This document shows, piece after piece, positions 1 through 64,000 of a stretch of 64,000 nucleotides of DNA. The position numbers and the translations under genes were made by a program. The DNA comes from Bacteroidota bacterium. Its GTDB lineage: Bacteria; Bacteroidota; Bacteroidia; 2-12-FULL-35-15. The stretch covers positions 62,001-126,000 of the forward strand of contig CANFRC010000002.1 of NCBI GenBank assembly GCA_947449315.1, read 5' to 3'. Below the pieces are notes generated by a model, which was given only the letters and a program-made list of their open reading frames with translations, did not search any database and was not told where the DNA came from. Each line of letters opens with the position of its first letter. Position 1 is the stretch's first letter.

Positions 1-1114
1 ATTCTATGCTAGTCAATGCTTTTACAACCAAGTCAGAAACTTCTTTGTCTGTCTTTGTTCCAAAACAAAGTTTCGCGTTGTAAAATAAGTTCTGAAAAAC
101 GGTTAATTCGTTTATTAATAAGTCATCCTGATAAACCATTCCGATTACGCCTTCTATTTTTTCTTTTTCGGTATGAATATTTATTCCATTCATTTTTACA
201 GAACCGCTACTTGGAATTTCATTGCTATTTAAAACATTTAATAAGGTTGATTTTCCTGCACCGGAGCATCCCATGATTCCAATCAATTTCCCGGAGTCTT
301 CGCTGAAGTTAATGTCGCGTAAACCATGTTTTCCTTCTTTGAATTTGTATTCAAGATTTTTTACAACAAATGATACTTTTGCTTTTGAAGAATCGCACAT
401 GAAGGCGTTTAAAATATCACTGTAATAAACAGGTTTTACTTTTGAACTTCTTAAAGAGGAGCCAGGAGTTAATAGAAACACTTTTCCTTGCGTTATAATT
501 TGTCCGTTCAATAACAATTCACTCCTTCCGAAATAACGAAGCGCATACATGTTTACGCTAGTAATCCATAATACAAGTACTTGTCCGGAAACTCCTTCCG
601 TATAAATGTGTTTTGTTTCTTTTAAATTGTGAGTTGTTTTAGTATCAATAACTAATATCTGTGGTGAATCTGGTACATTTTTTTCATCTGCTTTTACAAA
701 TGCTAGACAGCGTTTAAACTCTTCTTGCTCTATGTTAAAGGTATCCGCCACCGTAATAACGAATTCCATTTCCTGATCAGCGATCTCTTCATTTGAATTG
801 ATAAATTCAATCAAACGAAGCAATACAACAACTTTTTGAACCTGAGTCAATTCAGCATTGATCTGTGTACATATTTTTAAAACTTTTACTGAGTTCAAAG
901 AAGTACGTTTCGCAATTCCGTCCTTCTTTTTTGATACCTGTTGGTGAGCTTCTGTAAATTCATCAAAGATGGCAAGGTATTGATCAACCCCTTCTCGATT
1001 TAACTGCTGTTTCAAGAACGATTGTACAATTAATCTACCACTATCATTTATACCGTCACCTCTTGCAATAATTGCAAACAGTTGCATCAGGGCTTTTAAG
1101 ATTCGCTGACTCAT
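1..1114 (-). CDS. ABC transporter ATP-binding protein with N-terminal TerB-like domain (C-terminus cut by window edge)
   Basis: The reading frame is open from an ATG at 1112-1114 to the left edge, about 371 codons. Residues 1-130 are an all-helical acidic stretch that begins MSQRILKALMQLF and resembles TerB-type domains. A beta-rich linker follows, then an ABC ATPase domain with Walker A GCSGAGKST at about residue 283 and a Q-loop (VYQDDLL) at about 328. Signature, Walker B and any membrane domain would lie outside the window. The layout fits the ABCG-like ATPases of Bacteroidota that carry an extra N-terminal module. It is the last of three same-strand genes (gaps 53 and 85 bp), after two exported proteins. 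The substrate cannot be told. The ATPase assignment is firm; the TerB assignment rests on overall look. Confidence 0.8.
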   Translation of the reverse strand, partial: MSQRILKALMQLFAIIARGDGINDSGRLIVQSFLKQQLNREGVDQYLAIFDEFTEAHQQVSKKKDGIAKRTSLNSVKVLKICTQINAELTQVQKVVVLLRLIEFINSNEEIADQEMEFVITVADTFNIEQEEFKRCLAFVKADEKNVPDSPQILVIDTKTTHNLKETKHIYTEGVSGQVLVLWITSVNMYALRYFGRSELLLNGQIITQGKVFLLTPGSSLRSSKVKPVYYSDILNAFMCDSSKAKVSFVVKNLEYKFKEGKHGLRDINFSEDSGKLIGIMGCSGAGKSTLLNVLNSNEIPSSGSVKMNGINIHTEKEKIEGVIGMVYQDDLLINELTVFQNLFYNAKLCFGTKTDKEVSDLVVKALTSIE

Positions 1115-1199
1115 TGTTTAATTAAATAATTTGTGTTTAGAAAAAAAAAGACATTAATACCGCAGTAATTAATGCCTTTTGAATAAGGTTTATGAAATA

Positions 1200-1634
1200 T
1201 TATTTTTGTTGTTTAAAGCCGATCAATAATACAGCTCTACCGGATCCATTAGTTGCTCCGTTAAGTTTTGCCTCGATCACACAATCAAGTGTGCTGTTTA
1301 TTTTGAAATCCCAATAAGGAGCATTTTTGTATTCACTGTTTGTGAATAATAAGTTTCTATCAGTATCATATACGGAGAAAATTAAGTTGCCATCCCTTAA
1401 TCCACTGCAAGCTGCAATGCGGTATAATGTTCCACCATAAAGAGTTGTATGGAATTCTGCTGTTTCATCTGTGTTCATCAATAATGCACGGTATTGTTGT
1501 CCGTCAGAAATAAATATGTTTTCAAAATGTTTTGCACATACTATTGCTACTGTATCCGAAATTTGAGCTGTAGTGTAGTTCAATGCTGTAAATCCACCTA
1601 CAACGAGTATTAATTTTAAAATTCCTTTTTTCAT
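1200..1634 (-). CDS. small secreted hypothetical protein
   Basis: This 144-residue protein has an N-terminal signal peptide (about residues 1-23, ending TTAQ). The mature part is short and beta-rich, with two cysteines near positions 33 and 75 that could form a disulfide, and a segment SVYDTDRNLLFTN followed by a strand-turn pattern. I do not recognise the family with certainty. The small beta domain resembles the short exported partner proteins common in Bacteroidota. It lies between a lipoprotein gene (gap 53 bp) and a TerB-ABC ATPase gene (gap 85 bp), all on the minus strand, so co-transcription is likely and a shared envelope role is possible. No enzyme motif is visible. Confidence 0.7.
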   Translation of the reverse strand: MKKGILKLILVVGGFTALNYTTAQISDTVAIVCAKHFENIFISDGQQYRALLMNTDETAEFHTTLYGGTLYRIAACSGLRDGNLIFSVYDTDRNLLFTNSEYKNAPYWDFKINSTLDCVIEAKLNGATNGSGRAVLLIGFKQQK

Positions 1635-1687
1635 TTGTGTATAAATTTTTTATGTTAGACAAATTAGCTTTTTACTTAATCGAGTGA

Positions 1688-2584
1688 CTATTCTAAAATT
1701 CGACTTCTGATTGATTTTACTTTTTGAGTGATAGACTCAATTTGTTTAGGTGTAATTTCCAATTCTGATTTGCTATTGATGATTGTCATTTTCTTGTGCG
1801 CATAAGTTGTTGGTTTTTTGTAGGTGTATTTAATTTTAACACCATCAAATACTGAAGAGAGATCATTTAAGTTGTCAATGAATTTAGTATACTCCGGTTG
1901 ATTATAAAATACTGTTAACATTTTGATCAAATTTTGCAAAGAAGATTTTTGCTCCGCAATTCTGCGTTTCACATCTTTATTAGGTTTTGTTTTGTAAATG
2001 TTTGTTGCAAAGTATATGCTTTCTAACCATCCGCCAGCAAGAACTAATGCTCTCAAATCACTCCGGTCATTGCTTTTAAAGAATGCATCACTTGATCGAT
2101 AGGCTAAACCTACCAGTATTAGCATAGAATCTTTGTTGCCATAGTTTTTAGAAAAACGTTCAATGTTTTGTGTATCAAATGCACCTATTACATCAAGATC
2201 ATCCGCTAATTTTTTTGCTGCATTCAAATAACCGATTGCATCTTGTGTTTGACCGTAGATTGTAACATATCCTAAGTCAGCACCATAAATTCCTAGATTT
2301 AGTGCTTTAGAGAAATTGGTTGAATAGCGTGACGATTTGCTTGCCGGGTTTAACAACGCTTTGTTATACTTAGCACCACTTTTCTTTATAAGTAATGCCG
2401 TCTGAATTGGCGAAGGAATACTAAAAATTTCTCCATATACATTCAAGATAGTAGTTGCGGTACTGTCTACTGGTGGTAAATCATCTGCGTCTGTTTTGTT
2501 TGAATTGCCACACCCACTTGCCAATAATACTGTTAATGATAACATTAAAAAGGTTCCTCTAACTGTCATAAATTTCACTCTCAT
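1688..2584 (-). CDS. hypothetical lipoprotein
   Basis: This is a 298-residue protein with a hydrophobic leader and a lipobox, LLASGC, placing the lipidated Cys at about residue 25, followed by an Asp/Asn-rich linker. The rest is mainly helical with no recognised catalytic motif. Two starts are possible, MRVKF at 2584 or MTVRG five codons later, and both give a workable signal peptide. A TAnnTTTG box on the minus strand (2623-2630) lies about 40 bp upstream, so this is probably the first gene of the unit running into the small secreted protein and the TerB-ABC ATPase. It may be the periplasmic or outer-membrane part of that system; this is inference from position only. Confidence 0.75.
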   Translation of the reverse strand: MRVKFMTVRGTFLMLSLTVLLASGCGNSNKTDADDLPPVDSTATTILNVYGEIFSIPSPIQTALLIKKSGAKYNKALLNPASKSSRYSTNFSKALNLGIYGADLGYVTIYGQTQDAIGYLNAAKKLADDLDVIGAFDTQNIERFSKNYGNKDSMLILVGLAYRSSDAFFKSNDRSDLRALVLAGGWLESIYFATNIYKTKPNKDVKRRIAEQKSSLQNLIKMLTVFYNQPEYTKFIDNLNDLSSVFDGVKIKYTYKKPTTYAHKKMTIINSKSELEITPKQIESITQKVKSIRSRILE

Positions 2585-2856
2585 TTTAAATTTGTTTTTT
2601 AATACGTTATTTAATTAGTAATCAAAAATAGTTATTTAATCGAATAATTATGTCTATTCGTCGACAAATATATCAATTTATTAATTACAAGGTTGTCAAT
2701 GCTTAGCCTCATGTTGATGCTTGATTTCAACAATAGACAGCTAGTTTAGATCTCAGATATCACGATTGGAAGCTTGTTTGTGTATTTAGGGTGGTAACTA
2801 GTCATTAAAATCAAGATTCTTCGATAAATCAATATCTTTGCATAAAATAACTGATT

Positions 2857-4059
2857 GTGAAGGAAGAATCTGATTTTAAAATGATTGCCAAAACCATTTT
2901 TGGTTTGGAAGAAATATTGTCCCAGGAATTGCAACGCCTTGGTGCGAAAGATGTGGAGATTCATAATCGCGCTGTGAGTTTTAAAGGAGACAAAGGTTTT
3001 ATGTATAAGGCTAATTTATGTCTTCGCACTGCATTAAGAGTCCTTGTTCCTTTTGCAACTTTCAAAGTAACAGACGAAAAGTCGCTATACAATGGAATGC
3101 AGACGATCAATTGGGAAGAATATTTGGAAGTTTCCGATACGATTGCTATTGATACCGTTCTTAGCACGGACCTTTTTACCCATTCTCAATATATTTCTCA
3201 AAAAGCAAAAGATGCGATTGTAGATCAATTTAGAGTAAAGTTTGACGCCAGGCCTTCTGTTGATCTTGACAAGCCAACGATCAGGGTGAGTCTTCACATT
3301 CACAACGATGTTTGCACAGTCTCTTTGGATAGCTCAGGTGAGTCGCTTCACAAACGCGGTTATCGCGATAAGACCAACTTGGCGCCAATCAATGAGGTAC
3401 TTGCTGCCGGTTTGGTTTTGTTGACCGGATGGGACAAACGTACTAATTTCATTGATCCCATGTGTGGTTCCGGAACCATCTTAATTGAAGCTGCACTTAT
3501 AGCCAATAATATACCGCCAGGCTATTACCGCGAAGAGTATGGTTTTGAACGTTGGAAAAAATTCAGACCATTTGATGAGGAGCTGTGGAATACCATTTTT
3601 GATGCTGCTGTCAATAAGATTACCAATCATGAGCAAAAAATATTGGGAGGAGAAATATCTCCTAACGTTGCAAAAAAAGCCAAAGAGAATATCAAAAATG
3701 CAAAGGTAGATGATGTTGTTTCCATAAAAAATGTGGATATGAAAGATTTTGAAGTTCCGCTGGGAAGAGGTGTGGTGATTATCAATCCTCCTTATGGTGA
3801 ACGGATGGTAAAAGATAATATCGATGCGCTTTATAAAATGATGGGAGATACCTTCAAGAAAAATTTTTCGGGATACGATTGCTGGATACTTAGCTCTAAT
3901 ATGGAAGCATTCAAGCAGGTTGGTTTACGCCCATCCCGTAAAATTACATTGTTCAATGGTCAGTTAGAATGCCGTTTTATGAAATTTGAAATGTATGCTG
4001 GTACCAAAAAGATTCATAAGCTGGAAGGTAGATCGGGATCGGGAGAAAGAAATTTATAA
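2857..4059 (+). CDS. THUMP-domain class I SAM-dependent RNA methyltransferase (RlmL/Trm-like)
   Basis: This enzyme methylates RNA bases, probably a guanine N2 of 23S rRNA by analogy with the N-terminal half of RlmL. Residues 10-60 form a ferredoxin-like start, and a THUMP domain lies at about 60-160. The Rossmann methyltransferase domain shows a SAM-binding motif, FIDPMCGSGTILIEA, near residue 195, and the catalytic NPPYGERM near 310. At 400 residues it is a stand-alone version without the RlmK half. The start is GTG at 2857; an in-frame ATG at 2881 is the alternative. A TATCTTTG box at 2833-2840 ends only 16 bp before the GTG, which favours a very short leader. pfkA follows 44 bp downstream on the same strand. 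Confidence 0.88.
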   Translation: MKEESDFKMIAKTIFGLEEILSQELQRLGAKDVEIHNRAVSFKGDKGFMYKANLCLRTALRVLVPFATFKVTDEKSLYNGMQTINWEEYLEVSDTIAIDTVLSTDLFTHSQYISQKAKDAIVDQFRVKFDARPSVDLDKPTIRVSLHIHNDVCTVSLDSSGESLHKRGYRDKTNLAPINEVLAAGLVLLTGWDKRTNFIDPMCGSGTILIEAALIANNIPPGYYREEYGFERWKKFRPFDEELWNTIFDAAVNKITNHEQKILGGEISPNVAKKAKENIKNAKVDDVVSIKNVDMKDFEVPLGRGVVIINPPYGERMVKDNIDALYKMMGDTFKKNFSGYDCWILSSNMEAFKQVGLRPSRKITLFNGQLECRFMKFEMYAGTKKIHKLEGRSGSGERNL

Positions 4060-4103
4060 AAAAACAATCACAAGAATAGTCAGTATCAAACTCTTAGAAT
4101 GCG

Positions 4104-5072
4104 ATGAAAAAAATAGCCGTCTTTACTTCAGGAGGTGATTCACCCGGAATGAATGCATGTATCCGTGCAGTAGTTCGTACAGCTATCTATCATAAAATGG
4201 AAGTGGTTGGTATCATGCATGGTTACGATGGTGTGATGAAAAACGAATTTATTCCGATGGATGCAAAATCTGTCGCAAATATTATTCATCGTGGTGGAAC
4301 AATTTTAAAAACAGCCCGAAGCAATGAGTTTATGACACTGGAAGGTCGTCAGAAGGCCTTGGATAATTTAACCAAAGCCGGAATCGAAGGGGTTGTAGCA
4401 ATAGGAGGAGATGGAACATTTAAAGGTGCTTTGGAGTTTAGCAAGATTTGTAGCATCCCTGTCATTGGTTGCCCGGGCACAATTGACAATGATTTGATAG
4501 GAACAGATTTTACGATTGGATACGATACAGCAATAAATACAGTAGTTGACGCTGTAGATAAAATTAGAGATACGGCAGAAAGTCATGATCGTTTATTTTT
4601 TGTGGAAGTGATGGGGCGTGACGCCGGATTAATAGCATTGCGAGCAGGAATAGGTGTTGGAGCAGAATCGATTTTAATTCCCGAAACAAAAACGGATGTA
4701 GAAGATTTTATAAAACGTTTGGAAGGCGGAAGGAAAAATAAGAATTCAAAAATTATTATTGTTGCTGAAGGTGATGAGGCAGGTGGTGCATTTGTTATCG
4801 CTGAGCAAGTAAAAAAACGATTGCCCGATTATGATACCCGAGTCACAGTTTTGGGTCACATTCAGCGTGGTGGAAACCCTTCGGCAATGGATAGGGTGAA
4901 TAGTAGCCGGATGGGTTTTGCTGCTGTGGAAGCATTGCTTCAAGGCAAGAAAGGGGTAATGATTGGTATTGTGAATAATACGATTCAATACACGCCTTTT
5001 GAAAATGCGGTTAAACACATTCAGGAATTAAATCCAGACTTGCTGCGAATGGTAAATATTCTATCTCTTTAA
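4104..5072 (+). CDS. pfkA: ATP-dependent 6-phosphofructokinase
   Basis: This enzyme phosphorylates fructose 6-phosphate to fructose 1,6-bisphosphate, the committed step of glycolysis, in the cytoplasm as a tetramer. Its 322 residues match the usual bacterial PfkA length of about 320. Visible motifs are the nucleotide-binding GGDSPGMN at residues 10-17, GGDGT at 101-105, the catalytic TIDND at 126-130 with its Asp base, and MGRDAG at 170-175. The Gly after GGD (GGDGT) is the pattern of ATP-dependent rather than pyrophosphate-dependent enzymes. The ATG at 4104 puts the first beta strand directly at the N-terminus. It follows the methyltransferase gene with a 44-bp gap. No clear terminator follows before priA. 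Confidence 0.96.
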   Translation: MKKIAVFTSGGDSPGMNACIRAVVRTAIYHKMEVVGIMHGYDGVMKNEFIPMDAKSVANIIHRGGTILKTARSNEFMTLEGRQKALDNLTKAGIEGVVAIGGDGTFKGALEFSKICSIPVIGCPGTIDNDLIGTDFTIGYDTAINTVVDAVDKIRDTAESHDRLFFVEVMGRDAGLIALRAGIGVGAESILIPETKTDVEDFIKRLEGGRKNKNSKIIIVAEGDEAGGAFVIAEQVKKRLPDYDTRVTVLGHIQRGGNPSAMDRVNSSRMGFAAVEALLQGKKGVMIGIVNNTIQYTPFENAVKHIQELNPDLLRMVNILSL

Positions 5073-5160
5073 TCCGTTCTGAAAATAATTTCTTTTTTTA
5101 TTAGTTTTAAGTTGAACAATAATCGTTTTCAACAAATCATCTAGTTCGTACTTTTTTATT

Positions 5161-5168
5161 TAGGTTTG
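5161..5168 (+). promoter_or_regulatory. -7 promoter box (TAGGTTTG) of priA
   Basis: The sequence matches the Bacteroidota -7 consensus TAnnTTTG exactly. It ends 4 bp before the priA ATG, so transcription would start at or next to the start codon. No convincing -33 TTTG is found 19-21 bp upstream, so confidence is moderate. Confidence 0.4.
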
Positions 5169-5172
5169 TACC

Positions 5173-7704
5173 ATGAGTCGCACCACCTATTTTGTTGATG
5201 TCATTTTACCGTTGGCTGTTCCTAATTTGTATACCTATCGTGTGCCGTTTGAACTCAACGATGCTATTGCTATTGGTCAAAGAGTGGTGGTGCAGTTTGG
5301 ACGAGGGAAATTATATTCCGCATTGGTGCGAACTATTCATGAAAATCCTCCCAAACAGTATGCTGCCAAATACATTGATTCCATTCTTGATGAACACCCT
5401 ATCGTCCATGCAAAACAATTTGAATTGTGGGATTGGATGAGTCAGTATTACATGTGTAATATTGGTGATGTGATGGTGGCTGCGTTGCCCGGTGGGCTTC
5501 GGTTGGCAAGTGAAACAAAGATCGTCTTGAGTCTCGAATACTCCAAAAAAATTGCAGATGTCAATTTGAAAATTTCTGATAAAGAAGTGTTGATTATCGA
5601 TGCATTGGAAGTGAAAAATGTATTAACACTTCAGGATATTTCTCAGATTATTGAGCAAAAAACGGTTTATCCAATTATTAAATCCTTGATTGAAAAGGGG
5701 ATTGTGTTGATCCAGGAAGAGCTGAAAGAAAAGTTTCGTCCTAAAATAGAAACATATGTTCGCATCACCGATCAGGCTGATAACGAAGATAATTTAAAGA
5801 TCATTTTTGATACTTTGGAAAGAAAGGCGCACAAACAACTTGATGTCGTGATGGCCTATGTTACTTTATCTAAGAGGTATTCAAAAGAGCGGGTAGAAGT
5901 AAAGAAATCGGATATCATGAAAATGATAGAAGGTGCAGAAGCTGCTTTAAAATCTTTAGTGAAGAAAAATATTTTTGAATTATACGATCGTGAAGTAGGG
6001 CGATTGGCAAATTATGATTCCGAAAATAAAATTTCAGCACTGAACGAAATTCAACAGCAAGTTTTAAATTCAATTAAAAAACAATTTTTTGGAAAAGATC
6101 CAGAGGAGTCAACTTCTGACATAGCGCAAACCAAAGATGTTGTTTTACTGCATGGTGTAACTTCATCTGGTAAAACAGAGATTTATGTAAAACTTATTGA
6201 AGAAGCTTTAGCAAAAGGAAAGCAAGTATTGTACCTGTTGCCGGAAATTGCTTTGACAACGCAAATCATAAATAGACTTCGAAAATACTTTGGCGATACC
6301 GTTGGTGTATATCACAGTAAATTCAATGAAAATGAACGCGTGGAAATATGGAACGATGTATTAAATAGCCGATCTGAAAATTCAAAATTTCAGATAATTT
6401 TGGGGGCACGTTCCGCTTTATTTCTGCCTTTCAGTAATTTGGGTTTGGTGATCGTAGATGAAGAACACGACACTTCTTATAAACAATATAATCCTGCGCC
6501 TCGCTACAATGCACGTGATGGGGCAATTTATTTGTCACACATTCACAAAGCAAAAACTTTGTTAGGTTCAGCAACTCCATGCCTAGAAAGTTATTTTAAT
6601 GCACAAGAAAGGAAATACGGATTTGCTGAAATAACTCAGCGCTTTGGTGGTGTTCAGATGCCAGAAATTGAAATAGCTGATGTGAAAGAAGCGACACGTA
6701 AGAAACAAATGAAATCGCATTTTTCACCTTTGCTTTTAGATACTGTCACCTTAGCATTAGAAAAAAAGGAACAGGTAATTCTTTTTCAGAACAGAAGAGG
6801 CTTTGCACCTCAGCTAGAATGCAATATGTGTGCATGGGTACCACAATGTAGTAATTGTGATGTGAGCTTAACGTATCATAAGGTAAGTAATCAGTTGCGT
6901 TGTCACTATTGTGGATATTCGATAAAACCTCCAAGTAAATGTGCCGCTTGCGGTGATACCGATCTTAAAATGAAAGGTTTTGGTACTGAAAAAATTGAAG
7001 AAGAATTGAATATATTTTATCCGAGAGCAAAAATTGCCCGAATGGATCTAGATACTACAAGAAGCAAATTTGCTCATCAACACATCATTCAGGATTTTGA
7101 AGAGGGGAACATCGATATTTTGGTCGGAACACAGATGGTGACAAAAGGGTTGGATTTCGATAATGTGAGCATGGTTGGGATTTTAAATGCCGACAGCATG
7201 CTAAATTTTCCTGATTTCAGATCGTTTGAGCGTAGTTATCAATTGATGGCTCAAGTTTCGGGCAGAGCAGGTCGGAAAAATAAACGAGGAAAAGTGATCA
7301 TACAGACTCAGAATCCCGAACATTCTATTATACAGGAAGTAATTGCGAATGATTATTTATCCATGTATACCAATCAGTTAATAGATCGTAAAGAATTTAA
7401 TTACCCCCCTTACTTTCGTTTAATTGAAATCACTGTGATTCATAAGGATGTGAATATGGTGAATGTAGCTGCAAAATATTTAGCTGACGCTTTAAAACAT
7501 CATTTTTCTAAACGGGTTCTTGGTCCGGAATTTCCCATCATTTCTCGTATCCGTAATTTATATCACAAAAATATTCTGTTGAAAATTGAACGCGATGCTT
7601 CTGTGAATCAAGTGAAGAAAATTGTTTCAGAACTGTTGATAAAATTCAAATCGAATGCAGATTATAAATCAGTGAGGATTCAGATAGATGTGGATCCAAT
7701 GTAA
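5173..7704 (+). CDS. priA: Primosomal protein N' (replication restart helicase PriA)
   Basis: PriA reloads the replisome at stalled or D-loop forks. The 843-residue protein has an N-terminal DNA-binding region (VDVILPLAVPNLYTYRVP), then a superfamily 2 helicase core with Walker A GVTSSGKTE at about residue 328 and the DEEH box near 430. A zinc-binding region at about 551-594 contains eight cysteines in CxxC pairs (CNMC, CSNC, CHYC, CAAC). The C-terminal helicase motifs include GTQMVTKGLDFDNV and QVSGRAGR. It is longer than the E. coli enzyme (732) because of an insert between residues 150 and 300. A TAGGTTTG box at 5161-5168 ends 4 bp before the ATG, suggesting a nearly leaderless message. 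Confidence 0.96.
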   Translation: MSRTTYFVDVILPLAVPNLYTYRVPFELNDAIAIGQRVVVQFGRGKLYSALVRTIHENPPKQYAAKYIDSILDEHPIVHAKQFELWDWMSQYYMCNIGDVMVAALPGGLRLASETKIVLSLEYSKKIADVNLKISDKEVLIIDALEVKNVLTLQDISQIIEQKTVYPIIKSLIEKGIVLIQEELKEKFRPKIETYVRITDQADNEDNLKIIFDTLERKAHKQLDVVMAYVTLSKRYSKERVEVKKSDIMKMIEGAEAALKSLVKKNIFELYDREVGRLANYDSENKISALNEIQQQVLNSIKKQFFGKDPEESTSDIAQTKDVVLLHGVTSSGKTEIYVKLIEEALAKGKQVLYLLPEIALTTQIINRLRKYFGDTVGVYHSKFNENERVEIWNDVLNSRSENSKFQIILGARSALFLPFSNLGLVIVDEEHDTSYKQYNPAPRYNARDGAIYLSHIHKAKTLLGSATPCLESYFNAQERKYGFAEITQRFGGVQMPEIEIADVKEATRKKQMKSHFSPLLLDTVTLALEKKEQVILFQNRRGFAPQLECNMCAWVPQCSNCDVSLTYHKVSNQLRCHYCGYSIKPPSKCAACGDTDLKMKGFGTEKIEEELNIFYPRAKIARMDLDTTRSKFAHQHIIQDFEEGNIDILVGTQMVTKGLDFDNVSMVGILNADSMLNFPDFRSFERSYQLMAQVSGRAGRKNKRGKVIIQTQNPEHSIIQEVIANDYLSMYTNQLIDRKEFNYPPYFRLIEITVIHKDVNMVNVAAKYLADALKHHFSKRVLGPEFPIISRIRNLYHKNILLKIERDASVNQVKKIVSELLIKFKSNADYKSVRIQIDVDPM

Positions 7705-7794
7705 ATGACTGTATCAACTGATTTTCTGTTGCTCCATCTCAATAAAAAGATACAGAATAAATCATAATTATTCAAAACATAATTGAGAAGCGAA

Positions 7795-9084
7795 TTAGTT
7801 GCTGTTTGAATTGGTATAATCCAAAATGCCCAGAAAGTATGCTTCGGCAACCTGCTGCACACGTTTGTTTTTTGTTTTATCAGTTTCCATGTTTAGCAAT
7901 TGGCTTTCATTCAAATTGTCCTGATACAATGTTTCCCCATATACCAAGGGCGAATGGATGAACCTTGTCAGTTGCAGATTTCTGCAAAAAACGCCATTTT
8001 GAGAGGTGGGCATACATCCTTCCAAAAGGTATTTCGCATCATTTATTTTTGCAGTTTTAATTTTTAAAGTGTTCTCGAAATTTTTTACAACAGCAGCACT
8101 AAGAGTAATTGATTTCTCCATATCGTCAGTAGCAAGTAATCGTAAAAATTCAAAACGTTTTTCTTTTGTGGATAGATCGTTTTTCATAAATGCGCCAGCA
8201 ACAAATGCCATATTGAAATCTTTAGCGCTTGTTTTTATCCATCCTACATTCGTTTCATCAACATTGTAATGTATAATGATCGTAAAGTCCGGACTATATT
8301 TGTTTATCAATTCAGCTCGTTTAGCCAATTCAAGATCTTTAAAGAGGACTCTAAAAATATCTCTGTCTTTGGCTTTTTTACTCAAAAAATATTCTTTTTG
8401 AGTAGAACTTATTTCCTTTATTTTAAAAAGACTATCAACAGCATTTTTAAAATCATCTTTTTTCCACTGCTCAAATGTTTTTCCAAAAGCGCATATGTCA
8501 TTTGTTCTCGTTAGGAACACATCCGCTCCTTCCGATTCAAGTTTTTCTTTCAATAACTGGGCTGTTGCAGTTGTAAGCATTCCTTCTGCTAATTCTATAG
8601 AATCAGTTACACCATGGATGGAATCAGCTTTTATTTTTAAATGTTTTTTTTCTAACTCGCCGATAACAAAATTGTTCGCAATATGTCCAGGGTCTATAGC
8701 AATTTTAAAACCTTTCAGTCTTTTTTCTGCAGTCGGAGATTTTTCTCTTTTGTAAATTTCATTCGGTTTGTTTTGGTATTTTCCGTTTACAAAACGCCTT
8801 TTAATAACATCCAAAGGATATGTTTTTAAGGCTTCATTGAAATTAGTTAGTTGGTTCCAGTTGATATGATATTCAATTAAATTATTTTTCTTGTCAACGG
8901 ATGATGCGAATAAAGAAATGCCTTCATTATCTATCTTGTAAAATTTTGACAACGATTTTTCTTTGTCGAGATAATTTTGAACTTTCTCTGTATGGTATTT
9001 GATTTTTGGTTGATTGGAAGCATCTTGTGAAAAACAAGAACTACTTATCAGAAATATTAGAAGTGTTTTGATGAGTATTTTCAT
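7795..9084 (-). CDS. N-acetylmuramoyl-L-alanine amidase (Amidase_3 type), exported
   Basis: This predicted zinc amidase would cleave the bond between N-acetylmuramic acid and the stem peptide of peptidoglycan. It has an N-terminal signal sequence (about 1-20, ending CFSQ) with a Cys that could also make it a lipoprotein. A domain of unknown function occupies about 25-120. The catalytic domain starts at the typical strand FKIAIDPGH (DPGH at 131-134, zinc His). It continues with Glu candidates in ELAEG (164-168), the strand GADVFLTRTND near 187, and a second zinc His in IIIHYN. At 429 residues it is larger than minimal amidases. It diverges from arfB across a 69-bp gap. The substrate assignment comes from the family and is not seen directly. 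Confidence 0.85.
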   Translation of the reverse strand: MKILIKTLLIFLISSSCFSQDASNQPKIKYHTEKVQNYLDKEKSLSKFYKIDNEGISLFASSVDKKNNLIEYHINWNQLTNFNEALKTYPLDVIKRRFVNGKYQNKPNEIYKREKSPTAEKRLKGFKIAIDPGHIANNFVIGELEKKHLKIKADSIHGVTDSIELAEGMLTTATAQLLKEKLESEGADVFLTRTNDICAFGKTFEQWKKDDFKNAVDSLFKIKEISSTQKEYFLSKKAKDRDIFRVLFKDLELAKRAELINKYSPDFTIIIHYNVDETNVGWIKTSAKDFNMAFVAGAFMKNDLSTKEKRFEFLRLLATDDMEKSITLSAAVVKNFENTLKIKTAKINDAKYLLEGCMPTSQNGVFCRNLQLTRFIHSPLVYGETLYQDNLNESQLLNMETDKTKNKRVQQVAEAYFLGILDYTNSNSN

Positions 9085-9141
9085 AAATTAGTTGGGTTTT
9101 CAATTCAAAAATAATCAATTAAGGCATTGCATTATTTATGT

Positions 9142-9149
9142 TAATTTTG
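9142..9149 (+). promoter_or_regulatory. -7 promoter box (TAATTTTG) of arfB
   Basis: Exact match to TAnnTTTG, ending 4 bp before the arfB ATG at 9154. No good -33 element is visible in the 69-bp divergent spacer. If real, it gives a leaderless or almost leaderless mRNA. Confidence 0.35.
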
Positions 9150-9153
9150 TTTT

Positions 9154-9558
9154 ATGAACATCAAAGGTATTCAGTTTGATTCGGAGTTTAGTTTCAAAAC
9201 AAGTAGAAGTGGAGGAGCTGGCGGACAAAACGTTAATAAAGTTTCAACAAAAGTGGAGCTTGATTTTGATGTTGTGAATTCGTCCCTCCTGACAGAAGAG
9301 CAAAAGGCTATTATTTTAAATAAATTGACGAATAAAATTTCGAAAGATGGAATCCTACAGATCATTTCTCAAACGGAAAGGAATCAATTAGGTAATAAGG
9401 AAATTGCGATTCGGAAATTTTACGAATTGATGCATAAGTGTTTTGTCGTTCAGAAAAAACGCAGACCCACTAAACCAAGTAAAGGTTCTAAAGAAAGGCG
9501 TTTGGATTCCAAAAAACGTGATTCGGAAACGAAGAAATCAAGAAAGAAAGATTGGTAA
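9154..9558 (+). CDS. arfB: Peptidyl-tRNA hydrolase ArfB (release-factor-like ribosome rescue factor)
   Basis: ArfB frees ribosomes stalled at the end of non-stop mRNAs by hydrolysing the peptidyl-tRNA without needing a stop codon. The 134-residue protein has the catalytic loop SGGAGGQNVNK near residue 20, the GGQ domain through about 95, and then a long, strongly basic tail (KKRRPTKPSKGSKERR onward) that enters the empty mRNA channel in known members. It lacks codon-recognition domains, so it is not RF1 or RF2. The length fits the ArfB/YaeJ family (about 140). It is divergent from the amidase gene and convergent with the pseudouridine synthase gene. I see no odd features. Confidence 0.94.
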   Translation: MNIKGIQFDSEFSFKTSRSGGAGGQNVNKVSTKVELDFDVVNSSLLTEEQKAIILNKLTNKISKDGILQIISQTERNQLGNKEIAIRKFYELMHKCFVVQKKRRPTKPSKGSKERRLDSKKRDSETKKSRKKDW

Positions 9559-9595
9559 ATGAATGATTTTTTTTAAATAGAGTAGCGTTGAATAA

Positions 9596-10282
9596 TTAGC
9601 CCATGCGTTTAACAAATTCATTCCATAGCACCTCGTTAGGTGGAGGCGCAATGATGCTGATAGGCTCTTTTTTTACCGGATGAATAAATTCTACTTTTCG
9701 AGCATGTAAATGAATAGATGCATCTTTATTGCTCCTATCGAAACCATATTTCAAATCACCTTTAATGGGGCACCCCATGCTTGAAAGCTGCACTCTTATT
9801 TGGTGATGACGCCCTGTGTGTGGTTTTACTTCTATCAAATAATAATTATCTGAGCTGCAAATTAATTCATAGTCTAATTCGGACCGCAAAGCACCTGGAG
9901 TTTCCTTTTCAAAACCTTTCGACATGTTTTTCGCTTCATTCTTTTTAAGGAAATGCACAAGAGTTCCTTTGATATTTTTTGGTTTGTTCTTCACAACAGC
10001 CCAATATGTTTTTTGTATCTCTTTCGTTTGAAACATTTGGTTCAAACGGGCTAATGCTTTGCTGGTTTTTGCAAATAAAACAATTCCGCTAACGGGTCTG
10101 TCAATACGGTGAACCGTCCCGACAAAAACTTCTCCAGGTTTATTGTATTTTTCTTTGATGTAGTGTTTTACAAAATCGCTGAGCGGGGTGTCACCTGTTT
10201 TATCACCTTGCACTATATCAGATGGCCGTTTGTTAACGGCAATGATATGATTGTCTTCGTATAGTACTTGCAGTTGATTCAT
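9596..10282 (-). CDS. RluA-family RNA pseudouridine synthase
   Basis: This enzyme converts a specific uridine in rRNA or tRNA to pseudouridine. The family signature HRIDRPVSGIVLFAKT, with the catalytic Asp, is near residue 60. Other conserved parts are the YEDNHIIAVNKRP start and the RHHQIRVQLSSMGCPIKGDLKYG segment near 165. At 228 residues it has no S4 RNA-binding domain, like TruC/RluA-type members. The exact target base cannot be told from sequence. It is 38 bp from the end of convergent arfB. The next minus-strand gene upstream is panB, with a 73-bp gap that could be read through. Confidence 0.92.
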   Translation of the reverse strand: MNQLQVLYEDNHIIAVNKRPSDIVQGDKTGDTPLSDFVKHYIKEKYNKPGEVFVGTVHRIDRPVSGIVLFAKTSKALARLNQMFQTKEIQKTYWAVVKNKPKNIKGTLVHFLKKNEAKNMSKGFEKETPGALRSELDYELICSSDNYYLIEVKPHTGRHHQIRVQLSSMGCPIKGDLKYGFDRSNKDASIHLHARKVEFIHPVKKEPISIIAPPPNEVLWNEFVKRMG

Positions 10283-10355
10283 GGGATGCTTTGTTGCGGT
10301 TAATTCAGCCTTACTCTAACCTAATTCCTAATTAACACATTAACCACGAGGAGAT

Positions 10356-11177
10356 TTAGTATTGCTCATTCGCATTTGGAAAATCTTTAGACTTCACATC
10401 TTTAATGTAGTTTCCAACAGCTCCTGTTATCTCTTCAAATAAATTTAAATAGCGTCTTAAAAAACGCGGGTTAAATTCATTGTTCAGTCCTACCATATCA
10501 TGGAAAACGAGCACTTGGCCGTCAACACCTCCACCAGCACCGATACCGATAACTGGAATTGCAATTTCTTTGGCCACTTTTTCTGCCAGTTTTGCGGGAA
10601 TTTTTTCTAATACCAACGCAAAACATCCGGCTTTCTCTAAAATTTTAGCGTCTTCTAGTAAACGCAGTGCTTCATCTTCCTCCTTGGCGCGAACATTATA
10701 CGTTCCGAATTTATAGATACTTTGAGGCGTCAAACCTAAATGTCCCATTACTGGAATACCTGCGGTTAATATACGCTCTATCGATTCTTTTATTTCTCTT
10801 CCTCCTTCAAGTTTAACAGCATGTGCACCGCTTTCTTTCATGATTTTAATAGCAGAATTCAATGCTTCTTTTGAGTTTCCTTGGTATGAACCGAATGGTA
10901 GGTCGACAACAATTAATGCTCGGTCTACTGCACGAACTACAGATGAAGCATGATAAATCATTTGGTCAAGAGTGATTGGTAAAGTGGTTTCGTGACCAGC
11001 CATAACATTCGAGGCGGAGTCTCCCACCAAAATAACATCTATACCAGCATGATCCACAATTTTCGCCATCGTATAATCATAGGCAGTTAGCATGGATATC
11101 TTTTCACCACTAACTTTCATTTCATGTAAAACATTTGTGGTTACTTTCTTTACTTCTTTCTTTTTTTGTACCGGCAT
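10356..11177 (-). CDS. panB: 3-methyl-2-oxobutanoate hydroxymethyltransferase
   Basis: PanB adds a hydroxymethyl group from 5,10-methylene-tetrahydrofolate to 2-oxoisovalerate, the first step of pantothenate (coenzyme A precursor) synthesis. The protein shows [15 protein letters not shown], the metal-binding [23 protein letters not shown] near 150, and the [20 protein letters not shown] signature. I place the start at MPVQKKK (11177), giving 273 residues as usual for the family. The frame can be extended to 11273, but those 32 residues are not PanB-like, and a TAGCTTTG promoter box (11201-11208) lies inside that extension. The gene stands alone, with no panC next to it. Confidence 0.95.
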
Positions 11178-11200
11178 CTTTATAATTGTTGAATGATTGA

Positions 11201-11208
11201 CAAAGCTA
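11201..11208 (-). promoter_or_regulatory. -7 promoter box (TAGCTTTG) of panB
   Basis: On the minus strand this reads TAGCTTTG, matching TAnnTTTG, 23 bp before the ATG at 11177. It decides against the longer panB start at 11273, because the transcript would begin after that codon. Confidence 0.45.
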
Positions 11209-11337
11209 CAAATTGTTTTTGGGATTCTCTTTTTTGAATTGTAACCGTTTAAATGCAAAATTCTACCTTCCACAAATTAGTTAGTTTTAAATCGAATTTA
11301 TTGATACTTTTGTGCTTATTGATTAAAATTTGTAAAA

Positions 11338-12390
11338 GTGAAAAGAACTATTATTTACGTTATTCTTTGTTGTGCGCTGTTCATTTCGGCATGTAGCACC
11401 GATTTGAATGTTATTGGAGATTATAAAGAAACATTAATTGTTTACGGCCTTTTGGATCAGGGGCAGGATACACAATATGTAAAAATCAATAAAGCATTTT
11501 TAGGTGCCGGAAATGCTTATGAATATGCTATGATGAAAGATTCTGCTCAGTTTAAAAATGCACTGGATGTTAAAATCAAATGCGTAAATTCTGGAATTTC
11601 CTATGTGCTTACACCAGCTAATTATATTCCAAAAGATCCTGGACTTTTTTATAGCACAGAGCAAACAAATGTTATTTATAAATTGGTTACGGATGGATCA
11701 GTAGGACATCCTAAACTGGATCCTAATAGTTTGTATGAATTAAAAGTAACAGATGGGGAAACAGGTGTTTCTGTTAGCTCAAAAACATTAGTACTCCCTG
11801 ATATTACGGCATTTTCTAAACCAGCACCAAGCTTAACAAGTTTCAGTTTTGTTATTACCGGGTATTATCCGAATTATAAATTTAAAGTAGAATGGCTAAG
11901 TGCAAAAAATGCGAGAGAATATCAGGTGATCATACGTTTAAACTATTCTGATTCTACCATAACAAATGGAAACATCCCACAGGTATTGGATTATCAGTTG
12001 CCTGAATCCAGAACAGCTGGTTTATCTGGTGGAGAATCGTTTTTAAAAGAATTCAATGCAAGCGATTTTTATAAGTTCATAGGCTCTTCCCTTGCTGATT
12101 ATTCTGGATTATTAGGCAGAAAGGCTGGTAAAGTGGATGTTTTGCTTGTTTCAGCAGCGGATGATCTTGTCACTTTTATAGATGTGAATAAACCGTCTAC
12201 AGGAATCATTCAGGAACGTCCGGAATTCACTAATATCGTAGGTGGTTTGGGGATATTTTCTTCTCGTTATAACAGACCCCCTTTTTCAAGGCCATTAGAT
12301 AATACATCTTTAGATTCCTTATCTGGAGGGCAGTACACCTGCAAATTAAGATTCTCAGATCATTTTGGTGTTTGGACCGGCTGTCATTAG
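11338..12390 (+). CDS. DUF4249-like surface lipoprotein
   Basis: This 350-residue lipoprotein begins with a signal peptide and lipobox, LFISAC, putting the lipidated Cys at residue 19. After it comes a pattern typical of DUF4249: YKETLIVYGLLDQGQDTQYVKINKAFLG, then a beta-rich body with Ig-like strands. The start is GTG at 11338; a TACTTTTG box at 11305-11312 is 25 bp upstream. DUF4249 proteins often sit next to a TonB receptor, but this one is alone, between divergent panB and dnaK. Its function is unknown; substrate capture on the outer membrane is a guess from the family. A strong hairpin terminator follows at 12417. Confidence 0.75.
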   Translation: MKRTIIYVILCCALFISACSTDLNVIGDYKETLIVYGLLDQGQDTQYVKINKAFLGAGNAYEYAMMKDSAQFKNALDVKIKCVNSGISYVLTPANYIPKDPGLFYSTEQTNVIYKLVTDGSVGHPKLDPNSLYELKVTDGETGVSVSSKTLVLPDITAFSKPAPSLTSFSFVITGYYPNYKFKVEWLSAKNAREYQVIIRLNYSDSTITNGNIPQVLDYQLPESRTAGLSGGESFLKEFNASDFYKFIGSSLADYSGLLGRKAGKVDVLLVSAADDLVTFIDVNKPSTGIIQERPEFTNIVGGLGIFSSRYNRPPFSRPLDNTSLDSLSGGQYTCKLRFSDHFGVWTGCH

Positions 12391-12416
12391 TTAAACTGCC
12401 TGTTTGTCATATTTAA

Positions 12417-12447
12417 AAGCGTTCTTTCCATAAGAACGCTTTTTTTT
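12417..12447 (+). terminator. rho-independent terminator after the DUF4249-like gene
   Basis: A perfect 10-bp stem (AAGCGTTCTT / AAGAACGCTT) with a 5-base loop TCCAT is followed by a run of T. It separates the lipoprotein gene from dnaK. Confidence 0.9.
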
Positions 12448-12480
12448 ATGCCATAATTTCGACAAAAGGGCCATGGCATA
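12447..12480. promoter_or_regulatory. inverted repeat upstream of dnaK, possible heat-shock control element
   Basis: TATGCCAT (12447-12454) and ATGGCATA (12473-12480) form an 8-bp inverted repeat with an 18-bp spacer, ending 58 bp before the dnaK ATG. The downstream arm contains TGGCATA, which also occurs 67 bp upstream of htpG. No TAnnTTTG box is visible near dnaK, so an alternative promoter type is possible. The role is inferred. Confidence 0.3.
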
Positions 12481-12538
12481 AAGATTGAAAAAGGCTAATC
12501 GTAATTTTTAAAACGTAACAACTAAACCCTAAATAATT

Positions 12539-14452
12539 ATGAGTAAAATAATTGGTATTGACTTAGGCACAACAAACTCTTGTGTTTCAGTAATGGAAGG
12601 TAACGAGCCTGTTGTAATTCCAAACAGCGAAGGAAAAAGAACAACACCTTCTATTGTAGCATTTGTTGAAGGCGGTGAACGTAAAGTAGGAGACCCTGCT
12701 AAACGTCAGGCCATTACAAATCCAACAAAAACGATTGGTTCTATCAAACGTTTTATGGGGCACACTTTTGATGAAGTAGCAAAAGAGGCTACTCGTGTTC
12801 CTTATAAAGTAGTAAAAGGTGATAATAACACACCTCGTGTAGAAATTGATGACAGAAAATATACTGCTCAGGAAATTTCTGCAATCATTCTTCAGAAAAT
12901 GAAAAAAACGGCTGAAGATTATCTTGGTCATGAGGTTTCAGAAGCGGTTATCACAGTTCCTGCATATTTTAATGATGCTCAGCGTCAGGCAACGAAAGAA
13001 GCCGGAGAAATTGCAGGATTAAAAGTTAAACGTATCATCAATGAACCAACTGCAGCAGCATTGGCTTACGGTCTTGATAAAAGAGGTAAGGAAATGAAAA
13101 TTGTGGTGTTTGATTGTGGGGGTGGTACACATGACGTTTCTGTTCTTGAATTAGGTGATGGCGTATTTGAAGTAAAATCAACGGATGGAGATACTCACCT
13201 GGGTGGGGATGATTTCGACCATAAGATTATAGATTGGTTGGTTGCTGAGTTTAAAGCTGAGAATGGCGGATTGGATCTTTCAAAAGACCCAATGGCTTTG
13301 CAGCGATTGAAAGAAGCGGCTGAAAAAGCAAAGATCGAGTTATCTAGTACAGCTTCAACAGAGATTAACCTGCCTTACATTATGCCTGTAGATGGTATTC
13401 CAAAACATTTGGTTCGTACCTTAACAAAAGCAAAATTTGAGCAATTGGTTGATGATTTGATCAAACGAACGATAGAGCCATGTAAATCGGCTTTGAAAAA
13501 TGCGGGATTAAGTACTTCAGATATTGATGAGATCATTTTAGTAGGTGGTTCAACACGTATTCCTGCAATTGTTGATGCCGTTCAGAAATTTTTTGGGAAA
13601 GCGCCTTCAAAAGGTGTAAATCCTGATGAAGTTGTTGCTATTGGAGCTGCAATTCAAGGTGGTGTTTTAACCGGTGAAGTAAAAGACGTATTGTTGTTAG
13701 ATGTTACGCCACTTTCATTAGGTATTGAAACAATGGGTGGTGTATTCACTAAATTAATCGAATCTAATACTACGATTCCGACTAAAAAGTCAGAAACATT
13801 TTCTACAGCTAGCGATAATCAACCTTCCGTTCAGATTGTTGTATATCAAGGAGAACGCGCTATGGCGAAGGATAACCGTAAGTTAGGAGAATTTAACTTA
13901 GATGGTATTCCTCCAGCACCACGCGGTGTGCCGCAAGTAGAAGTTACTTTTGATATTGACGCGAACGGTATCTTACAAGTTTCTGCAAAAGATAAAGCAA
14001 CAGGTAAATCCCATAATATACGTATTGAAGCTAAATCCGGATTAAGTGACGAAGAGATCAAACGTATGAAGGCAGATGCTGATGCAAATGCTGAAGCAGA
14101 TAAAAAAGCAAAAGAAGAAACAGAAAAAGTAAACGCTGCTGATTCAATGATTTTCCAAACAGAAAAACAATTGACCGAGTATGGCGAAAAAATTCCTGCA
14201 GAGAAAAAATCTGTTATTGAAGGTGCATTGGCTGAATTAAAGACAGCACATGGTGCTCGCGATATATCAGGAATTGATGCTGCAATGGAAAAGTTAAACG
14301 CTGGATGGCAAGCAGCTTCTCAGGACATGTATAACGCGACTCAAGGTGCAGATGCAAATGCGAACCCGCAAGGTGATGCAAATGCAAATGGTGCAACAGA
14401 TAGTGAAGTAACAGATGTTGATTTTGAAGAAGTGAAGGATGAGAAAAAATAA
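12539..14452 (+). CDS. dnaK: Molecular chaperone DnaK (Hsp70)
   Basis: DnaK is the ATP-dependent Hsp70 that binds exposed hydrophobic stretches of unfolded proteins. The nucleotide-binding domain begins [16 protein letters not shown] at residue 5 and contains the phosphate loops [15 protein letters not shown] and [12 protein letters not shown]. The linker [16 protein letters not shown] is near 390, followed by the substrate-binding beta sandwich and the helical lid. The end, [10 protein letters not shown], is the classic bacterial C-terminus. At 637 residues it is full length. GGGTHD instead of the common GGGTFD is a small variation. grpE and dnaJ are not adjacent. A strong terminator follows at 14501. 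Confidence 0.98.
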
Positions 14453-14500
14453 TTCTTCTTGTAAGAATGGATTTTTTTTTAGAATGTGATTAGTTATTTT

Positions 14501-14535
14501 GACGGATGCAATGCAAATTGTATCCGTCTTTTTTT
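14501..14535 (+). terminator. rho-independent terminator of dnaK
   Basis: A 12-bp stem (14501-14512 with 14517-14528, one G-T wobble) closes a GCAA tetraloop and is followed by seven T. Confidence 0.92.
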
Positions 14536-14612
14536 ATGAATAAATTTCATGAATAAGTGTATGAGTTTTCATTCATTCTAGAGTGATGTATTTGTCAATA
14601 ATTTCCATCCAC

Positions 14613-15437
14613 TCATTTTATTAGGTTTAAAAAATGCTGAGCAAATTCATTGGCATATAAATGACTCGATTGAATATGCGGTCCTTTTACCTCCCAGAAT
14701 TCTTTGGGTGCAACAGCTTTTTCAAATAGTTGTTGCCCCATATAAAACGGGCATATTTCATCTTCAGTACTGTGAATGATTAATATTGGAATGGTGATTT
14801 TATCAATTTCATCAATAGCATTGTATTTACTAGGGACAAGCATTTTTGTGAGAAATTTTGGTACTCCGCTTTTTTTACCAACATAAACTGCCATGAGTTC
14901 ATGACCTGTAAATGCACCTTCAACAACTAAGGCGTCAATCAGTTTTTGATCTCTTGCAGCAACTACACAGGATAAATGTCCGCCTAATGATTGTCCGAAT
15001 AAGATCAGTTTTGTGTTTTTTACATCATCCCGCTGTTTGATATAGTGCAATGCTTGAATACCATCATCTAATACTTTTTCCTGAGAAGGTTTTCCAGTCG
15101 ATTTTCCATACCCTTCATAATCGAATACCATCACCTGAAAGCCATATTTTATAAGTGGTTCAGCAGATTGGTAGTTGTTGGAAATGTTTCCGCCATTGCC
15201 ATGAAATATTAAAACTGTTCCGGCAATTATTTTATTTTTTGGTTTTATGAACCATCCGTTAAGGGTATTTCCATCCGTCGCTTTAAAATTTATTTCTTCT
15301 AAATGATAGGATGTCGTGTCGGGGTAATGAACGAATGTTTTAGATGGAGCATAAAAAAAAGCGGACGTGCTGCATGCAGAGCAAGCTGTAAGAGCGATGC
15401 AGAGAGTAATAAAATTTTTCGAAATGATATTTCTCAT
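14613..15437 (-). CDS. exported alpha/beta hydrolase (lipoprotein)
   Basis: This 274-residue hydrolase has a signal peptide with two nearby Cys (TACSACST), either of which could be lipidated. The fold is clear: the oxyanion strand GTVLIFHGNGGN near residue 75, the nucleophile elbow LFGQSLGGH near 147 with the catalytic Ser, an acid candidate in IIHSTEDEICP near 223, and a late His in VKGPHIQSSH near 255. This matches the BAAT/acyl-CoA-thioesterase-like hydrolases with a FHGNGGN motif, which act on esters or small peptides; the substrate is unknown. It faces dnaK tail to tail and is divergent from the cold shock gene (start-to-start gap 96 bp). Confidence 0.85.
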   Translation of the reverse strand: MRNIISKNFITLCIALTACSACSTSAFFYAPSKTFVHYPDTTSYHLEEINFKATDGNTLNGWFIKPKNKIIAGTVLIFHGNGGNISNNYQSAEPLIKYGFQVMVFDYEGYGKSTGKPSQEKVLDDGIQALHYIKQRDDVKNTKLILFGQSLGGHLSCVVAARDQKLIDALVVEGAFTGHELMAVYVGKKSGVPKFLTKMLVPSKYNAIDEIDKITIPILIIHSTEDEICPFYMGQQLFEKAVAPKEFWEVKGPHIQSSHLYANEFAQHFLNLIK

Positions 15438-15470
15438 TGTTTTATTTTTAAAATGAATAATATATTTAAT

Positions 15471-15504
15471 TTTTGCAAATTAGGAATTAACTGTTGTATA
15501 TTTG
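15471..15504 (+). promoter_or_regulatory. Bacteroidota-type promoter of the cold shock gene
   Basis: A -33 element (TTTTG, 15471-15475) is followed after 21 bp by a -7 element TATATTTG (15497-15504), matching TTTG-N19-21-TAnnTTTG. The ATG is 29 bp further on. Confidence 0.7.
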
Positions 15505-15533
15505 TTTTAGTATTAATTTTAATTTATAATTTA

Positions 15534-15725
15534 ATGAAAACAGGTACAGTAAAATTTTTCAATGTTTCAAAAGGTTTTGGTTTTATCACAGTTGATGATA
15601 CGAACCAAGAATTGTTCGTTCACGTTACTGGTTTAGTTGACCAGATTCGTGATGGTGATAAAGTTACTTTTGAAGAAGCTGAAGGTAAAAAAGGTTTAAA
15701 TGCAGTAAATGTTAAAAAGGCATAA
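15534..15725 (+). CDS. Cold shock domain protein (CspA family)
   Basis: This 63-residue protein is a single cold shock domain, a five-stranded barrel that binds single-stranded RNA or DNA and acts as an RNA chaperone. RNP1 is KGFGFITV (residues 13-20) and RNP2 is LFVHVTG, both present; the N-terminus MKTGTVKFFN is standard for Bacteroidota Csp proteins. An open frame continues upstream to 15303, but the family always starts here and the promoter at 15471-15504 lies just upstream. Its own promoter and terminator make it a single-gene unit. Confidence 0.96.
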   Translation: MKTGTVKFFNVSKGFGFITVDDTNQELFVHVTGLVDQIRDGDKVTFEEAEGKKGLNAVNVKKA

Positions 15726-15744
15726 TTGTAGAAACATCTTTAAT

Positions 15745-15777
15745 AAAAAAAGTCCCGCAATTTGCGGGACTTTTTTT
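15745..15777 (+). terminator. rho-independent terminator of the cold shock gene
   Basis: AGTCCCGCA and TGCGGGACT form a 9-bp stem around a 3-base loop, with A-run before and T-run after, so it may work in both directions. Confidence 0.9.
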
Positions 15778-15831
15778 ATTAATTCTTTGAAAATAAGCTA
15801 CGTATTTTTTTCGTGAATAATAAAAATGTAA

Positions 15832-15870
15832 AAGCAAAAATCACCGTTCTGGTTTACTTGAACGGTGATT
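15832..15870 (-). terminator. rho-independent terminator of trxB
   Basis: An 11-bp perfect stem (15839-15849 with 15860-15870) encloses a 10-base loop. On the minus strand it is followed by TTTTTGCTTTT. It starts 4 bp after the trxB stop codon. Confidence 0.85.
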
Positions 15871-15874
15871 TATT

Positions 15875-16825
15875 TTAGTGAATGTCTTGTTCTGCGAGCC
15901 ATCGTTCGGCATCTAAAGCGCCCATGCATCCACTTCCAGCTGCTGTAACAGCTTGTCGGTATGTTTTATCTGCACAGTCACCAACAGCAAATACGCCAGG
16001 AAGATTGGTTTTGCTCGAACCTGCAACAACATCAAGGTAACCCAGCTCATCCATCTTCAGCTGACCTTTAAAAATATCGGTGTTCGGTTTATGTCCGATC
16101 GCAACAAAAAAGCCAGTAACATTCAATGAACGCAGTTCATTTGTTTTAATATTTTTAATGATCACACTTTCAACTGTATCTTTTCCAATAATATCATGTG
16201 TTTCACTGTCCCACAGGATTTCAATATTTGGAGTATTTTTAACTCTTGTTTGCATTGCTTTGCTGGCACGCATATCACTTCTTCTGACGATCATGTATAC
16301 TTTTTTACACAATTTTGAAAGATAGGTAGCTTCCTCAGCTGCGGTATCTCCAGCACCCACAATAACAACATCCTGTCCTTTGTAAAAGAATCCGTCACAC
16401 ACTGCGCAAGCAGAAACACCACCTGCGTTTAAACGCAACCTCGTTTCGTTTTCTAATCCCAACCATTTTGCAGATGCACCAGTTGAAATAATGATTGTAT
16501 CAGCTGTCATTTCGATTGTTTCGTCAATCCATATTTTTTTTGGAGTAGATGTAAGATCAACTTTTGTGGCCATTCCGAAACGGACCTGTGTGCCAAATCT
16601 TTCTGCCTGTGCTTTTAAATCTTCCATTAATTCAGGACCGGTGATGCCTTTAGGGTATCCGGGGAAATTATCTACTTCAGTTGTTTCTGTTAATTGTCCG
16701 CCTGGAACCATTCCTGTATATAATACGGGTTTTAGATCAGCGCGGGAAGCATATATCGCAGCTGTATATCCTGCAGGTCCGCTTCCGATGATAAGACATT
16801 TTACGTGTTCAATTTTTTCTGACAT
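15875..16825 (-). CDS. trxB: Thioredoxin-disulfide reductase
   Basis: This cytoplasmic flavoenzyme reduces thioredoxin with NADPH. The 316-residue chain has the FAD-binding IIGSGPAGYTAAIYASRAD near residue 11, the redox-active CAVCDG near 139, the NADPH-binding VIVGAGDTAAEEA near 155, and the C-terminal FAD contact GVFAVGDCADKTYRQAVTAAG near 282. Length and motif order match low-molecular-weight bacterial TrxB. It stands alone with its own terminator. The next minus-strand gene upstream ends 104 bp away and is of a different kind, so co-transcription is doubtful. Confidence 0.97.
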   Translation of the reverse strand: MSEKIEHVKCLIIGSGPAGYTAAIYASRADLKPVLYTGMVPGGQLTETTEVDNFPGYPKGITGPELMEDLKAQAERFGTQVRFGMATKVDLTSTPKKIWIDETIEMTADTIIISTGASAKWLGLENETRLRLNAGGVSACAVCDGFFYKGQDVVIVGAGDTAAEEATYLSKLCKKVYMIVRRSDMRASKAMQTRVKNTPNIEILWDSETHDIIGKDTVESVIIKNIKTNELRSLNVTGFFVAIGHKPNTDIFKGQLKMDELGYLDVVAGSSKTNLPGVFAVGDCADKTYRQAVTAAGSGCMGALDAERWLAEQDIH

Positions 16826-16929
16826 AATGCTAATTAATTTTGTTCCCTAAATTACTATTTGTTTCGTTCTTGTTTTTTATATTTTATTCACAAAATGAAT
16901 AATTTGTTTTTAAATTTATTTTCGATGGG

Positions 16930-17811
16930 TTAAGGTGTAGGCATAATGGTGTCGTATGTGGTGCCCATTCCACTCCAAACACCTAATGCACCATTGTCAA
17001 TATTACCTAAGATGGTAACAGGAGATGCAAAGGGGTTTCCATTGCTAGCAACTGCATTTTCGAATGTAGTATAAAAATCCTTGCTTGCTCTGTCTATCGA
17101 AACAAATTGGATATAGATCGTGTCAGTTTTTCTATAATAAAACCGTTCAGCATCAGAGTCATTCATCGCCGAATTTACATTGTCTGTTGGGTCATATCCT
17201 TTTGAATAGGCAAAATCAAAGGTTTTTCCATCAATTAATTTGTCATCAAAGGTAGCACCATTGGGAGCAATAAATCGTCTGTCTTTGGTTGGTCTCTTTG
17301 CATACCATCTGTAATTATTTCCCAATCCGGAAGGATCTTTTAAACGAGCATTTGCAAATCCTAATGTGTCATTTGGAGGTTGTGGAGCCCACCAAACAGA
17401 ATCAAGTGCAACGGGAGTAGGTATATAGGTAGTAGCTGAATAAATCTTGCCATCTGAGGCTACCACTTTTAAGGAATAATTTTGACCAGTAACACCAATT
17501 AGTGCACTCCCTTTATATACGACTCCTAAAGAAGAGCTGCTATCTATTGCCAAGTTCAAAGTGTCTGTGATTGAGCCGTTTGATACATATACTTTTGCGT
17601 CAAGAACATACAAGTCACTTACCGTTGTTCCGCTAACCGAAGAAAAAAGAGGTATGGTTCGGGTAATAATTACCTCCGCAACTTTACCATTTTCGATTGT
17701 GCCTTCAATGACAATTTTTTTATCCGAGTTAGGAAGCTTTACATCAATGTTCTCCGTACAGGAGGTAAGTGCTATAATTACGAATGATGTGAATAAAATA
17801 TAATTTTTCAT
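16930..17811 (-). CDS. DUF4249 domain lipoprotein, partner of the adjacent TonB receptor
   Basis: This 293-residue lipoprotein carries a lipobox, ALTSC, with the Cys at residue 18. The start of the mature part, KIVIEGTIENGKVAEVIITRTIPLF, is the typical DUF4249 opening, and beta-rich sequence follows. It lies 22 bp after the TonB-dependent receptor gene on the same strand, the normal arrangement for this family, so it probably caps or assists the receptor on the cell surface, like SusD in function but not in sequence. The ligand is unknown. It is shorter than most DUF4249 proteins (about 350-400). Confidence 0.8.
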   Translation of the reverse strand: MKNYILFTSFVIIALTSCTENIDVKLPNSDKKIVIEGTIENGKVAEVIITRTIPLFSSVSGTTVSDLYVLDAKVYVSNGSITDTLNLAIDSSSSLGVVYKGSALIGVTGQNYSLKVVASDGKIYSATTYIPTPVALDSVWWAPQPPNDTLGFANARLKDPSGLGNNYRWYAKRPTKDRRFIAPNGATFDDKLIDGKTFDFAYSKGYDPTDNVNSAMNDSDAERFYYRKTDTIYIQFVSIDRASKDFYTTFENAVASNGNPFASPVTILGNIDNGALGVWSGMGTTYDTIMPTP

Positions 17812-17833
17812 TTAATGATATTTTTTTTAGCAA

Positions 17834-20314
17834 TTAAAATTTAAAGTTCCAGGTTACTGATGGTAAGATTGGGAACAGATATACTTGTTTTGCTTTGATA
17901 GTTAAATTTCCTTGTGTTGCACTTCCTTCATTTGCAAAATAGATAATATAAGGGTTGTGTCTGTTATACACATTGAATACGCTGAAATTCCAGCTCGACT
18001 CATACTCTTTAAACAGTTTTCTTGGAATTTGAATGTCGGCTGTCGTTACTTTATCGATGATACCGAAACGTTTGATGACACGCGCTTTTCTTTTTTCAAT
18101 ATGTTTTGTTTTGTCAGGTGTATATGTTGCCGAAATATCTAAACGGTGATATGCCGGCATTCGGTATGTATTTCTATCACTATAATCATAGGTAATATTT
18201 CCGTCAATTACATAATAGGAGGTCGGTATCGTAATAGCGTTTCCAGTTCCATAAACCCAAATAGTTGCAAAAGTCCATTTTTTGCTTAACTCGTAACTTA
18301 GAACAACTGAAGCGTCATGTCGCCTGTCGTATTTAGCATAAAATTCTTTTCCCCGATTCAGATCCGGGAATGTTCGTTTTGTATAGGAAAGCGTATATCC
18401 CACCCAGCCATTAAATTTTCCGATGCGTTTTTTTAAGAAAAATTCAGCTCCATATGCTTTCCCTGTTCCAAAAACAAATTGGTTGTCTGTGTTATCTGCT
18501 ATGCCAGAACCAGGTAAGGCTCCGTCTTTATATTCAATTTGATTTTTTAGGTCTTTGTAATAGACTTCAACAGAAGCTTCATACCCGTTATCTAAAAAAT
18601 TTCTGAAATACCCCATGGAATATTGAGATCCTTTTTGAGGTTTTACTAATTCAGAAGAAGGCACCCAAGTATCTATCGGCAAAGTAACAGCCGAGAGTGA
18701 AGCTAAGTGAATGTATTGTAAATTGTAGGTGTAAGATGCTTTAATCGAAGATTTGTTATTGATGGAGTATCTGGCATTGAATCGGGGTTCGGGGCCACCA
18801 TAGTCGGCCACTTTCTGATTTGAATTGTAGTGAGTAATGGATGAGTTTTGTCCAGTAAATGGATCTTTGTTATACCTGTCGAAAGGTCCTACTTGCATAA
18901 AGTACGAGTATCGAATACCTGCATGTATCTTTAATTTGTCGGTTACATCGAAATCGTCTGAAACGTATACCGATGCATCGTGTGCGCGTAATTTTTTTAC
19001 ACCACCCAAGTCAAACTCTGTTTCACCTTGTTTGGCCGAAGCGCTGATAGGAGTGAAGGTGTGAAAAATGTAGTTCACTCCGAATTTTACTTCATGGCGG
19101 ATCGTTGGGAAATAGCTGAAATCAACTTTTCCATTATAATCACTAATACCAGAAAATAATTTTAGTTCGAATCCTGTTTGAGCGGCGGTAAATGAAAATT
19201 TATAATCGCTATAAATTCCGGATACATTCATAAATAATTTATTGTTGAATAAGTGATTCCATCTGACAACGCCTGTTCCATTGCCCCATGAAACGCCAAG
19301 TTTAAATCCGGCATCTTTATCCTGAAAGTTCATGATGTCTCTTCCAAAATATCCACTTGCAAAAATCCTGTCTTTATCAGATAGGCGATAATTTATTTTT
19401 GCATTCATATCATAAAAGTAGACGCCGGAATTTTTTAATGGAGAGGAAGGTTTTGCAAAAGGTCTTGCAACTACATCAAGGTAAGTTCTGCGAGCGGAAA
19501 TAATAAAAGAACCTGTATCTTTTTTTATAGGGCCTTCAATTGTTAATCGGGAAGAAATAATTCCGATACCACCAGAAGCATGATAGGATTTATTATTACC
19601 TTCTTTCATGGAGATATCCAAAACAGATGCTAGTCGTCCGCCATATTGCGCAGGCATTCCTCCTTTAACAAGGTTGATGCTTTTTACTGCATCGCCATTA
19701 AAAACGGAGAAAAATCCAAGCAAATGGGAAGCATTATAAACTACTGCTTCATCCAATAAAATTAAATTCTGATCTGGTCCGCCACCTCTTACATAAAATC
19801 CGGCATTGCCATCACCACTAGATTTTACGCCTGGTAAAAGCTGAATGGTTTTTAAGACATCTACCTCGCCCAGAAAGGCAGGAAGTTTTTTTATTTCTTC
19901 CATATCTAATTTGATTGATCCTACATTGGTGCTAGAAACATTCTTATCTGTTCTTTCGGAAGTTACTTCTACCACTTTAGCATTCACGGAAGCCAATTTT
20001 AATTCAATATTTAGGCGGATGTCTTTGTCAAGTTTAATTTCTTTTACAAAATTTTCGTAGCCGATATAGGAGGATATCAATGTGTAATTTCCTGATTCAA
20101 CGGTGATGGAGTAAAATCCGTACTGGTTGGTATTTCCGCCTTTTAATAATTCTTTGATATACACATTTGCACCAATACTGTATTCGCCATTGGAAGCATC
20201 TTTAACATAGCCGCTTATCGTATATTTCTTTTTATTCTGAGCGCTTAACTGAAAAGTGAAAACAAAGAATAAAAAAAGTATGCTGAAGGTTTTTAAAGAA
20301 AAAGAGTTATTCAT
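17834..20314 (-). CDS. TonB-dependent outer-membrane receptor with carboxypeptidase-like regulatory domain
   Basis: This receptor imports a large or scarce ligand across the outer membrane using TonB energy. The 826 residues comprise a signal peptide (1-25, ending LSAQ), a CarboxypepD_reg-like domain (about 30-115: TISGYVKDASNGEYSIGANVYI), a plug domain (about 130-240, with GFYVRGGGPDQNLILLDEA) and a beta barrel to the end, closing with FNVYNRHNPYI and a terminal aromatic Phe. It is first in a two-gene unit with a DUF4249 lipoprotein. A good promoter lies at 20370-20400. No nearby enzyme hints at the ligand. Confidence 0.92.
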   Translation of the reverse strand: MNNSFSLKTFSILFLFFVFTFQLSAQNKKKYTISGYVKDASNGEYSIGANVYIKELLKGGNTNQYGFYSITVESGNYTLISSYIGYENFVKEIKLDKDIRLNIELKLASVNAKVVEVTSERTDKNVSSTNVGSIKLDMEEIKKLPAFLGEVDVLKTIQLLPGVKSSGDGNAGFYVRGGGPDQNLILLDEAVVYNASHLLGFFSVFNGDAVKSINLVKGGMPAQYGGRLASVLDISMKEGNNKSYHASGGIGIISSRLTIEGPIKKDTGSFIISARRTYLDVVARPFAKPSSPLKNSGVYFYDMNAKINYRLSDKDRIFASGYFGRDIMNFQDKDAGFKLGVSWGNGTGVVRWNHLFNNKLFMNVSGIYSDYKFSFTAAQTGFELKLFSGISDYNGKVDFSYFPTIRHEVKFGVNYIFHTFTPISASAKQGETEFDLGGVKKLRAHDASVYVSDDFDVTDKLKIHAGIRYSYFMQVGPFDRYNKDPFTGQNSSITHYNSNQKVADYGGPEPRFNARYSINNKSSIKASYTYNLQYIHLASLSAVTLPIDTWVPSSELVKPQKGSQYSMGYFRNFLDNGYEASVEVYYKDLKNQIEYKDGALPGSGIADNTDNQFVFGTGKAYGAEFFLKKRIGKFNGWVGYTLSYTKRTFPDLNRGKEFYAKYDRRHDASVVLSYELSKKWTFATIWVYGTGNAITIPTSYYVIDGNITYDYSDRNTYRMPAYHRLDISATYTPDKTKHIEKRKARVIKRFGIIDKVTTADIQIPRKLFKEYESSWNFSVFNVYNRHNPYIIYFANEGSATQGNLTIKAKQVYLFPILPSVTWNFKF

Positions 20315-20369
20315 AAACAGGAAAATAGTTTAAAATGTAAATGCTGTATGTGTCCGATAATTTTGCTTG

Positions 20370-20400
20370 CAAAACTACGGAAACATTTTTTGATTACAAA
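20370..20400 (-). promoter_or_regulatory. Bacteroidota-type promoter of the TonB receptor operon
   Basis: On the minus strand TTTG (20397-20400) is followed after 19 bp by TAGTTTTG (20370-20377), matching both elements and the spacing of the consensus. The start codon is about 55 bp downstream. Confidence 0.7.
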
Positions 20401-20494
20401 GTTTCCGTGAGGGTATTTTTATTTGTTCTGGGCTTATTTTAATGCTGGAAAAGGTGAAAATAAAATCGAACATTCTTCAATAAATTTAATATGT

Positions 20495-21223
20495 TCAGGC
20501 TTTTCTAATTTTTATGATTCTAAGCCTGTCCAATAAAAAGATGATTGGGTAAGTTGGATCGAATTCAAACCATTTTTTCGAAAAGTTGATACTATTCGGA
20601 CTTTTATGATGATTGTTTTGAAATAATTCTCCTAACATCAAAAAGTCCCAAGGAAGTGAATTTTTACTTTGGTCATGGTTATCAAAATTCACATAACCGT
20701 ATTTGTGTCCGCACCAGTTAACAATAGCTCCATGGATGGGCCCCATTAAAAAGTGAACAGGAAGTAAAAGATATTGCCACCAAGCAGTTGCAAAATAATA
20801 ATAGAATAAAAAGTAGCCAACGCCAAAAGAGATCCTCACAAGCCACATGTCGCTAACCTTGTCCATTAGAGGCCAAACAGGATAATTACCTTGAAATGCT
20901 TTTTCAGGTTCTACCTTTTGGGAAACAAAATCAAAGTAAATTCTTTTTGTGTGCATCATTAATCCGAAAACGTCTTTAAAGAAAACAGGAGAGTGCGGGT
21001 CTTTTTCTGTATCGCTGTATGCATGATGCATGCGGTGCATGATAGCATATGCCCTGGGATTTAAGAAGGAAGAGCCTTGTGTTATAAAAGTGAACAAATA
21101 GAAAAAACGCTCCCAGAATTTATTCATTGTAAACATTTTATGAGATGAAAAGCGGTGTAAGAAAAATGTTTGAGAGAACAATGAAAGAAACCAATGGCAA
21201 AGGAAAAATAGTAATATATACAT
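20495..21223 (-). CDS. membrane fatty acid (acyl-CoA) desaturase
   Basis: This integral-membrane di-iron enzyme inserts a double bond into fatty acyl chains, adjusting membrane fluidity. All three histidine boxes are present in 242 residues: HRFSSHK near residue 23, HRMHHAYSD near 65, and NNHHKSP near 204. Hydrophobic spans surround them (1-18, 40-55, 120-150). It is shorter than the usual delta-9 enzymes (about 300) and starts close to the first His box, so one N-terminal span may be absent. A TAATTTTG box (minus strand, 21242-21249) is 18 bp before the ATG. The regiospecificity cannot be told. Confidence 0.9.
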
Positions 21224-21350
21224 ATGTTCGAGGGTTTTGGCGCAAAATTAAGTAAAAAGTTCTGTTTTATTGTTTAAACATATTATTCTTTAAAATGTTT
21301 TATAATACTTGATATTAGTATCTTTACCCAGTTAATTAACATTTGATATA

Positions 21351-22226
21351 ATGGATTTAAGTAAATTAAAAAAACGACCTTCTTACCCATTTGAAACCAT
21401 TGCTGTTGCTATTTCATTTTCACCAAGATGTCAGCTTGTATTAGCGGAGGCGAAGAGATTGTCGGATGTCTTAGGTGCTGCCTTATTGTTGATACATATT
21501 GGAGACAAAACAGCTGAAAAAGAGCAGGAATTAGACGAGATGATGTCGACTATAGGCGTTGATCCGAATCATTCAAGGGTTATATGGATGGAGGGAGATC
21601 CTGTTGATACGATCTTAAAATTATGTAAACTAAATATTGTGGATCTGCTGGTATTGGGTGCACTGGAAAAGGAAAACATATTAAAATTTTATTTGGGGTC
21701 AATTGCGAGGAATATTAGCCGTAAAGCAAAATGCTCTGTGTTGCTACTTACCAATCCTACTGATGAGCCTCAGAAATTTAAAAAGATAGTTGTTAATGGG
21801 GTAGAGAATCCTAAAACCATTCACACAATTAATACTGCGTTGTATTTGGCGAAAAATATAAAAGTAAAAGATGTAACAATTGTAAATGAGGTTGATGTTC
21901 CAGGATTGGCTATGGCGATAGCTGATGACAGCACCGCTCCGCAAACGAAAGAAATAAAGAAAAATTTTGCTGATGAGTCAGAGGAGACTTTGCAAATGAT
22001 CCTTGAAAAATGTGATGCAGGAGATGTGAAAGTAATTGATAAGGTGATAAAAGGAAAACCTGGTTATGCAATCAGTAAATTTTCTAAAGATAAAAAAGCG
22101 GATCTGCTAGTCATTAATTCACCCGACACACATTTGAATGTTTTCGATAGGATATTTACTCATGATATTGAATATATATTGGCGGATTTACCTTGTAACT
22201 TATTAATTGTTCATTCCCGTTTATAA
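21351..22226 (+). CDS. Universal stress protein, tandem UspA domains
   Basis: This 291-residue protein consists of two UspA-like domains (about 10-140 and 145-290). Domain 1 starts PFETIAVAISFS and ends YLGSIARNISRKAKCSVLLL, which carries the phosphate-binding GS. Domain 2 ends in DLPCNLLIVHS and lacks a clear G-x2-G loop, so only the first domain may bind nucleotide. It is the first gene of a tight operon: the cation/H+ antiporter starts 3 bp after its stop, and miaE 5 bp after that. This supports a role for the Usp in controlling the antiporter or responding to ion stress; the link is inferred from position. Confidence 0.88.
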   Translation: MDLSKLKKRPSYPFETIAVAISFSPRCQLVLAEAKRLSDVLGAALLLIHIGDKTAEKEQELDEMMSTIGVDPNHSRVIWMEGDPVDTILKLCKLNIVDLLVLGALEKENILKFYLGSIARNISRKAKCSVLLLTNPTDEPQKFKKIVVNGVENPKTIHTINTALYLAKNIKVKDVTIVNEVDVPGLAMAIADDSTAPQTKEIKKNFADESEETLQMILEKCDAGDVKVIDKVIKGKPGYAISKFSKDKKADLLVINSPDTHLNVFDRIFTHDIEYILADLPCNLLIVHSRL

Positions 22227-22229
22227 GAC

Positions 22230-23465
22230 ATGATTAAACTCGCACATAACGAATTAATTGTTTTGCTTTTATCCATCAGTACCATGCTGATCATCTCCCG
22301 TATTTTTGCGGAACTTGGAAAAAGATTTAAGCTGCCTGTCGTAATGGGTGAATTGATTGTTGGAATTATTTTAGGACCAACAATTTTAGGAATGTTGTAT
22401 CCGGATATTTTTCTTTATTTATTTCCTAGAACAGGAAATATACCGATTGCATTGGATGGTATTTTTAGCTTATCAGTTATTATGCTTCTCTTTGTTGCGG
22501 GTATGGAAGTTCAGCTTTCATTAGTTTTGAAGCAAGGTAAAGTGGCGGTTTATACAAGTATGTTCAGTATGATTATTCCATTCTTTACAGGTTTTGCCAT
22601 TGCTTGGTTTTTTCCTGAGATATTTTCCATTCCTAATGAACTAGAACCAAAATTGTTATTCGCGTTGTTTTTTGGAACAGCACTTTCCATCTCTGCTCTG
22701 CCAGTAATTGCTCGTATTTTGATGGATATGAATTTATTTAAAACGAATATTGGAATGGTAATCATAGCTTCAGCTATGTTCAACGATCTTATTGGTTGGC
22801 TGATATTTTCATTTGTACTTAGCTTAACGAATCAAACTGCAAGTGATCATTTTAGTATCTGGTATACCATTCTTTATATTATTGGTTTTGGAATATTCAT
22901 GTTGACTATTGGTAAAAAGATAATTGATAAAACATTACCCTGGATGCAAACTAAATTGTCATGGCCCGGTGGTGTGCTCTCTATTTCATTAGGTATTTGT
23001 TTGTTGTCTGCTGCTTTTACCGAAGCGATTCATATTCATGCAATATTAGGCGCTTTTATTGCTGGTATTGCTTTTGGCGATAGCGTTCATCTTCGTGAGC
23101 AAGCAAGGGAGATTATTCATCAGTTTGTTACGAACTTTTTTGCGCCTTTGTTTTTTGTTTCCATCGGATTGAAAGTAAATTTCATTGAAAATTTTGATGG
23201 AATGATTGTAGCAATTGTACTAGTCTTAGCTTATGTCGGTAAAGTTTTAGGAGCATATATCGGAGCTCGTTTAGGAGGAATGTCCAAAAATCATTCTTTG
23301 GCAGTAGGTTTTGGAATGAATGCCCGTGGCGCTATGGAAATTATATTGGGAACGCTGGCACTGAATGCTGGATTAATCTCCAAACCTATATTTGTTGCAC
23401 TTGTAATTATGGCTCTCGTGACGAGTTTGACAAGCGGTCCATTAATGAGAAAATTTATTGATTAG
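22230..23465 (+). CDS. Cation:proton antiporter (CPA2/KefB-NhaP-like membrane domain)
   Basis: This 411-residue protein has about 11-13 hydrophobic helices and the family opening FAELGKRFKLPVVMGELIVGIILGPTILG. The ion-binding helix includes IASAMFNDLIGWL, with an Asn-Asp pair, near residue 180. AFIAGIAFGDS near 280 and GFGMNARGAMEIILG near 360 are also typical of CPA2 exchangers. It has no C-terminal TrkA/RCK domain, so regulation may come from the co-encoded Usp protein upstream. It exchanges Na+ or K+ for protons across the inner membrane; which ion is not clear from the sequence. Confidence 0.92.
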   Translation: MIKLAHNELIVLLLSISTMLIISRIFAELGKRFKLPVVMGELIVGIILGPTILGMLYPDIFLYLFPRTGNIPIALDGIFSLSVIMLLFVAGMEVQLSLVLKQGKVAVYTSMFSMIIPFFTGFAIAWFFPEIFSIPNELEPKLLFALFFGTALSISALPVIARILMDMNLFKTNIGMVIIASAMFNDLIGWLIFSFVLSLTNQTASDHFSIWYTILYIIGFGIFMLTIGKKIIDKTLPWMQTKLSWPGGVLSISLGICLLSAAFTEAIHIHAILGAFIAGIAFGDSVHLREQAREIIHQFVTNFFAPLFFVSIGLKVNFIENFDGMIVAIVLVLAYVGKVLGAYIGARLGGMSKNHSLAVGFGMNARGAMEIILGTLALNAGLISKPIFVALVIMALVTSLTSGPLMRKFID

Positions 23466-23470
23466 AATTC

Positions 23471-24052
23471 ATGTTAGGATTAAAATTATCTACAGACCCT
23501 CGTTGGGTGAATATTGTTGAAAGTAATATTGAAGAGATATTAACGGATCATGCTTGGTGTGAGCAAAAAGCGGCTACCAATGCTTTGTCAATGGTTGTAA
23601 ATAATCCGAATTATACAGAGCTTGTTACAGCGCTTATTGCTCTTGCGAAAGAAGAACTCGATCATTTTGAGCAGGTGCATAATTTAATTAAAGCGCGAGG
23701 AAAAGTATTGGGGCTAGAGCGCAAAGATCATTATGTAAATGAATTATATAAATTCATGAATAAAGGTGGAAGTCGCTTGCAATCTTTAGTGGATCGATTA
23801 CTTTTTTCTGCTATGATAGAAGCACGCAGCTGTGAACGTTTTAGGACACTTTCTGAAAATATCAAAGACCCCGAATTGGCTAAATTTTATCGCGACCTGA
23901 TGGTTTCCGAAGCAGGTCATTATACAACCTTTATCGGATTTGCAAGGAAATATGGTGAAGGAATTGATGTTGATAAACGTTGGAAAGAATGGATAGAATA
24001 TGAAAATTCTATCATTACAAATTACGGAAAATCAGAAACGGTTCACGGTTAA
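23471..24052 (+). CDS. miaE: tRNA-(ms2io6A)-hydroxylase MiaE
   Basis: MiaE is a di-iron monooxygenase that hydroxylates the isopentenyl group of 2-methylthio-N6-isopentenyladenosine at tRNA position 37. The 193-residue four-helix protein has the metal motifs AKEELDHFEQVH near residue 60, IEARSCERF near 117, and VSEAGHYTTF near 147, plus the N-terminal DHAWCEQKAA. The length matches the family (about 200). It starts 5 bp after the antiporter gene. Placement with stress and ion genes rather than with miaA or miaB is unusual. The gene ends only 4 bp before the convergent thioesterase. Confidence 0.92.
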   Translation: MLGLKLSTDPRWVNIVESNIEEILTDHAWCEQKAATNALSMVVNNPNYTELVTALIALAKEELDHFEQVHNLIKARGKVLGLERKDHYVNELYKFMNKGGSRLQSLVDRLLFSAMIEARSCERFRTLSENIKDPELAKFYRDLMVSEAGHYTTFIGFARKYGEGIDVDKRWKEWIEYENSIITNYGKSETVHG

Positions 24053-24056
24053 AAAA

Positions 24057-24476
24057 TTAAGCGATCATCATTTTGGTTTTCCACTTTTCGGGTATCAAAA
24101 TTGTTTGATTTGTTTTGTAATTAAAACAGACAATTATTGCTAGTCCTTTTGCCAGTTCTATTTCTATTCCGTTTTCAACTTTAATAATAGAACAGCTCAT
24201 CTCAAAACTTTTTGTTCCCATTTTTGAAACCCAGGTGTATACAAAAACAGCATCTTCTAATAAAATAGGGTGCTTGTATTCCATTTCAATTTTGGCAAGG
24301 ATAACCCCTTCATTCACCCAGTCGATTTTAATGTCATCTTTTTCAAATGCAGCAAAATAGTCCACTCGTGCTAATTCAAAATAGGTAATGTGGTTTGCAT
24401 TGTTTACATGACCTAATTTGTCAATGTCTTTAAAGCGAATCTGGATAGGTGTTTTGTGTCTGTAAATAGAGGTCAT
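24057..24476 (-). CDS. acyl-CoA thioesterase (4-hydroxybenzoyl-CoA thioesterase / YbgC-like hot-dog fold)
   Basis: This 139-residue hot-dog-fold protein would hydrolyse an acyl-CoA thioester. The opening RFKDIDKLGHVNNANHITYFE contains the family motif with its active-site Asp. I place the start at MTSIYRHK (24476): a longer frame to 24512 would overlap the end of the upstream dehydratase gene and adds residues unlike the family. It probably follows that dehydratase in one transcript (gap 13 bp) and is convergent with miaE, with only 4 bp between stops. The substrate is unknown. Confidence 0.88.
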   Translation of the reverse strand: MTSIYRHKTPIQIRFKDIDKLGHVNNANHITYFELARVDYFAAFEKDDIKIDWVNEGVILAKIEMEYKHPILLEDAVFVYTWVSKMGTKSFEMSCSIIKVENGIEIELAKGLAIIVCFNYKTNQTILIPEKWKTKMMIA

Positions 24477-24489
24477 TTTTTGACAATGA

Positions 24490-26373
24490 TTATTTGTTAT
24501 CCAATTCCTCAAAAATGGAATTATTGCTTTTAAATTCAGGAACGAGTTCCTTCATCTTTTTAACAATTGATCTATTATCTTGTTTATCAAAAAGCTTAAT
24601 TAACTCTGAGATGGCTGATGAAACTGTTTCGAAATCATACTCTTTTACTTTCGCAATCATAATTTGTTTATGATGAGTTTGTAAGGTGTTTTCATGATCA
24701 GCAAGCAACTCTTCATATAGTTTTTCTCCAGGACGTAAACCAGTAAATGCAATGCTGATATCTTTGTTTAATGTCAGTCCGGAAAGTTTGATCATTTTTT
24801 TTGCAAGATCAACAATCTTAACCGATTCCCCCATGTCAAAAATAAATATTTCTCCGCCTTTACCCATAGCACCAGCTTCTAAAACTAATTGACAGGCTTC
24901 TGGAATGGTCATGAAAAAACGGGTGATGTCGGGATGTGTGATTGTTATAGGACCTCCATTTTCAATCTGCTGGCGAAAGCGAGGGATCACCGAGCCATTT
25001 GATCCAAGTACATTTCCAAAACGTGTTGTGATGAATTTGGTTGTGGAATGTTTACCCAATGATTGTGTATAGATTTCTGCAATACGTTTACTAGCACCCA
25101 TCACATTTGTAGGGTTAACAGCCTTGTCGGTGCTAATCATCACAAATTTTTCTACCTTATATTCTACCGAAAGGTCTGCAAGATTTTTAGAACCGAATAC
25201 ATTTGTGAAAACAGATTCTGATGGGTTATTTTCCATCATAGGAACATGCTTGTATGCGGCAGAATGAAATACAATTTGTGGTTGAAATGTTTTAAAGACA
25301 TTTTCCATTCGATCTCTGTTACGAATATCGCCCATCACTATTTCATAGGATTGTTGTTTGTATTTATCAAACAGTTCCATTTCCATTTCATACAAAGGCG
25401 ATTCTGCTTGATCAAGCAAAATAATCTTTTTGGGATTGAATTTTATGACTTGTCTTACAATCTCACTGCCTATACTTCCTGCAGCTCCAGTAACTAGAAT
25501 TATTTTATCCGATAATATTTTTTGAATGTCATCCTTGTCTAGTTGAATCGGTTCTCGTTCCAAGAGTTCTTCTATCTGAACTTTTTTAATTTGCTTGAAG
25601 CTTAATTCACCGTTTATCCAATTGGTAACAGGTGGAACATTCAACACTTTTGTATCATGATTCAAACAGATGTCTACGATCTCTTGTTTTTTTGCTGGTG
25701 TTAAATTTTGAACAGAGATAATTAAATTAGAAACATTATTTTGTTCCAACAAATCATCAAGTTTTGAAATATTGTATATCGTCGTTCCTTCTAGTTTTTT
25801 TCCTTGTTTCTTGCTGTCATCATCAATAAAACCTAGTACTTTATATTTTGTTCCGGCATCACGATCAAGCGTTCGTTTAGTTATTATTCCTGATTCTCCT
25901 GCTCCGAAAATGATTACGCTTCGCTTTTCTTTACTCGGATTTGTGAGTTCGTGATAGAGCGCTTTAAACATGACTCGCAAACTAATCATCAGAAATGTAG
26001 TTGCCATGTATTCTATGATGATGATAGAAAAAGGGATGGGGAAGGTATGATTGATGAAATAAAAATAGATACAGTTAATTAGAATATAAGAAGCACTGCC
26101 AATGGTGATAATAATGAAAATCCGTTGTGCATCTTTGGAACTGGTATACTTTACAATACCTTGATACGTTTTAGAAACATAGAAACTCAGTGCTCTTACT
26201 CCTAATACAAAACTAAAAACCATTGGGAAAGCAATGATCTCAATACGGGGTATAGAAAAATTAAAGCGAACAAGGTAGGCAAGTACCAATGAAAACAAGC
26301 AAATGCACATGTCGATGAAAAAAATGATCCATCTAGGAATATTGCGCTGGAAGAGTATGTCGATCGCCTTCAT
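24490..26373 (-). CDS. membrane nucleotide-sugar 4,6-dehydratase (PglF/CapD/FlaA1 family)
   Basis: This 627-residue protein has four N-terminal membrane spans (about 15-130), a first Rossmann domain beginning SVIIFGAGESGI near 151, and a catalytic SDR domain beginning LVTGAAGSIGSEIVRQ near 293. The active site shows the pattern of UDP-GlcNAc 4,6-dehydratases of this type, STDKAVNPTNVMGASK, with Met-x3-Lys where classical SDR enzymes have Tyr-x3-Lys. It would start the route to diamino- or deoxy-sugars for glycans on lipid carriers. A glycosyltransferase gene diverges from it (gap 73 bp), which fits a glycan role. Full family length is about 600-650. Confidence 0.92.
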   Translation of the reverse strand: MKAIDILFQRNIPRWIIFFIDMCICLFSLVLAYLVRFNFSIPRIEIIAFPMVFSFVLGVRALSFYVSKTYQGIVKYTSSKDAQRIFIIITIGSASYILINCIYFYFINHTFPIPFSIIIIEYMATTFLMISLRVMFKALYHELTNPSKEKRSVIIFGAGESGIITKRTLDRDAGTKYKVLGFIDDDSKKQGKKLEGTTIYNISKLDDLLEQNNVSNLIISVQNLTPAKKQEIVDICLNHDTKVLNVPPVTNWINGELSFKQIKKVQIEELLEREPIQLDKDDIQKILSDKIILVTGAAGSIGSEIVRQVIKFNPKKIILLDQAESPLYEMEMELFDKYKQQSYEIVMGDIRNRDRMENVFKTFQPQIVFHSAAYKHVPMMENNPSESVFTNVFGSKNLADLSVEYKVEKFVMISTDKAVNPTNVMGASKRIAEIYTQSLGKHSTTKFITTRFGNVLGSNGSVIPRFRQQIENGGPITITHPDITRFFMTIPEACQLVLEAGAMGKGGEIFIFDMGESVKIVDLAKKMIKLSGLTLNKDISIAFTGLRPGEKLYEELLADHENTLQTHHKQIMIAKVKEYDFETVSSAISELIKLFDKQDNRSIVKKMKELVPEFKSNNSIFEELDNK

Positions 26374-26425
26374 AATTAATTACTCCAAAGATATAAAAAA
26401 ATGATGGCTGTTTCCTCTTACTTTT

Positions 26426-26433
26426 TATCTTTG
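26426..26433 (+). promoter_or_regulatory. -7 promoter box (TATCTTTG) of the glycosyltransferase gene
   Basis: Exact TAnnTTTG match, 13 bp before the ATG at 26447. A -33 element is not clear. Confidence 0.4.
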
Positions 26434-26446
26434 TCTATACTAAACG

Positions 26447-27532
26447 ATGCCAAAAATACTATTCATAGCAGCTCATCGCCCCAATCGCTCACCCAGTCAG
26501 CGTTATCGCTTTGAACAATACTTTAGTTTTTTGAAAGAAAATGGCTTTGAGTGCGAGCTGTCGTACATATTATCTGAATCGGATGATAAGGTTTTTTATA
26601 AAACTGGTAATATTTTGCAGAAATTATCGATTATAATTAAAAGTGCAAAAAAAAGGCTTGTTGATGTAAAACGCGCCAACCATTTTGATATAATTTTTGT
26701 TCAACGAGAAGCATTTATGACTGGCTCTGCTTATTTCGAAAAACGATTCAGCAGATCAAAAGCAAAATTGGTTTTCGATTTTGATGATTCCATCTGGTTG
26801 CTTGATACTTCCAAAGCCAATAAAATGTGGCAATGGATGAAGAGTGCTAAAAAAACAGGGGAAATTATTTCTGCTGCTGATATGGTTTTTGCTGGCAATA
26901 CCTATTTGTCGGAATATGCTCGTTTATTCAATAAAAAAGTCAAAATAATTCCCACCACAATTGATACAGCTGTTTTTCAGCGGACCAAAAAATATGAAGA
27001 GAAAGACCGCATCTGTATTGGCTGGAGTGGTAGTCTAACGACCATAAAACATTTCGAAAATGCAGTTCCCGTTTTGAAAATGATCAAAAAGAAATATGGC
27101 GAAAAGGTTTTCTTTAAAGTGATGGGAGATGAAACGTATCGGAATGAGGAGTTGGGTATTCAAGGTATTCCCTGGACGAGTGAAACAGAAATCGAAATTC
27201 TATCAGGATTTGATATAGGAATCATGCCTTTGCCTAATGATCAGTGGGTGAAGGGGAAGTGTGGTTTAAAAGGGTTGTCGTACATGTCACTAGAAACGCC
27301 AACAATTATGTCGGCAGAAGGAGTTAATACAGAAATAATTGTTGATGGTGAAAATGGTTTTTTAGCTAAAACAGATGATGAATGGGTTATTAAGCTCTCT
27401 CAATTAATAGACTCTTTTGAATTAAGAAAGAAAATGGGAATGAAAGGACGAGCAACTGTTGTTGAAAAGTATTCATATGAATCGCAAAAAAACAACTACC
27501 TGAAAGCTTTTAATGAACTATTGAATCGATAA
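26447..27532 (+). CDS. glycosyltransferase, GT-B fold (family 1/4-like)
   Basis: This 361-residue protein has the GT-B layout. The N-terminal half begins [19 protein letters not shown] and contains [11 protein letters not shown] near 113. The C-terminal half has [19 protein letters not shown] near 185, and a nucleotide-sugar-binding region with [10 protein letters not shown] near 255, [13 protein letters not shown] near 275, and [12 protein letters not shown] near 310. The DFDDSIW motif is common in surface-polysaccharide glycosyltransferases of Bacteroidota. The sugar and acceptor are not visible. It diverges from the 4,6-dehydratase gene, so both could serve one glycan. gcvT follows but is functionally unrelated. 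Confidence 0.88.
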
Positions 27533-27537
27533 AATCT

Positions 27538-27545
27538 TACATTTG
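27538..27545 (+). promoter_or_regulatory. -7 promoter box (TACATTTG) of gcvT
   Basis: Exact TAnnTTTG match 6 bp after the glycosyltransferase stop and 64 bp before the gcvT ATG. It suggests that gcvT has its own transcript. Confidence 0.4.
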
Positions 27546-27609
27546 TAAAAATGGGTATTTGGAATCAGTAGTTCTAAATAATAATCTTCAACAATACAAT
27601 TTTCTCAAG

Positions 27610-28713
27610 ATGGAAACAACCACAACTGAATTAAAAAATGTTGCACTAGTAAATAAACATGTTTCTTTAGGAGCTAAGATGGTTCCTTTTGCAGGTTATT
27701 TGATGCCTGTTTCATATAGCGGTTTGAATGATGAGCATGTTACAGTTAGAAATGCTATGGGGGTTTTTGACGTGAGTCATATGGGTGAATTTATTTTGAA
27801 AGGTGAAAACGCGTTGGATCTAATTCAACGAGTTACTTCTAATGATGCATCTGTATTAACAGATGGTAAAATTCAGTATTCCTGTTTGCCAAATGATACC
27901 GGTGGAATTGTAGACGACTTGTTGGTTTACCGTATTGACGAAAAAGCATATATGTTGGTTGTGAATGCTTCCAATATCGATAAAGATTGGAATTGGATTC
28001 AGAAATACAATACAAAGAATGTGGAGATGCATAATATCTCTGAAAAAACATCCTTATTGGCAGTGCAGGGACCAAAAGCAATATTGGCTTTACAAAAATT
28101 AACAGCTATTAATCTTTCCGAAATTCCTTATTACACTTTCAAAAAAGGTAAATTCAATGGCGTTGACAATGTGGTTGTGTCAAATACGGGATATACGGGT
28201 GCAGGTGGCTTCGAAATTTATTTTGAGAATGAAGTGGCAGATAAAATGTGGAACGCTATTTTTGAAGCGGGTGCTGAATTCGGAATCAAACCAATTGGTT
28301 TAGGAGCTCGTGATACATTGCGTTTGGAAATGGGTTTCTGTTTGTATGGAAATGATATTAATGACACCACTTCACCTATTGAAGCAGGATTGGGTTGGAT
28401 TACAAAATTCACAAAAGAATTTACGAATAGCAAAGCACTTTTGGATCAAAAAGAAAATGGTGTTGCAAAAAAATTAGTAGGATTTGAAATGATTGACAGA
28501 GGTATTCCTCGTCATGATTATGAAATAGCGGACGCATCAGGCAACATGATAGGTGTTGTTACTTCTGGAACTCAATCACCGTCTTTAAATAAAGCTATTG
28601 GAATGGGGTATGTGCCAACTGCTTTTTCAAAAGCAGACTCAGAGATCTTTATCATGATACGCGATAAAGCAATTAAAGCGAAAGTTGTAAAAATGCCTTT
28701 TTATAAATCATAA
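27610..28713 (+). CDS. gcvT: Glycine cleavage system aminomethyltransferase (T protein)
   Basis: GcvT moves the aminomethyl carbon of glycine from the H-protein to tetrahydrofolate, releasing ammonia. The protein has [15 protein letters not shown] near 25, [10 protein letters not shown] near 50, the folate-binding region [14 protein letters not shown] with its Glu near 195, [20 protein letters not shown] near 235, and GIPRHDYEI near 298. I start at the ATG 27610 ([10 protein letters not shown]), giving 367 residues, the family size. The frame can open at TTG 27559, but the extra 17 residues are not conserved in the family. gcvH and gcvP are not in the window. Confidence 0.95.
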
Positions 28714-28752
28714 TCTCCTATTTCAAGGAGATTGATTGTGAGGGAATAAATT

Positions 28753-29472
28753 ATGGAAAAAAAATTAACAGTTGATGTTTGTTTGTCACCCTATCTTTAT
28801 CCTGTTCACCATAGGGATGACACCATTGTTGTTGTTATAGACATCCTTCGCGCTACTTCTGCCATGTGCACTGCTTTTCATTATGGTGTCGATAAAATGA
28901 TTCCTGTGGCAACAGTTGAGGAAGCAACAGAATATAAGAATCAGGGGTTTATGGTTGGTGCCGAAAGAAATGGGGTTGCCTTGGATGGATTTGATTTTGG
29001 GAACTCTCCATTCAGCTACATGACTGATAAAATAAAAGGTCAGACAATTGTTATTTCTACCACAAATGGTACTCAGGCAATAGAAGCGGCAAAAGATGCT
29101 TATCAGGTGGTGATCGGTGCATTTACAAACATTTCTGCCTTATGTGATTATTTGATCGCTCAAAATAGAAGTGTACTTTTATTATGCTCTGGCTGGAAAA
29201 ATAGATTCAATTGGGAAGACAGTATGTTTGCTGGTGCAGTTACTAATCGCCTTTTAAAAGCGGGTATGCATAAAACAGGCGATGCCTCTTTAGCAATGGC
29301 TTTTCTTTATGATCAATCCCAGAAAAATCAGATTAAATTTTTGAGAAATTCTTCTCATGCAGAACGTTTAGCTTCTCTGGGACTGAAGAAGGATATTAAA
29401 TATTGTTTTCAGCTTGATCAAACATCTATTATTCCTGTATTAAAAGGTAAGTATTTAGTAAAGCTCTCTTAA
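28753..29472 (+). CDS. comB: 2-phosphosulfolactate phosphatase-like protein (ComB family)
   Basis: ComB removes phosphate from 2-phosphosulfolactate, a step known from coenzyme M synthesis in methanogens; it is a Mg-dependent acid phosphatase. This 239-residue protein has the family motifs VVIDILRATSAMCTAFHYG near residue 27, GAERNGVALDGFDFGNSP near 74, VISTTNGTQAI near 98, LLCSGWKNRFNWEDSMFAGA near 143, and SSHAERLASLG near 206. A bacteroidete does not make coenzyme M as far as is known, so the product may be sulfolactate for another use, or the substrate may differ. No comA- or comC-like gene is nearby. Family assignment is firm; role uncertain. Confidence 0.88.
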   Translation: MEKKLTVDVCLSPYLYPVHHRDDTIVVVIDILRATSAMCTAFHYGVDKMIPVATVEEATEYKNQGFMVGAERNGVALDGFDFGNSPFSYMTDKIKGQTIVISTTNGTQAIEAAKDAYQVVIGAFTNISALCDYLIAQNRSVLLLCSGWKNRFNWEDSMFAGAVTNRLLKAGMHKTGDASLAMAFLYDQSQKNQIKFLRNSSHAERLASLGLKKDIKYCFQLDQTSIIPVLKGKYLVKLS

Positions 29473-29550
29473 CCTTTTCAATCTTATAAATTCATATCTT
29501 TATGTTGCCTGAAACTTAATTGATCTTATATTGATTAATAGGAACATAAC

Positions 29551-30543
29551 TTGATGAAAAAAACTATCCTACTCATATTCGTTTTTGCAATTTTACTTTT
29601 GCTTATTCCTTTTAAGGAACCTGCATATTCTTGGGGTTTTTTTGGACATAAAAAAATTAACCGGATGGCAGTTTTTACTTTACCTGAAGGAATGATAGGG
29701 TTCTATAAACAACATATTGAATATATTTCAGAACATGCTGTTGATCCTGACAGACGCAGATATGCGAATGCAGATGAAGCACCTAGGCATTACATAGATA
29801 TTGATCATTATGGAAAATATGCTTTTGACTCTGTCCCTCACTGGTGGAAAAAAGCGGTTGCAAAATATTCGGAAGATACACTTCAAGCATATGGAATTGT
29901 TCCATGGCATATCGAAAAGATGGTGTATCGTTTGACGGAAGCTTTCAAAGACGAAAATCTTGATCTTATCCTTCATTATTCTGCCGACTTGGGTCATTAT
30001 ATTGCTGATTCGCATGTTCCATTGCACACCACAGAAAATTATAATGGTCAAATGACCAACCAAAAAGGTATTCACGGATTTTGGGAATCACGTATTCCTG
30101 AAATGAAATCGGAGGGGTATGATTACTGGGTAGGCAAAGCAAAATACATCGACAAGCCAATTGAAAAAGCATGGGCAACCATAAAAGCAAGTCATGCTGC
30201 AGTAGATTCTGTTTTAACTTTTGAAGCTCAGTTAAATGCAAAATATTCTCCGGACAAAAAATATAGTTTCGAAAACCGCGGCGCTACTTTAATGAAAGTG
30301 TATTCAAAAGAATACACAGAAGATTATGATAAAATGTTAAATGGTATGGTGGAAAGAAGAATGCGTGAGGCGATTATAACTGTTGGCAGTATGTGGTATA
30401 CAGCATGGGTGAATGCCGGAAAGCCAGATCTTTCTCGCTTTGATAGTAAGGATGTTTCAGATTCATTGAGGCAAGCAAACAAGTACGCGGAAGAACTTTG
30501 GAAAAATGGAAAAGTATCTGAGGTGAAAGGTCACAATGATTAG
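29551..30543 (+). CDS. exported zinc-dependent phospholipase C / S1-P1 nuclease-like hydrolase
   Basis: This 330-residue protein has a signal peptide ending PAYS, so the mature chain would start WGFFGHKKINRMAV, with the N-terminal Trp that provides zinc ligands in this fold. Other ligand motifs are EAPRHYIDIDHYG near 75, HYSADLGHYIADSHVPLH near 143, and NQKGIHGFWES near 173. The family includes bacterial phospholipase C and plant S1/P1 nucleases; this branch is usually annotated as a zinc-dependent phospholipase C-like protein in Bacteroidota. Substrate is uncertain. It ends 40 bp before the convergent dihaem peroxidase gene, with no clear terminator between. Confidence 0.82.
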   Translation: MMKKTILLIFVFAILLLLIPFKEPAYSWGFFGHKKINRMAVFTLPEGMIGFYKQHIEYISEHAVDPDRRRYANADEAPRHYIDIDHYGKYAFDSVPHWWKKAVAKYSEDTLQAYGIVPWHIEKMVYRLTEAFKDENLDLILHYSADLGHYIADSHVPLHTTENYNGQMTNQKGIHGFWESRIPEMKSEGYDYWVGKAKYIDKPIEKAWATIKASHAAVDSVLTFEAQLNAKYSPDKKYSFENRGATLMKVYSKEYTEDYDKMLNGMVERRMREAIITVGSMWYTAWVNAGKPDLSRFDSKDVSDSLRQANKYAEELWKNGKVSEVKGHND

Positions 30544-30583
30544 TGCTACACGTTTGGATTACTATAAATTTGTATTTGAAATT

Positions 30584-31627
30584 TTACTTTCGATTGGGGT
30601 CAACAAATCGCTTGTCATTCAGAAATTCTTTGTCAGTCAATGTTAGAAGGAAAGCGATAATATCTTTTCTTTCTTTGTCGCTTAAGCTCCCAATTTTAGT
30701 TACGTCTTCATCTGTTGTTTTGTTATGACTTATTGTTGATGAGTAATGATTCAATACATCTTTTAATTTTCTGTATCTGCCATCGTGCATGTAAGGGAAA
30801 GTCATTTCTATATTCCGTAAACTAGGGACTTTGAATTTAAAATTGTCACCCTCTATTTTTGTTATTCTTCCCCTACCAATATCATTTAACGATGAGTCAG
30901 CCATGAGTCCATTGTTTCTATATGAATTGTCCGTAAACAAAGGTTCTTGATGGCAGCCCGAACATTTTGCTCTGAACAATTGAAGTCCGCTTTTTTCCTG
31001 TATACTAAAAGTGTCTTTCCCTGATAGGTATTTATCATAACGGGAATTTGCTGAGATCATAAGCCCTGTAAATTGTGCCAACGATTTTAATAGTCTTTCC
31101 GAATTAATGATTGTGTCTTTGTAAGCTTTTTTAAATAGAGCAACATATTCTTTTTTTTGTTTTAGTTTAAAAATAATATGTGCTAAACTTTCATTCATCT
31201 CAATTGGATTAGTGAGCGGGTTAATCGGTTGTACTTCCATATTGTTGACACCTCCATCTGCCATATACGTATCTTTCCAGATCATGTTTTGTATGGCAGG
31301 TACATTTCGTGTTCCTATCTTCCCATCTATCCCATGGCTCAATGTGTGGTCAATGTGAGCGAATGCTGCTACTCTTTGATGACAACTTTGACAGCTGGTA
31401 GAACTGTCTTTTGAAAGAATGGGGTCGTAAAATAATTTTCTGCCAAGTATAAAACCTTCTGGACTTATTTTATTGTTTTTAAAATCATAAATGGGTTTTG
31501 GAAATCCTTTGGGAATCTTTAATTCGATATCTTTTTTTGAAATGGAATGATCAGATGCGTTATTCGCAAAACTCAATAGAATAATGCAGGCAGAAAAAAT
31601 AATCAATACAATAAACTTGTTTTTCAT
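30584..31627 (-). CDS. dihaem cytochrome c peroxidase family protein (MauG/MbnH-like)
   Basis: This exported protein has an N-terminal hydrophobic leader (about 1-22) and two c-type haem sites, CQSCH at 79-83 and CSGCH at 222-226, the layout of the CcpA/MauG family. The mature domain has the typical GFILGRKLFYDPILS near 58, GTRNVPAIQNMIW near 105, and PSLRNIEMTFPYMHDGR near 265. Its gene overlaps the mbnP-type gene by 4 bp (ATGA). In methanotrophs the MbnH enzyme of this family oxidises a Trp of MbnP to kynurenine, making a copper site, so this is probably the modifying partner. A plain H2O2 peroxidase is the alternative. It is last in a nine-gene run. Confidence 0.88.
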   Translation of the reverse strand: MKNKFIVLIIFSACIILLSFANNASDHSISKKDIELKIPKGFPKPIYDFKNNKISPEGFILGRKLFYDPILSKDSSTSCQSCHQRVAAFAHIDHTLSHGIDGKIGTRNVPAIQNMIWKDTYMADGGVNNMEVQPINPLTNPIEMNESLAHIIFKLKQKKEYVALFKKAYKDTIINSERLLKSLAQFTGLMISANSRYDKYLSGKDTFSIQEKSGLQLFRAKCSGCHQEPLFTDNSYRNNGLMADSSLNDIGRGRITKIEGDNFKFKVPSLRNIEMTFPYMHDGRYRKLKDVLNHYSSTISHNKTTDEDVTKIGSLSDKERKDIIAFLLTLTDKEFLNDKRFVDPNRK

Positions 31628-32364
31628 TTCTCTATAATAAACATATCCTTATAGTTATCCGCTATGATTGAGGCATTGCGGGTATCAGTCACCGAAGACA
31701 TTTTTGTGAAATCTATATTGGAAGGTGTTTTTAAAATTTCAGCAACATTGACTTTTATTTTCATTGCTTCGGTCTTGGTGTTTTCAATTAACAAAGGTTG
31801 CTCCAATTTTAATAAAACTGTACGTATGCTATTTGCGGGTGATTTGTACCCACCTATGTGATACTCAAAAATATTTCCAGGAGATTTTGAAAAAGAGGAT
31901 TTCCCTTCCAATTTTAAAAAGATATATCCTGTGTTCCAAGCCCAAAACATTCCGTTTGTTTCGTCTAGCGCACCTGATTGTGCACCACTGCAATTGTGAA
32001 GACTATCTACGCCAATCATATAAGAAATGCTTGTGTAGTTTCCTTTTGGAATGTGAGTCAGAACTATTTTTTTTGATTTCTCTTCTTCTTCATTTATTAG
32101 AAAATAGTCGTGTGAAATGTATTCAGTTCCATCAGCTTGCTTCAAATGGATATTGCTTATGTAATATTTGAAATTTGAAACAGTATACGCTTGTCCGAAA
32201 CTGTTTTTATAAGTTGTACTATCAAGATTTAATACTAAGCTATCAACATAATGAAAAAAAGTAATGCTCAGCATTCCTTTGGAGGAGTGCTGAGCATTAG
32301 AATGGGAAGGGGATGTTAAAAAATATAGTAGTACCCCGAAAAGTAAATAGCCCCGTTTTTTCAA
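31624..32364 (-). CDS. MbnP-family copper-binding protein
   Basis: This 246-residue exported protein has a signal peptide ending SHSNAQ (residue 25) and the MbnP-like domain: FHYVDSLVLNLDSTTYKNSFG near 37, AYTVSNFKYYISNIHL near 59, DYFLINEEE near 86, YMIGVD near 115, and the family hallmark NGMFWAWNTGYIFLKLEG (137-154). Its only two Trp, W141 and W143, lie in that hallmark. In characterised MbnP one Trp becomes kynurenine and takes part in copper binding. The C-terminal half has NYKDMF, also family-like. The gene starts 7 bp after the YHYH gene stop and overlaps the MauG/MbnH-like gene by 4 bp. A strong inverted repeat lies over its signal-peptide end (32263-32298). Confidence 0.85.
   Translation of the reverse strand: MKKRGYLLFGVLLYFLTSPSHSNAQHSSKGMLSITFFHYVDSLVLNLDSTTYKNSFGQAYTVSNFKYYISNIHLKQADGTEYISHDYFLINEEEEKSKKIVLTHIPKGNYTSISYMIGVDSLHNCSGAQSGALDETNGMFWAWNTGYIFLKLEGKSSFSKSPGNIFEYHIGGYKSPANSIRTVLLKLEQPLLIENTKTEAMKIKVNVAEILKTPSNIDFTKMSSVTDTRNASIIADNYKDMFIIEK
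32263..32298. repeat. near-perfect inverted repeat inside the mbnP-type coding region
   Basis: 16-base arms (32263-32278 and 32283-32298) surround a 4-base centre TTGG. The outer 11 bp are perfect, one position is mismatched (A-C in the mRNA, G-T on the other strand), and 4 bp follow. There is no T-run, so it is not a standard terminator. It covers codons 23-34, just at the signal-peptide end. Confidence 0.7.
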
Positions 32365-32371
32365 TTATAGA

Positions 32372-33742
32372 TTATTTGGTTACCACCACTTTTGATGTTT
32401 CTACTTTGTCGCCATCAGTTACTCTTACAAAATAAATTCCTGCATAAACAGTCTGAAGATCAAAGTAACACATTGTACTTCCCTGAAATAATGTTTGCGT
32501 TTGAATGATTCGGCCTAAGCCGTCAACTAATTCAACTTTTCTATTAGTTTTTCCACCTAAATGTGATTGAATGAAAAGCACATCATTTGCAGGATTTGGG
32601 TAGATGGATACTTTCAAATTTTCATTTGTAACATCAGCGATGCCTGTTGAAGATACATAAGTCGTAAGCCCTCCAGGAATGGAAGGAACAGTAGTGACAA
32701 CTTTTGTTCCGTAGAATGTTGGCCCAACCACATATGGATAATATGCATTCCAATTAGCATCTACTGTTGCAAAGTAACAATACGTTCCAAGGGGGTATTC
32801 AGGAGTTACACAAAAACGTCCATTATGAATATCTAAATAATCTGGAGTAGATGCAGAAGTAGGGTTATATTGATAATCCTCTCTATATTCACCGAGAGGA
32901 TGTGTAACACTAACAATAGGTCCAGCAGTTACAACTGTTCCATCATAATAAGTTGTTCTGGAAGTGATGCTTCTCAAGCTGAAACTTGATTTCATTCTTA
33001 CAATTCCACCTGTACCATCAACATTTTTATATCCGTAAGCTCCATAAATAGGAAAGCCATCGTAAGCAAAACCGATCAATGGCGAATGTACTGTTGAATC
33101 GATCACGTACAATCCGTCAGCTAAATACAAATTACAAACAGTTGATATTACATTTAGATCCAGATTAAAAGCACTTGGGTTTTGATGGTGATGATAATTT
33201 GTCATTGCAGGATGTCCTTTCGCACAATCAAAACCGACTCTTTCCGCTGGAACAGCATCTCTGTTCCAAATGCCATCACCCATTCCGCCAAGAGGGCCAC
33301 CCGCATCAGCTCCTGTTGAATTTTTGTAAGACACACCGTCTCTGTAATCAAATAAAGACACTCCATTTATAAAAACGCCAATGGTTCCTCCGGTAGTTGA
33401 TGCCAGCGTTCCTGTATTTTGAACAGGATTCAAGGGGAATTTATATTTGTTATTATTATTACCTCCTTGATTCGGATTTCCATCTAAATATGGACCTATT
33501 ACATAAGCAGGAATTCCACTGCAGCTTACATATACGTTGGTTGTGTTGTATGCAACAGATTGAACATTTGCTGGGTAGGTAGCATCTACAATTGGTGTAG
33601 AACTTCCGCTGATGTAATGTCTGCCGGTTATTCCAGTTGTGTTTTGTATCCAGCTCGAGATAACAGGATTTGTTTGTGCTTCAGCACCTGCGGATAGAAA
33701 CAACGCAATGCCCGTTGCTATTTGTAATACTTTATTTTTCAT
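32372..33742 (-). CDS. YHYH-domain protein with T9SS type A sorting signal
   Basis: This 456-residue surface protein has a signal peptide ending AEAQ (23), a YHYH domain and a C-terminal T9SS type A domain (about 375-456, with VSIYPNPANDVLFIQS and GIYFVRVTDG). The core is CAKGHPAMTNYHHHQNP at 173-189, where YHHH replaces the usual YHYH, followed by GFAYDGFPIYG at 224-234. The His cluster could bind metal; the family's reaction is not known. The gene lies between a thioredoxin-fold gene (34 bp) and the mbnP-type gene (7 bp), so it belongs to the copper/redox run. It would be exported by T9SS and either anchored or released. Confidence 0.85.
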   Translation of the reverse strand: MKNKVLQIATGIALFLSAGAEAQTNPVISSWIQNTTGITGRHYISGSSTPIVDATYPANVQSVAYNTTNVYVSCSGIPAYVIGPYLDGNPNQGGNNNNKYKFPLNPVQNTGTLASTTGGTIGVFINGVSLFDYRDGVSYKNSTGADAGGPLGGMGDGIWNRDAVPAERVGFDCAKGHPAMTNYHHHQNPSAFNLDLNVISTVCNLYLADGLYVIDSTVHSPLIGFAYDGFPIYGAYGYKNVDGTGGIVRMKSSFSLRSITSRTTYYDGTVVTAGPIVSVTHPLGEYREDYQYNPTSASTPDYLDIHNGRFCVTPEYPLGTYCYFATVDANWNAYYPYVVGPTFYGTKVVTTVPSIPGGLTTYVSSTGIADVTNENLKVSIYPNPANDVLFIQSHLGGKTNRKVELVDGLGRIIQTQTLFQGSTMCYFDLQTVYAGIYFVRVTDGDKVETSKVVVTK

Positions 33743-33776
33743 AGGGTTGATTTTAATGATTAAGAGACAATAGATT

Positions 33777-34403
33777 TTAATTTGTTTTATATTTTATCGA
33801 ACAACCAATGCTTTTGGTTTCATTTACTGTTATACTTTTTCCTAAAATTAATTCATTAATTGCATTTTCCAAATAATTGTTTTCAACTTTTAGTGGCTCT
33901 GCACCATTATCATCAATAGCACCTGAATATTTTATTTGCCATTGTTTATTTGACTTTAATAAAATAAATGCGTGGGGCGTTTTATTTGCCCCAAGGGATT
34001 TTGCTACCTCCTGTTTTGAATCTTTTAGATAAGGAAAATTGAATTTCTTTGCTCTTGCAAATGTTTTCATGTGTTCCGTATTCTCCTCTGGAAAGTCGAT
34101 AGCGTCAGTTGAATTAATAGCAATTAATGGAAATCCTTTTGAAGTATATTTTTCATTTAATTGATTCATACGGTCAACATAAAGTTTAGCAAATGGACAT
34201 CTGTTGCATGTAAATATAACAATGACGCCTTTCGCTTTTTTAAAATCATTTAAGGAAATAATTTTTCCATTGGTGTCACTTAATGAAAAGCTATTCACTA
34301 ATGAATTTATTTTCACTACTGGCGTGAATTCAGTTTTGAAACTGGCTGCAAATAATGCTAGTATAACAATACGAGCTATCTTTATTTTAAACGTAATATT
34401 CAT
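33777..34403 (-). CDS. exported thioredoxin-fold redoxin (AhpC/TSA-like)
   Basis: This 208-residue protein has an N-terminal hydrophobic segment (about 8-22) serving as a signal or anchor, then a redoxin fold beginning NSFSLSDTNGKIISLND near 37. The redox motif is IFTCNRCPFAK (C66, C69), with cis-Pro region NKTPHAFIL near 145. The CxxCP arrangement with downstream INSTDAIDFPEEN matches the peroxiredoxin-like thioredoxin family PRX_like1, not SCO (no CxxxCP). Its start codon shares one base with the stop of the multicopper oxidase gene, so it is almost certainly co-translated with it. It may keep Cys or copper centres of its neighbours reduced; this is inference. Confidence 0.82.
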   Translation of the reverse strand: MNITFKIKIARIVILALFAASFKTEFTPVVKINSLVNSFSLSDTNGKIISLNDFKKAKGVIVIFTCNRCPFAKLYVDRMNQLNEKYTSKGFPLIAINSTDAIDFPEENTEHMKTFARAKKFNFPYLKDSKQEVAKSLGANKTPHAFILLKSNKQWQIKYSGAIDDNGAEPLKVENNYLENAINELILGKSITVNETKSIGCSIKYKTN

Positions 34404-36112
34404 TATTCCTTAAAATAAGATTTAACATATGATTGACCTTTGTTATCGGTTAATCTTAAAAAGTACATTCCTGTTGCTAAGGGAGAAACGTTTATTTCTG
34501 TTTTTCCGTTGCTAATAATTTCTTCCATAACTGATTGTCCATGCGTAGTTATTACTTCTGCTTTTATTATAGGAGTATTGTCAGTTAATTTGAAATTTAA
34601 TATTCCTGTTGTAGGGTTTGGGAAAATCATCAAATTTTTATTTCGCTCAATATCCATTATTCCGGAAACCGCATTTCCAACAACAAATTGACCCATCATT
34701 CCTTCGTCCTCGTGCAACGCAATGTGGCAGTGATACATAAATGGGTGAAGCGCATCAGCATAATCACTGAATTTAGCTATGAATTTAACTGTTTCACCAG
34801 CTTTAACAAGAACAACATCTTTCCATCCTTGCTCATAGGTTGGTGGTGTTGCACCATTTCGGGAAAGGATATAAAATTCAACATCATGTATATGAAAAGG
34901 GTGTGAAAATCCAGATGTGCTCGTTATTTGCCAGATCTCTGTATTGTCTAAAGGTACTGTGTATTCAATATGATTAATATCAAATAATTTATGATTAATA
35001 ATAAATGCGTTTGGCCCTAAAATTCCTGAAACGCCTGCGCTGTCGGAAATTGTTAATGCTCTTGTTAGTGACGCAGATGCTGCTAATGGAAAGGTATTAG
35101 TGGTTAGAGTAGATGGTATAGTCGTAATCGCTCCGCTAGTGGGTGTTCCAATATTTAATTTTAAAATATTGTAATTTGTATGGCCTAAATAGCTTGCAAA
35201 TGGTCCGCCACCAAACACATCTCCTCCAGGTATGTTTCCAGGCAAAGAGGCATTATAGGCCTTTAAAAAAACAGATGTTCCATTTTGACCTGTGCAATTG
35301 ACTAATATTTCAACCCGTTCTCCAGCAGAAATTAAAAATCGTGGTGTTGTTCCTGAAATTAAAATGGGGGCATTTACTAATCCGCCATCAGTTGTTATAA
35401 CATAAAAAGACCTGTTGTCGCTGAAACCTAAATTATACGAAGTTTCTATTGCTGCATCTAAGATCCTGAATCTGACTACCTGTGCCGGAATGTTAAATTG
35501 TGCTCTTAATGTTCCATTTACCATAATGGAATCTCCGTATGGTACCTCAACAAATTGATGTGAAGTGTTAAAATCACGATCTGTAATTGCTAATGGGATA
35601 TCATCAACTCCATATGTTCTTGGCAAAGCAAGTGCGCTTTCAATTGAATCTCTCACAATAATAAATCCTCCTAAACCTTCGGTTATTTGTTTTTGAGACA
35701 TCATATCTAAATGTGGATGATACCAATATGTCGCAGCGTTATTCATCACTTGCCATGTTGGGTTCCAGGTTGTGTTTGGCGGAATTGTTTGATGTGGGCC
35801 ACCGTCCATTATTGCAGGAAGATGCATTCCATGCCAGTGCACCGTTAGCGTATCTGCAAGTTTGTTGGTAACATTCATATGCACAACATCCCATTTATTA
35901 AATATTAAGGTTGGTCCCCAGATGTTCTTATTGAAAGATGCTGTTATTGTTTGAGTACCTGTATTAATGATCTGCTTGAAAGTATCTAAGGCTGTTAAAT
36001 TAAAGGTCGTCCCAGCTAACGTATCCGGTATCCAAAGCGTATTGTAAGCTTGGGCATTTATTTTAAATGTTGAGATAATAATAAACCCGAGAATGATAAT
36101 TGATTTTTTCAT
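34403..36112 (-). CDS. multicopper oxidase with T9SS type A sorting signal
   Basis: This 569-residue laccase-like enzyme would oxidise a substrate (metal ion, phenol or bilirubin-type) while reducing oxygen to water. Signal peptide 1-20 (INAQ). Cupredoxin domain 1 has HWHGMHLP (92-99) and YHPHLD (131-136). Domain 3 has HPFHIHDVEF near 405 and HCHIALHEDEGMM (461-473), giving all trinuclear ligands, the type 1 Cys, and Met as axial ligand. A T9SS type A domain occupies about 490-569 (MIFPNPTTG, ATGMYFLRLTDNKG). The middle domain resembles CueO/SpoA-like oxidases. Surface or extracellular location differs from the periplasmic CueO. Overlaps the redoxin gene by one base. Confidence 0.93.
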   Translation of the reverse strand: MKKSIIILGFIIISTFKINAQAYNTLWIPDTLAGTTFNLTALDTFKQIINTGTQTITASFNKNIWGPTLIFNKWDVVHMNVTNKLADTLTVHWHGMHLPAIMDGGPHQTIPPNTTWNPTWQVMNNAATYWYHPHLDMMSQKQITEGLGGFIIVRDSIESALALPRTYGVDDIPLAITDRDFNTSHQFVEVPYGDSIMVNGTLRAQFNIPAQVVRFRILDAAIETSYNLGFSDNRSFYVITTDGGLVNAPILISGTTPRFLISAGERVEILVNCTGQNGTSVFLKAYNASLPGNIPGGDVFGGGPFASYLGHTNYNILKLNIGTPTSGAITTIPSTLTTNTFPLAASASLTRALTISDSAGVSGILGPNAFIINHKLFDINHIEYTVPLDNTEIWQITSTSGFSHPFHIHDVEFYILSRNGATPPTYEQGWKDVVLVKAGETVKFIAKFSDYADALHPFMYHCHIALHEDEGMMGQFVVGNAVSGIMDIERNKNLMIFPNPTTGILNFKLTDNTPIIKAEVITTHGQSVMEEIISNGKTEINVSPLATGMYFLRLTDNKGQSYVKSYFKE

Positions 36113-36170
36113 TTTTTTATTTTTATTTTATATTATTTAGACGATGCTCAAATTATAAACTTGTGTTTTG

Positions 36171-38429
36171 TTAATGCTGAACAATAATTTTTTTAACACT
36201 GCTATTATCGATCTTTATGAAGTACATGCCATTTTCATAATTCGTGAGGTTAACCGTTAATGAATTTGTTTTTCCTTCGAAAGAATCTATTAGTTGCGAC
36301 ATCGCATTGAAAATTTCTATTTTTTTAAACTCCGAACTTGAATTAATCTGTATTGCTGTGTTTGCTGGATTAGGGTACACGGTGTTAGACACGGCAACAT
36401 CATTTTCTTCAATTCCTGTTAAACAATTAAATGACATGTAGGTAGGGTAGTGTGTAGTAAAAGCACCTGTTCCATTTGCACAGCGCGCATAGGAAACATC
36501 GGCTGTTTGTGCTCCGAAAGTGACACTGTCAACAATATTGCCACTTGCATAAGAGAGCATCAGTTGTTCGCCCATTGCTGATAATTTAAAATTAGCATGG
36601 AGTCCCGATTGCGAGGTGTCGTTGTCTGCCCAAACAATTAGATAATCATTTGGAGCTACGGTTGTATTGTCCGGAAATTTCCATTTTAATGGGGTTGCAT
36701 ATGAGTCTGATAAATAAGCATTGTTCAAACTGATGAAACTAGAAGTGTTGTTATATAGTTCGATCCAGTCGTCAAATTCTCCGTTTTGATCTGAAACAGA
36801 AGCAGTATTTGTTGCTAAGAGTTCGTTAATAGCAAGTTGCCCTGCGCTTATCATAGAGATGGTAGCGAACAAAGTGTAGTATTCGTATTCCGCGCGTTCA
36901 GGAGAAAACATTCCTGCGTTATTATTCTCAGCGTAAATATAATAATGCATATAAGAAGCGTTTAGTGGTACTTTCACTCCGTAAACATTGTCGCCAGCAG
37001 CGCCATCATTATGCAGACCATCATCATACATGAGTATTCTTTTGAATGCATTCTCAATTGCATATCGGTAACCTAGATACACACCATTTGTATTTGTATT
37101 GATCACATTCGCAGTGATTGTTACTGTATCGTTTAAGGCAGGTGTAGCTGTAGAAGGCGCAATGGAAGAAATAGTAGGATGTGTATAAGTAAAATCGGTT
37201 TGAGCTGTTAACCATGTATTTCTTGCTCCCATCAGATTTGTTAATCCTGGTGCGTTGGTCATTCCGGATGAAACATCGGTTGTTAGATTATTGGTGAACT
37301 GAGCTAATGTGAAAAACTTATTTACATCAGCTGTTACAGAAGGAGTGATAAGCGTTTGCAGATTCTGTGCTGTTGTGAAATAGGATCCGCTTGCAAAATT
37401 TTCACTTAAAATTGTTCTCATGTGTGCGACATACATTTTCTTGTACATCGGTATTGCTAATAATTTTTGAATCAATGGCCAGCTCGCATCTCCGGAATGC
37501 AACAAATGAGTCATCTGTTGTTTTGAAGTTGTTGAAGGAAGACTAATTGTTCCCGTCATACTAAATGTTCCGAATGATTCATTGAAATCCCAAAGCACAG
37601 GATTAAAACGTTTATTATTATCTCTGTATAAATAATAATTTTGTGAGAAGGCCCCTATATAACTATCCAGATTTACTAAGGTGTTATCAAAAGCGATCAT
37701 CCATAATGCACGATCTACATCCAAAATCTTTTCAATGTTTGACGTATAATTTTTTAATGTATCAGTTAAATGTATCAGATCTTCCCATCCGGAATTTGAC
37801 TTTAACTCATAAGCTGTATAATACAATGTGCTGTCTGTTCCAAGGCTTACCAGATTAGGGAAAGAGGTTGTTCCCGGACCAGCACCTGCAGGAGGATTGC
37901 ATTTGAAGAACGCATTTTCGTTTGAATAAAAATGTGTGTTTAAAAATGTATTAGAAATCGATTCAGAACTGGAATATAATCCAATCAAAGTTCCATTTAC
38001 GGTTACATTTGCGAAATTGGATTGAGGGGCATGCATGTATTGTCTGAGGATCTGATACGAAAGTACTTCTCTTACAAACGAGGGGTCTTTTGCAACATTA
38101 CTTAATTTAATATCGGTGTATCCTTGATAATTTTGATTCTTATAAGCATCTAAAGTAATGTGAAAAGGGTTTTTTACTTGTGCAGCACTATAGGTGCTGT
38201 TTCCTTTGTAACGCACTCCAACACTGTCAAATTGAATCCCATTTATTTTTACCCATTGCGCCATTAGATTGGTCTCGAATCCTGCTGTAGCAGTATCCAT
38301 TAAATAATCCCAGTTTGTCTCAGCAAAATTAATTTCGATTGATTGTATGGTGTTCATGTCGTAGAACGATTGTGATTTTCCAACGAATGAATTGATTACA
38401 GTAAGTAAAATAAATAGTGCTTTTTTCAT
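36171..38429 (-). CDS. CotH kinase family protein with lamin-tail domain and T9SS type A signal
   Basis: This 752-residue surface protein has a signal peptide (ending GKSQ, 20). The CotH kinase domain (about 28-410) shows RYKGNSTY (73-80), FDNTLVNLDSY (247-257), NYYLYRDNN, and WDFNESFG (280-287), the active-site pattern of this atypical secreted protein kinase family. An Ig-like segment is near 420-540, a lamin-tail domain at about 560-680 (LAINELLATNTASVSDQNGE), and a T9SS type A domain at the end (TVYPNPANTAIQINSS, NGMYFIKIDNSS). CotH phosphorylates spore-coat proteins in Bacillus; the target here is unknown, and operon partners are possible ones. Gap to the MCO gene 58 bp. Confidence 0.9.
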   Translation of the reverse strand: MKKALFILLTVINSFVGKSQSFYDMNTIQSIEINFAETNWDYLMDTATAGFETNLMAQWVKINGIQFDSVGVRYKGNSTYSAAQVKNPFHITLDAYKNQNYQGYTDIKLSNVAKDPSFVREVLSYQILRQYMHAPQSNFANVTVNGTLIGLYSSSESISNTFLNTHFYSNENAFFKCNPPAGAGPGTTSFPNLVSLGTDSTLYYTAYELKSNSGWEDLIHLTDTLKNYTSNIEKILDVDRALWMIAFDNTLVNLDSYIGAFSQNYYLYRDNNKRFNPVLWDFNESFGTFSMTGTISLPSTTSKQQMTHLLHSGDASWPLIQKLLAIPMYKKMYVAHMRTILSENFASGSYFTTAQNLQTLITPSVTADVNKFFTLAQFTNNLTTDVSSGMTNAPGLTNLMGARNTWLTAQTDFTYTHPTISSIAPSTATPALNDTVTITANVINTNTNGVYLGYRYAIENAFKRILMYDDGLHNDGAAGDNVYGVKVPLNASYMHYYIYAENNNAGMFSPERAEYEYYTLFATISMISAGQLAINELLATNTASVSDQNGEFDDWIELYNNTSSFISLNNAYLSDSYATPLKWKFPDNTTVAPNDYLIVWADNDTSQSGLHANFKLSAMGEQLMLSYASGNIVDSVTFGAQTADVSYARCANGTGAFTTHYPTYMSFNCLTGIEENDVAVSNTVYPNPANTAIQINSSSEFKKIEIFNAMSQLIDSFEGKTNSLTVNLTNYENGMYFIKIDNSSVKKIIVQH

Positions 38430-38442
38430 GGTATACTTTTTT

Positions 38443-38465
38443 ATATAAAAATTTGATTTTTATAT
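38443..38465. repeat. AT-rich inverted repeat between the sensor-like gene and the CotH gene
   Basis: ATATAAAAAT and ATTTTTATAT form a 10-bp stem with a 3-base loop in the 44-bp spacer. AT-only stems are common by chance in this DNA, so a role as an mRNA processing or control site is only possible. Confidence 0.3.
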
Positions 38466-38473
38466 GCTACACA

Positions 38474-38956
38474 TTATCTTGGTAGCGGACCTTTCGGACC
38501 AAACAGCTGGGCTAATTCATCAGCTAATTTATAAAAATCGTCCAACTGGTCACTTTTACAAATGCTTTTTATCTTTTGAAAGTGATCGAAATTTAAATTG
38601 TCAACTGCTTTTTGATTATCTGCAATTTGTTGGATAAGTGCATCTACTTTCGTTTTATCAATTGCTTCGTTTTTTAGCAACGAATACAATTGATTATGCA
38701 ATTCGCGGGAAGCATCATGCAATTCATTGGTTTTATTTTTATGCTCTTCAATGACCAATTCATATTGTTTTTCCTGTCCAGCATCAAAATGCAATCGGTC
38801 GATGATCAGTTCTTTTGGACCTCCCCCCTGCTGAGGCAGAGGCATATCACCATGAGGTGGACGAGGTGGTTTGTGCATAATAAAAACGCCTAATGCTCCT
38901 AAATTTATCAAGAGCAATCCGATCACAGCTATTGTTAGTAGTTTAGTTCTGTTCAT
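38474..38956 (-). CDS. membrane-anchored Spy/CnrX-like periplasmic metal sensor
   Basis: This 160-residue protein has an N-terminal membrane span (about 7-27) without a lipobox, then a Pro/His linker HKPPRPPHGDMPLP and a helical hairpin domain (about 48-150) typical of the heavy-metal-resistance/Spy class (LHFDAGQEKQYELVIEEHK, then long heptad-like helices). Seven His (28, 35, 56, 72, 80, 87, 125) and C133 are possible metal ligands. It follows the putative anti-sigma gene by 2 bp. That order and topology resemble CnrX, the periplasmic sensor of the CnrYXH nickel/cobalt system. A Spy-like chaperone is the alternative. The metal is unknown; copper is suggested by the neighbours. Confidence 0.75.
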   Translation of the reverse strand: MNRTKLLTIAVIGLLLINLGALGVFIMHKPPRPPHGDMPLPQQGGGPKELIIDRLHFDAGQEKQYELVIEEHKNKTNELHDASRELHNQLYSLLKNEAIDKTKVDALIQQIADNQKAVDNLNFDHFQKIKSICKSDQLDDFYKLADELAQLFGPKGPLPR

Positions 38957-38958
38957 GA

Positions 38959-39261
38959 TTATTGATTGTAGTTGAGCGTATTTTCATTGAATAATTGATA
39001 ACTGCTTTCTAATGTTAGTACTTCTGTTTTCGTGTTTTTTGATGACGAAGTACTTGTCTTGATTACTTTAAAATTCAGCAATAGTAATAAAGCAAAAGAT
39101 GCGGCAGCCAGCCAAACTAATTTCATGGGCGCATATTCTGAATTTCCTGAGCTTATTTTTTGTAAGATCTTAGTGTATAAAAAAGGATTCACCTCGGCCG
39201 ACTTTACATCATCCAGGCTGTTAATTACCTCATTTATCCATTTTTCCTTGTTCATCTCCAT
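38959..39261 (-). CDS. putative single-TM anti-sigma factor
   Basis: This 100-residue protein has a cytoplasmic N-terminal part of about 45 residues (KEKWINEVINSLDDVKSAEVNP), one membrane span at about 47-64 (MKLVWLAAASFALLLLLNF) and a short Ser/Thr-rich outer tail. No anti-sigma signature such as a zinc motif is visible. The assignment rests on size, topology and position directly after an ECF sigma gene (gap 30 bp) and before a CnrX-like sensor gene (gap 2 bp), like CnrY. An alternative start, the second Met at residue 3, is equally possible. Confidence 0.6.
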   Translation of the reverse strand: MEMNKEKWINEVINSLDDVKSAEVNPFLYTKILQKISSGNSEYAPMKLVWLAAASFALLLLLNFKVIKTSTSSSKNTKTEVLTLESSYQLFNENTLNYNQ

Positions 39262-39291
39262 TTTTGACGATATTAATTAGTAAAACTTGCG

Positions 39292-39831
39292 CTAACTTTT
39301 AAAAAAGTTCGATAATTCTTTCTGTAAATTCTGTTTTGCCCTGAACAATAGCGATTCCACCGAAGATATACTTGTTTGCATCACTTCCGAGATCTCCAAA
39401 TAACTTAATCCTTCTATTTTGGATAAGATAAAAGCAGTTTTTTGATTTTCAGGAAGATTGTTGATGGCTTTAAATAAAATAGCGGATTTTTCCTTCTGCT
39501 CTAAAATTACGCCCGGATGAAAAAAGTTGGGCGCATCGTGCTGTAGATCTCCAGAAGCATTGAATAAACTGATCATAAAGGCAAATCGCTTTTTCCTATT
39601 TTTACTTTTGATAAAATCTAGGGATTTGTTGATTGAAATTCGGTAGATCCATGTACTCAAAGACGATTTGCCTTCAAATTTATCAAGTGAGCGGTGGACC
39701 TCCACAAATACATCCTGAGTGGTTTCTTCGGCATCCTCTTGGTTTTGTAGATAACTGATGACCGTATTAAAAACCTTGTTTTTATACGACTCGTAAATTT
39801 CCTGAAAAGATGGGATGTTGTCCAAAGGCAT
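39292..39831 (-). CDS. ECF-type RNA polymerase sigma factor
   Basis: This 179-residue sigma-70 family protein has region 2 (about 12-80: VISYLQNQEDAEETTQDVFV and SSLSTWIYRISINKSLDFIK) and region 4 (about 120-172: LPENQKTAFILSKIEGLSYL and SSVESLLFRAKQNLQKEL), with no region 1 or 3. It is the first gene of the nine-gene minus-strand run and, by position, probably directs transcription of that run after release from the following one-TM protein. A TATATTTG box (39837-39844) ends 5 bp before the ATG, giving a near-leaderless transcript. A zinc-responsive anti-sigma partner is not seen. Confidence 0.92.
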   Translation of the reverse strand: MPLDNIPSFQEIYESYKNKVFNTVISYLQNQEDAEETTQDVFVEVHRSLDKFEGKSSLSTWIYRISINKSLDFIKSKNRKKRFAFMISLFNASGDLQHDAPNFFHPGVILEQKEKSAILFKAINNLPENQKTAFILSKIEGLSYLEISEVMQTSISSVESLLFRAKQNLQKELSNFFKS

Positions 39832-39836
39832 TAAAA

Positions 39837-39872
39837 CAAATATATGAATCTTTATGTATGGTAATTTGCAAA
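39837..39872 (-). promoter_or_regulatory. candidate promoter of the sigma-copper operon
   Basis: On the minus strand TTTG (39869-39872) and TATATTTG (39837-39844) match the Bacteroidota elements, but the spacer of 24 bp is longer than the usual 19-21. The -7 box lies 5 bp before the sigma factor ATG. A separate ECF-type promoter could also exist and cannot be identified from one copy. Confidence 0.4.
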
Positions 39873-39918
39873 GACCCTTGGGACAAAAAAAATAACGAAA
39901 AGTTTAATGGAGGGTATT

Positions 39919-40827
39919 TTATTTTATTTCCCACACTAAGATCGACCGATCATCGCCTGTAGAAACAAGGTAGTTGTTGTATTTCATCCAGTTCAGTTTA
40001 TTCACCGAGTTCACATGTCCTTCATAATTCTCTTTGCTGATGCGAACCAACATTTCAAATGTTTGTGCATCCCATATTTTTATTGTTTTATCGCGACTAG
40101 CGGTTGCAAACAGCGTTGCATTAGGATTATAAACAATATCATAAATAGCAAAGTTGTGTGCAGGTATACTTTTAATCTTTGTGTAATTTGTTGTATCCCA
40201 AATATTCAGGTATGCATCTCTGCCTCCCGAAAGAAGAATGTTTCCATTAGGCGCATATTTTACGATAGTTGCAGAAAGTGTATGTGCTATAAATGTTTTT
40301 TTTTCTTCTAAAGTGTTCAGGTCATAAATACGGATCCGACAATCACCGGATGCAACAGCTATTTCAGATGCATGATAACTAATATCGATGCTACGCACTT
40401 TTTCTGCGCACAATTTTTTTATTTTGATTAAGGATAAAGTTTCCAACGAGCATACAGCAAAATTTCCGTCACCGCCTGCAGAATAAAAACAATTTGATAG
40501 TAACGAATAGCGGATATCAAAAATAGGTTCCGTATGATGTTGTAAAATCTTTATTTCTTCCTTCGTTTCCATATTCAGAATATGAATGCTTCCAGAAGAC
40601 GTTCCAACCAGCAATAATTTTTTTTCAGGAACATGACAAATAGCATAAACAAAAGCAGGGAATTTAGCAGCGAATTTTTCTGCCTGAAGTGTTTCTAAAT
40701 TCCAAAGTGCTAAAAATTTATCGCTGCTACCAGAGAAGATCAATTTCTCATTTACTCCTTTTTCTAAGCAGTAAACCGATCCGCTGTGACCTGTTAAAGT
40801 GGCTATTTTATTGACTTCTATTGGCAT
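39919..40827 (-). CDS. WD40 repeat protein
   Basis: This protein of 302 residues consists of WD40-type repeats forming one seven-bladed propeller, with repeat ends such as LALWNLETL, CRIRIYDLNTL, YLNIWDTTNY, TIKIWDAQTF and SILVWEIK. I place the start at MPIEVNKIATLTGHSG (40827), because the first blade begins there and the upstream 40 residues of the open frame are not WD40-like. There is no signal peptide, so it is cytoplasmic. WD40 propellers bind other proteins; the partner is not known. It diverges from htpG, with 138 bp between starts. Confidence 0.9.
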   Translation of the reverse strand: MPIEVNKIATLTGHSGSVYCLEKGVNEKLIFSGSSDKFLALWNLETLQAEKFAAKFPAFVYAICHVPEKKLLLVGTSSGSIHILNMETKEEIKILQHHTEPIFDIRYSLLSNCFYSAGGDGNFAVCSLETLSLIKIKKLCAEKVRSIDISYHASEIAVASGDCRIRIYDLNTLEEKKTFIAHTLSATIVKYAPNGNILLSGGRDAYLNIWDTTNYTKIKSIPAHNFAIYDIVYNPNATLFATASRDKTIKIWDAQTFEMLVRISKENYEGHVNSVNKLNWMKYNNYLVSTGDDRSILVWEIK

Positions 40828-40898
40828 TTTGTAAAAATACAAAAATTGCTTGAATTGAAGCCTTTCAAGGTCTTGCCATCTTGTCAGTATTTTCCCGC

Positions 40899-40917
40899 TG
40901 GCATAGGCTTTGCCTAT
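40899..40917. promoter_or_regulatory. TGGCATA element and short inverted repeat upstream of htpG
   Basis: TGGCATA (40899-40905) runs into ATAGGC-TTT-GCCTAT (40903-40917). The same TGGCATA lies 65 bp upstream of dnaK, compared with 67 bp here. This could be a shared chaperone control site; the match is short and may be chance. Confidence 0.25.
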
Positions 40918-40965
40918 AGAAGTCGTAAAAAAATAAATAGCTAACATTTAAATCCTATATCTAAA

Positions 40966-42828
40966 ATGAGCACTGGAAAAATTAACGTTCAAACAGAAAA
41001 CATTTTCCCAATCATTAAAAAGTTTCTTTACAGTGACCACGAAATATTTTTGCGTGAGTTGGTCTCCAACGCTGTAGATGCAACACAGAAGTTAAAGACA
41101 CTTACCTCCATTGGTGAAGCAAAAGGCGATCTTGGTGATATCAAAGTAGAAGTTGTTATCGATAAAGCAGGAAAAACATTAACCATCCGTGATAAAGGAA
41201 TTGGTATGACTGCTGAAGAAATAGAAAAATATATTACTCAGATTGCATTCAGTGGGGCTGAGGAGTTTGTAAACAAATACAAAGACAAAACTCCTGAAAC
41301 AAACGCAATTATTGGTCATTTCGGATTAGGATTCTATTCCGGTTTTATGGTGGCAAAGAAAATTGAGATCCTTTCTCTTTCTCATAAAGAAGGCTCTAAA
41401 GCCGTTCGTTGGGAATGTGATGGCAGTCCAGAGTACAAAATGGAAGAGACCACAAAAACTTCGAGAGGAACCGATATCATTTTGCATATCGCAGAGGATT
41501 CTGAAGAGTTTTTAGAACAACAGCGTATCGATCATTTGTTGATGAAATATTGTAAGTTCTTGCCTGTCGAAATTAAATTCGGTACCAAAAAAGAAGGCGA
41601 GAAAGACAAAGAAGTGGAGGTTGATAATATCATCAACAATCCATCTCCTGCTTGGACTAAAAAACCGGCTGATCTTTCAGATGAAGATTATAAAAAATTC
41701 TACCGCGAATTGTATCCGATGAATTTTGAAGATCCTCTATTTCATATCCATCTGAATGTTGATTATCCTTTTAATTTGACGGGTATTTTATATTTCCCCA
41801 AAATTAAAAAGTCGTTCGAAATTCAAAAAGATAAGATTCAATTGTACAGCAATCAGGTTTTTGTGACCGATTCTGTTGAGAATATCGTTCCTGATTTCTT
41901 AGCCCTTCTTCAAGGTGTAATCGATTCACCAGATATCCCATTGAACGTAAGCAGAAGTTATTTGCAAAGTGATGCCAACGTGAAAAAGATATCTGCTCAC
42001 ATCACCAAAAAAGTGGCTGATAAATTAGAAGAGATCTTCAAAAAAGACCGCGCTGATTTTGAAAGTAAGTGGGAAGACATTAAAATATTTGTTCAATACG
42101 GTATGCTTTCGGAAGAAAAGTTTTATGATAAAGCGCAGAAATTTGCTCTTCTGAAAAGCACAGATGGAAAACTATCAACATTGGAAGAATATGCAGAGAA
42201 AGTAAAACCACTTCAAACGGATAAAGACAAAAAAGTCATCTATCTGTATACAACAAATGTGGAAGAACAGCATAGTTTTATAGAAACAGCAAAGGAGCGT
42301 GGCTATGATGTGATTGTATTTGATAGCCCAATCGATTCGCATTACATCAATCAGTTGGAATCCAAATTGGAGAATACATCTTTTGTACGTGTGGATGCTG
42401 ATGTAATTGATAAGATAATTAAGAAAGAAGAGGATCAACCGTCTAAACTTTCAGAAGAGGAACAAAAAACATTAAAGCCTATTGTAGAAGGGATGGTTTC
42501 GAAGGAAAAATTTACGGTTGTGTTTGAAAGTTTGAGTGAAAAGGATGCTCCTATGATCATTACGAAGCCGGAGTTCATGCGCAGAATGAAAGATATGAGT
42601 GCGATGGGCGGAGGAGGAATGGCATTTTATGGTTCTATGCCCGATATGCATAATTTGGTAGTAAATAGCAACCATCCGCTTATTTCTAAAATATTGAATG
42701 AAAAAGATTCAGAAAAACAAAAACAACTGACAAAACAAACGGCAGATCTGGCAATGTTGTCGCAAGGGCTTTTAAAAGGGGAAGAGTTGACCAAGTTCAT
42801 AAAACGAAGTGTGGAATTAATCGACTAA
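40966..42828 (+). CDS. htpG: Molecular chaperone HtpG (Hsp90)
   Basis: HtpG is the bacterial Hsp90, an ATP-dependent dimeric chaperone acting late in folding and under heat or oxidative stress. The N-terminal ATPase domain has LVSNAVDATQKLK near residue 27, DKGIGMTAEEIE near 79 and GHFGLGFYSGFMVA near 116. The middle domain has SRSYLQSDANVKKIS near 330. The C-terminal dimerisation domain ends with KGEELTKFIKRSVELID. At 620 residues it has the family size, though NAVDA replaces the common NASDA. It diverges from the WD40 gene; no strong terminator follows, only a 12-bp palindrome at 42868. Confidence 0.97.
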   Translation: MSTGKINVQTENIFPIIKKFLYSDHEIFLRELVSNAVDATQKLKTLTSIGEAKGDLGDIKVEVVIDKAGKTLTIRDKGIGMTAEEIEKYITQIAFSGAEEFVNKYKDKTPETNAIIGHFGLGFYSGFMVAKKIEILSLSHKEGSKAVRWECDGSPEYKMEETTKTSRGTDIILHIAEDSEEFLEQQRIDHLLMKYCKFLPVEIKFGTKKEGEKDKEVEVDNIINNPSPAWTKKPADLSDEDYKKFYRELYPMNFEDPLFHIHLNVDYPFNLTGILYFPKIKKSFEIQKDKIQLYSNQVFVTDSVENIVPDFLALLQGVIDSPDIPLNVSRSYLQSDANVKKISAHITKKVADKLEEIFKKDRADFESKWEDIKIFVQYGMLSEEKFYDKAQKFALLKSTDGKLSTLEEYAEKVKPLQTDKDKKVIYLYTTNVEEQHSFIETAKERGYDVIVFDSPIDSHYINQLESKLENTSFVRVDADVIDKIIKKEEDQPSKLSEEEQKTLKPIVEGMVSKEKFTVVFESLSEKDAPMIITKPEFMRRMKDMSAMGGGGMAFYGSMPDMHNLVVNSNHPLISKILNEKDSEKQKQLTKQTADLAMLSQGLLKGEELTKFIKRSVELID

Positions 42829-42926
42829 GAAACTGCCAAAATTCGTCAGCTTGTCATTGGTTACCCGATGGTATACCATTTGACAATTATTGCTTACTTT
42901 TAACTAACATAAAAAAAGACAAACAC

Positions 42927-43538
42927 ATGAAAAGAAGTACAATCATTTTAAGCGTAATAGGTTTATTAATATTGTTATTTGGGGTAAGAGCCTGCAATAC
43001 CCAAAAAGCCTTAGCCTCCATGGATGAAGGTGTAACAGCGCAATGGCGACAGGTAGAAGTAGCTTATCAGGCACGTATGGATAAAACCAAGAACTTGTTC
43101 TCTATCGTTCAACAATCTGCAGAATTTGAAAAAGGTACTTTGAAAGAAGTGATAGAAGCCCGTAGTAAAGCCACTAGCATACAAATAAATGCGGATAACC
43201 TTACTCCTGAGAAATTAGCTGAATTCGAAAAAGCTCAAAATGCATTTGGTTCTTCTTTAGGAAGGTTGATGGCTATTTCAGAAAATTACCCTCAACTTCA
43301 AGCTGTTCAAGGATTCAGAGATTTTCAAGCGCAATATGAAGGGATGGAAAATAGGATTTCAACAGAACGCATGCGTTTCAATGAATCGGTTCAAAACCTA
43401 AATACCTATATCAGACAGTTTCCTACCAATATTTTTGCAAGTATATTTGGATATCAAAAACGTGCTTACTTCGAATCTGCTGCAGGCGCTGAAAATGCTC
43501 CTGATATAGATGGCATGAGAGATAAAAAATTAAATTAG
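42927..43538 (+). CDS. LemA family protein
   Basis: This 203-residue protein has an N-terminal membrane span (about 6-22) and a LemA helical domain: VEVAYQARMDKTKNLFSIVQ near 45, GTLKEVIEARSKATSIQ near 68, AFGSSLGRLMAISENYPQLQA near 107, MRFNESVQNLNTYIRQFPTNIFA near 150, and FFES-like ending YQKRAYFESA. LemA proteins are membrane proteins with the domain outside, of unknown exact function, often encoded with TPM-domain proteins, as here. A Cys after the span (RACN) could be lipidated but the context is not a good lipobox. A terminator with a 17-base loop follows at 43554. Confidence 0.93.
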   Translation: MKRSTIILSVIGLLILLFGVRACNTQKALASMDEGVTAQWRQVEVAYQARMDKTKNLFSIVQQSAEFEKGTLKEVIEARSKATSIQINADNLTPEKLAEFEKAQNAFGSSLGRLMAISENYPQLQAVQGFRDFQAQYEGMENRISTERMRFNESVQNLNTYIRQFPTNIFASIFGYQKRAYFESAAGAENAPDIDGMRDKKLN

Positions 43539-43553
43539 TCCTTTCTTATTATT

Positions 43554-43600
43554 AGCAGTTAGTCTTTAGAATAATTTAATATAGACTAACTGCTTTTTTT
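43554..43600 (+). terminator. hairpin terminator after lemA
   Basis: A perfect 12-bp stem (43554-43565 with 43583-43594) with a 17-base loop is followed by T7. It may attenuate rather than fully stop reading into the TPM genes 40 bp on. Confidence 0.8.
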
Positions 43601-43635
43601 CTAATGACTTTATACGAATGTCTAACGACTAACAC

Positions 43636-44073
43636 ATGTCAGCAAAAAAATTCTTTACTCCTGAACAGCAAAAAGCAATTCAACAATCTATTGCGAATGC
43701 GGAACTAAATACCTCGGGAGAAATACGTGTACACATTGATGATAAATGCAATGAAGATGTACTGGATAAAGCAGCCAATACGTTTCACCGATTAAAGATG
43801 AATAAAACACAATTGCGGAATGGTATTTTATTTTATTTAGCTGTGAGCGATCAAAAGTTTGCTATTCTTGGCGACAAAGGCATCAATGAAAAAGTGCCTT
43901 CTGATTTTTGGATGAACATCAAAGAAACAATGCTTTCACATTTTAAGCAACAACAATTCACCGAGGGATTATCTAAAGGAATTGAAATGGCTGGTGAAAA
44001 ATTAAAAACTCATTTCCCTTTGCAATCAGATGATAAGAACGAGCTGAGCAATGACATGAGTTTTGGTAAATAA
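43636..44073 (+). CDS. TPM domain protein (small, cytoplasmic-type)
   Basis: This 145-residue protein consists of one TPM (TLP18.3/Psb32/MOLO-1) domain: FFTPEQQKAIQQSIANAELNTSGEIRVHID, then LRNGILFYLAVSDQKFAILGDKGINE near 58, and a C-terminal helix. It has no signal peptide or membrane span, unlike the following gene, so it probably stays inside or acts on the cytoplasmic face. It sits between lemA and a second TPM gene (gap 38 bp), forming the common lemA-TPM-TPM group. In plants TPM proteins help to repair photosystem II; the bacterial role is unknown. Confidence 0.9.
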   Translation: MSAKKFFTPEQQKAIQQSIANAELNTSGEIRVHIDDKCNEDVLDKAANTFHRLKMNKTQLRNGILFYLAVSDQKFAILGDKGINEKVPSDFWMNIKETMLSHFKQQQFTEGLSKGIEMAGEKLKTHFPLQSDDKNELSNDMSFGK

Positions 44074-44111
44074 TAATTTTACAGATTCTTTACAGAACTA
44101 AAAATATTTCG

Positions 44112-44912
44112 ATGTTAAAAAAATACTTCTCTATTTTATTTTTTCTTGTTATTTCTTCTTTTTCGTTGCTTGCGCAAAGTCAGATCAATGAAGGAGTTCC
44201 TGATGCACCGAATCCTCCTCGTTTGGTAAATAATTTTTCGAAAGAAATGCCAGATTTTCTCTCCGCACAGGAAGAATTACTATTGGAAACCAAATTGTCT
44301 GATTTTGCGAATAAAACTTCTAACCATATTGTGATTGTTATCGTGGATGATCTGGTTGGCTTAGAAGCTTGGGATTATGCTACCAGATTGGGTCAAAAGT
44401 GGGGCGTGGGACAAGGAAAGTTTGATAACGGTGTTGTTGTTTTAATAAAGCCAACAGGAGGAAAAGGGCAGCGTGATGCTCACATTGCAGTCGGATATGG
44501 TTTAGAAGGCGCAATTCCGGATGCTACCTGCAATCAAATAGTGGATAATGAATTGGCACCGGATCTGGCAAGTGGGAATTATTATCAGGCTTTGGACAAG
44601 ACCACCAATGTGTTGATGTCACTTGCAAAAGGTGAGTATAATTCAAATGCTTATGCGAAGAAAAATTCATCTGGTCGATTTCCGAAAGGATTAATAATAC
44701 CATTGATCTTTCTTATTTTATTTATCATCCTTCGTTCCAGTAAAGGTGGAGGAAATAATGGTGGAATGAGTATGGGAACCGGCTTTTTATTAGGGTCAAT
44801 GTTCAGAGGTGGCGGCGGTGGAAGCAGTTGGGGCGGTGGCGGTTCTTCAGGAGGCTTTGGAGGCTTTGGTGGCGGCGGCTTCGGTGGTGGTGGAGCCGGC
44901 GGGAAATGGTAG
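44112..44912 (+). CDS. TPM domain protein with membrane anchor and Gly-rich tail (YgcG-like)
   Basis: This 266-residue protein has a signal peptide ending LLAQ (22), a TPM domain outside the membrane (about 35-170: FSKEMPDFLSAQEELLLETKLS, FDNGVVVLIKPTG, AVGYGLEGAIPD), a span near 195-212 (GLIIPLIFLILFIILRS), and a Gly/Ser-rich tail of about 45 residues that is almost only Gly, Ser, Phe and Trp, ending GGGGAGGKW. That tail is usual for the YgcG family. It is the last gene of the lemA group and faces a bidirectional terminator. Confidence 0.92.
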   Translation: MLKKYFSILFFLVISSFSLLAQSQINEGVPDAPNPPRLVNNFSKEMPDFLSAQEELLLETKLSDFANKTSNHIVIVIVDDLVGLEAWDYATRLGQKWGVGQGKFDNGVVVLIKPTGGKGQRDAHIAVGYGLEGAIPDATCNQIVDNELAPDLASGNYYQALDKTTNVLMSLAKGEYNSNAYAKKNSSGRFPKGLIIPLIFLILFIILRSSKGGGNNGGMSMGTGFLLGSMFRGGGGGSSWGGGGSSGGFGGFGGGGFGGGGAGGKW

Positions 44913-44954
44913 CTTTTTTATTACGAATATAACGGATTTACGAATCTGCATAAA

Positions 44955-44989
44955 TAAAAAACCTTGTGGTGGTCACAAGGTTTTTTTTA
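44955..44989. terminator. bidirectional terminator between the TPM gene and the DoxX-thioredoxin gene
   Basis: AAAACCTTGTG and CACAAGGTTTT form a long stem with loop GTGGT, with A-run before and T-run after. It serves two convergent genes. Confidence 0.9.
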
Positions 44990-45009
44990 TAGTTTTATCG
45001 ATAATGTGA

Positions 45010-45939
45010 TCACTCTTTCAGCCACTTCTCTAGTTCACTCTGATCCAATTCAAAGTAATTGACATCATGTTCCACCAGACTGTTATGGACCAAAAATATT
45101 CTAGGCATACTTAGACCTGCCAGATAAACAAAATTTCTTCCATTCAAGATGCAATGGGGTATGCTATCCGTATGCGTATCTTCAAAAAATGGTTTTAGGT
45201 TTTTGTCTTCACCGTTCAAAACAAAATAAAAAGGAATCTGCGGATTGCGGTCATGAATGATTCGTATCTTTTTTGAGGCAATACGGCAATGAGGACACGT
45301 TAGACTCATAAAGGCAATAATATGTTTTCCTTGAGAAAGAGTTTTAGGAGGTATATTTAATGTTGCACTGCTATATAAAGAATCTAATTCAATTTTATAA
45401 TTGTTTTGCGGCTGATTTAAATAGGCTTCTGAATAATCTAATTCTACGGGGTTGTTTACAAATGGAAATAATAGTGCTAGGGCATAGGGCACAGCAATCA
45501 ATGAATTTATTTTTTTAGGAAGTTCCCATCCTTCATGAAATTTATATAGCACAAAAAACACGGAGAGCATAATCAGGTTTTTAATTAAGGCTTGTAAAGG
45601 TGTCATTTGTATTACAGAACCAAAACAACCGCAATTTCCTTTATTACCGGTAATAGTAATAAGTAGCACTAAATAAATAGAAAAGAAAATAAGGATCCCA
45701 ATACCCAATTTATAAGTAGTTTTTCGGAGGTTAAGATTTAAAATCAGTAAAGTTCCAATCAGAAATTCAGCACCAATCATTAAACGGGCGATAAAAGGAG
45801 CTATTTTCCAATTAATAAATCCAAGATCTACAAACGTAAATTCGAAAGGTTCAATTGGGTTCAGTTTGGTGTATCCAGAAAAGATGAACACAGCACCCAT
45901 TAGGATACATAGCAGTCCTAGAATAATTTTTTTTAGCAT
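45010..45939 (-). CDS. BT_3928-type fusion of DoxX/MauE membrane domain and thioredoxin-like domain
   Basis: This 309-residue protein has four membrane spans (about 1-150, starting KIILGLLCILMGAVFIFSGYTKL) of the DoxX/MauE type and a C-terminal thioredoxin-like domain (about 195-309) with the redox motif SLTCPHCRIASKK near residue 215. MauE-like proteins supply reducing or oxidising equivalents to envelope proteins, so this fusion probably moves electrons to periplasmic thiols. TGNKGNCGCFG near 95 has a further Cys pair in the membrane domain that could relay electrons. The Cys-rich lipoprotein cluster starts 65 bp upstream on the same strand, with a terminator between. Confidence 0.85.
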   Translation of the reverse strand: MLKKIILGLLCILMGAVFIFSGYTKLNPIEPFEFTFVDLGFINWKIAPFIARLMIGAEFLIGTLLILNLNLRKTTYKLGIGILIFFSIYLVLLITITGNKGNCGCFGSVIQMTPLQALIKNLIMLSVFFVLYKFHEGWELPKKINSLIAVPYALALLFPFVNNPVELDYSEAYLNQPQNNYKIELDSLYSSATLNIPPKTLSQGKHIIAFMSLTCPHCRIASKKIRIIHDRNPQIPFYFVLNGEDKNLKPFFEDTHTDSIPHCILNGRNFVYLAGLSMPRIFLVHNSLVEHDVNYFELDQSELEKWLKE

Positions 45940-45951
45940 GTCGTAAAATTA

Positions 45952-45988
45952 CAAAAAAAAAGCGCTCTTCGAAGAAGAACGCTTTTTT
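45952..45988 (-). terminator. terminator of the small Cys-rich lipoprotein genes
   Basis: 10-bp arms (45961-45970 and 45974-45983) pair fully on the minus-strand RNA with one G-U pair; the other strand has a mismatch, so the minus orientation is favoured. Eight U follow. Confidence 0.85.
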
Positions 45989-46004
45989 GAGAAATAATTA
46001 AAAA

Positions 46005-46238
46005 CTATTTCAATTCGCACGTTTGAGTGTAAGAATAAGAACTTCCAGTTGGATTGTATGTAACGCTCATACAAGCAGCTCTTGCATCACCTTTTTTAGC
46101 ATCTTTGTATGTAGTAGTAGAAGTAGTTCCTACATATCCAGGTTGTGTACTAGAGGAAGTACAAGTACAATCACGTTCTTTTTTGCAAGAAGCTAAAGAA
46201 GCAACCGCTACTAATCCAATAAATATTACTTTTTTCAT
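46005..46238 (-). CDS. small Cys-rich lipoprotein, copy 3
   Basis: This 77-residue lipoprotein has the leader MKKVIFIGLVAVASLASC with the lipidated Cys at 18, then KKERDCTCT, a Ser/Thr/Tyr-rich middle, and the end AACMSVTYNPTGSSYSYTQT-CELK. Four Cys beyond the lipid Cys (24, 26, 56, 74) are at positions conserved in the two upstream copies. I know no function for the family. It is last of three tandem paralogous genes (gap 43 bp) and is followed by a terminator. Confidence 0.8.
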   Translation of the reverse strand: MKKVIFIGLVAVASLASCKKERDCTCTSSSTQPGYVGTTSTTTYKDAKKGDARAACMSVTYNPTGSSYSYTQTCELK

Positions 46239-46281
46239 GTTTTTTTAATTTTATATTAATAATTTATATACCGGCTTAAAA

Positions 46282-46509
46282 TTATTTAAGCTCGCAAGTA
46301 TTAGTTTCAGTGTAACTTCCATTAGTATTTGTAGAAGTGATACATGCTTTTTTTGCATCACTCTTTTTTGCGTCATTAAAAGTGTAAACTTGAGTATATG
46401 TTGTGAAGCTAGGATCTGTGCTTGTGTATGTACAAGAACAAGTACGATCTTTTTTGCAAGAAGCTAAAGAAGCGGCTGCAACTAGAGCAATGAATAATAC
46501 TTTTTTCAT
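46282..46509 (-). CDS. small Cys-rich lipoprotein, copy 2
   Basis: This 75-residue copy has the leader ending SLASC (Cys 18), KKDRTCSCT, a TYTQVYTFNDAKKSD middle, and KACITS...TCELK at the end. It is closest to copy 3 (both have the AKKxDA and TCELK parts), and the leader DNA is almost the same in all three, which indicates recent tandem duplication. Mature size is under 60 residues. Function unknown. A disulfide-stabilised surface or periplasmic peptide is a reasonable reading. Confidence 0.8.
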   Translation of the reverse strand: MKKVLFIALVAAASLASCKKDRTCSCTYTSTDPSFTTYTQVYTFNDAKKSDAKKACITSTNTNGSYTETNTCELK

Positions 46510-46557
46510 GATTTTTGTTTTTTAGTTTTTGTTGAAATGAGTTTACAAATATTACAA

Positions 46558-46773
46558 TTAGTTTAATGTACAAGTAGTAGTATAAACTGTACCTGCATAA
46601 GTTTGGGTTGAACTTAAGCAATTAGCTCTTGCAGCAGCTTTTGTAGATTTTGGATAAGTTGTAACATCTGCTGTAGTAGAACCAGTAGTAGTACAAGAAC
46701 AAGTGTGATCTTTTTTGCATGAAGCAAATGATGCAGCTGTTGCAACAGCTACAAATAATAATACTTTTTTCAT
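46558..46773 (-). CDS. small Cys-rich lipoprotein, copy 1
   Basis: This 71-residue copy is the most diverged: leader ending SFASC (Cys 19), KKDHTCSCT, then STKAAARANCLSS and a final TTTCTLN in place of TCELK. It retains the same four conserved Cys. It is first in the cluster and has the clear promoter at 46804-46832. Gap to copy 2 is 48 bp. Function unknown; the three may be co-transcribed. Confidence 0.8.
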   Translation of the reverse strand: MKKVLLFVAVATAASFASCKKDHTCSCTTTGSTTADVTTYPKSTKAAARANCLSSTQTYAGTVYTTTCTLN

Positions 46774-46803
46774 TTTTGAGTAGTTTTTTAGTTAATACAA
46801 GTT

Positions 46804-46832
46804 CAAATATATTGTTTTTTTTCAATTGGCAA
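46804..46832 (-). promoter_or_regulatory. promoter of the small Cys-rich lipoprotein cluster
   Basis: On the minus strand TTG (46830-46832) is followed after 18 bp by TATATTTG (46804-46811), matching the Bacteroidota -33/-7 pattern. The first start codon is about 30 bp downstream. Confidence 0.55.
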
Positions 46833-46934
46833 TTTATGAAGTTGTTAATTTCATTATAGTAAACTTAAATACCAGAAAATGAGTAGTTTAAATTTTATTT
46901 GTTGTTATTTTGTTTCGTTTAAAGGAATAGCACT

Positions 46935-47075
46935 TTATATACTTAAACCGTCCGCAGCTTCAATATTTCCAGGTATTCGGTTTGAACGCATACTGCAGTC
47001 ATTACACTCCTTAATATTGATAGATAAAGTTCCATACATACAGCTTCCTTCAATACGGTAAATGTTTACATCCAT
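46935..47075 (-). CDS. possible small protein of 46 residues
   Basis: An ATG at 47073-47075 opens a frame of 46 codons with a plausible mix of residues (starts MDVNIYRIEGSCMYG, contains a C-x2-C pair in ECNDCSMR, ends ADGLSI). There is no leader peptide and no similarity to the three lipoproteins nearby. With so short a frame chance is a serious alternative. Confidence 0.25.
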   Translation of the reverse strand: MDVNIYRIEGSCMYGTLSINIKECNDCSMRSNRIPGNIEAADGLSI

Positions 47076-47194
47076 CTCAGGTCATTTTTACATTTTATTC
47101 ATGTTAGTGGATGGTATTTATAGATTTAATTTCTGTATAAAATTTACTATAAAAATAATTTAATACGGATGATTACCTACTCTGTCTAAATAAC

Positions 47195-47202
47195 TAACTT
47201 TG
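47195..47202 (+). promoter_or_regulatory. -7 promoter box (TAACTTTG) of the TerB-DnaJ gene
   Basis: Exact TAnnTTTG match 21 bp before the ATG at 47224. It overlaps a possible upstream start at 47200 and so favours 47224. Confidence 0.45.
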
Positions 47203-47223
47203 TCGTCTTTTAAAATCAATAGT

Positions 47224-47973
47224 ATGGCAAAAGTAAAATTTGGAAAATGGTTGGGAGGAGGATTAGGATGGGCGTTAGGCGGACCTTTAGGTGGCATACT
47301 TGGATTTGCATTGGGGTCTGCTTTTGATGCGGCAAGTATAACTGTTCAGACAAATGGAAAAGCAGGTTTCGTTTCTGGACAACCTGCAGCTCATGTAGGT
47401 GATTTTGCTGCGAGCTTATTGGTGCTTTCTGCTGCTGTTATGAAAAGTGATGGCAAAACATTGAAAAGCGAACTGGATTATGTTAAAAATTTCCTAACGC
47501 ATCAATTTGGAGAAGCGCATGCGCAGCAGCAAATACTCCTTTTGAAAGAAATATTAAAACAGGAAATACCATTGCAGCAGGTCTGTCAGCAGATTAAACA
47601 ATATATGCCGCATTCGGAGCGTCTACAGATTATTCATTATTTATTCGGAATATCTAAAGCCGACGGTCATGTGCATGAATTGGAATTGCAAACAATCAAT
47701 ACCATTGCTAATTACTTAGGTATTAGTAGTGCTGATTTCAATTCATTAAAGGCGATGTATTTTCGCGAAGTTAATAGTGATTATCTCATTCTGGAGATCC
47801 AGCCTTCTGTTTCCGATGATGAAGTGAAAAAAGCATATCGGAAAATGGCAGTAAAATTTCATCCAGATAAAGTAGCAGCTCTTGGAGAGGATGTTCAAAA
47901 AGCAGCAAAAGAGAAGTTTCAAAAAGTTCAGAATGCGTATGAAAACATTAAGAAAAAAAGAGGTTTTTCTTAA
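47224..47973 (+). CDS. DjlA-like co-chaperone with TerB and J domains
   Basis: This 249-residue protein has a Gly-rich hydrophobic N-terminus (GGGLGWALGGPLGGILGFALGSAF) that can form a membrane hairpin, a TerB-like helical domain (about 50-170), and a C-terminal J domain (about 180-249) with the HPD motif in KMAVKFHPDKVA, needed to stimulate DnaK. The order matches DjlA. I start at ATG 47224 because a promoter box overlaps the earlier candidate at 47200. It would recruit DnaK to the membrane. A second TerB-like domain in this window is on the ABC protein at the left edge. Confidence 0.9.
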   Translation: MAKVKFGKWLGGGLGWALGGPLGGILGFALGSAFDAASITVQTNGKAGFVSGQPAAHVGDFAASLLVLSAAVMKSDGKTLKSELDYVKNFLTHQFGEAHAQQQILLLKEILKQEIPLQQVCQQIKQYMPHSERLQIIHYLFGISKADGHVHELELQTINTIANYLGISSADFNSLKAMYFREVNSDYLILEIQPSVSDDEVKKAYRKMAVKFHPDKVAALGEDVQKAAKEKFQKVQNAYENIKKKRGFS

Positions 47974-47977
47974 TGTT

Positions 47978-48199
47978 TTATTTTTGGAAAGTATCAATTT
48001 TTTCAATGGCAATCTCTGGAACAAATTCTATAAAGTCCTGATTGTTTGTTTTACTAAAAAGTTTGTAATTGGTGTTTGAAATAAATTGGTAAACATCATT
48101 TATGCTATTCTCCAATATCATTCCATACTTTCTATTTCCATTCTTTAAATAAATAACTGCTTCAATGGTCGTGTCGTTTGCAACTTTTTCTGCTATCAT
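47978..48199 (-). CDS. small hypothetical protein
   Basis: This 73-residue cytoplasmic protein (starts MIAEKVANDTTIEAVIYLKNGNRKYG) has no signal peptide or Cys and looks like a small beta-plus-helix domain. The stretch YLKNGNRKYGMILEN resembles small RNA- or protein-binding beta domains, but I do not recognise the family. It ends 4 bp from the convergent TerB-DnaJ gene, and its upstream neighbour is separated from it by a terminator, so it is probably a single-gene unit. Confidence 0.55.
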   Translation of the reverse strand: MIAEKVANDTTIEAVIYLKNGNRKYGMILENSINDVYQFISNTNYKLFSKTNNQDFIEFVPEIAIEKIDTFQK

Positions 48200-48261
48200 G
48201 TTTTTATATTTTTTTACAAAACTAGATGGGGAGTATTAAGTTGATGTTATGGGAAAATTAA

Positions 48262-48300
48262 ATCAAAAAAAATGCTCCTTAACCAAGGAGCATTTTTTTA
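48262..48300 (-). terminator. terminator of the 962-residue T9SS type B gene
   Basis: A perfect 10-bp stem (48271-48280 with 48285-48294) with loop AACC, flanked by A-run and T-run, lies 17 bp after the stop. It could act in both directions. Confidence 0.9.
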
Positions 48301-48316
48301 TTTGATTTTAAAAACT

Positions 48317-51214
48317 TTATTTTGATAACAGTTGAATATAGCCTTGATATGTATAGGTCTTGTTATTTAATGCGGTTGCATTTAAGATGTAGAAATATGT
48401 TCCATCCGAGGCCATTTTCCCGTTCTTGCATTCCCCATTCCATCCGCCTGTTAAGCCATTGTATTCAGCAATCACTACTCCCCAACGATCGAAGATCTGA
48501 TAAGAGATTTGTTTCATGTTGTGATTTCCTACAACAAAAACGTCGTTTGTAGCATCTCCGTTTGGTGTGAAAACATTGGGTATGGAAATAGTTCCTTCGC
48601 CGATAACAATCAAGCAATACTTCACAGTATCCGTACATCCTGCAACATTAGAAGAAATTAAAGTGATACAATAATCGCCTTCGTTCGAGTAGGTATGAGA
48701 TGGTGAATTCAATATAGATGTATTTGATACCCCACTTGCTAAATCATCAAAGTCCCAGGCAGAAATAACTCCTGTTGCGGAAGAAGTATTAGAAAAACTC
48801 ACTGTAGTTCCAGGTTCGATAGTAGAATTCGGCGTCATGGTAAAATCTGCCACCGGATAATCAATCACATGGATCATGTTTGAATTATTAATTGATCCAA
48901 CACAACCGTTACTATCAGTACACTGTAATGAAACAGAGTAATCTCCTGCAGTTGGATAGCAATGTGTTGGCGCAGATGTTAAGGAGGAGTCACCATCTCC
49001 AAAATGATAAATAACACTTGAACAGGAAGTACTAACAGATTCGTTAAAGTCGATACATTGACCTGTACAAATAGTATTGATATTTGATGTAAAACTTGGT
49101 GTTGGAGAAGGGTGAACAGTAAGTGATGTTGTTGCTGTATCTCCGCAAGTACCACCTATGCTGTAGGTGATTGTGAATGTTCCCGGACCAGATACAGCTG
49201 GGTCGAATGTACCACCAGCAGTCACACCTGTTCCGCTCCATGTACCTCCTGGTGATACACCAGTCAAATTAATGGAAGGTGCATTAGCACATAGAGGTGC
49301 TGCTGCAGTTATTGTTGCATTTGCTTGTGGAAGAACGGTTATATTTTCTGTATCAAAACTACCACATGCTCCAAGTAAAGTGTAAGTGATCACAAATGTT
49401 CCTGGAGTTGATGGGGTAAATGTTCCCCCTGCAGTAATTCCCGTTCCACTCCATGTTCCCCCAGCTGTTGCTGCTGCAAAGTTTAAAGGGGCAGAACCTT
49501 CACAAACATTTGCTTGAGGAGTAATTGTTGAATTAAAAGCGGATGTAATTGTAATTGTTACAGTATCTATCGCAGAACAAGTTCCAGAAACGGAGTAGGT
49601 GATCACGTGAGGTCCCACACCAGCAGTAGTTGGATCAAATGTTCCTAAAGAACTATTGGTGATTCCGGTTCCTGACCAGACACCTCCACCTGTTACAGCA
49701 GAAAGGTTGAAAGCAGAATCTCCAATACATGTAAGAGGAACAGCAGTAATAGTTGGATTAGGTCCTGTATTTACAGTGATCATGACAGTATCAGTTGTGT
49801 TACATAATCCGGGTCTCGTATAGGTAATCATATACGTACCAATACCAGCAGTGGTAGGGTTGAAGGTACCTAACGTACTATTCGTGATACCGGTTCCAGA
49901 CCACGTTCCTCCGGCCGAATCGACAGATAGATTAATAGGTGGATTACTCACACAAATAGGAGGAACAGGCGTTATAACCGGGCTCGCTCCGCCACCTGGT
50001 GTAACCTGAACAACAAAAGTTAAAGTTACCGGTGCAACGCAAACAGAAAGAGGAGCTCCGGAAGCCGTATACGTAGTGGTAACTGCCGGGTCAGCAATAA
50101 TGGAAGGTCCAGTCGAAGGAGTCAAACCTGCGCTAGGGCTCCATGTCCAATTGAAATCTGCAACCGTAGATCCAGAAACTGAAATTGGAACGGGTCCGCC
50201 ACAAGTTCTGATCGTATCATTATAAGGCGTACACACAGCTGGTGGTGAACCAAATGAGCCGGGGTAAGAAAGATATAGTAAATTGTTGATTGCTTGATCG
50301 GCAGAAGCATCGTCGAGGATAACAACGAATTTAAACGTTTCTGTTGCTCCTGGAGCTAGATTTTGAATTCTATAAGCTAATGCAATAGCCTCATCAGCAA
50401 AATTTGTAGCAGCAATAGTTTGAGTAAATCCTGTTCCAGTCCATAAGTTTGATGCATCTCTGTTAGAGAAACCACCGTAATCTGCTCTCCAGTTTGCGCC
50501 AACAGCAGCTAAACCTAAGTATGAATTCCATGGAGTAGATTGTGTTGCTTTTACATGCGCAAGATTACAACCTGTTCCTGGTTGGCTAATAATGGTGTTT
50601 TGAGTTGTATAACTACCGCTAAGTTCTACATTATTATCAGGGTCCAGATTTCTGTAATAATACATATCAGGAATTGTAGCTGCCGTTCTATTTGTAATAG
50701 AAACTGTTGTTGTATAGAATAGATCTGTTTCTTGTAAAAAATAATTTATTTTAAAGTGTAAATCAGTTCCAGAAGAAGTATAGTCACCTTCCCAATCTGA
50801 TGAGTAGCAATCATACGTATGTGTCCAACTCGTTATTGCACCATCGATCTGCTGTAATGAAGCACAATTATTTCCTGCAGAAATACCACTGGTTGTGCCA
50901 ATTTCAAACCCCCATCCATTTTCCGGGGTTCCAGGAGTAAAAAAGTCGCCATCAAAAGTTGCCCATCCATCAAGTTGAGGATTTGCAACAAATCCAAAAA
51001 ATCCTGTAGCAGATCGAGGATGCATTCCGGAAAGGACAGGAGATGTTCCGGTTGGAACTCCTTCAAATCCGCCAAGGCCTGCAATTCCAACTTCGACATT
51101 GGTGGCCTTGATATAAGCATTCGTACCTACCATTTGTGCTTTTGCAAAATTTGTTTGCAAAATAATTATCACAGCAAGAAGTGATAAGCGATTCACTAAT
51201 TTAATTTTTTTCAT
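48317..51214 (-). CDS. giant T9SS type B surface protein with Ig-like and PKD repeats (paralogue 1)
   Basis: I start at ATG 51214 (MKKIKLVNRLS), giving 965 residues; a frame extending to 51241 adds 9 unlikely residues. Signal peptide ends AKAQ. Residues to about 340 form a unique N-terminal domain. Four Ig-like repeats of about 75-80 residues follow (hallmark GGTWSGTGITN...GTFDP...ITY), each with two Cys that may pair. Then come two PKD-like domains and the gliding-motility-type C-terminal domain (SIPNVFTPNGDATND, near 880), the T9SS type B export signal. Probably an adhesin or gliding-related surface filament component. Paralogue 2 lies 59 bp upstream on the same strand. Confidence 0.9.
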   Translation of the reverse strand: MKKIKLVNRLSLLAVIIILQTNFAKAQMVGTNAYIKATNVEVGIAGLGGFEGVPTGTSPVLSGMHPRSATGFFGFVANPQLDGWATFDGDFFTPGTPENGWGFEIGTTSGISAGNNCASLQQIDGAITSWTHTYDCYSSDWEGDYTSSGTDLHFKINYFLQETDLFYTTTVSITNRTAATIPDMYYYRNLDPDNNVELSGSYTTQNTIISQPGTGCNLAHVKATQSTPWNSYLGLAAVGANWRADYGGFSNRDASNLWTGTGFTQTIAATNFADEAIALAYRIQNLAPGATETFKFVVILDDASADQAINNLLYLSYPGSFGSPPAVCTPYNDTIRTCGGPVPISVSGSTVADFNWTWSPSAGLTPSTGPSIIADPAVTTTYTASGAPLSVCVAPVTLTFVVQVTPGGGASPVITPVPPICVSNPPINLSVDSAGGTWSGTGITNSTLGTFNPTTAGIGTYMITYTRPGLCNTTDTVMITVNTGPNPTITAVPLTCIGDSAFNLSAVTGGGVWSGTGITNSSLGTFDPTTAGVGPHVITYSVSGTCSAIDTVTITITSAFNSTITPQANVCEGSAPLNFAAATAGGTWSGTGITAGGTFTPSTPGTFVITYTLLGACGSFDTENITVLPQANATITAAAPLCANAPSINLTGVSPGGTWSGTGVTAGGTFDPAVSGPGTFTITYSIGGTCGDTATTSLTVHPSPTPSFTSNINTICTGQCIDFNESVSTSCSSVIYHFGDGDSSLTSAPTHCYPTAGDYSVSLQCTDSNGCVGSINNSNMIHVIDYPVADFTMTPNSTIEPGTTVSFSNTSSATGVISAWDFDDLASGVSNTSILNSPSHTYSNEGDYCITLISSNVAGCTDTVKYCLIVIGEGTISIPNVFTPNGDATNDVFVVGNHNMKQISYQIFDRWGVVIAEYNGLTGGWNGECKNGKMASDGTYFYILNATALNNKTYTYQGYIQLLSK

Positions 51215-51273
51215 GCTCCTTTTTTTACATATACTTTTCAATTAACAATACATTCAAACTTTATTTATTCCTG

Positions 51274-54200
51274 TTACTTATCCCTTAATAGCTGAATAAA
51301 CCCTTGTTTTTCAATTGTTTTGTTGTTCAATGAGACAGCCTTCATTACAAAGAAATAAACACCACTATTCGCCAAGTTTCCACTGTTTGTTCTCCCATCC
51401 CAGCCACCGGTAATAGTATCCCATTCAGTAATTTTTAATCCCCATCGGTCGTAGATCGAACAGCTTAATTCTTTGGTTGAAGTAGTTTTAATAAAGAAGA
51501 TATCGTTATTCCCATCACCGTTTGGAGTGAACACATTTGGTATTGAGAAAGTAGCATCGTTAGCAACAGTGATACATTCCTGAACGGAATCAACACAGAA
51601 AGACGTATTGCTTGCAATTAATGTGACACAATAGGTTCCTTCCGCAACGAAGGTATGAGAAGGAGAAGAAGTTGTTGCATTGTTGTTGATACCGGATGAC
51701 GGATCACCAAAGTCCCATAATAGTAATCCCCCATTTGTTGAAACATCTGTAAAAGAAACAGAGCTGTTTGGAGGAATAGCTCCGGAAGGGTCTGATGTAA
51801 AACTCGCTGTAGGAGTTGGAGATACTGTTATCATATTCGTGATCACGTTTGTGCCAACACAACCATTAAGATCGGAACAGGTTATGGTTATTGAATATGT
51901 TCCCGGACTTGAATAACAATGTGTTGATGTTGATGCAGAGCTAGTGGTACCATCCCCCAGATCATACAACATTGAATTACAATTGTTAGTTGCTGCTTCT
52001 GTGAATGTAACACAAACAGGAGCACATCCGCCTGTAACGTTTGAACTGAAACCAGGTGTTGGTGCAGGATTTACAGTAATTGACTGAGTTGCAGTATCAC
52101 CACATGGTCCACCAATTGAATAGGTGATTGTATTTATGCCTGCAGCAGCTACACTTGGATCAAATGTTCCTGTTGATGCATTTGTAATTCCGGTTCCTGA
52201 CCAGGTTCCACCGCTTGTTGCTGCATTTAAATTGAAAGGCGTTGCATTAGAACAAACTGGTGTAACAGCCGTAATAGATGCATTTGCAGCAGCTGTAATC
52301 GTAACAATCATTGTGTCTACAGCGCTACACGTTCCTGAAATAGAGTAGGTGATCAAATGTGTTCCTACTCCAGCAGTTGCCGGATCAAATGTACCTAAAG
52401 CAGCACTTGTTATTCCTGTTCCTGTCCATGTACCTCCTGACGTTGCAGCACTCAAATTAAATGAAGGAGTTCCAAGACATAGTGTCGGTGGTTGATTAAT
52501 CGTTGCATCGGCCGATGTATTGATAGTGATATTGATGGTGTCGGCACCACCGCAAGCTCCTGGTTGTGTATAAATAATTTGGTGTGTTCCTATACCTGCA
52601 GTTGCAGGGTCGAATGTTCCTGCAGAAGGATTTGTTATTCCTATTCCTGACCAAGTGCCGCCCGTACTTGCCGCAACTAATGTAATAGAAGAAGCACTGA
52701 TACACAGAGCAGAAACCGGTGTAATGGTAGGGTCAAGTAATGGACTAACATTTATAGTAACGGTTGATGTAGAAGGAGGACATGGTGCACTGGAGATGGT
52801 CCACTGAAAAACATTGGCTCCAACGCCTAAGCCTGTAATGCCTGAAGTTGGTGAAGTTGGTGTCGTGATTGTTCCGGCACCACTCACTAAGGTCCATACA
52901 CCTGTTCCTGTTGTTGGAGTATTACCAGCTAATGTAGCGGTAGTTCCGCAAAGGGTTTGATTCGATCCGGCAGCAGCTGTTGTTGGTCCGCCTGTGTTTG
53001 TGATTGTAACGGTTGATGTGGAGGTCGGACATCCTGCGCTGCTGATTGACCATTGAAACACATTGGCTCCTGCACCTAAACCGGTCACTCCTGATGTTGG
53101 AGAAGAAGGTGTGGTGATGGTTCCTGCACCGCTCACCAACGTCCAGGTCCCCGTTCCTGTAACAGGCGTATTTCCTGCTAATGTTGCGGAGGTGCTGCAC
53201 ACGGTTTGATTTATACCAGCATTGGCAGTTGTTGGTCCAGGATTCACGGTAACAATAACCGGTATTCTGTAAGTGCCAGGGCAAAATCCGACATAATAGG
53301 TTGTTGTGCTTGATAAGACAGGAGTAGTAAAAGTACCACCGGTTGCAATCGGGCTACCACCATTTGCTGCAGCATACCAATTAATTGTTGCAACAATAGT
53401 TCCATTGATAGACGCTGTTAATGTTGCAGTATTACCGGAACATATCGTTGCGTTGACACCAGAAATGGTGTCGACTCTTATTATTGCTTGATTGGTAAGA
53501 CCCACACCTCCCATGGTTGCACCATTTGGAAGAAATTCTGTAACATGAGGCGATTGAGAAATTCCATTGGAGCCGGCTAAAGATTGTTGAGAAGCTGCTG
53601 CAGGACCACTGGTAAGACCAATGTATCCACCGCCACCGCCACCACCTGGACCCTCTGCTTCAAAAAGACCTAAAGTTCCTTGGAGCTGGTTTCCTCCGAT
53701 ACCGCCATTCGCTTTGATAAAAACACCACTGACAGTTTTTACAGAATTTATTAAAATTGTTCCACCAGCACCACCTCCGCCACCAGCATCTTTTCCTGTA
53801 TTGGTACCTGAAATATTGGTACTGCCTCCGTTGGCACCGTTAGAAATAATGGAGTCATTTCCAGTTCCTGTAATTGTTCCGTAAGAAGTGATGTAAATAA
53901 TTCCGCCTCCAACACCACCAGCACCACCTTGATTGTTATCTTGTTCACCGGCACCACCACCGCCTCCTAAAAAGATTCTTCCTGTTGAATAATCCAAAGC
54001 TCTGCCACCTAGTCCTCCTAAATTATATCGGTACGAACCACCCCATGCGTTTGTTGAACCAACTGTTCCGGGGCCAAGTAAGGTTGCATTTTGATTGGAA
54101 TTAGAAAAAGCATATCCTCCTCTGCCACCTCCAGAAGAGGTGCTTGTTGCAAATCCTGCAGCTTCCAGGTTCCATGCAGTAGTCCAGCCGGCAACACTAT

Positions 54201-55071
54201 TATTCGGATTTCCTTGTCCGGTCCAGGTAGCAGAAGGACTCGCATTGCCACCGCCACCGCCACCGCAGTTCCATACGTTACCGCCACCGCCACCATTCGC
54301 TGGTGCTGCTCTGCAATATTTTCCACCATAAGGAGTATAATCAGTATCAAAACCGGCAACACTTTCACCTTTGTTTGTTCCTACATCTAAACTCACACAC
54401 GAATACAATCCTGTTGTGGTTCTTCCTGTTGATGTAAAAAGTGCACCACCTCTGAATCCGGTAGAAGAAGCGTTGATCTTTCCTCCCGCATTGATGATGG
54501 TGTTTCCATATACTTCAACAGATAAAACGCCACCCGTACTGCCATTCCAAGCCTGACAAGTTAAAACACCAGGAGAAGTTATGGTAAGTGTATTGTATCG
54601 TTGAACACGAATGATCTGCACTCTTCCAGCAGCAGTGTAACTATTGGTCAATCCGCAATCAACGGTGATGCTTGTTGAACTGGGCACAGCGGATACTTGA
54701 CAAAATTCAAATTTCCCTGTGTTGTTGTAGTTAGTTACGGAGCCCCAGGTGGCATCATTCGGATTACTAATGGTAGGCGTAAAAGCATCAGGAGCACCTA
54801 AAATAGTGGTTCCTTGCATTTGAATAATCATTATCAAGTCTCCAGCAGCAAGTGAATTTCCTGCGCCAAAGCGGGAGTTAGCGTTTAATCCGCTGGCAGC
54901 AACTGTAATAGTTGTTGCGCCTGAAGTGGCATCTGCTGTTAATGTGGTGTATTCATTCACAATTGTTCCGGCTGCATTAATGATTTTGTTGCCGTCAATT
55001 CCTCGTTGAGAAAAGGAAACAGACGATATTAAACAAAGGATTGTTGTGAAAATAGAATTAATAATTTTCAT
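51274..55071 (-). CDS. giant T9SS type B surface protein with Gly-rich domain, Ig-like and PKD repeats (paralogue 2)
   Basis: I start at ATG 55071 (MKIINSIFTTIL), giving 1265 residues; the open frame extends to 55152 but the leader fits here. Signal peptide ends SFSQ. The N-terminal third (to about 530) is Gly-rich with long G runs near 250-290 and 380-500. An Ig-like domain follows, two tandem repeats of about 82 residues (TLVSGAGTITTP in both), three of the 75-80-residue type shared with paralogue 1, two PKD domains and the T9SS type B end (SIPNVFTPNGDGNND). The two proteins differ mainly in the N-terminus, so they probably present different heads on a common stalk. Confidence 0.9.
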   Translation of the reverse strand: MKIINSIFTTILCLISSVSFSQRGIDGNKIINAAGTIVNEYTTLTADATSGATTITVAASGLNANSRFGAGNSLAAGDLIMIIQMQGTTILGAPDAFTPTISNPNDATWGSVTNYNNTGKFEFCQVSAVPSSTSITVDCGLTNSYTAAGRVQIIRVQRYNTLTITSPGVLTCQAWNGSTGGVLSVEVYGNTIINAGGKINASSTGFRGGALFTSTGRTTTGLYSCVSLDVGTNKGESVAGFDTDYTPYGGKYCRAAPANGGGGGNVWNCGGGGGGNASPSATWTGQGNPNNSVAGWTTAWNLEAAGFATSTSSGGGRGGYAFSNSNQNATLLGPGTVGSTNAWGGSYRYNLGGLGGRALDYSTGRIFLGGGGGAGEQDNNQGGAGGVGGGIIYITSYGTITGTGNDSIISNGANGGSTNISGTNTGKDAGGGGGAGGTILINSVKTVSGVFIKANGGIGGNQLQGTLGLFEAEGPGGGGGGGYIGLTSGPAAASQQSLAGSNGISQSPHVTEFLPNGATMGGVGLTNQAIIRVDTISGVNATICSGNTATLTASINGTIVATINWYAAANGGSPIATGGTFTTPVLSSTTTYYVGFCPGTYRIPVIVTVNPGPTTANAGINQTVCSTSATLAGNTPVTGTGTWTLVSGAGTITTPSSPTSGVTGLGAGANVFQWSISSAGCPTSTSTVTITNTGGPTTAAAGSNQTLCGTTATLAGNTPTTGTGVWTLVSGAGTITTPTSPTSGITGLGVGANVFQWTISSAPCPPSTSTVTINVSPLLDPTITPVSALCISASSITLVAASTGGTWSGIGITNPSAGTFDPATAGIGTHQIIYTQPGACGGADTINITINTSADATINQPPTLCLGTPSFNLSAATSGGTWTGTGITSAALGTFDPATAGVGTHLITYSISGTCSAVDTMIVTITAAANASITAVTPVCSNATPFNLNAATSGGTWSGTGITNASTGTFDPSVAAAGINTITYSIGGPCGDTATQSITVNPAPTPGFSSNVTGGCAPVCVTFTEAATNNCNSMLYDLGDGTTSSASTSTHCYSSPGTYSITITCSDLNGCVGTNVITNMITVSPTPTASFTSDPSGAIPPNSSVSFTDVSTNGGLLLWDFGDPSSGINNNATTSSPSHTFVAEGTYCVTLIASNTSFCVDSVQECITVANDATFSIPNVFTPNGDGNNDIFFIKTTSTKELSCSIYDRWGLKITEWDTITGGWDGRTNSGNLANSGVYFFVMKAVSLNNKTIEKQGFIQLLRDK

Positions 55072-55174
55072 GCGCGTCTTATAGGAGTTAATGTTCTTAC
55101 TATCAGTAAAATAAAACTCAGCCAAAGTAAAAGAAAATATCGATTTTAACAATATTCCGTCTAGCTAATTTATT

Positions 55175-56440
55175 TCAGCTGTTAATTTCTTTAAAAGGGT
55201 TGCGTGGGGTCCAGTCGGATGGTCTAAAATAATCCACAAAAGGTTTGATGATCCTATTGGATAGGGGGTTGCGGTGGCGGATGTAACAAGTTAATTCCAG
55301 AGCTTCTGCGCCAACGGTGCTTTTTATCTCAGATGCTGTTCGGCCTAGAAGAAGTCTTTTTGATCCATTTTCTATCGCTTCTTTCACATAATCGTAAAGA
55401 ATGTTCTGATAAATGTCTATTTCTCTGTTCAGGGAATAATCTAATCCGATGAAGTGCGCTTCGTTTTCTTCTTTTAAAATAAAAGTAGTTTTAAATCCTA
55501 CTAATTTTTGATGGTAATAATAGGCGGTGAAACTAAATTTATTGCCCATTACTTTTTTCATTTCTGCAAAATAAGAGGAGGTGAGAGCAGCCATTCTGAA
55601 TTTCGCTTTCAGATGAACATTGTTGTAAAGGTGCTGAATCTCATTCGAGTTGGCTAAGATATCTTCTTCACTAAAATATCTTCTTTCAATATCAGTCCCT
55701 TTTTTTACAACATTTTTAGCTCTGTTTCTGTATTTTTTACTCATCGCATTTTGGTACTCCTGAAATGTTTTCCAATGAATCGGAATCATCATATTCGGTT
55801 CTACCAAGAAATCGTGGTATTTAAATTCTTCAAATTCCTTCATCACATTTAAAGAGGAGGTATAAAAATCTTTAACGAGTACTGCCGCAATTTTCCCTCT
55901 TGTTTTTTCTGCTTTGCTGATGCTGTGAATAACAGCTGCTAAGGCATCGATCGCTTTTGTTTTATCTGTTTCCGGGATGCATGTAAAGCCGTGTTCTCCA
56001 CTTATACAGGCGTTTCCGCAGATCAACAATCGCAAGTTGATTCTGTCGGCCGTTTTGATGATGTGATTGATGATGTGATTGGTGATGTAATCGGTAACGA
56101 TGCAGGAATAATCGGAATTATCTTTTTCTAAAAAGTCTCCAAAGCTTTCAGATGAAAAATCGATCACCTGAAAATAAGCAATGGCCACCGGTTTTGCTTT
56201 ATCATAAATAATAGCATAATGAAAATGCATATTATCAGGTCGTTGGTTTTCTAAAACAGTTAAGAAGGGGAAATTTAAAAATTCGCTGCCATAGCCTGCA
56301 ACAGTATTCCAATGTTCTTTTTTGATCCGACTTACCGAATCGTAAACTATAAAAGTGAATCCGGAAGATTCTTTGGGAAGCGCGGATTTTTTTTTGTTCT
56401 GTATTTTATCGCAAGAGATTAGCATCGTTTCGTACAACAA
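55175..56440 (-). CDS. FemAB/GNAT-like N-acyltransferase family protein
   Basis: This 421-residue protein has the double GNAT look of FemAB and lipid-II-type aminoacyl transferases, with segments HYAIIYDKAKPVAIAYFQVIDF near residue 75, MSKKYRNRAKNVVKKG near 230, FTAYYYHQKLVGFKTTFIL near 295 and a final RHRNPLSNRI. No signal peptide or membrane span is seen. Related proteins in bacteria are called peptidogalycan biosynthesis or GNAT family; the donor and acceptor are unknown. It starts 5 bp after the DUF885 gene stop, so the two are probably one operon. Confidence 0.7.
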   Translation of the reverse strand: MLYETMLISCDKIQNKKKSALPKESSGFTFIVYDSVSRIKKEHWNTVAGYGSEFLNFPFLTVLENQRPDNMHFHYAIIYDKAKPVAIAYFQVIDFSSESFGDFLEKDNSDYSCIVTDYITNHIINHIIKTADRINLRLLICGNACISGEHGFTCIPETDKTKAIDALAAVIHSISKAEKTRGKIAAVLVKDFYTSSLNVMKEFEEFKYHDFLVEPNMMIPIHWKTFQEYQNAMSKKYRNRAKNVVKKGTDIERRYFSEEDILANSNEIQHLYNNVHLKAKFRMAALTSSYFAEMKKVMGNKFSFTAYYYHQKLVGFKTTFILKEENEAHFIGLDYSLNREIDIYQNILYDYVKEAIENGSKRLLLGRTASEIKSTVGAEALELTCYIRHRNPLSNRIIKPFVDYFRPSDWTPRNPFKEINS

Positions 56441-56445
56441 TTTAT

Positions 56446-58230
56446 TTAGTTGTTTTGTTCTGCCAACATTAATTCTTTAATATATTTAACAGGAGCGCTT
56501 CCATAACTTAAAAATTTCTCATGGAATTCTTTTAACTTAAATTTGTCGCCCATCTGTTTTTTTAGTTCTTCACGGAAATCGTAGATCTCGGTATAACCGG
56601 TGAAATAGCAGCAGAGCTGAACCTGAGTGACGGATACACGTTTCCATTTTCCTTCTGCTTCTGTTTTTTCCTGAAATGCCTCTTTCATTAATAAATTCAT
56701 TGCGTCTTCCTTGCTCATGTTTTTTGTATGAACGCTATAATCTAAAATGGTATTGCAAGTGCTTCTTAAATTCCATTTGTAATACATCAGCCACATTTCG
56801 TCCTCATTGTTTCCATATCCGTTTTCTAACATCATCCGTTCCGAATACACTGCCCACCCTTCTATCATGGCATTGTTTCCGAATAATGATTTTATCAAAC
56901 TGGGCGATTGATTGCTGTATACCAATTGTGTGTAATGGCCGGGGATCGCTTCATGAATACTTAAGATCTGAAGGATGTAATAATTGTATTCACGCAAATA
57001 ACTTTCTGCTTTTTCTCTATCCCAACCGGCAAGACTTCCTACATTATAATAGGTGTTCCCTTTTTTATCGTAAGGACCTGGAGCGGAAATGGAAGCTCCT
57101 GCAACGCCTGCCATGTAATCTGGCTCTTTGCGCACAACCAGTGGTTTGGAAGGGTCGATGAAGATCAGGTCTTTCTGCTTGATAAAATCAACCAGTTGAG
57201 GAATTTGTTTTTCGATGGTGGATTGAAATTCTTCCGGCTTCACATGCTTCTCCGAAATTTTATCGATCACCATTTTAATTAATTGAAGTGAATCCTTTGG
57301 TTTTTCCATCGGACCTTTTTGTCCCCAGGTAGCAGGATTATCCAAATACTTGCTCCATAATTTAGTGGCAAGTACATACATTTTTTCATGCAATTCTTTT
57401 TTATGAGCAATTGCTTTTTCGTAGATCTGATCAACAGTATAACCTGATTGAATATCGAATTCAAATTTTTTTGCATACAACTCTTTTCCTAAACGAAAAC
57501 TACGAGGTGTTTTATTATCGAGCTTTTTTAACCATTCTACAAAACCTTTGATTGCCTTCACCGATTCTTTTGCGGTCGCTTCCATCGCTTGTTTTTCACG
57601 CTCTGCCAATTTTACGTTCTTCATTGCTTCATGAAAGTCCGTTTCAAAAACAGAGATGCCGCCTAAGTTTTGATCAATCGCCAATTGTGTATGTTCAATG
57701 GTTGGATTTTTAATGTTCTTTTTTGCTGCTTCGTAGTAGGCAGGAATGTTCGCCATCTTCAGATAAAAGTTGTGGAGACGAACATCCAAGGAATCGTAAT
57801 TGCCATTTAACATTTCAGCGAAAGCGCCGGAAATATTGTATTCAGAAGGGTTCCACTCAAATGATTTTTGTTCGTTGATCGACCATTCAATCGACTTTAA
57901 TTGATTCTCGATCATGTAATAATCTGTTTTATTATTATCCGAAAGAGAAGCGAGGTCGTATGTTTTTAATGAGTCGAGGTTCGCTTTTGCAAAGGCTAAT
58001 TCTTTTGCGCGGGAAGCATCATCAGGAACAATTAAAACACTGTCGTATGTATGGTACCCTTGGCTGCTTGCCCATCCAGGATAGGTTTTCCAAAGCTCTT
58101 CTATAAAGTTTGTTTTGTAGGTATCAAATGGAGGGTTTTTATCAGCAGCTGTTGTTGTATCTGTAGATTGTTTATTAACGCAGGATGCTAGAATGCTGCA
58201 TAATAAAAGTGCGGAAGCTAATTTTTTCAT
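56446..58230 (-). CDS. DUF885 family metallopeptidase-like lipoprotein
   Basis: This 594-residue lipoprotein has a lipobox SILASC (Cys 17) and the DUF885 domain across most of its length. HEAIPGHYTQ, near residue 424, is the metal-binding HExxxGH type signature. YNVGSLAGWDREKAESYL near 392 and a downstream EGWAVYSERMM, with a Glu that could complete the zinc site, are typical. Family members are predicted carboxypeptidases or aminopeptidases on the cell surface or in the periplasm. It is followed by the FemAB-like gene (5 bp) and diverges from a prolyl oligopeptidase lipoprotein, so two peptidases share one intergenic region. Confidence 0.9.
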   Translation of the reverse strand: MKKLASALLLCSILASCVNKQSTDTTTAADKNPPFDTYKTNFIEELWKTYPGWASSQGYHTYDSVLIVPDDASRAKELAFAKANLDSLKTYDLASLSDNNKTDYYMIENQLKSIEWSINEQKSFEWNPSEYNISGAFAEMLNGNYDSLDVRLHNFYLKMANIPAYYEAAKKNIKNPTIEHTQLAIDQNLGGISVFETDFHEAMKNVKLAEREKQAMEATAKESVKAIKGFVEWLKKLDNKTPRSFRLGKELYAKKFEFDIQSGYTVDQIYEKAIAHKKELHEKMYVLATKLWSKYLDNPATWGQKGPMEKPKDSLQLIKMVIDKISEKHVKPEEFQSTIEKQIPQLVDFIKQKDLIFIDPSKPLVVRKEPDYMAGVAGASISAPGPYDKKGNTYYNVGSLAGWDREKAESYLREYNYYILQILSIHEAIPGHYTQLVYSNQSPSLIKSLFGNNAMIEGWAVYSERMMLENGYGNNEDEMWLMYYKWNLRSTCNTILDYSVHTKNMSKEDAMNLLMKEAFQEKTEAEGKWKRVSVTQVQLCCYFTGYTEIYDFREELKKQMGDKFKLKEFHEKFLSYGSAPVKYIKELMLAEQNN

Positions 58231-58342
58231 AGGAATTATTTTGGAGTGATAAAGGTATGATAAATTTTAGATTTCTGATAGTTGGCCTTTTGCCGAAAAA
58301 TAGTATTCGGATATTTTATAAAATCCGTTTCATTTATTTGTC

Positions 58343-58350
58343 TAAATTTG
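58343..58350 (+). promoter_or_regulatory. -7 promoter box (TAAATTTG) of the prolyl oligopeptidase gene
   Basis: Exact TAnnTTTG match 21 bp before the ATG at 58372, inside a longer open frame that begins at 58282; it favours the later start. Confidence 0.45.
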
Positions 58351-58371
58351 ATTTGCATAAAAAATAAAATC

Positions 58372-60498
58372 ATGTACAAAAAACTTTCTCCGATCATTAT
58401 TCTTTCTGTTTTCGCATCCTGTAGTGGCGGACAAAAAAAAGAAGAGCAGGCTAAACTCACTTACCCAGCTACACGAAAAGTGGATACCGTTGATACGTAT
58501 TTCGGTACCAAAATAGCCGATCCATATCGTTGGCTAGAGGATGATAAATCTGCAGAAACAGGAGAATGGGTGAAAGCACAAAATGCAGTGACGAATGATT
58601 ATTTGTCTAAAATTCCTTTCAGAGATAAGATAAAAGAACGTTTGACCAAGATTTGGAATTTCGAAAAAGTAACTGCTCCTTTCAAAAAAGGGAAAAATTA
58701 TTTCTTCTATAAAAATAATGGAATTCAAAACCAAAGTGTGTTGTATGTTCAGGAGGGATTGAATGGCACACCAAAAATATTATTGGATCCGAATACATTG
58801 GCTACTGATGGAACTGCTTCTTTAGGTGGTTTGTCTATCAGTAAAGATTCTAAATATATTGCTTACAGTATTAACAGAGCAGGCTCTGATTGGGAAGAGA
58901 TTTTTGTGATGGAAATTGATGGCGCAAAAAAATTAGCAGATGATATTAAATGGGTGAAGTTTTCCGATATTGCTTGGAAAGGCCACGGTTTCTATTACAG
59001 CGCATACGATGCACCGAAGAAAGGTGGTAGTGAGTTGTCGAATAAAAATGAATATCATAAAGTGTATTACCACACTGTAGGGGAGGATCAAAGCAAAGAT
59101 GTGTTGGTGTATGAAGATAAAGCACATGCATTAAGGAATTTTTCAGCCGCTACTACTGAAGATGAAAAATTATTGTTGTTATATGGTTCGGAATCAACCA
59201 GCGGTTCATCACTTGCAGTGAAGGAATTGGATAAACCGAATGCTCCGTTCATTTCGCTGGTAGATAATTTTGATAATAATTATGGTGTAGTCGGAAACGA
59301 TGGAAACTTTCTGTACGTAACAACAGACAAAGGAGCACCTAAATATCAATTGCTGAAGATCGATATTCACGGCAAGCCTGGATATGAAAATTGGAAAAAA
59401 ATTATTCCTGAGTCGAGTGATCTTTTGGAAAGTGTTTCTCTAAGCAATGGAAAGTTTATTGCAAAATATCTGAAAGATGTTACCACTCGTTTGTTTGTTT
59501 TTGATATGGATGGTAGGAAAGAAAAAGAAATTCAACTTCCCGGTTTGTGCAAGGTAGATGCGCTTGACAGTGATAAAGACGATAGCCTTGCGTTCTTCTC
59601 ATTCAATACATTCGTTGCTCCTCCGGTAATTTATAAATACAACATGCTTACCGATAAGATGTCGATTTGGTTTAAGCCAACGATCGATTTTAAATCGGAT
59701 GATTTTGAAACCAAGCAAGTGTTTTATACCAGCAAAGACGGAACAAAAATTCCGATGTTTATCACCTGTAAAAAAGGATTGGTGTTGGATGGAAATAATC
59801 CCTGTTTCCTTTTCGGATATGGTGGTTTCAATTCGTATTATTCACCAGAGTTCAGAATGGATAGAGCTTTGTTCTTGGAAAATGGCGGAGTGTATGCGAT
59901 CCCGGGCTTGCGTGGTGGTGGCGATTATGGTGAGGAATGGCACAAAGCAGGAACAAAATGTCAGAAACAAAATGTATTCGACGATTTTATTGCAGCAGCC
60001 GAATATTTGATCAAAGAAAAATATACCTGTCATGATAAACTAGCTATTCATGGTCGTTCGAACGGAGGTTTACTTATCGGAGCAGTGATGACGCAGCGTC
60101 CTGATCTTGCAAAAGTGGCCATACCAACCGTTGGTGTTTTGGATATGTTGCGTTTTCATAAATTCACGATCGGCTGGTCCTGGACCAGTGATTATGGTTC
60201 TAGTGATAATAAAGAAGAGTTTGATTGCATCATTAAATATTCGCCTTTGCAAAATGTTAAAGAAGTAGAATATCCTGCAACATTGGTGACAACGGGTGAT
60301 CATGACGACAGAGTAGTTCCGGCACATTCATTTAAATTCATTGCCACCTTGCAGGAAAAGCAAAAAGGAAAGAATCCAGTGTTAGTGCGTATTGATACAA
60401 ATGCGGGTCACGGTGCAGGGAAACCTACATCCAAACAAATTGATGAATTTGCCGACATCTGGAGTTTTGTATTCTTTAATTTAGGAATGAACTATTAA
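58372..60498 (+). CDS. Prolyl oligopeptidase (S9A) lipoprotein
   Basis: This enzyme cleaves short peptides after proline. I start at ATG 58372 (MYKKLSPIIIL), which gives a lipobox VFASC (Cys 16) and 708 residues; the open frame goes back to 58282 but a promoter box lies inside it. The seven-bladed propeller domain begins near DPYRWLEDDKSAETGEWVKAQN, and the hydrolase domain has the nucleophile GRSNGG (Ser near 563), TGDHDDRVVP with the catalytic Asp near 643, and NAGHGAGKP with the His near 679. Like many Bacteroidota, it is a secreted lipoprotein rather than cytoplasmic. It likely works with the DUF885 peptidase in peptide use. Confidence 0.95.
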   Translation: MYKKLSPIIILSVFASCSGGQKKEEQAKLTYPATRKVDTVDTYFGTKIADPYRWLEDDKSAETGEWVKAQNAVTNDYLSKIPFRDKIKERLTKIWNFEKVTAPFKKGKNYFFYKNNGIQNQSVLYVQEGLNGTPKILLDPNTLATDGTASLGGLSISKDSKYIAYSINRAGSDWEEIFVMEIDGAKKLADDIKWVKFSDIAWKGHGFYYSAYDAPKKGGSELSNKNEYHKVYYHTVGEDQSKDVLVYEDKAHALRNFSAATTEDEKLLLLYGSESTSGSSLAVKELDKPNAPFISLVDNFDNNYGVVGNDGNFLYVTTDKGAPKYQLLKIDIHGKPGYENWKKIIPESSDLLESVSLSNGKFIAKYLKDVTTRLFVFDMDGRKEKEIQLPGLCKVDALDSDKDDSLAFFSFNTFVAPPVIYKYNMLTDKMSIWFKPTIDFKSDDFETKQVFYTSKDGTKIPMFITCKKGLVLDGNNPCFLFGYGGFNSYYSPEFRMDRALFLENGGVYAIPGLRGGGDYGEEWHKAGTKCQKQNVFDDFIAAAEYLIKEKYTCHDKLAIHGRSNGGLLIGAVMTQRPDLAKVAIPTVGVLDMLRFHKFTIGWSWTSDYGSSDNKEEFDCIIKYSPLQNVKEVEYPATLVTTGDHDDRVVPAHSFKFIATLQEKQKGKNPVLVRIDTNAGHGAGKPTSKQIDEFADIWSFVFFNLGMNY

Positions 60499-60515
60499 TA
60501 GCATGAGAATTTTTT

Positions 60516-60549
60516 AAAGGCTATTTCTTCTTTTATAACAGCCTTTTTT
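60516..60549 (+). terminator. weak terminator of the prolyl oligopeptidase gene
   Basis: AAAGGCT and AGCCTTT form a 7-bp stem with a 17-base loop, followed by T-run (TTTTTTC). It lies 18 bp after the stop. Confidence 0.65.
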
Positions 60550-60649
60550 CTTTTAAAAAACAATATCAATTACCAATATTAATTGTTAATTAATATGGTT
60601 TAAAGCTATAGAATCACTATTTTTAATAAAAAATTTAAATCAGTTTTCA

Positions 60650-63600
60650 ATGAAAAAAATACTACTCATCACCATTTCTATTTTGTTTTTAAATACGATT
60701 CACGCGCTTGCAAATCCCGGAGATACGGTTGTCGTGCAAACATTTAATTTTGGTTCGCCACAAAATGCTTGGTTTGTTTTTCCTTCAGATACCGTTCGGT
60801 TCGAGAAAATATTGATGAAGTATACGTTAAAGTGTAATCCGGCGCAAAGCCCGGCTTGCGGGGAGTGGGATTATCTAACGTACACTTATTTATACGATCA
60901 TACGGGTTTACAAGATTCATCAATGGTTCATCAACCTGTTTTTATGGTGAACGGCAGTACCCCTGCAAGTTATTCATATATGAATACACCTTCCTATTCC
61001 TATCATCCTACTTGGCAATACAATGCAGTTCATGCAGATACAAGCTCTTTAAATACATACGCTGTTGGTATTGGGACAACTAATGATAGCTATCCCTTCG
61101 GAGCAGTTAATCCAGTTTCTCGCTCACAATTTTTATGGAAAGCTTCAGAGATAGTTGCTGCAGGAATGAGTGCCGGAAATATTACGGGATTGAAATTTTA
61201 TCTTCAATCACTAGGTGGACAACTAAACGATTTGAAAATAAATATAAAGGCAACAGCCTTGGATTCATTGACACAAGAAACATTCAATGCTACAGGATTT
61301 ACAAATGTGTATTCACACAACACTCAGTTCACACTAACGGGATGGAATAGTCTTCAATTCACAACGCCTTATGCTTGGGATGGCACTTCGAATCTGATCA
61401 TCGATTTGACGTATGATAATTCAACATCCCTTTTAAATAATGTTGTAGCTGCTAGTCCAACAACATTTAGTGCAGGTTTAACCAATGCAGGAACAGATCG
61501 TGTCGCTTCTTTTCATAGCTATGGTTTTGTAAATGTGCCTATGAATACAAAATTAGTTTCTATTGATTCTGCCGTTACTGTTGCCTTCTGGTGTTATGGT
61601 GCTCCTGCCCAACCTATGGATGGAACTGCTTTCGAAGCGATTGATTCTGTTGGTAACCGATTGTTAAATAGTCATCTTCCATGGAGCGATAGCAATGTAT
61701 ATTGGGATGCAGGTTATGGTGGAACATCCTACGATAGGATTAATAAAGCAGCTGTAACAGCTGAAATTAAAGGACAATGGAACTACTGGACTTTCACAAA
61801 AAATGTGGCAACAGGTTCTATGAAAATTTATTTGAATGGTTTATTATGGCACAGCGCAACCGCTAAAACGAAACGGATGCTTGGAATTAAATCGTTTCGA
61901 ATCGGAAAAGGCAATTGGGCTGGTTCACAAACATACGAAGGGAAAATTGATGAGTTTGCTGTATTTAACACGGAGTTAAGTCAGGCTACACTTCAGCTCT
62001 ATATGAACAAACAGATAGATGCAGCACATCCAAATTATTCTAATCTTGCTTTGTATTATCATTGTGATGATGGCAATTATTCCACATTTACCGATGCCGC
62101 TCCAGGAGCTCATCCTGTGGCGAGCTTAAACAGTGTGGATAACCCTTTAAGAAATGCAGAGGAATTAACGACCAACTTCTCCCAAACATCCTTGCGACCT
62201 AATATTACTTTTGAACAAGGTGTTTTTACAACACATCTAGATTCAATATTAATTGTTGATTCAGTCGCAAATGCTCCCGTACAAATTATTACCTATACCG
62301 ATTCCGTTTCCAATCCTGGAGTTGCTATTGATACGATGTCAGTATGGTCATCGTATTACAATCACTATGTTTACAATGCTTCTGGTGTTGCCATCGATTC
62401 GACCTTGGTTCCTGCTGATAGCACCCTGACGGAAGTATACTATGATTATTATAAAAAATTTCCGCAGGTCGTTCGTTATGAATTAGCGCGATACATTACT
62501 CCTTATGGAAATGGATTAAGTTTGGGAACTGGTTGGACCTGGACCTTTGATGTAAGTGATTATCGCACATTACTTGCAGATAGCGTTCATCTCGAAGCAG
62601 GAAATTGGCAAGAATTATTAGATGTGAAATTTTTAATGATCAAAGGAACTCCTCCGCGTGATATTATAGGAATAAGAAATTTATGGAATGGTGGATTTAA
62701 TTTCGGACAACCAAGTGATCCGATTGAAAGTCATTTGCAACCTTTGAATGCGAATATTCCAATCAATGCTTTTAACACACGTTGGAAATCACGTATCACA
62801 GGCCATGGAATGGATACCCCAGAAAATTGTGCTGAGTTTTGTGCCAAGACCCATAGCTTCAAAGTAGATGGTGTACAACAGTTTTCGAAGGCAGTATGGA
62901 GAGACAACTGTGGCTTAAATCCGTTATATCCGCAAGGTGGCACTTGGGTGTATGACCGTGCAAACTGGTGTCCAGGGGCTGAAGTGTGGACCTACGATTG
63001 GGAATTAACACCATTTACAACTCCAGGAACAACTGTTAGCTTAGATCACGATGTGCAAGCATACACGCACACAGGTGGTTGGGATTACTATCAAATCGAG
63101 GATCAGTTGGTAACTTATGGCGCACCAAATTTCACGTTGGATGCAGCAATAGAAGACATCTTGTCACCCAGCAAAGATCAGATGTTTGCTCGCTACAATC
63201 CGGTTTGTACCAGTCCGATCATAAGAATTAAAAATACGGGTTCAACAACGTTAACTTCTTTAACCATCACCTATGGAATTAATGGTGCAACACCTTCAGT
63301 ATACACTTGGACTGGAAGTTTGAAATTTATGGAGATTGCTGAAGTTACCTTAGGTACATTTAACTGGGCGCCTGGTGCAACTGATTTTTCAGTCACTCTG
63401 AGCAATCCGAATGGTGGAGCCGATCAGTATCCATACAATAATTCTAAGATCACAAAATTTACATATCCTCCTGTAATGCCATCTCAGTTTGTAATTGAAT
63501 TCAAAACGAACTTGTTTAATACGGAAGATTCATACACGTTAAAAAATGATGCAGGAACTATTATCGCTTCTCGTGATGGCGCAATGTTATTGCCTAACAC

Positions 63601-64000
63601 GCTTTATAAAGACACCGTTACACTTGCAGATGGTTGTTATACGTATGAATTGAATGATACTGGTGGTGATGGATTATCGTTCTGGGCGAATCCCGATCAG
63701 GGAAGTGGATATACACGATTCAGAAAAGTATCGCCGGCATCCTTGTTAAAAACATTCAATGCGGATTTCGGTCGACAAATCTATCAGCAATTCACTGTAG
63801 GTCTAACCAGCGGAATCAATGATTATATTATGTCAGATAACAGCACATTGGGAGTTTATCCTAATCCTTCTGATGGACATGTATATATTGATATAAATTT
63901 AAATGAAAAGAAGGATGGTATCGTTGAAATTTATAATATACTAGGTGAAAAGGTGTATACGTATGAATTTAAAAATATAACAGCAACAAGTTTAGAGGCA
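60650..64000 (+). CDS. PNGase F-like T9SS surface protein with LamG-type domain (C-terminus cut by window edge)
   Basis: The frame runs from ATG 60650 to the right edge, 1117 codons. Signal peptide 1-22 (ALAN). A peptide-N-glycosidase F N-terminal-type beta domain starts near FPSDTVRFEKILMKYTLKC, an inserted LamG/concanavalin-like domain occupies about 305-450 (AVTVAFWCYG, YEGKIDEFAVFNTEL), and the PNGase F C-terminal-type domain about 660-820 (ITGHGMDTPENCAEFC near 717, then PQGGTWVYDRANWCPG). A further beta domain follows, and a T9SS type A domain starts near 1056 (LGVYPNPSDG) and is truncated. Classical PNGase F releases N-glycans; the acid residues needed should be checked before calling it active. 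Confidence 0.85.
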   Translation, partial: MKKILLITISILFLNTIHALANPGDTVVVQTFNFGSPQNAWFVFPSDTVRFEKILMKYTLKCNPAQSPACGEWDYLTYTYLYDHTGLQDSSMVHQPVFMVNGSTPASYSYMNTPSYSYHPTWQYNAVHADTSSLNTYAVGIGTTNDSYPFGAVNPVSRSQFLWKASEIVAAGMSAGNITGLKFYLQSLGGQLNDLKINIKATALDSLTQETFNATGFTNVYSHNTQFTLTGWNSLQFTTPYAWDGTSNLIIDLTYDNSTSLLNNVVAASPTTFSAGLTNAGTDRVASFHSYGFVNVPMNTKLVSIDSAVTVAFWCYGAPAQPMDGTAFEAIDSVGNRLLNSHLPWSDSNVYWDAGYGGTSYDRINKAAVTAEIKGQWNYWTFTKNVATGSMKIYLNGLLWHSATAKTKRMLGIKSFRIGKGNWAGSQTYEGKIDEFAVFNTELSQATLQLYMNKQIDAAHPNYSNLALYYHCDDGNYSTFTDAAPGAHPVASLNSVDNPLRNAEELTTNFSQTSLRPNITFEQGVFTTHLDSILIVDSVANAPVQIITYTDSVSNPGVAIDTMSVWSSYYNHYVYNASGVAIDSTLVPADSTLTEVYYDYYKKFPQVVRYELARYITPYGNGLSLGTGWTWTFDVSDYRTLLADSVHLEAGNWQELLDVKFLMIKGTPPRDIIGIRNLWNGGFNFGQPSDPIESHLQPLNANIPINAFNTRWKSRITGHGMDTPENCAEFCAKTHSFKVDGVQQFSKAVWRDNCGLNPLYPQGGTWVYDRANWCPGAEVWTYDWELTPFTTPGTTVSLDHDVQAYTHTGGWDYYQIEDQLVTYGAPNFTLDAAIEDILSPSKDQMFARYNPVCTSPIIRIKNTGSTTLTSLTITYGINGATPSVYTWTGSLKFMEIAEVTLGTFNWAPGATDFSVTLSNPNGGADQYPYNNSKITKFTYPPVMPSQFVIEFKTNLFNTEDSYTLKNDAGTIIASRDGAMLLPNTLYKDTVTLADGCYTYELNDTGGDGLSFWANPDQGSGYTRFRKVSPASLLKTFNADFGRQIYQQFTVGLTSGINDYIMSDNSTLGVYPNPSDGHVYIDINLNEKKDGIVEIYNILGEKVYTYEFKNITATSLEA

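Follow-up and report, generated by a model that had tools for sequence, protein, structure and literature searches.

A candidate Cnr-type sigma factor module with a conserved promoter motif is associated with putative copper-related surface proteins in Bacteroidia

Nickel or cobalt frees the ECF sigma factor CnrH of Cupriavidus metallidurans from CnrYX, and the released CnrH directs transcription of the efflux genes and of cnrYXH itself (PMC4803752). The anti-sigma factor CnrY belongs to class II, members of which bear hardly any resemblance in sequence to anti-sigma factors of other classes; of the ECF sigma factors of Bacteroidetes, only about 6 % have a neighbouring class I anti-sigma gene, and other classes are suspected (PMC7406223). 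Two further types of ECF sigma factor are responsive to copper: SigAb of Acinetobacter, encoded in one operon with the 107 amino acid CnrY-like anti-sigma factor AabA and a third regulator, AabB (PMC12153292), and CorE, which detects copper itself by a Cys-rich C-terminal extension (PMC10141476). In CorA and MopE a tryptophan oxidised to kynurenine binds Cu(I), and the dihaem protein next to them is suspected of producing this residue (PMC3912023; PMC3621798). Genes encoding CotH, polyphosphate polymerase (VTC) and DUF4956 proteins are contiguous in the Pel clusters of Gram-positive bacteria (PMC7112168). In the open-licence literature, searched as full text, no paper joining YHYH proteins, MbnP and an ECF sigma factor was found.

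The window, the whole stretch of 64,000 nucleotides analysed here, contains a run of nine genes which encode, in 5' to 3' order, an ECF sigma factor (SIG), a protein with one transmembrane helix (TM1), a Metal_resist protein (CPX), a CotH protein, a multicopper oxidase (MCO), a thioredoxin-fold protein (TRX), a YHYH protein, an MbnP-family protein and a MauG-like protein (Table 1). The open reading frames and the Pfam and NCBIfam matches agree with the nine minus-strand genes and the families named in the original prediction, which had been made from the DNA sequence and had read the run as a single operon led by the sigma factor. T9SS type A tails scored over the cut-offs (PF18962, TIGR04183) in CotH, MCO and YHYH, the number of such proteins that had been predicted. 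The host genome (2.61 Mb in 27 contigs) also encodes a full-length SprA (2618 bits) and nine PorP/SprF homologues, so that the translocon needed for the proposed surface output is present. No Rfam families or tRNAs were found in the window, and generic scans of it for sigma-70 promoters and terminators gave matches no more numerous than in shuffled sequence.

Table 1 Coordinates of the genes and promoter elements in the window, with the basis of each assignment
Feature	Position	Strand	Basis
Nine-gene run	30584-39831	-	ORFs and Pfam/NCBIfam; gaps of -4 to +58 bp
TATATTTG, housekeeping sigma-ABfr type -7 element	39837..39844	-	5 nt before SIG ATG
SIG, ECF sigma factor, 179 aa	39292..39831	-	Sigma70_r2 and r4_2 over cut-off
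Probable SIG-dependent promoter, GCAAGT-N15-CGTCAAA, before TM1	39263-39290	-	Shared-motif comparison
TM1, 100 aa, one TM, candidate CnrY-type anti-sigma factor	38959..39261	-	Family alignment; gene position
CPX, membrane-anchored periplasmic Metal_resist/CnrX-like sensor (predicted), 160 aa	38474..38956	-	PF13801; AlphaFold2 model
CotH kinase-family surface protein, Lamin-Tail domain (LTD), T9SS tail	36171..38429	-	PF08757 and LTD; Pfam/NCBIfam
Second SIG-type promoter (putative), 1 mismatch, 24 nt before MCO ATG	36137-36164	-	Shared-motif comparison
MCO, CueO/laccase-like multicopper oxidase, T9SS tail	34403..36112	-	Pfam/NCBIfam; copper-ligand motifs
TRX, AhpC/TSA thioredoxin-fold protein, CNRC	33777..34403	-	Pfam
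YHYH protein, T9SS tail	32372..33742	-	PF14240; alignment
MbnP-family protein	31624..32364	-	PF20243 4.5e-55; alignment
MauG/MbnH-like dihaem protein	30584..31627	-	PF03150 (CCP_MauG) 2.6e-48

Profiles built from the window proteins were used to label the genes of related loci, sampled within the genus from 36 genomes and, at the level of the class, from about 60 loci with MbnP and 20 loci with TM1. Seven of the nine genes, in the order SIG-TM1-CPX-CotH-YHYH-MbnP-MauG and without MCO and TRX, were found in six independent loci of the genus (L033 and L034, from another collection, duplicate the DNA of two of these, L110 and L101, respectively). CotH was missing in two loci (L109, L116), and a reordered form, SIG-TM1-CPX-MbnP-MauG-YHYH, was present in L102, L104 and a second locus of the host genome, L103, the short TM1 of which was missed by the profile. 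In other families, four loci had the triad SIG-TM1-CPX followed by YHYH-MbnP-MauG, with an arylsulfotransferase gene in between in one of them (L149), and a further locus, L318, combined eight of the nine families of the window in a single run, SIG-TM1-CPX-YHYH-MCO-TRX-MbnP-MauG, only CotH being missing. The order in L332 was SIG-TM1-CPX-MCO-TRX-arylsulfotransferase-YHYH. The triad stood ahead of a diverged YHYH gene and a gene for a SCO1/SenC protein in four loci (L322, L329, L331, L336), and SCO1/SenC was also found at L065 in the host genome; four other triad loci (L323, L327, L330, L333) had no recognised copper cargo. The triad kept its order throughout the genus and the other families, with the TM1 gene always between those of SIG and CPX. 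Adjacency of these families in one genome only would have spoken against the original prediction; since parts of it recur in the same order elsewhere in the genus and in further families, the arrangement is beyond chance. The shared runs are partial, and the exact nine-gene set was found only in the window among the sampled loci. A switch, promoter and gene set that recur in this way in other families of Bacteroidia look, on comparison of the loci, like a real and apparently undescribed system.

The YHYH protein is the most constant output of the module. H177, Y183, H184 and H186 are invariant in its alignment, and its structure was predicted poorly (pLDDT 62). MCO contains all four copper-ligand motifs (HWHG, YHPH, HPFHIH and HCHIALHEDEGM) and scored under the cut-off of the CueO equivalog NF008205 (322 vs 525 bits); it is accompanied by TRX in L318, L332 and L069. 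The genes for MbnP and the dihaem protein are adjacent with a 4-bp overlap, and the pair scored below the NCBIfam equivalog cut-offs (TIGR04039, 199.8 vs 362.85 bits; TIGR04052, 46.3 vs 140 bits). MbnP has an invariant WxW motif (W141, W143) and an invariant H169, and profile searches with it against the PDB gave no matches. The dihaem protein has the CXXCH motifs C79QSCH and C222SGCH, and the best PDB match of its family was 6e1c, titled 'Di-heme enzyme', which we take to be MbnH. The axial Tyr295 of the window protein aligns with a Tyr of 6e1c, at a position where classical cytochrome c peroxidases have Met. The Trp of the WDGG motif, which aligns with the Trp between the haems of MauG and CcP, is replaced by Ala123 only in the window protein and in that of the sister genome G033, and is present in 27 of the 29 other aligned sequences. 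As the usual Trp is lost, the chemistry of this dihaem protein is possibly altered, and the protein may work differently or be decaying.

The original prediction described CPX as a His-rich sensor similar to Spy and CnrX, of which the likeness to CnrX has held and that to Spy has receded. The AlphaFold2 model of CPX (pLDDT 81.8) consists of one membrane helix and a four-helix hairpin, and in the alignment a linker rich in His and Met follows the membrane helix, with H72 and H125 near-invariant. Ranks 1-14 of a Foldseek search of the PDB were all CnrX or NccX, with a probability of 1.0 and E-values of 0.03-0.09, the usual range for small helical proteins. With VIA-align the Z-score was 11.7 for CnrX (2.5 A over 103 residues) and 8-9 for Spy, CpxP and ZraP, on a scale on which helical bundles may reach 13 without kinship; the case for a CnrX fold is made by the rank of CnrX and NccX, ahead of every other match, and by the gene context. 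The metal ligands of CnrX are H42, H46, E63, H119 and M123. By a near-gapless alignment offset, H119 corresponds to the near-invariant H125 of CPX, and H42 and H46 correspond to P47 and I51, which suggests that the metal site of CPX is not the same as that of CnrX.

TM1, the true start of which is probably the second ATG (39255), combines, in the family alignment, a conserved segment on the cytoplasmic side (NPFLYxKI) with a single membrane helix and a short tail. It had no Pfam match, and its profile did not match CnrY among the PDB chains, as expected from the low similarity of class II anti-sigma factors to those of other classes (PMC7406223). The PDB matches of SIG included CnrH (4cxf, E 1.5e-8). 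SIG, TM1 and CPX are best read as a module similar to CnrH, CnrY and CnrX, and the pairing of a sensor with a modelled CnrX fold and a partner with one membrane helix supports the sensing at the inner membrane that had been proposed.

It is fairly likely that this Cnr-type envelope switch drives a set of copper-handling surface proteins. We infer the interaction between sigma and anti-sigma factor, copper as the ligand, the mechanism of release and the chemistry of the cargo as follows. TM1 would keep SIG at the membrane when the signal is absent; when CPX binds metal, most likely copper, TM1 would let SIG go, and free SIG would then transcribe both its own inhibitor and the cargo. The cargo would consist of YHYH and the MbnP/MbnH-like pair, where a copper site would arise in MbnP through oxidation of one of its Trp residues by the dihaem enzyme, and in the host genome also of MCO, TRX, CotH and a remote VTC/DUF4956 operon. 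The MbnP/MbnH-like pair, MCO and the SCO1 proteins of other families make copper the likely signal, and the copper theme of the original prediction is borne out by the same proteins, the SCO1/SenC neighbours in other loci strengthening it. MCO points to an excess of copper, and SCO1 and MbnP to its supply; we lean slightly towards induction by the availability or excess of copper over induction by shortage.

Were shortage the signal, CPX would report that its metal site is empty, and scarce copper would be captured and conditioned at the surface by the MbnP/MbnH-like pair, YHYH and the oxidase, in the manner of CorA/CorB and MopE of methanotrophs. These are repressed by copper and bind Cu(I) via kynurenine (PMC3912023), and the presence of SCO1/SenC genes at L065 and, in further triad loci, beside YHYH suggests copper delivery, which together make this reading plausible though unlikely, given that CnrYXH is turned on by metal and not by its absence (PMC4803752) and that a CueO-like oxidase better suits excess. 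It is rather unlikely that the cue is an envelope signal other than copper, such as misfolded proteins, redox stress, nickel, cobalt, iron or manganese, with CPX similar to Spy or CpxP and the copper proteins serving as oxidants, e.g. for metal oxidation or surface cross-linking. PF13801 does include proteins similar to Spy and ZraP, and some triad loci have phosphoesterases or an arylsulfotransferase in place of copper genes, but the fold of CPX is closer to CnrX and NccX than to Spy, CpxP or ZraP, and MbnP/MbnH, the oxidase and SCO1 recur as outputs.

In the preferred reading, a Cnr-type switch responding to copper, free SIG would transcribe from promoters with the sequence GCARGT-N15-CGTCWAA, an element that was seen to be shared when the intergenic gaps of the loci were read side by side and that is probably the promoter recognised by SIG. 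The exact motif had 21 matches in the 36 genomes of the genus, of which 19 were in the module locus and two elsewhere in the host genome; the reversed motif had one match in the same genomes. It was confined to ten of the 36 genomes, exactly those with the close form of the module, and absent from the 26 others (Fisher p 4e-9, an upper limit on the strength of the association as the genomes are related). When the motif was relaxed to C[AG]TC and searched in 2.5 Mb of loci, 35 of 36 matches lay immediately ahead of a module gene or of one of the two additional targets in the host genome (TM1 17, the window and 16 other loci; YHYH 9; CotH 6; SIG, the VTC operon and a lipoprotein gene one each), and the reversed control had none. 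In more distant modules the -35 element was GAAGGA and the CGTC of the -10 element was kept, with 14 of 15 matches before TM1 or YHYH and three in the control; this change is independent support, as it tracks the divergence of SIG itself. With two mismatches allowed, the host genome had 73 matches and the reversed control 124, a background at which weaker members of the regulon are not nameable. All of this, from the gene set and its conservation to the CnrX fold and the promoter motif with its near-exclusive tie to the locus, was obtained by computation.

The distance from the -10 element to the ATG was 21-26 nt for CotH and YHYH and 1-13 nt for TM1, the latter suggesting a leaderless anti-sigma mRNA. 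The mRNA of SIG is also probably leaderless: the TATATTTG element is conserved just before the SIG ATG in six other loci (L034, L100, L102, L105, L107 and L109), which points to a probable low, housekeeping level of SIG synthesis. A conserved ECF-type promoter before the candidate anti-sigma gene and the cargo genes supports the view that SIG transcribes the genes of its own candidate anti-sigma factor and sensor, in line with the self-regulation originally proposed; the promoter ahead of TM1-CPX would provide feedback and the others would serve the cargo. The single sigma-led operon gives way at this point, as SIG-type motifs are internal to the run and SIG has its own TATATTTG. Since the motif precedes TM1, MCO and the remote VTC/DUF4956 operon, the locus is probably a regulon with several promoters and at least one remote target, rather than a nine-gene operon, and from these comparisons the regulatory architecture is well supported.

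If the genes were neighbours by chance, the triad would regulate itself and CotH/VTC only, and YHYH-MbnP-MauG would be an independent transcript behind it. Eight loci (L063, L064, L114, L115, L118, L163, L169, L178) do have YHYH-MbnP-MauG without the triad, and the window has no motif directly before YHYH, but such a motif is present directly before YHYH in nine GCARGT and eight GAAGGA loci and the triad is directly ahead of MbnP-MauG in L102, L104, L334 and L337, so that this explanation is improbable. A role of SIG as a general T9SS regulator with this locus as one target among others, as suggested by the T9SS tails of three products and by the ECF sigma factor SigP, which is reported to regulate T9SS genes in Porphyromonas (PMC4800418), is very improbable and was rejected: exact motif sites in the host genome are limited to those ahead of TM1, a single lipoprotein gene and the VTC operon, and neither the SprA locus nor the PorP loci have one.

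In the reading of the locus as a copper-responsive regulon, CotH has the least secure place. CotH is accessory, present in part of the genus, with copies 65-73 % identical at the matching position in six loci. The two remote motif sites of the host genome are before an operon encoding a lipoprotein, MORN, VTC, DUF4956 and DUF2490 proteins (L210:8547-11631) and before the gene of a 157 amino acid lipoprotein (L211:7456-7929). The promoter of the VTC operon and that of TM1 are alike in 27 of 28 bases. In three genomes of the genus (G005, G013, G033) a CotH gene is directly upstream of the same VTC/DUF4956/DUF2490 set, whereas the VTC operon of the host genome, and of this genome only, has the SIG promoter and no CotH gene. 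The simplest reading, which applies to the host genome only, is that the window CotH and the remote VTC operon act together under SIG.

More broadly, it is possible, and proposed here tentatively, that a Cnr-type switch with a class II-like anti-sigma factor commands a surface copper system widely in Bacteroidia. Its common output, YHYH, would be an unrecognised family of T9SS-secreted copper proteins, supplemented, depending on the lineage, by modules of MbnP/MbnH, oxidase-thioredoxin, SCO1 or CotH. In the host genome the switch would also have captured a CotH-VTC polyphosphate system. If so, YHYH proteins and MbnP/MbnH-like pairs, both common in Bacteroidota and obscure in role, would be given a likely signal, together with a regulator and a promoter. 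The CnrY-like partner beside a sensor with a CnrX fold would be a concrete candidate for another class of anti-sigma factor in Bacteroidetes, and a metal switch tied to CotH and VTC/DUF4956 would give a new lead on what bacterial CotH does outside spores.

Compared with the CotH-VTC-DUF4956 clusters, CotH is likewise found with VTC and DUF4956 in this genus; in the host genome CotH is instead in the SIG locus and the VTC operon is elsewhere, behind a SIG promoter. As in the systems of MbnP/MbnH and CorA/CorB (MopE/SACCP), genes for an MbnP-family protein and a MauG-like dihaem protein are adjacent and WxW and the axial Tyr are retained, but here they are joined to an ECF module, YHYH and T9SS, and the WDGG Trp is absent from the window protein; the copper repression of CorA/CorB (PMC3912023) is also opposite in direction to Cnr. 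For copper-responsive ECF sigma factors of the CorE type, control of a multicopper oxidase is reported (PMC3107203), as proposed here, but SIG lacks the extension of CorE and has membrane partners. The direct regulon of SigAb has three targets, including relA, and its operon, unlike the window locus, does not encode exported copper proteins. CnrYXH likewise consists of three genes for proteins of similar size, its CnrX has the fold found for CPX, and the promoter of its sigma factor is also ahead of the anti-sigma and sensor genes. The gene order Y-X-H differs from the order of sigma factor, one-TM protein and sensor found here, and His ligands of CnrX, H42 and H46, appear unmatched in position in CPX by the alignment offset. 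The output of CnrYXH is RND efflux, whereas no efflux genes were found in the nine-gene run or downstream of the motif sites, and the output here would be surface copper proteins. The parts of the locus are known, and in logic it is closest to CnrYXH, from which it differs by having no efflux pump and a different output.

The core promoter element lies approximately 5–8 nt upstream of the ATG of both the ECF sigma factor gene (SIG) and the gene of the candidate anti-sigma factor with one transmembrane segment (TM1), whereas 21–26 nt separate the element from the ATG of the cargo genes. Judged from sequence, the SIG and TM1 mRNAs look leaderless, and the second ATG, at 39255, is probably the start of TM1. 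SIG promoter sites are also found elsewhere in the same genome (G000). The promoter of a VTC-DUF4956-DUF2490 operon is identical to the TM1 promoter in 27 of 28 bases, and in relatives CotH is upstream instead; the exact SIG motif occurs 35 nt upstream of a lipoprotein gene.

Locations of the features discussed
Feature	Source	Coordinates
SIG, promoter element to ATG	window	39829-39844
TM1, promoter element to ATG	window	39255-39290
MauG/MbnH-like gene	window	30584-31627
VTC-DUF4956-DUF2490 operon with its SIG promoter	G000, contig 3	L210:8332-11631
157-aa lipoprotein gene with its SIG motif	G000, contig 5	L211:7394-7929
Second module	G000, contig 13	L103:9092-13444
YHYH-MORN-SCO1/SenC cluster	G000, contig 13	L065:7002-8993
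Place matching the window run	G033	L111:7294-10814
MauG/MbnH-like gene	G033	L111:7294-8337
Additional T9SS cargo	related loci	L066:2311-13421; L069:7740-14650; L149:6435-8114

A diverged second module of G000 has the order SIG-TM1-CPX (CnrX-like sensor)-MbnP-MauG-YHYH, with a GAAGGA/CGTC-type motif preceding YHYH; 8 nt upstream of its own SIG lies a GAAGGT-N15-CGTCTAA site. G000 also has a cluster of YHYH, MORN protein and SCO1/SenC genes without the SIG-TM1-CPX triad. At locus L322 these three genes come after the triad, and L329, L331 and L336 have similar sets.

The additional T9SS cargo, encoded in or near loci of this kind, consists of arylsulfotransferases, a pair of metallophosphoesterases and one Lcl_C-domain protein, accompanied by a longer YHYH variant. 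Several module gaps of two relatives (L105 and L107) hold repeat-like inserts of 100–200 bp (e.g. ...CGTCATTGCGAG...); the promoter motif beside the module genes is intact.

At the place that matches the window run, the sister genome G033 has lost SIG, TM1, CPX, CotH and the multicopper oxidase, and keeps a truncated thioredoxin-fold gene followed by YHYH-MbnP-MauG; the adjoining 311-aa and 620-aa genes correspond by size and place to the WD40 and HtpG genes of the window. In the protein alignment, codon 123 of the window MauG/MbnH-like gene encodes Ala at the conserved tryptophan of WDGG, as does the G033 gene, and the L090 and L147 proteins have His; the tryptophan is kept in the other 27 of the 30 aligned proteins.
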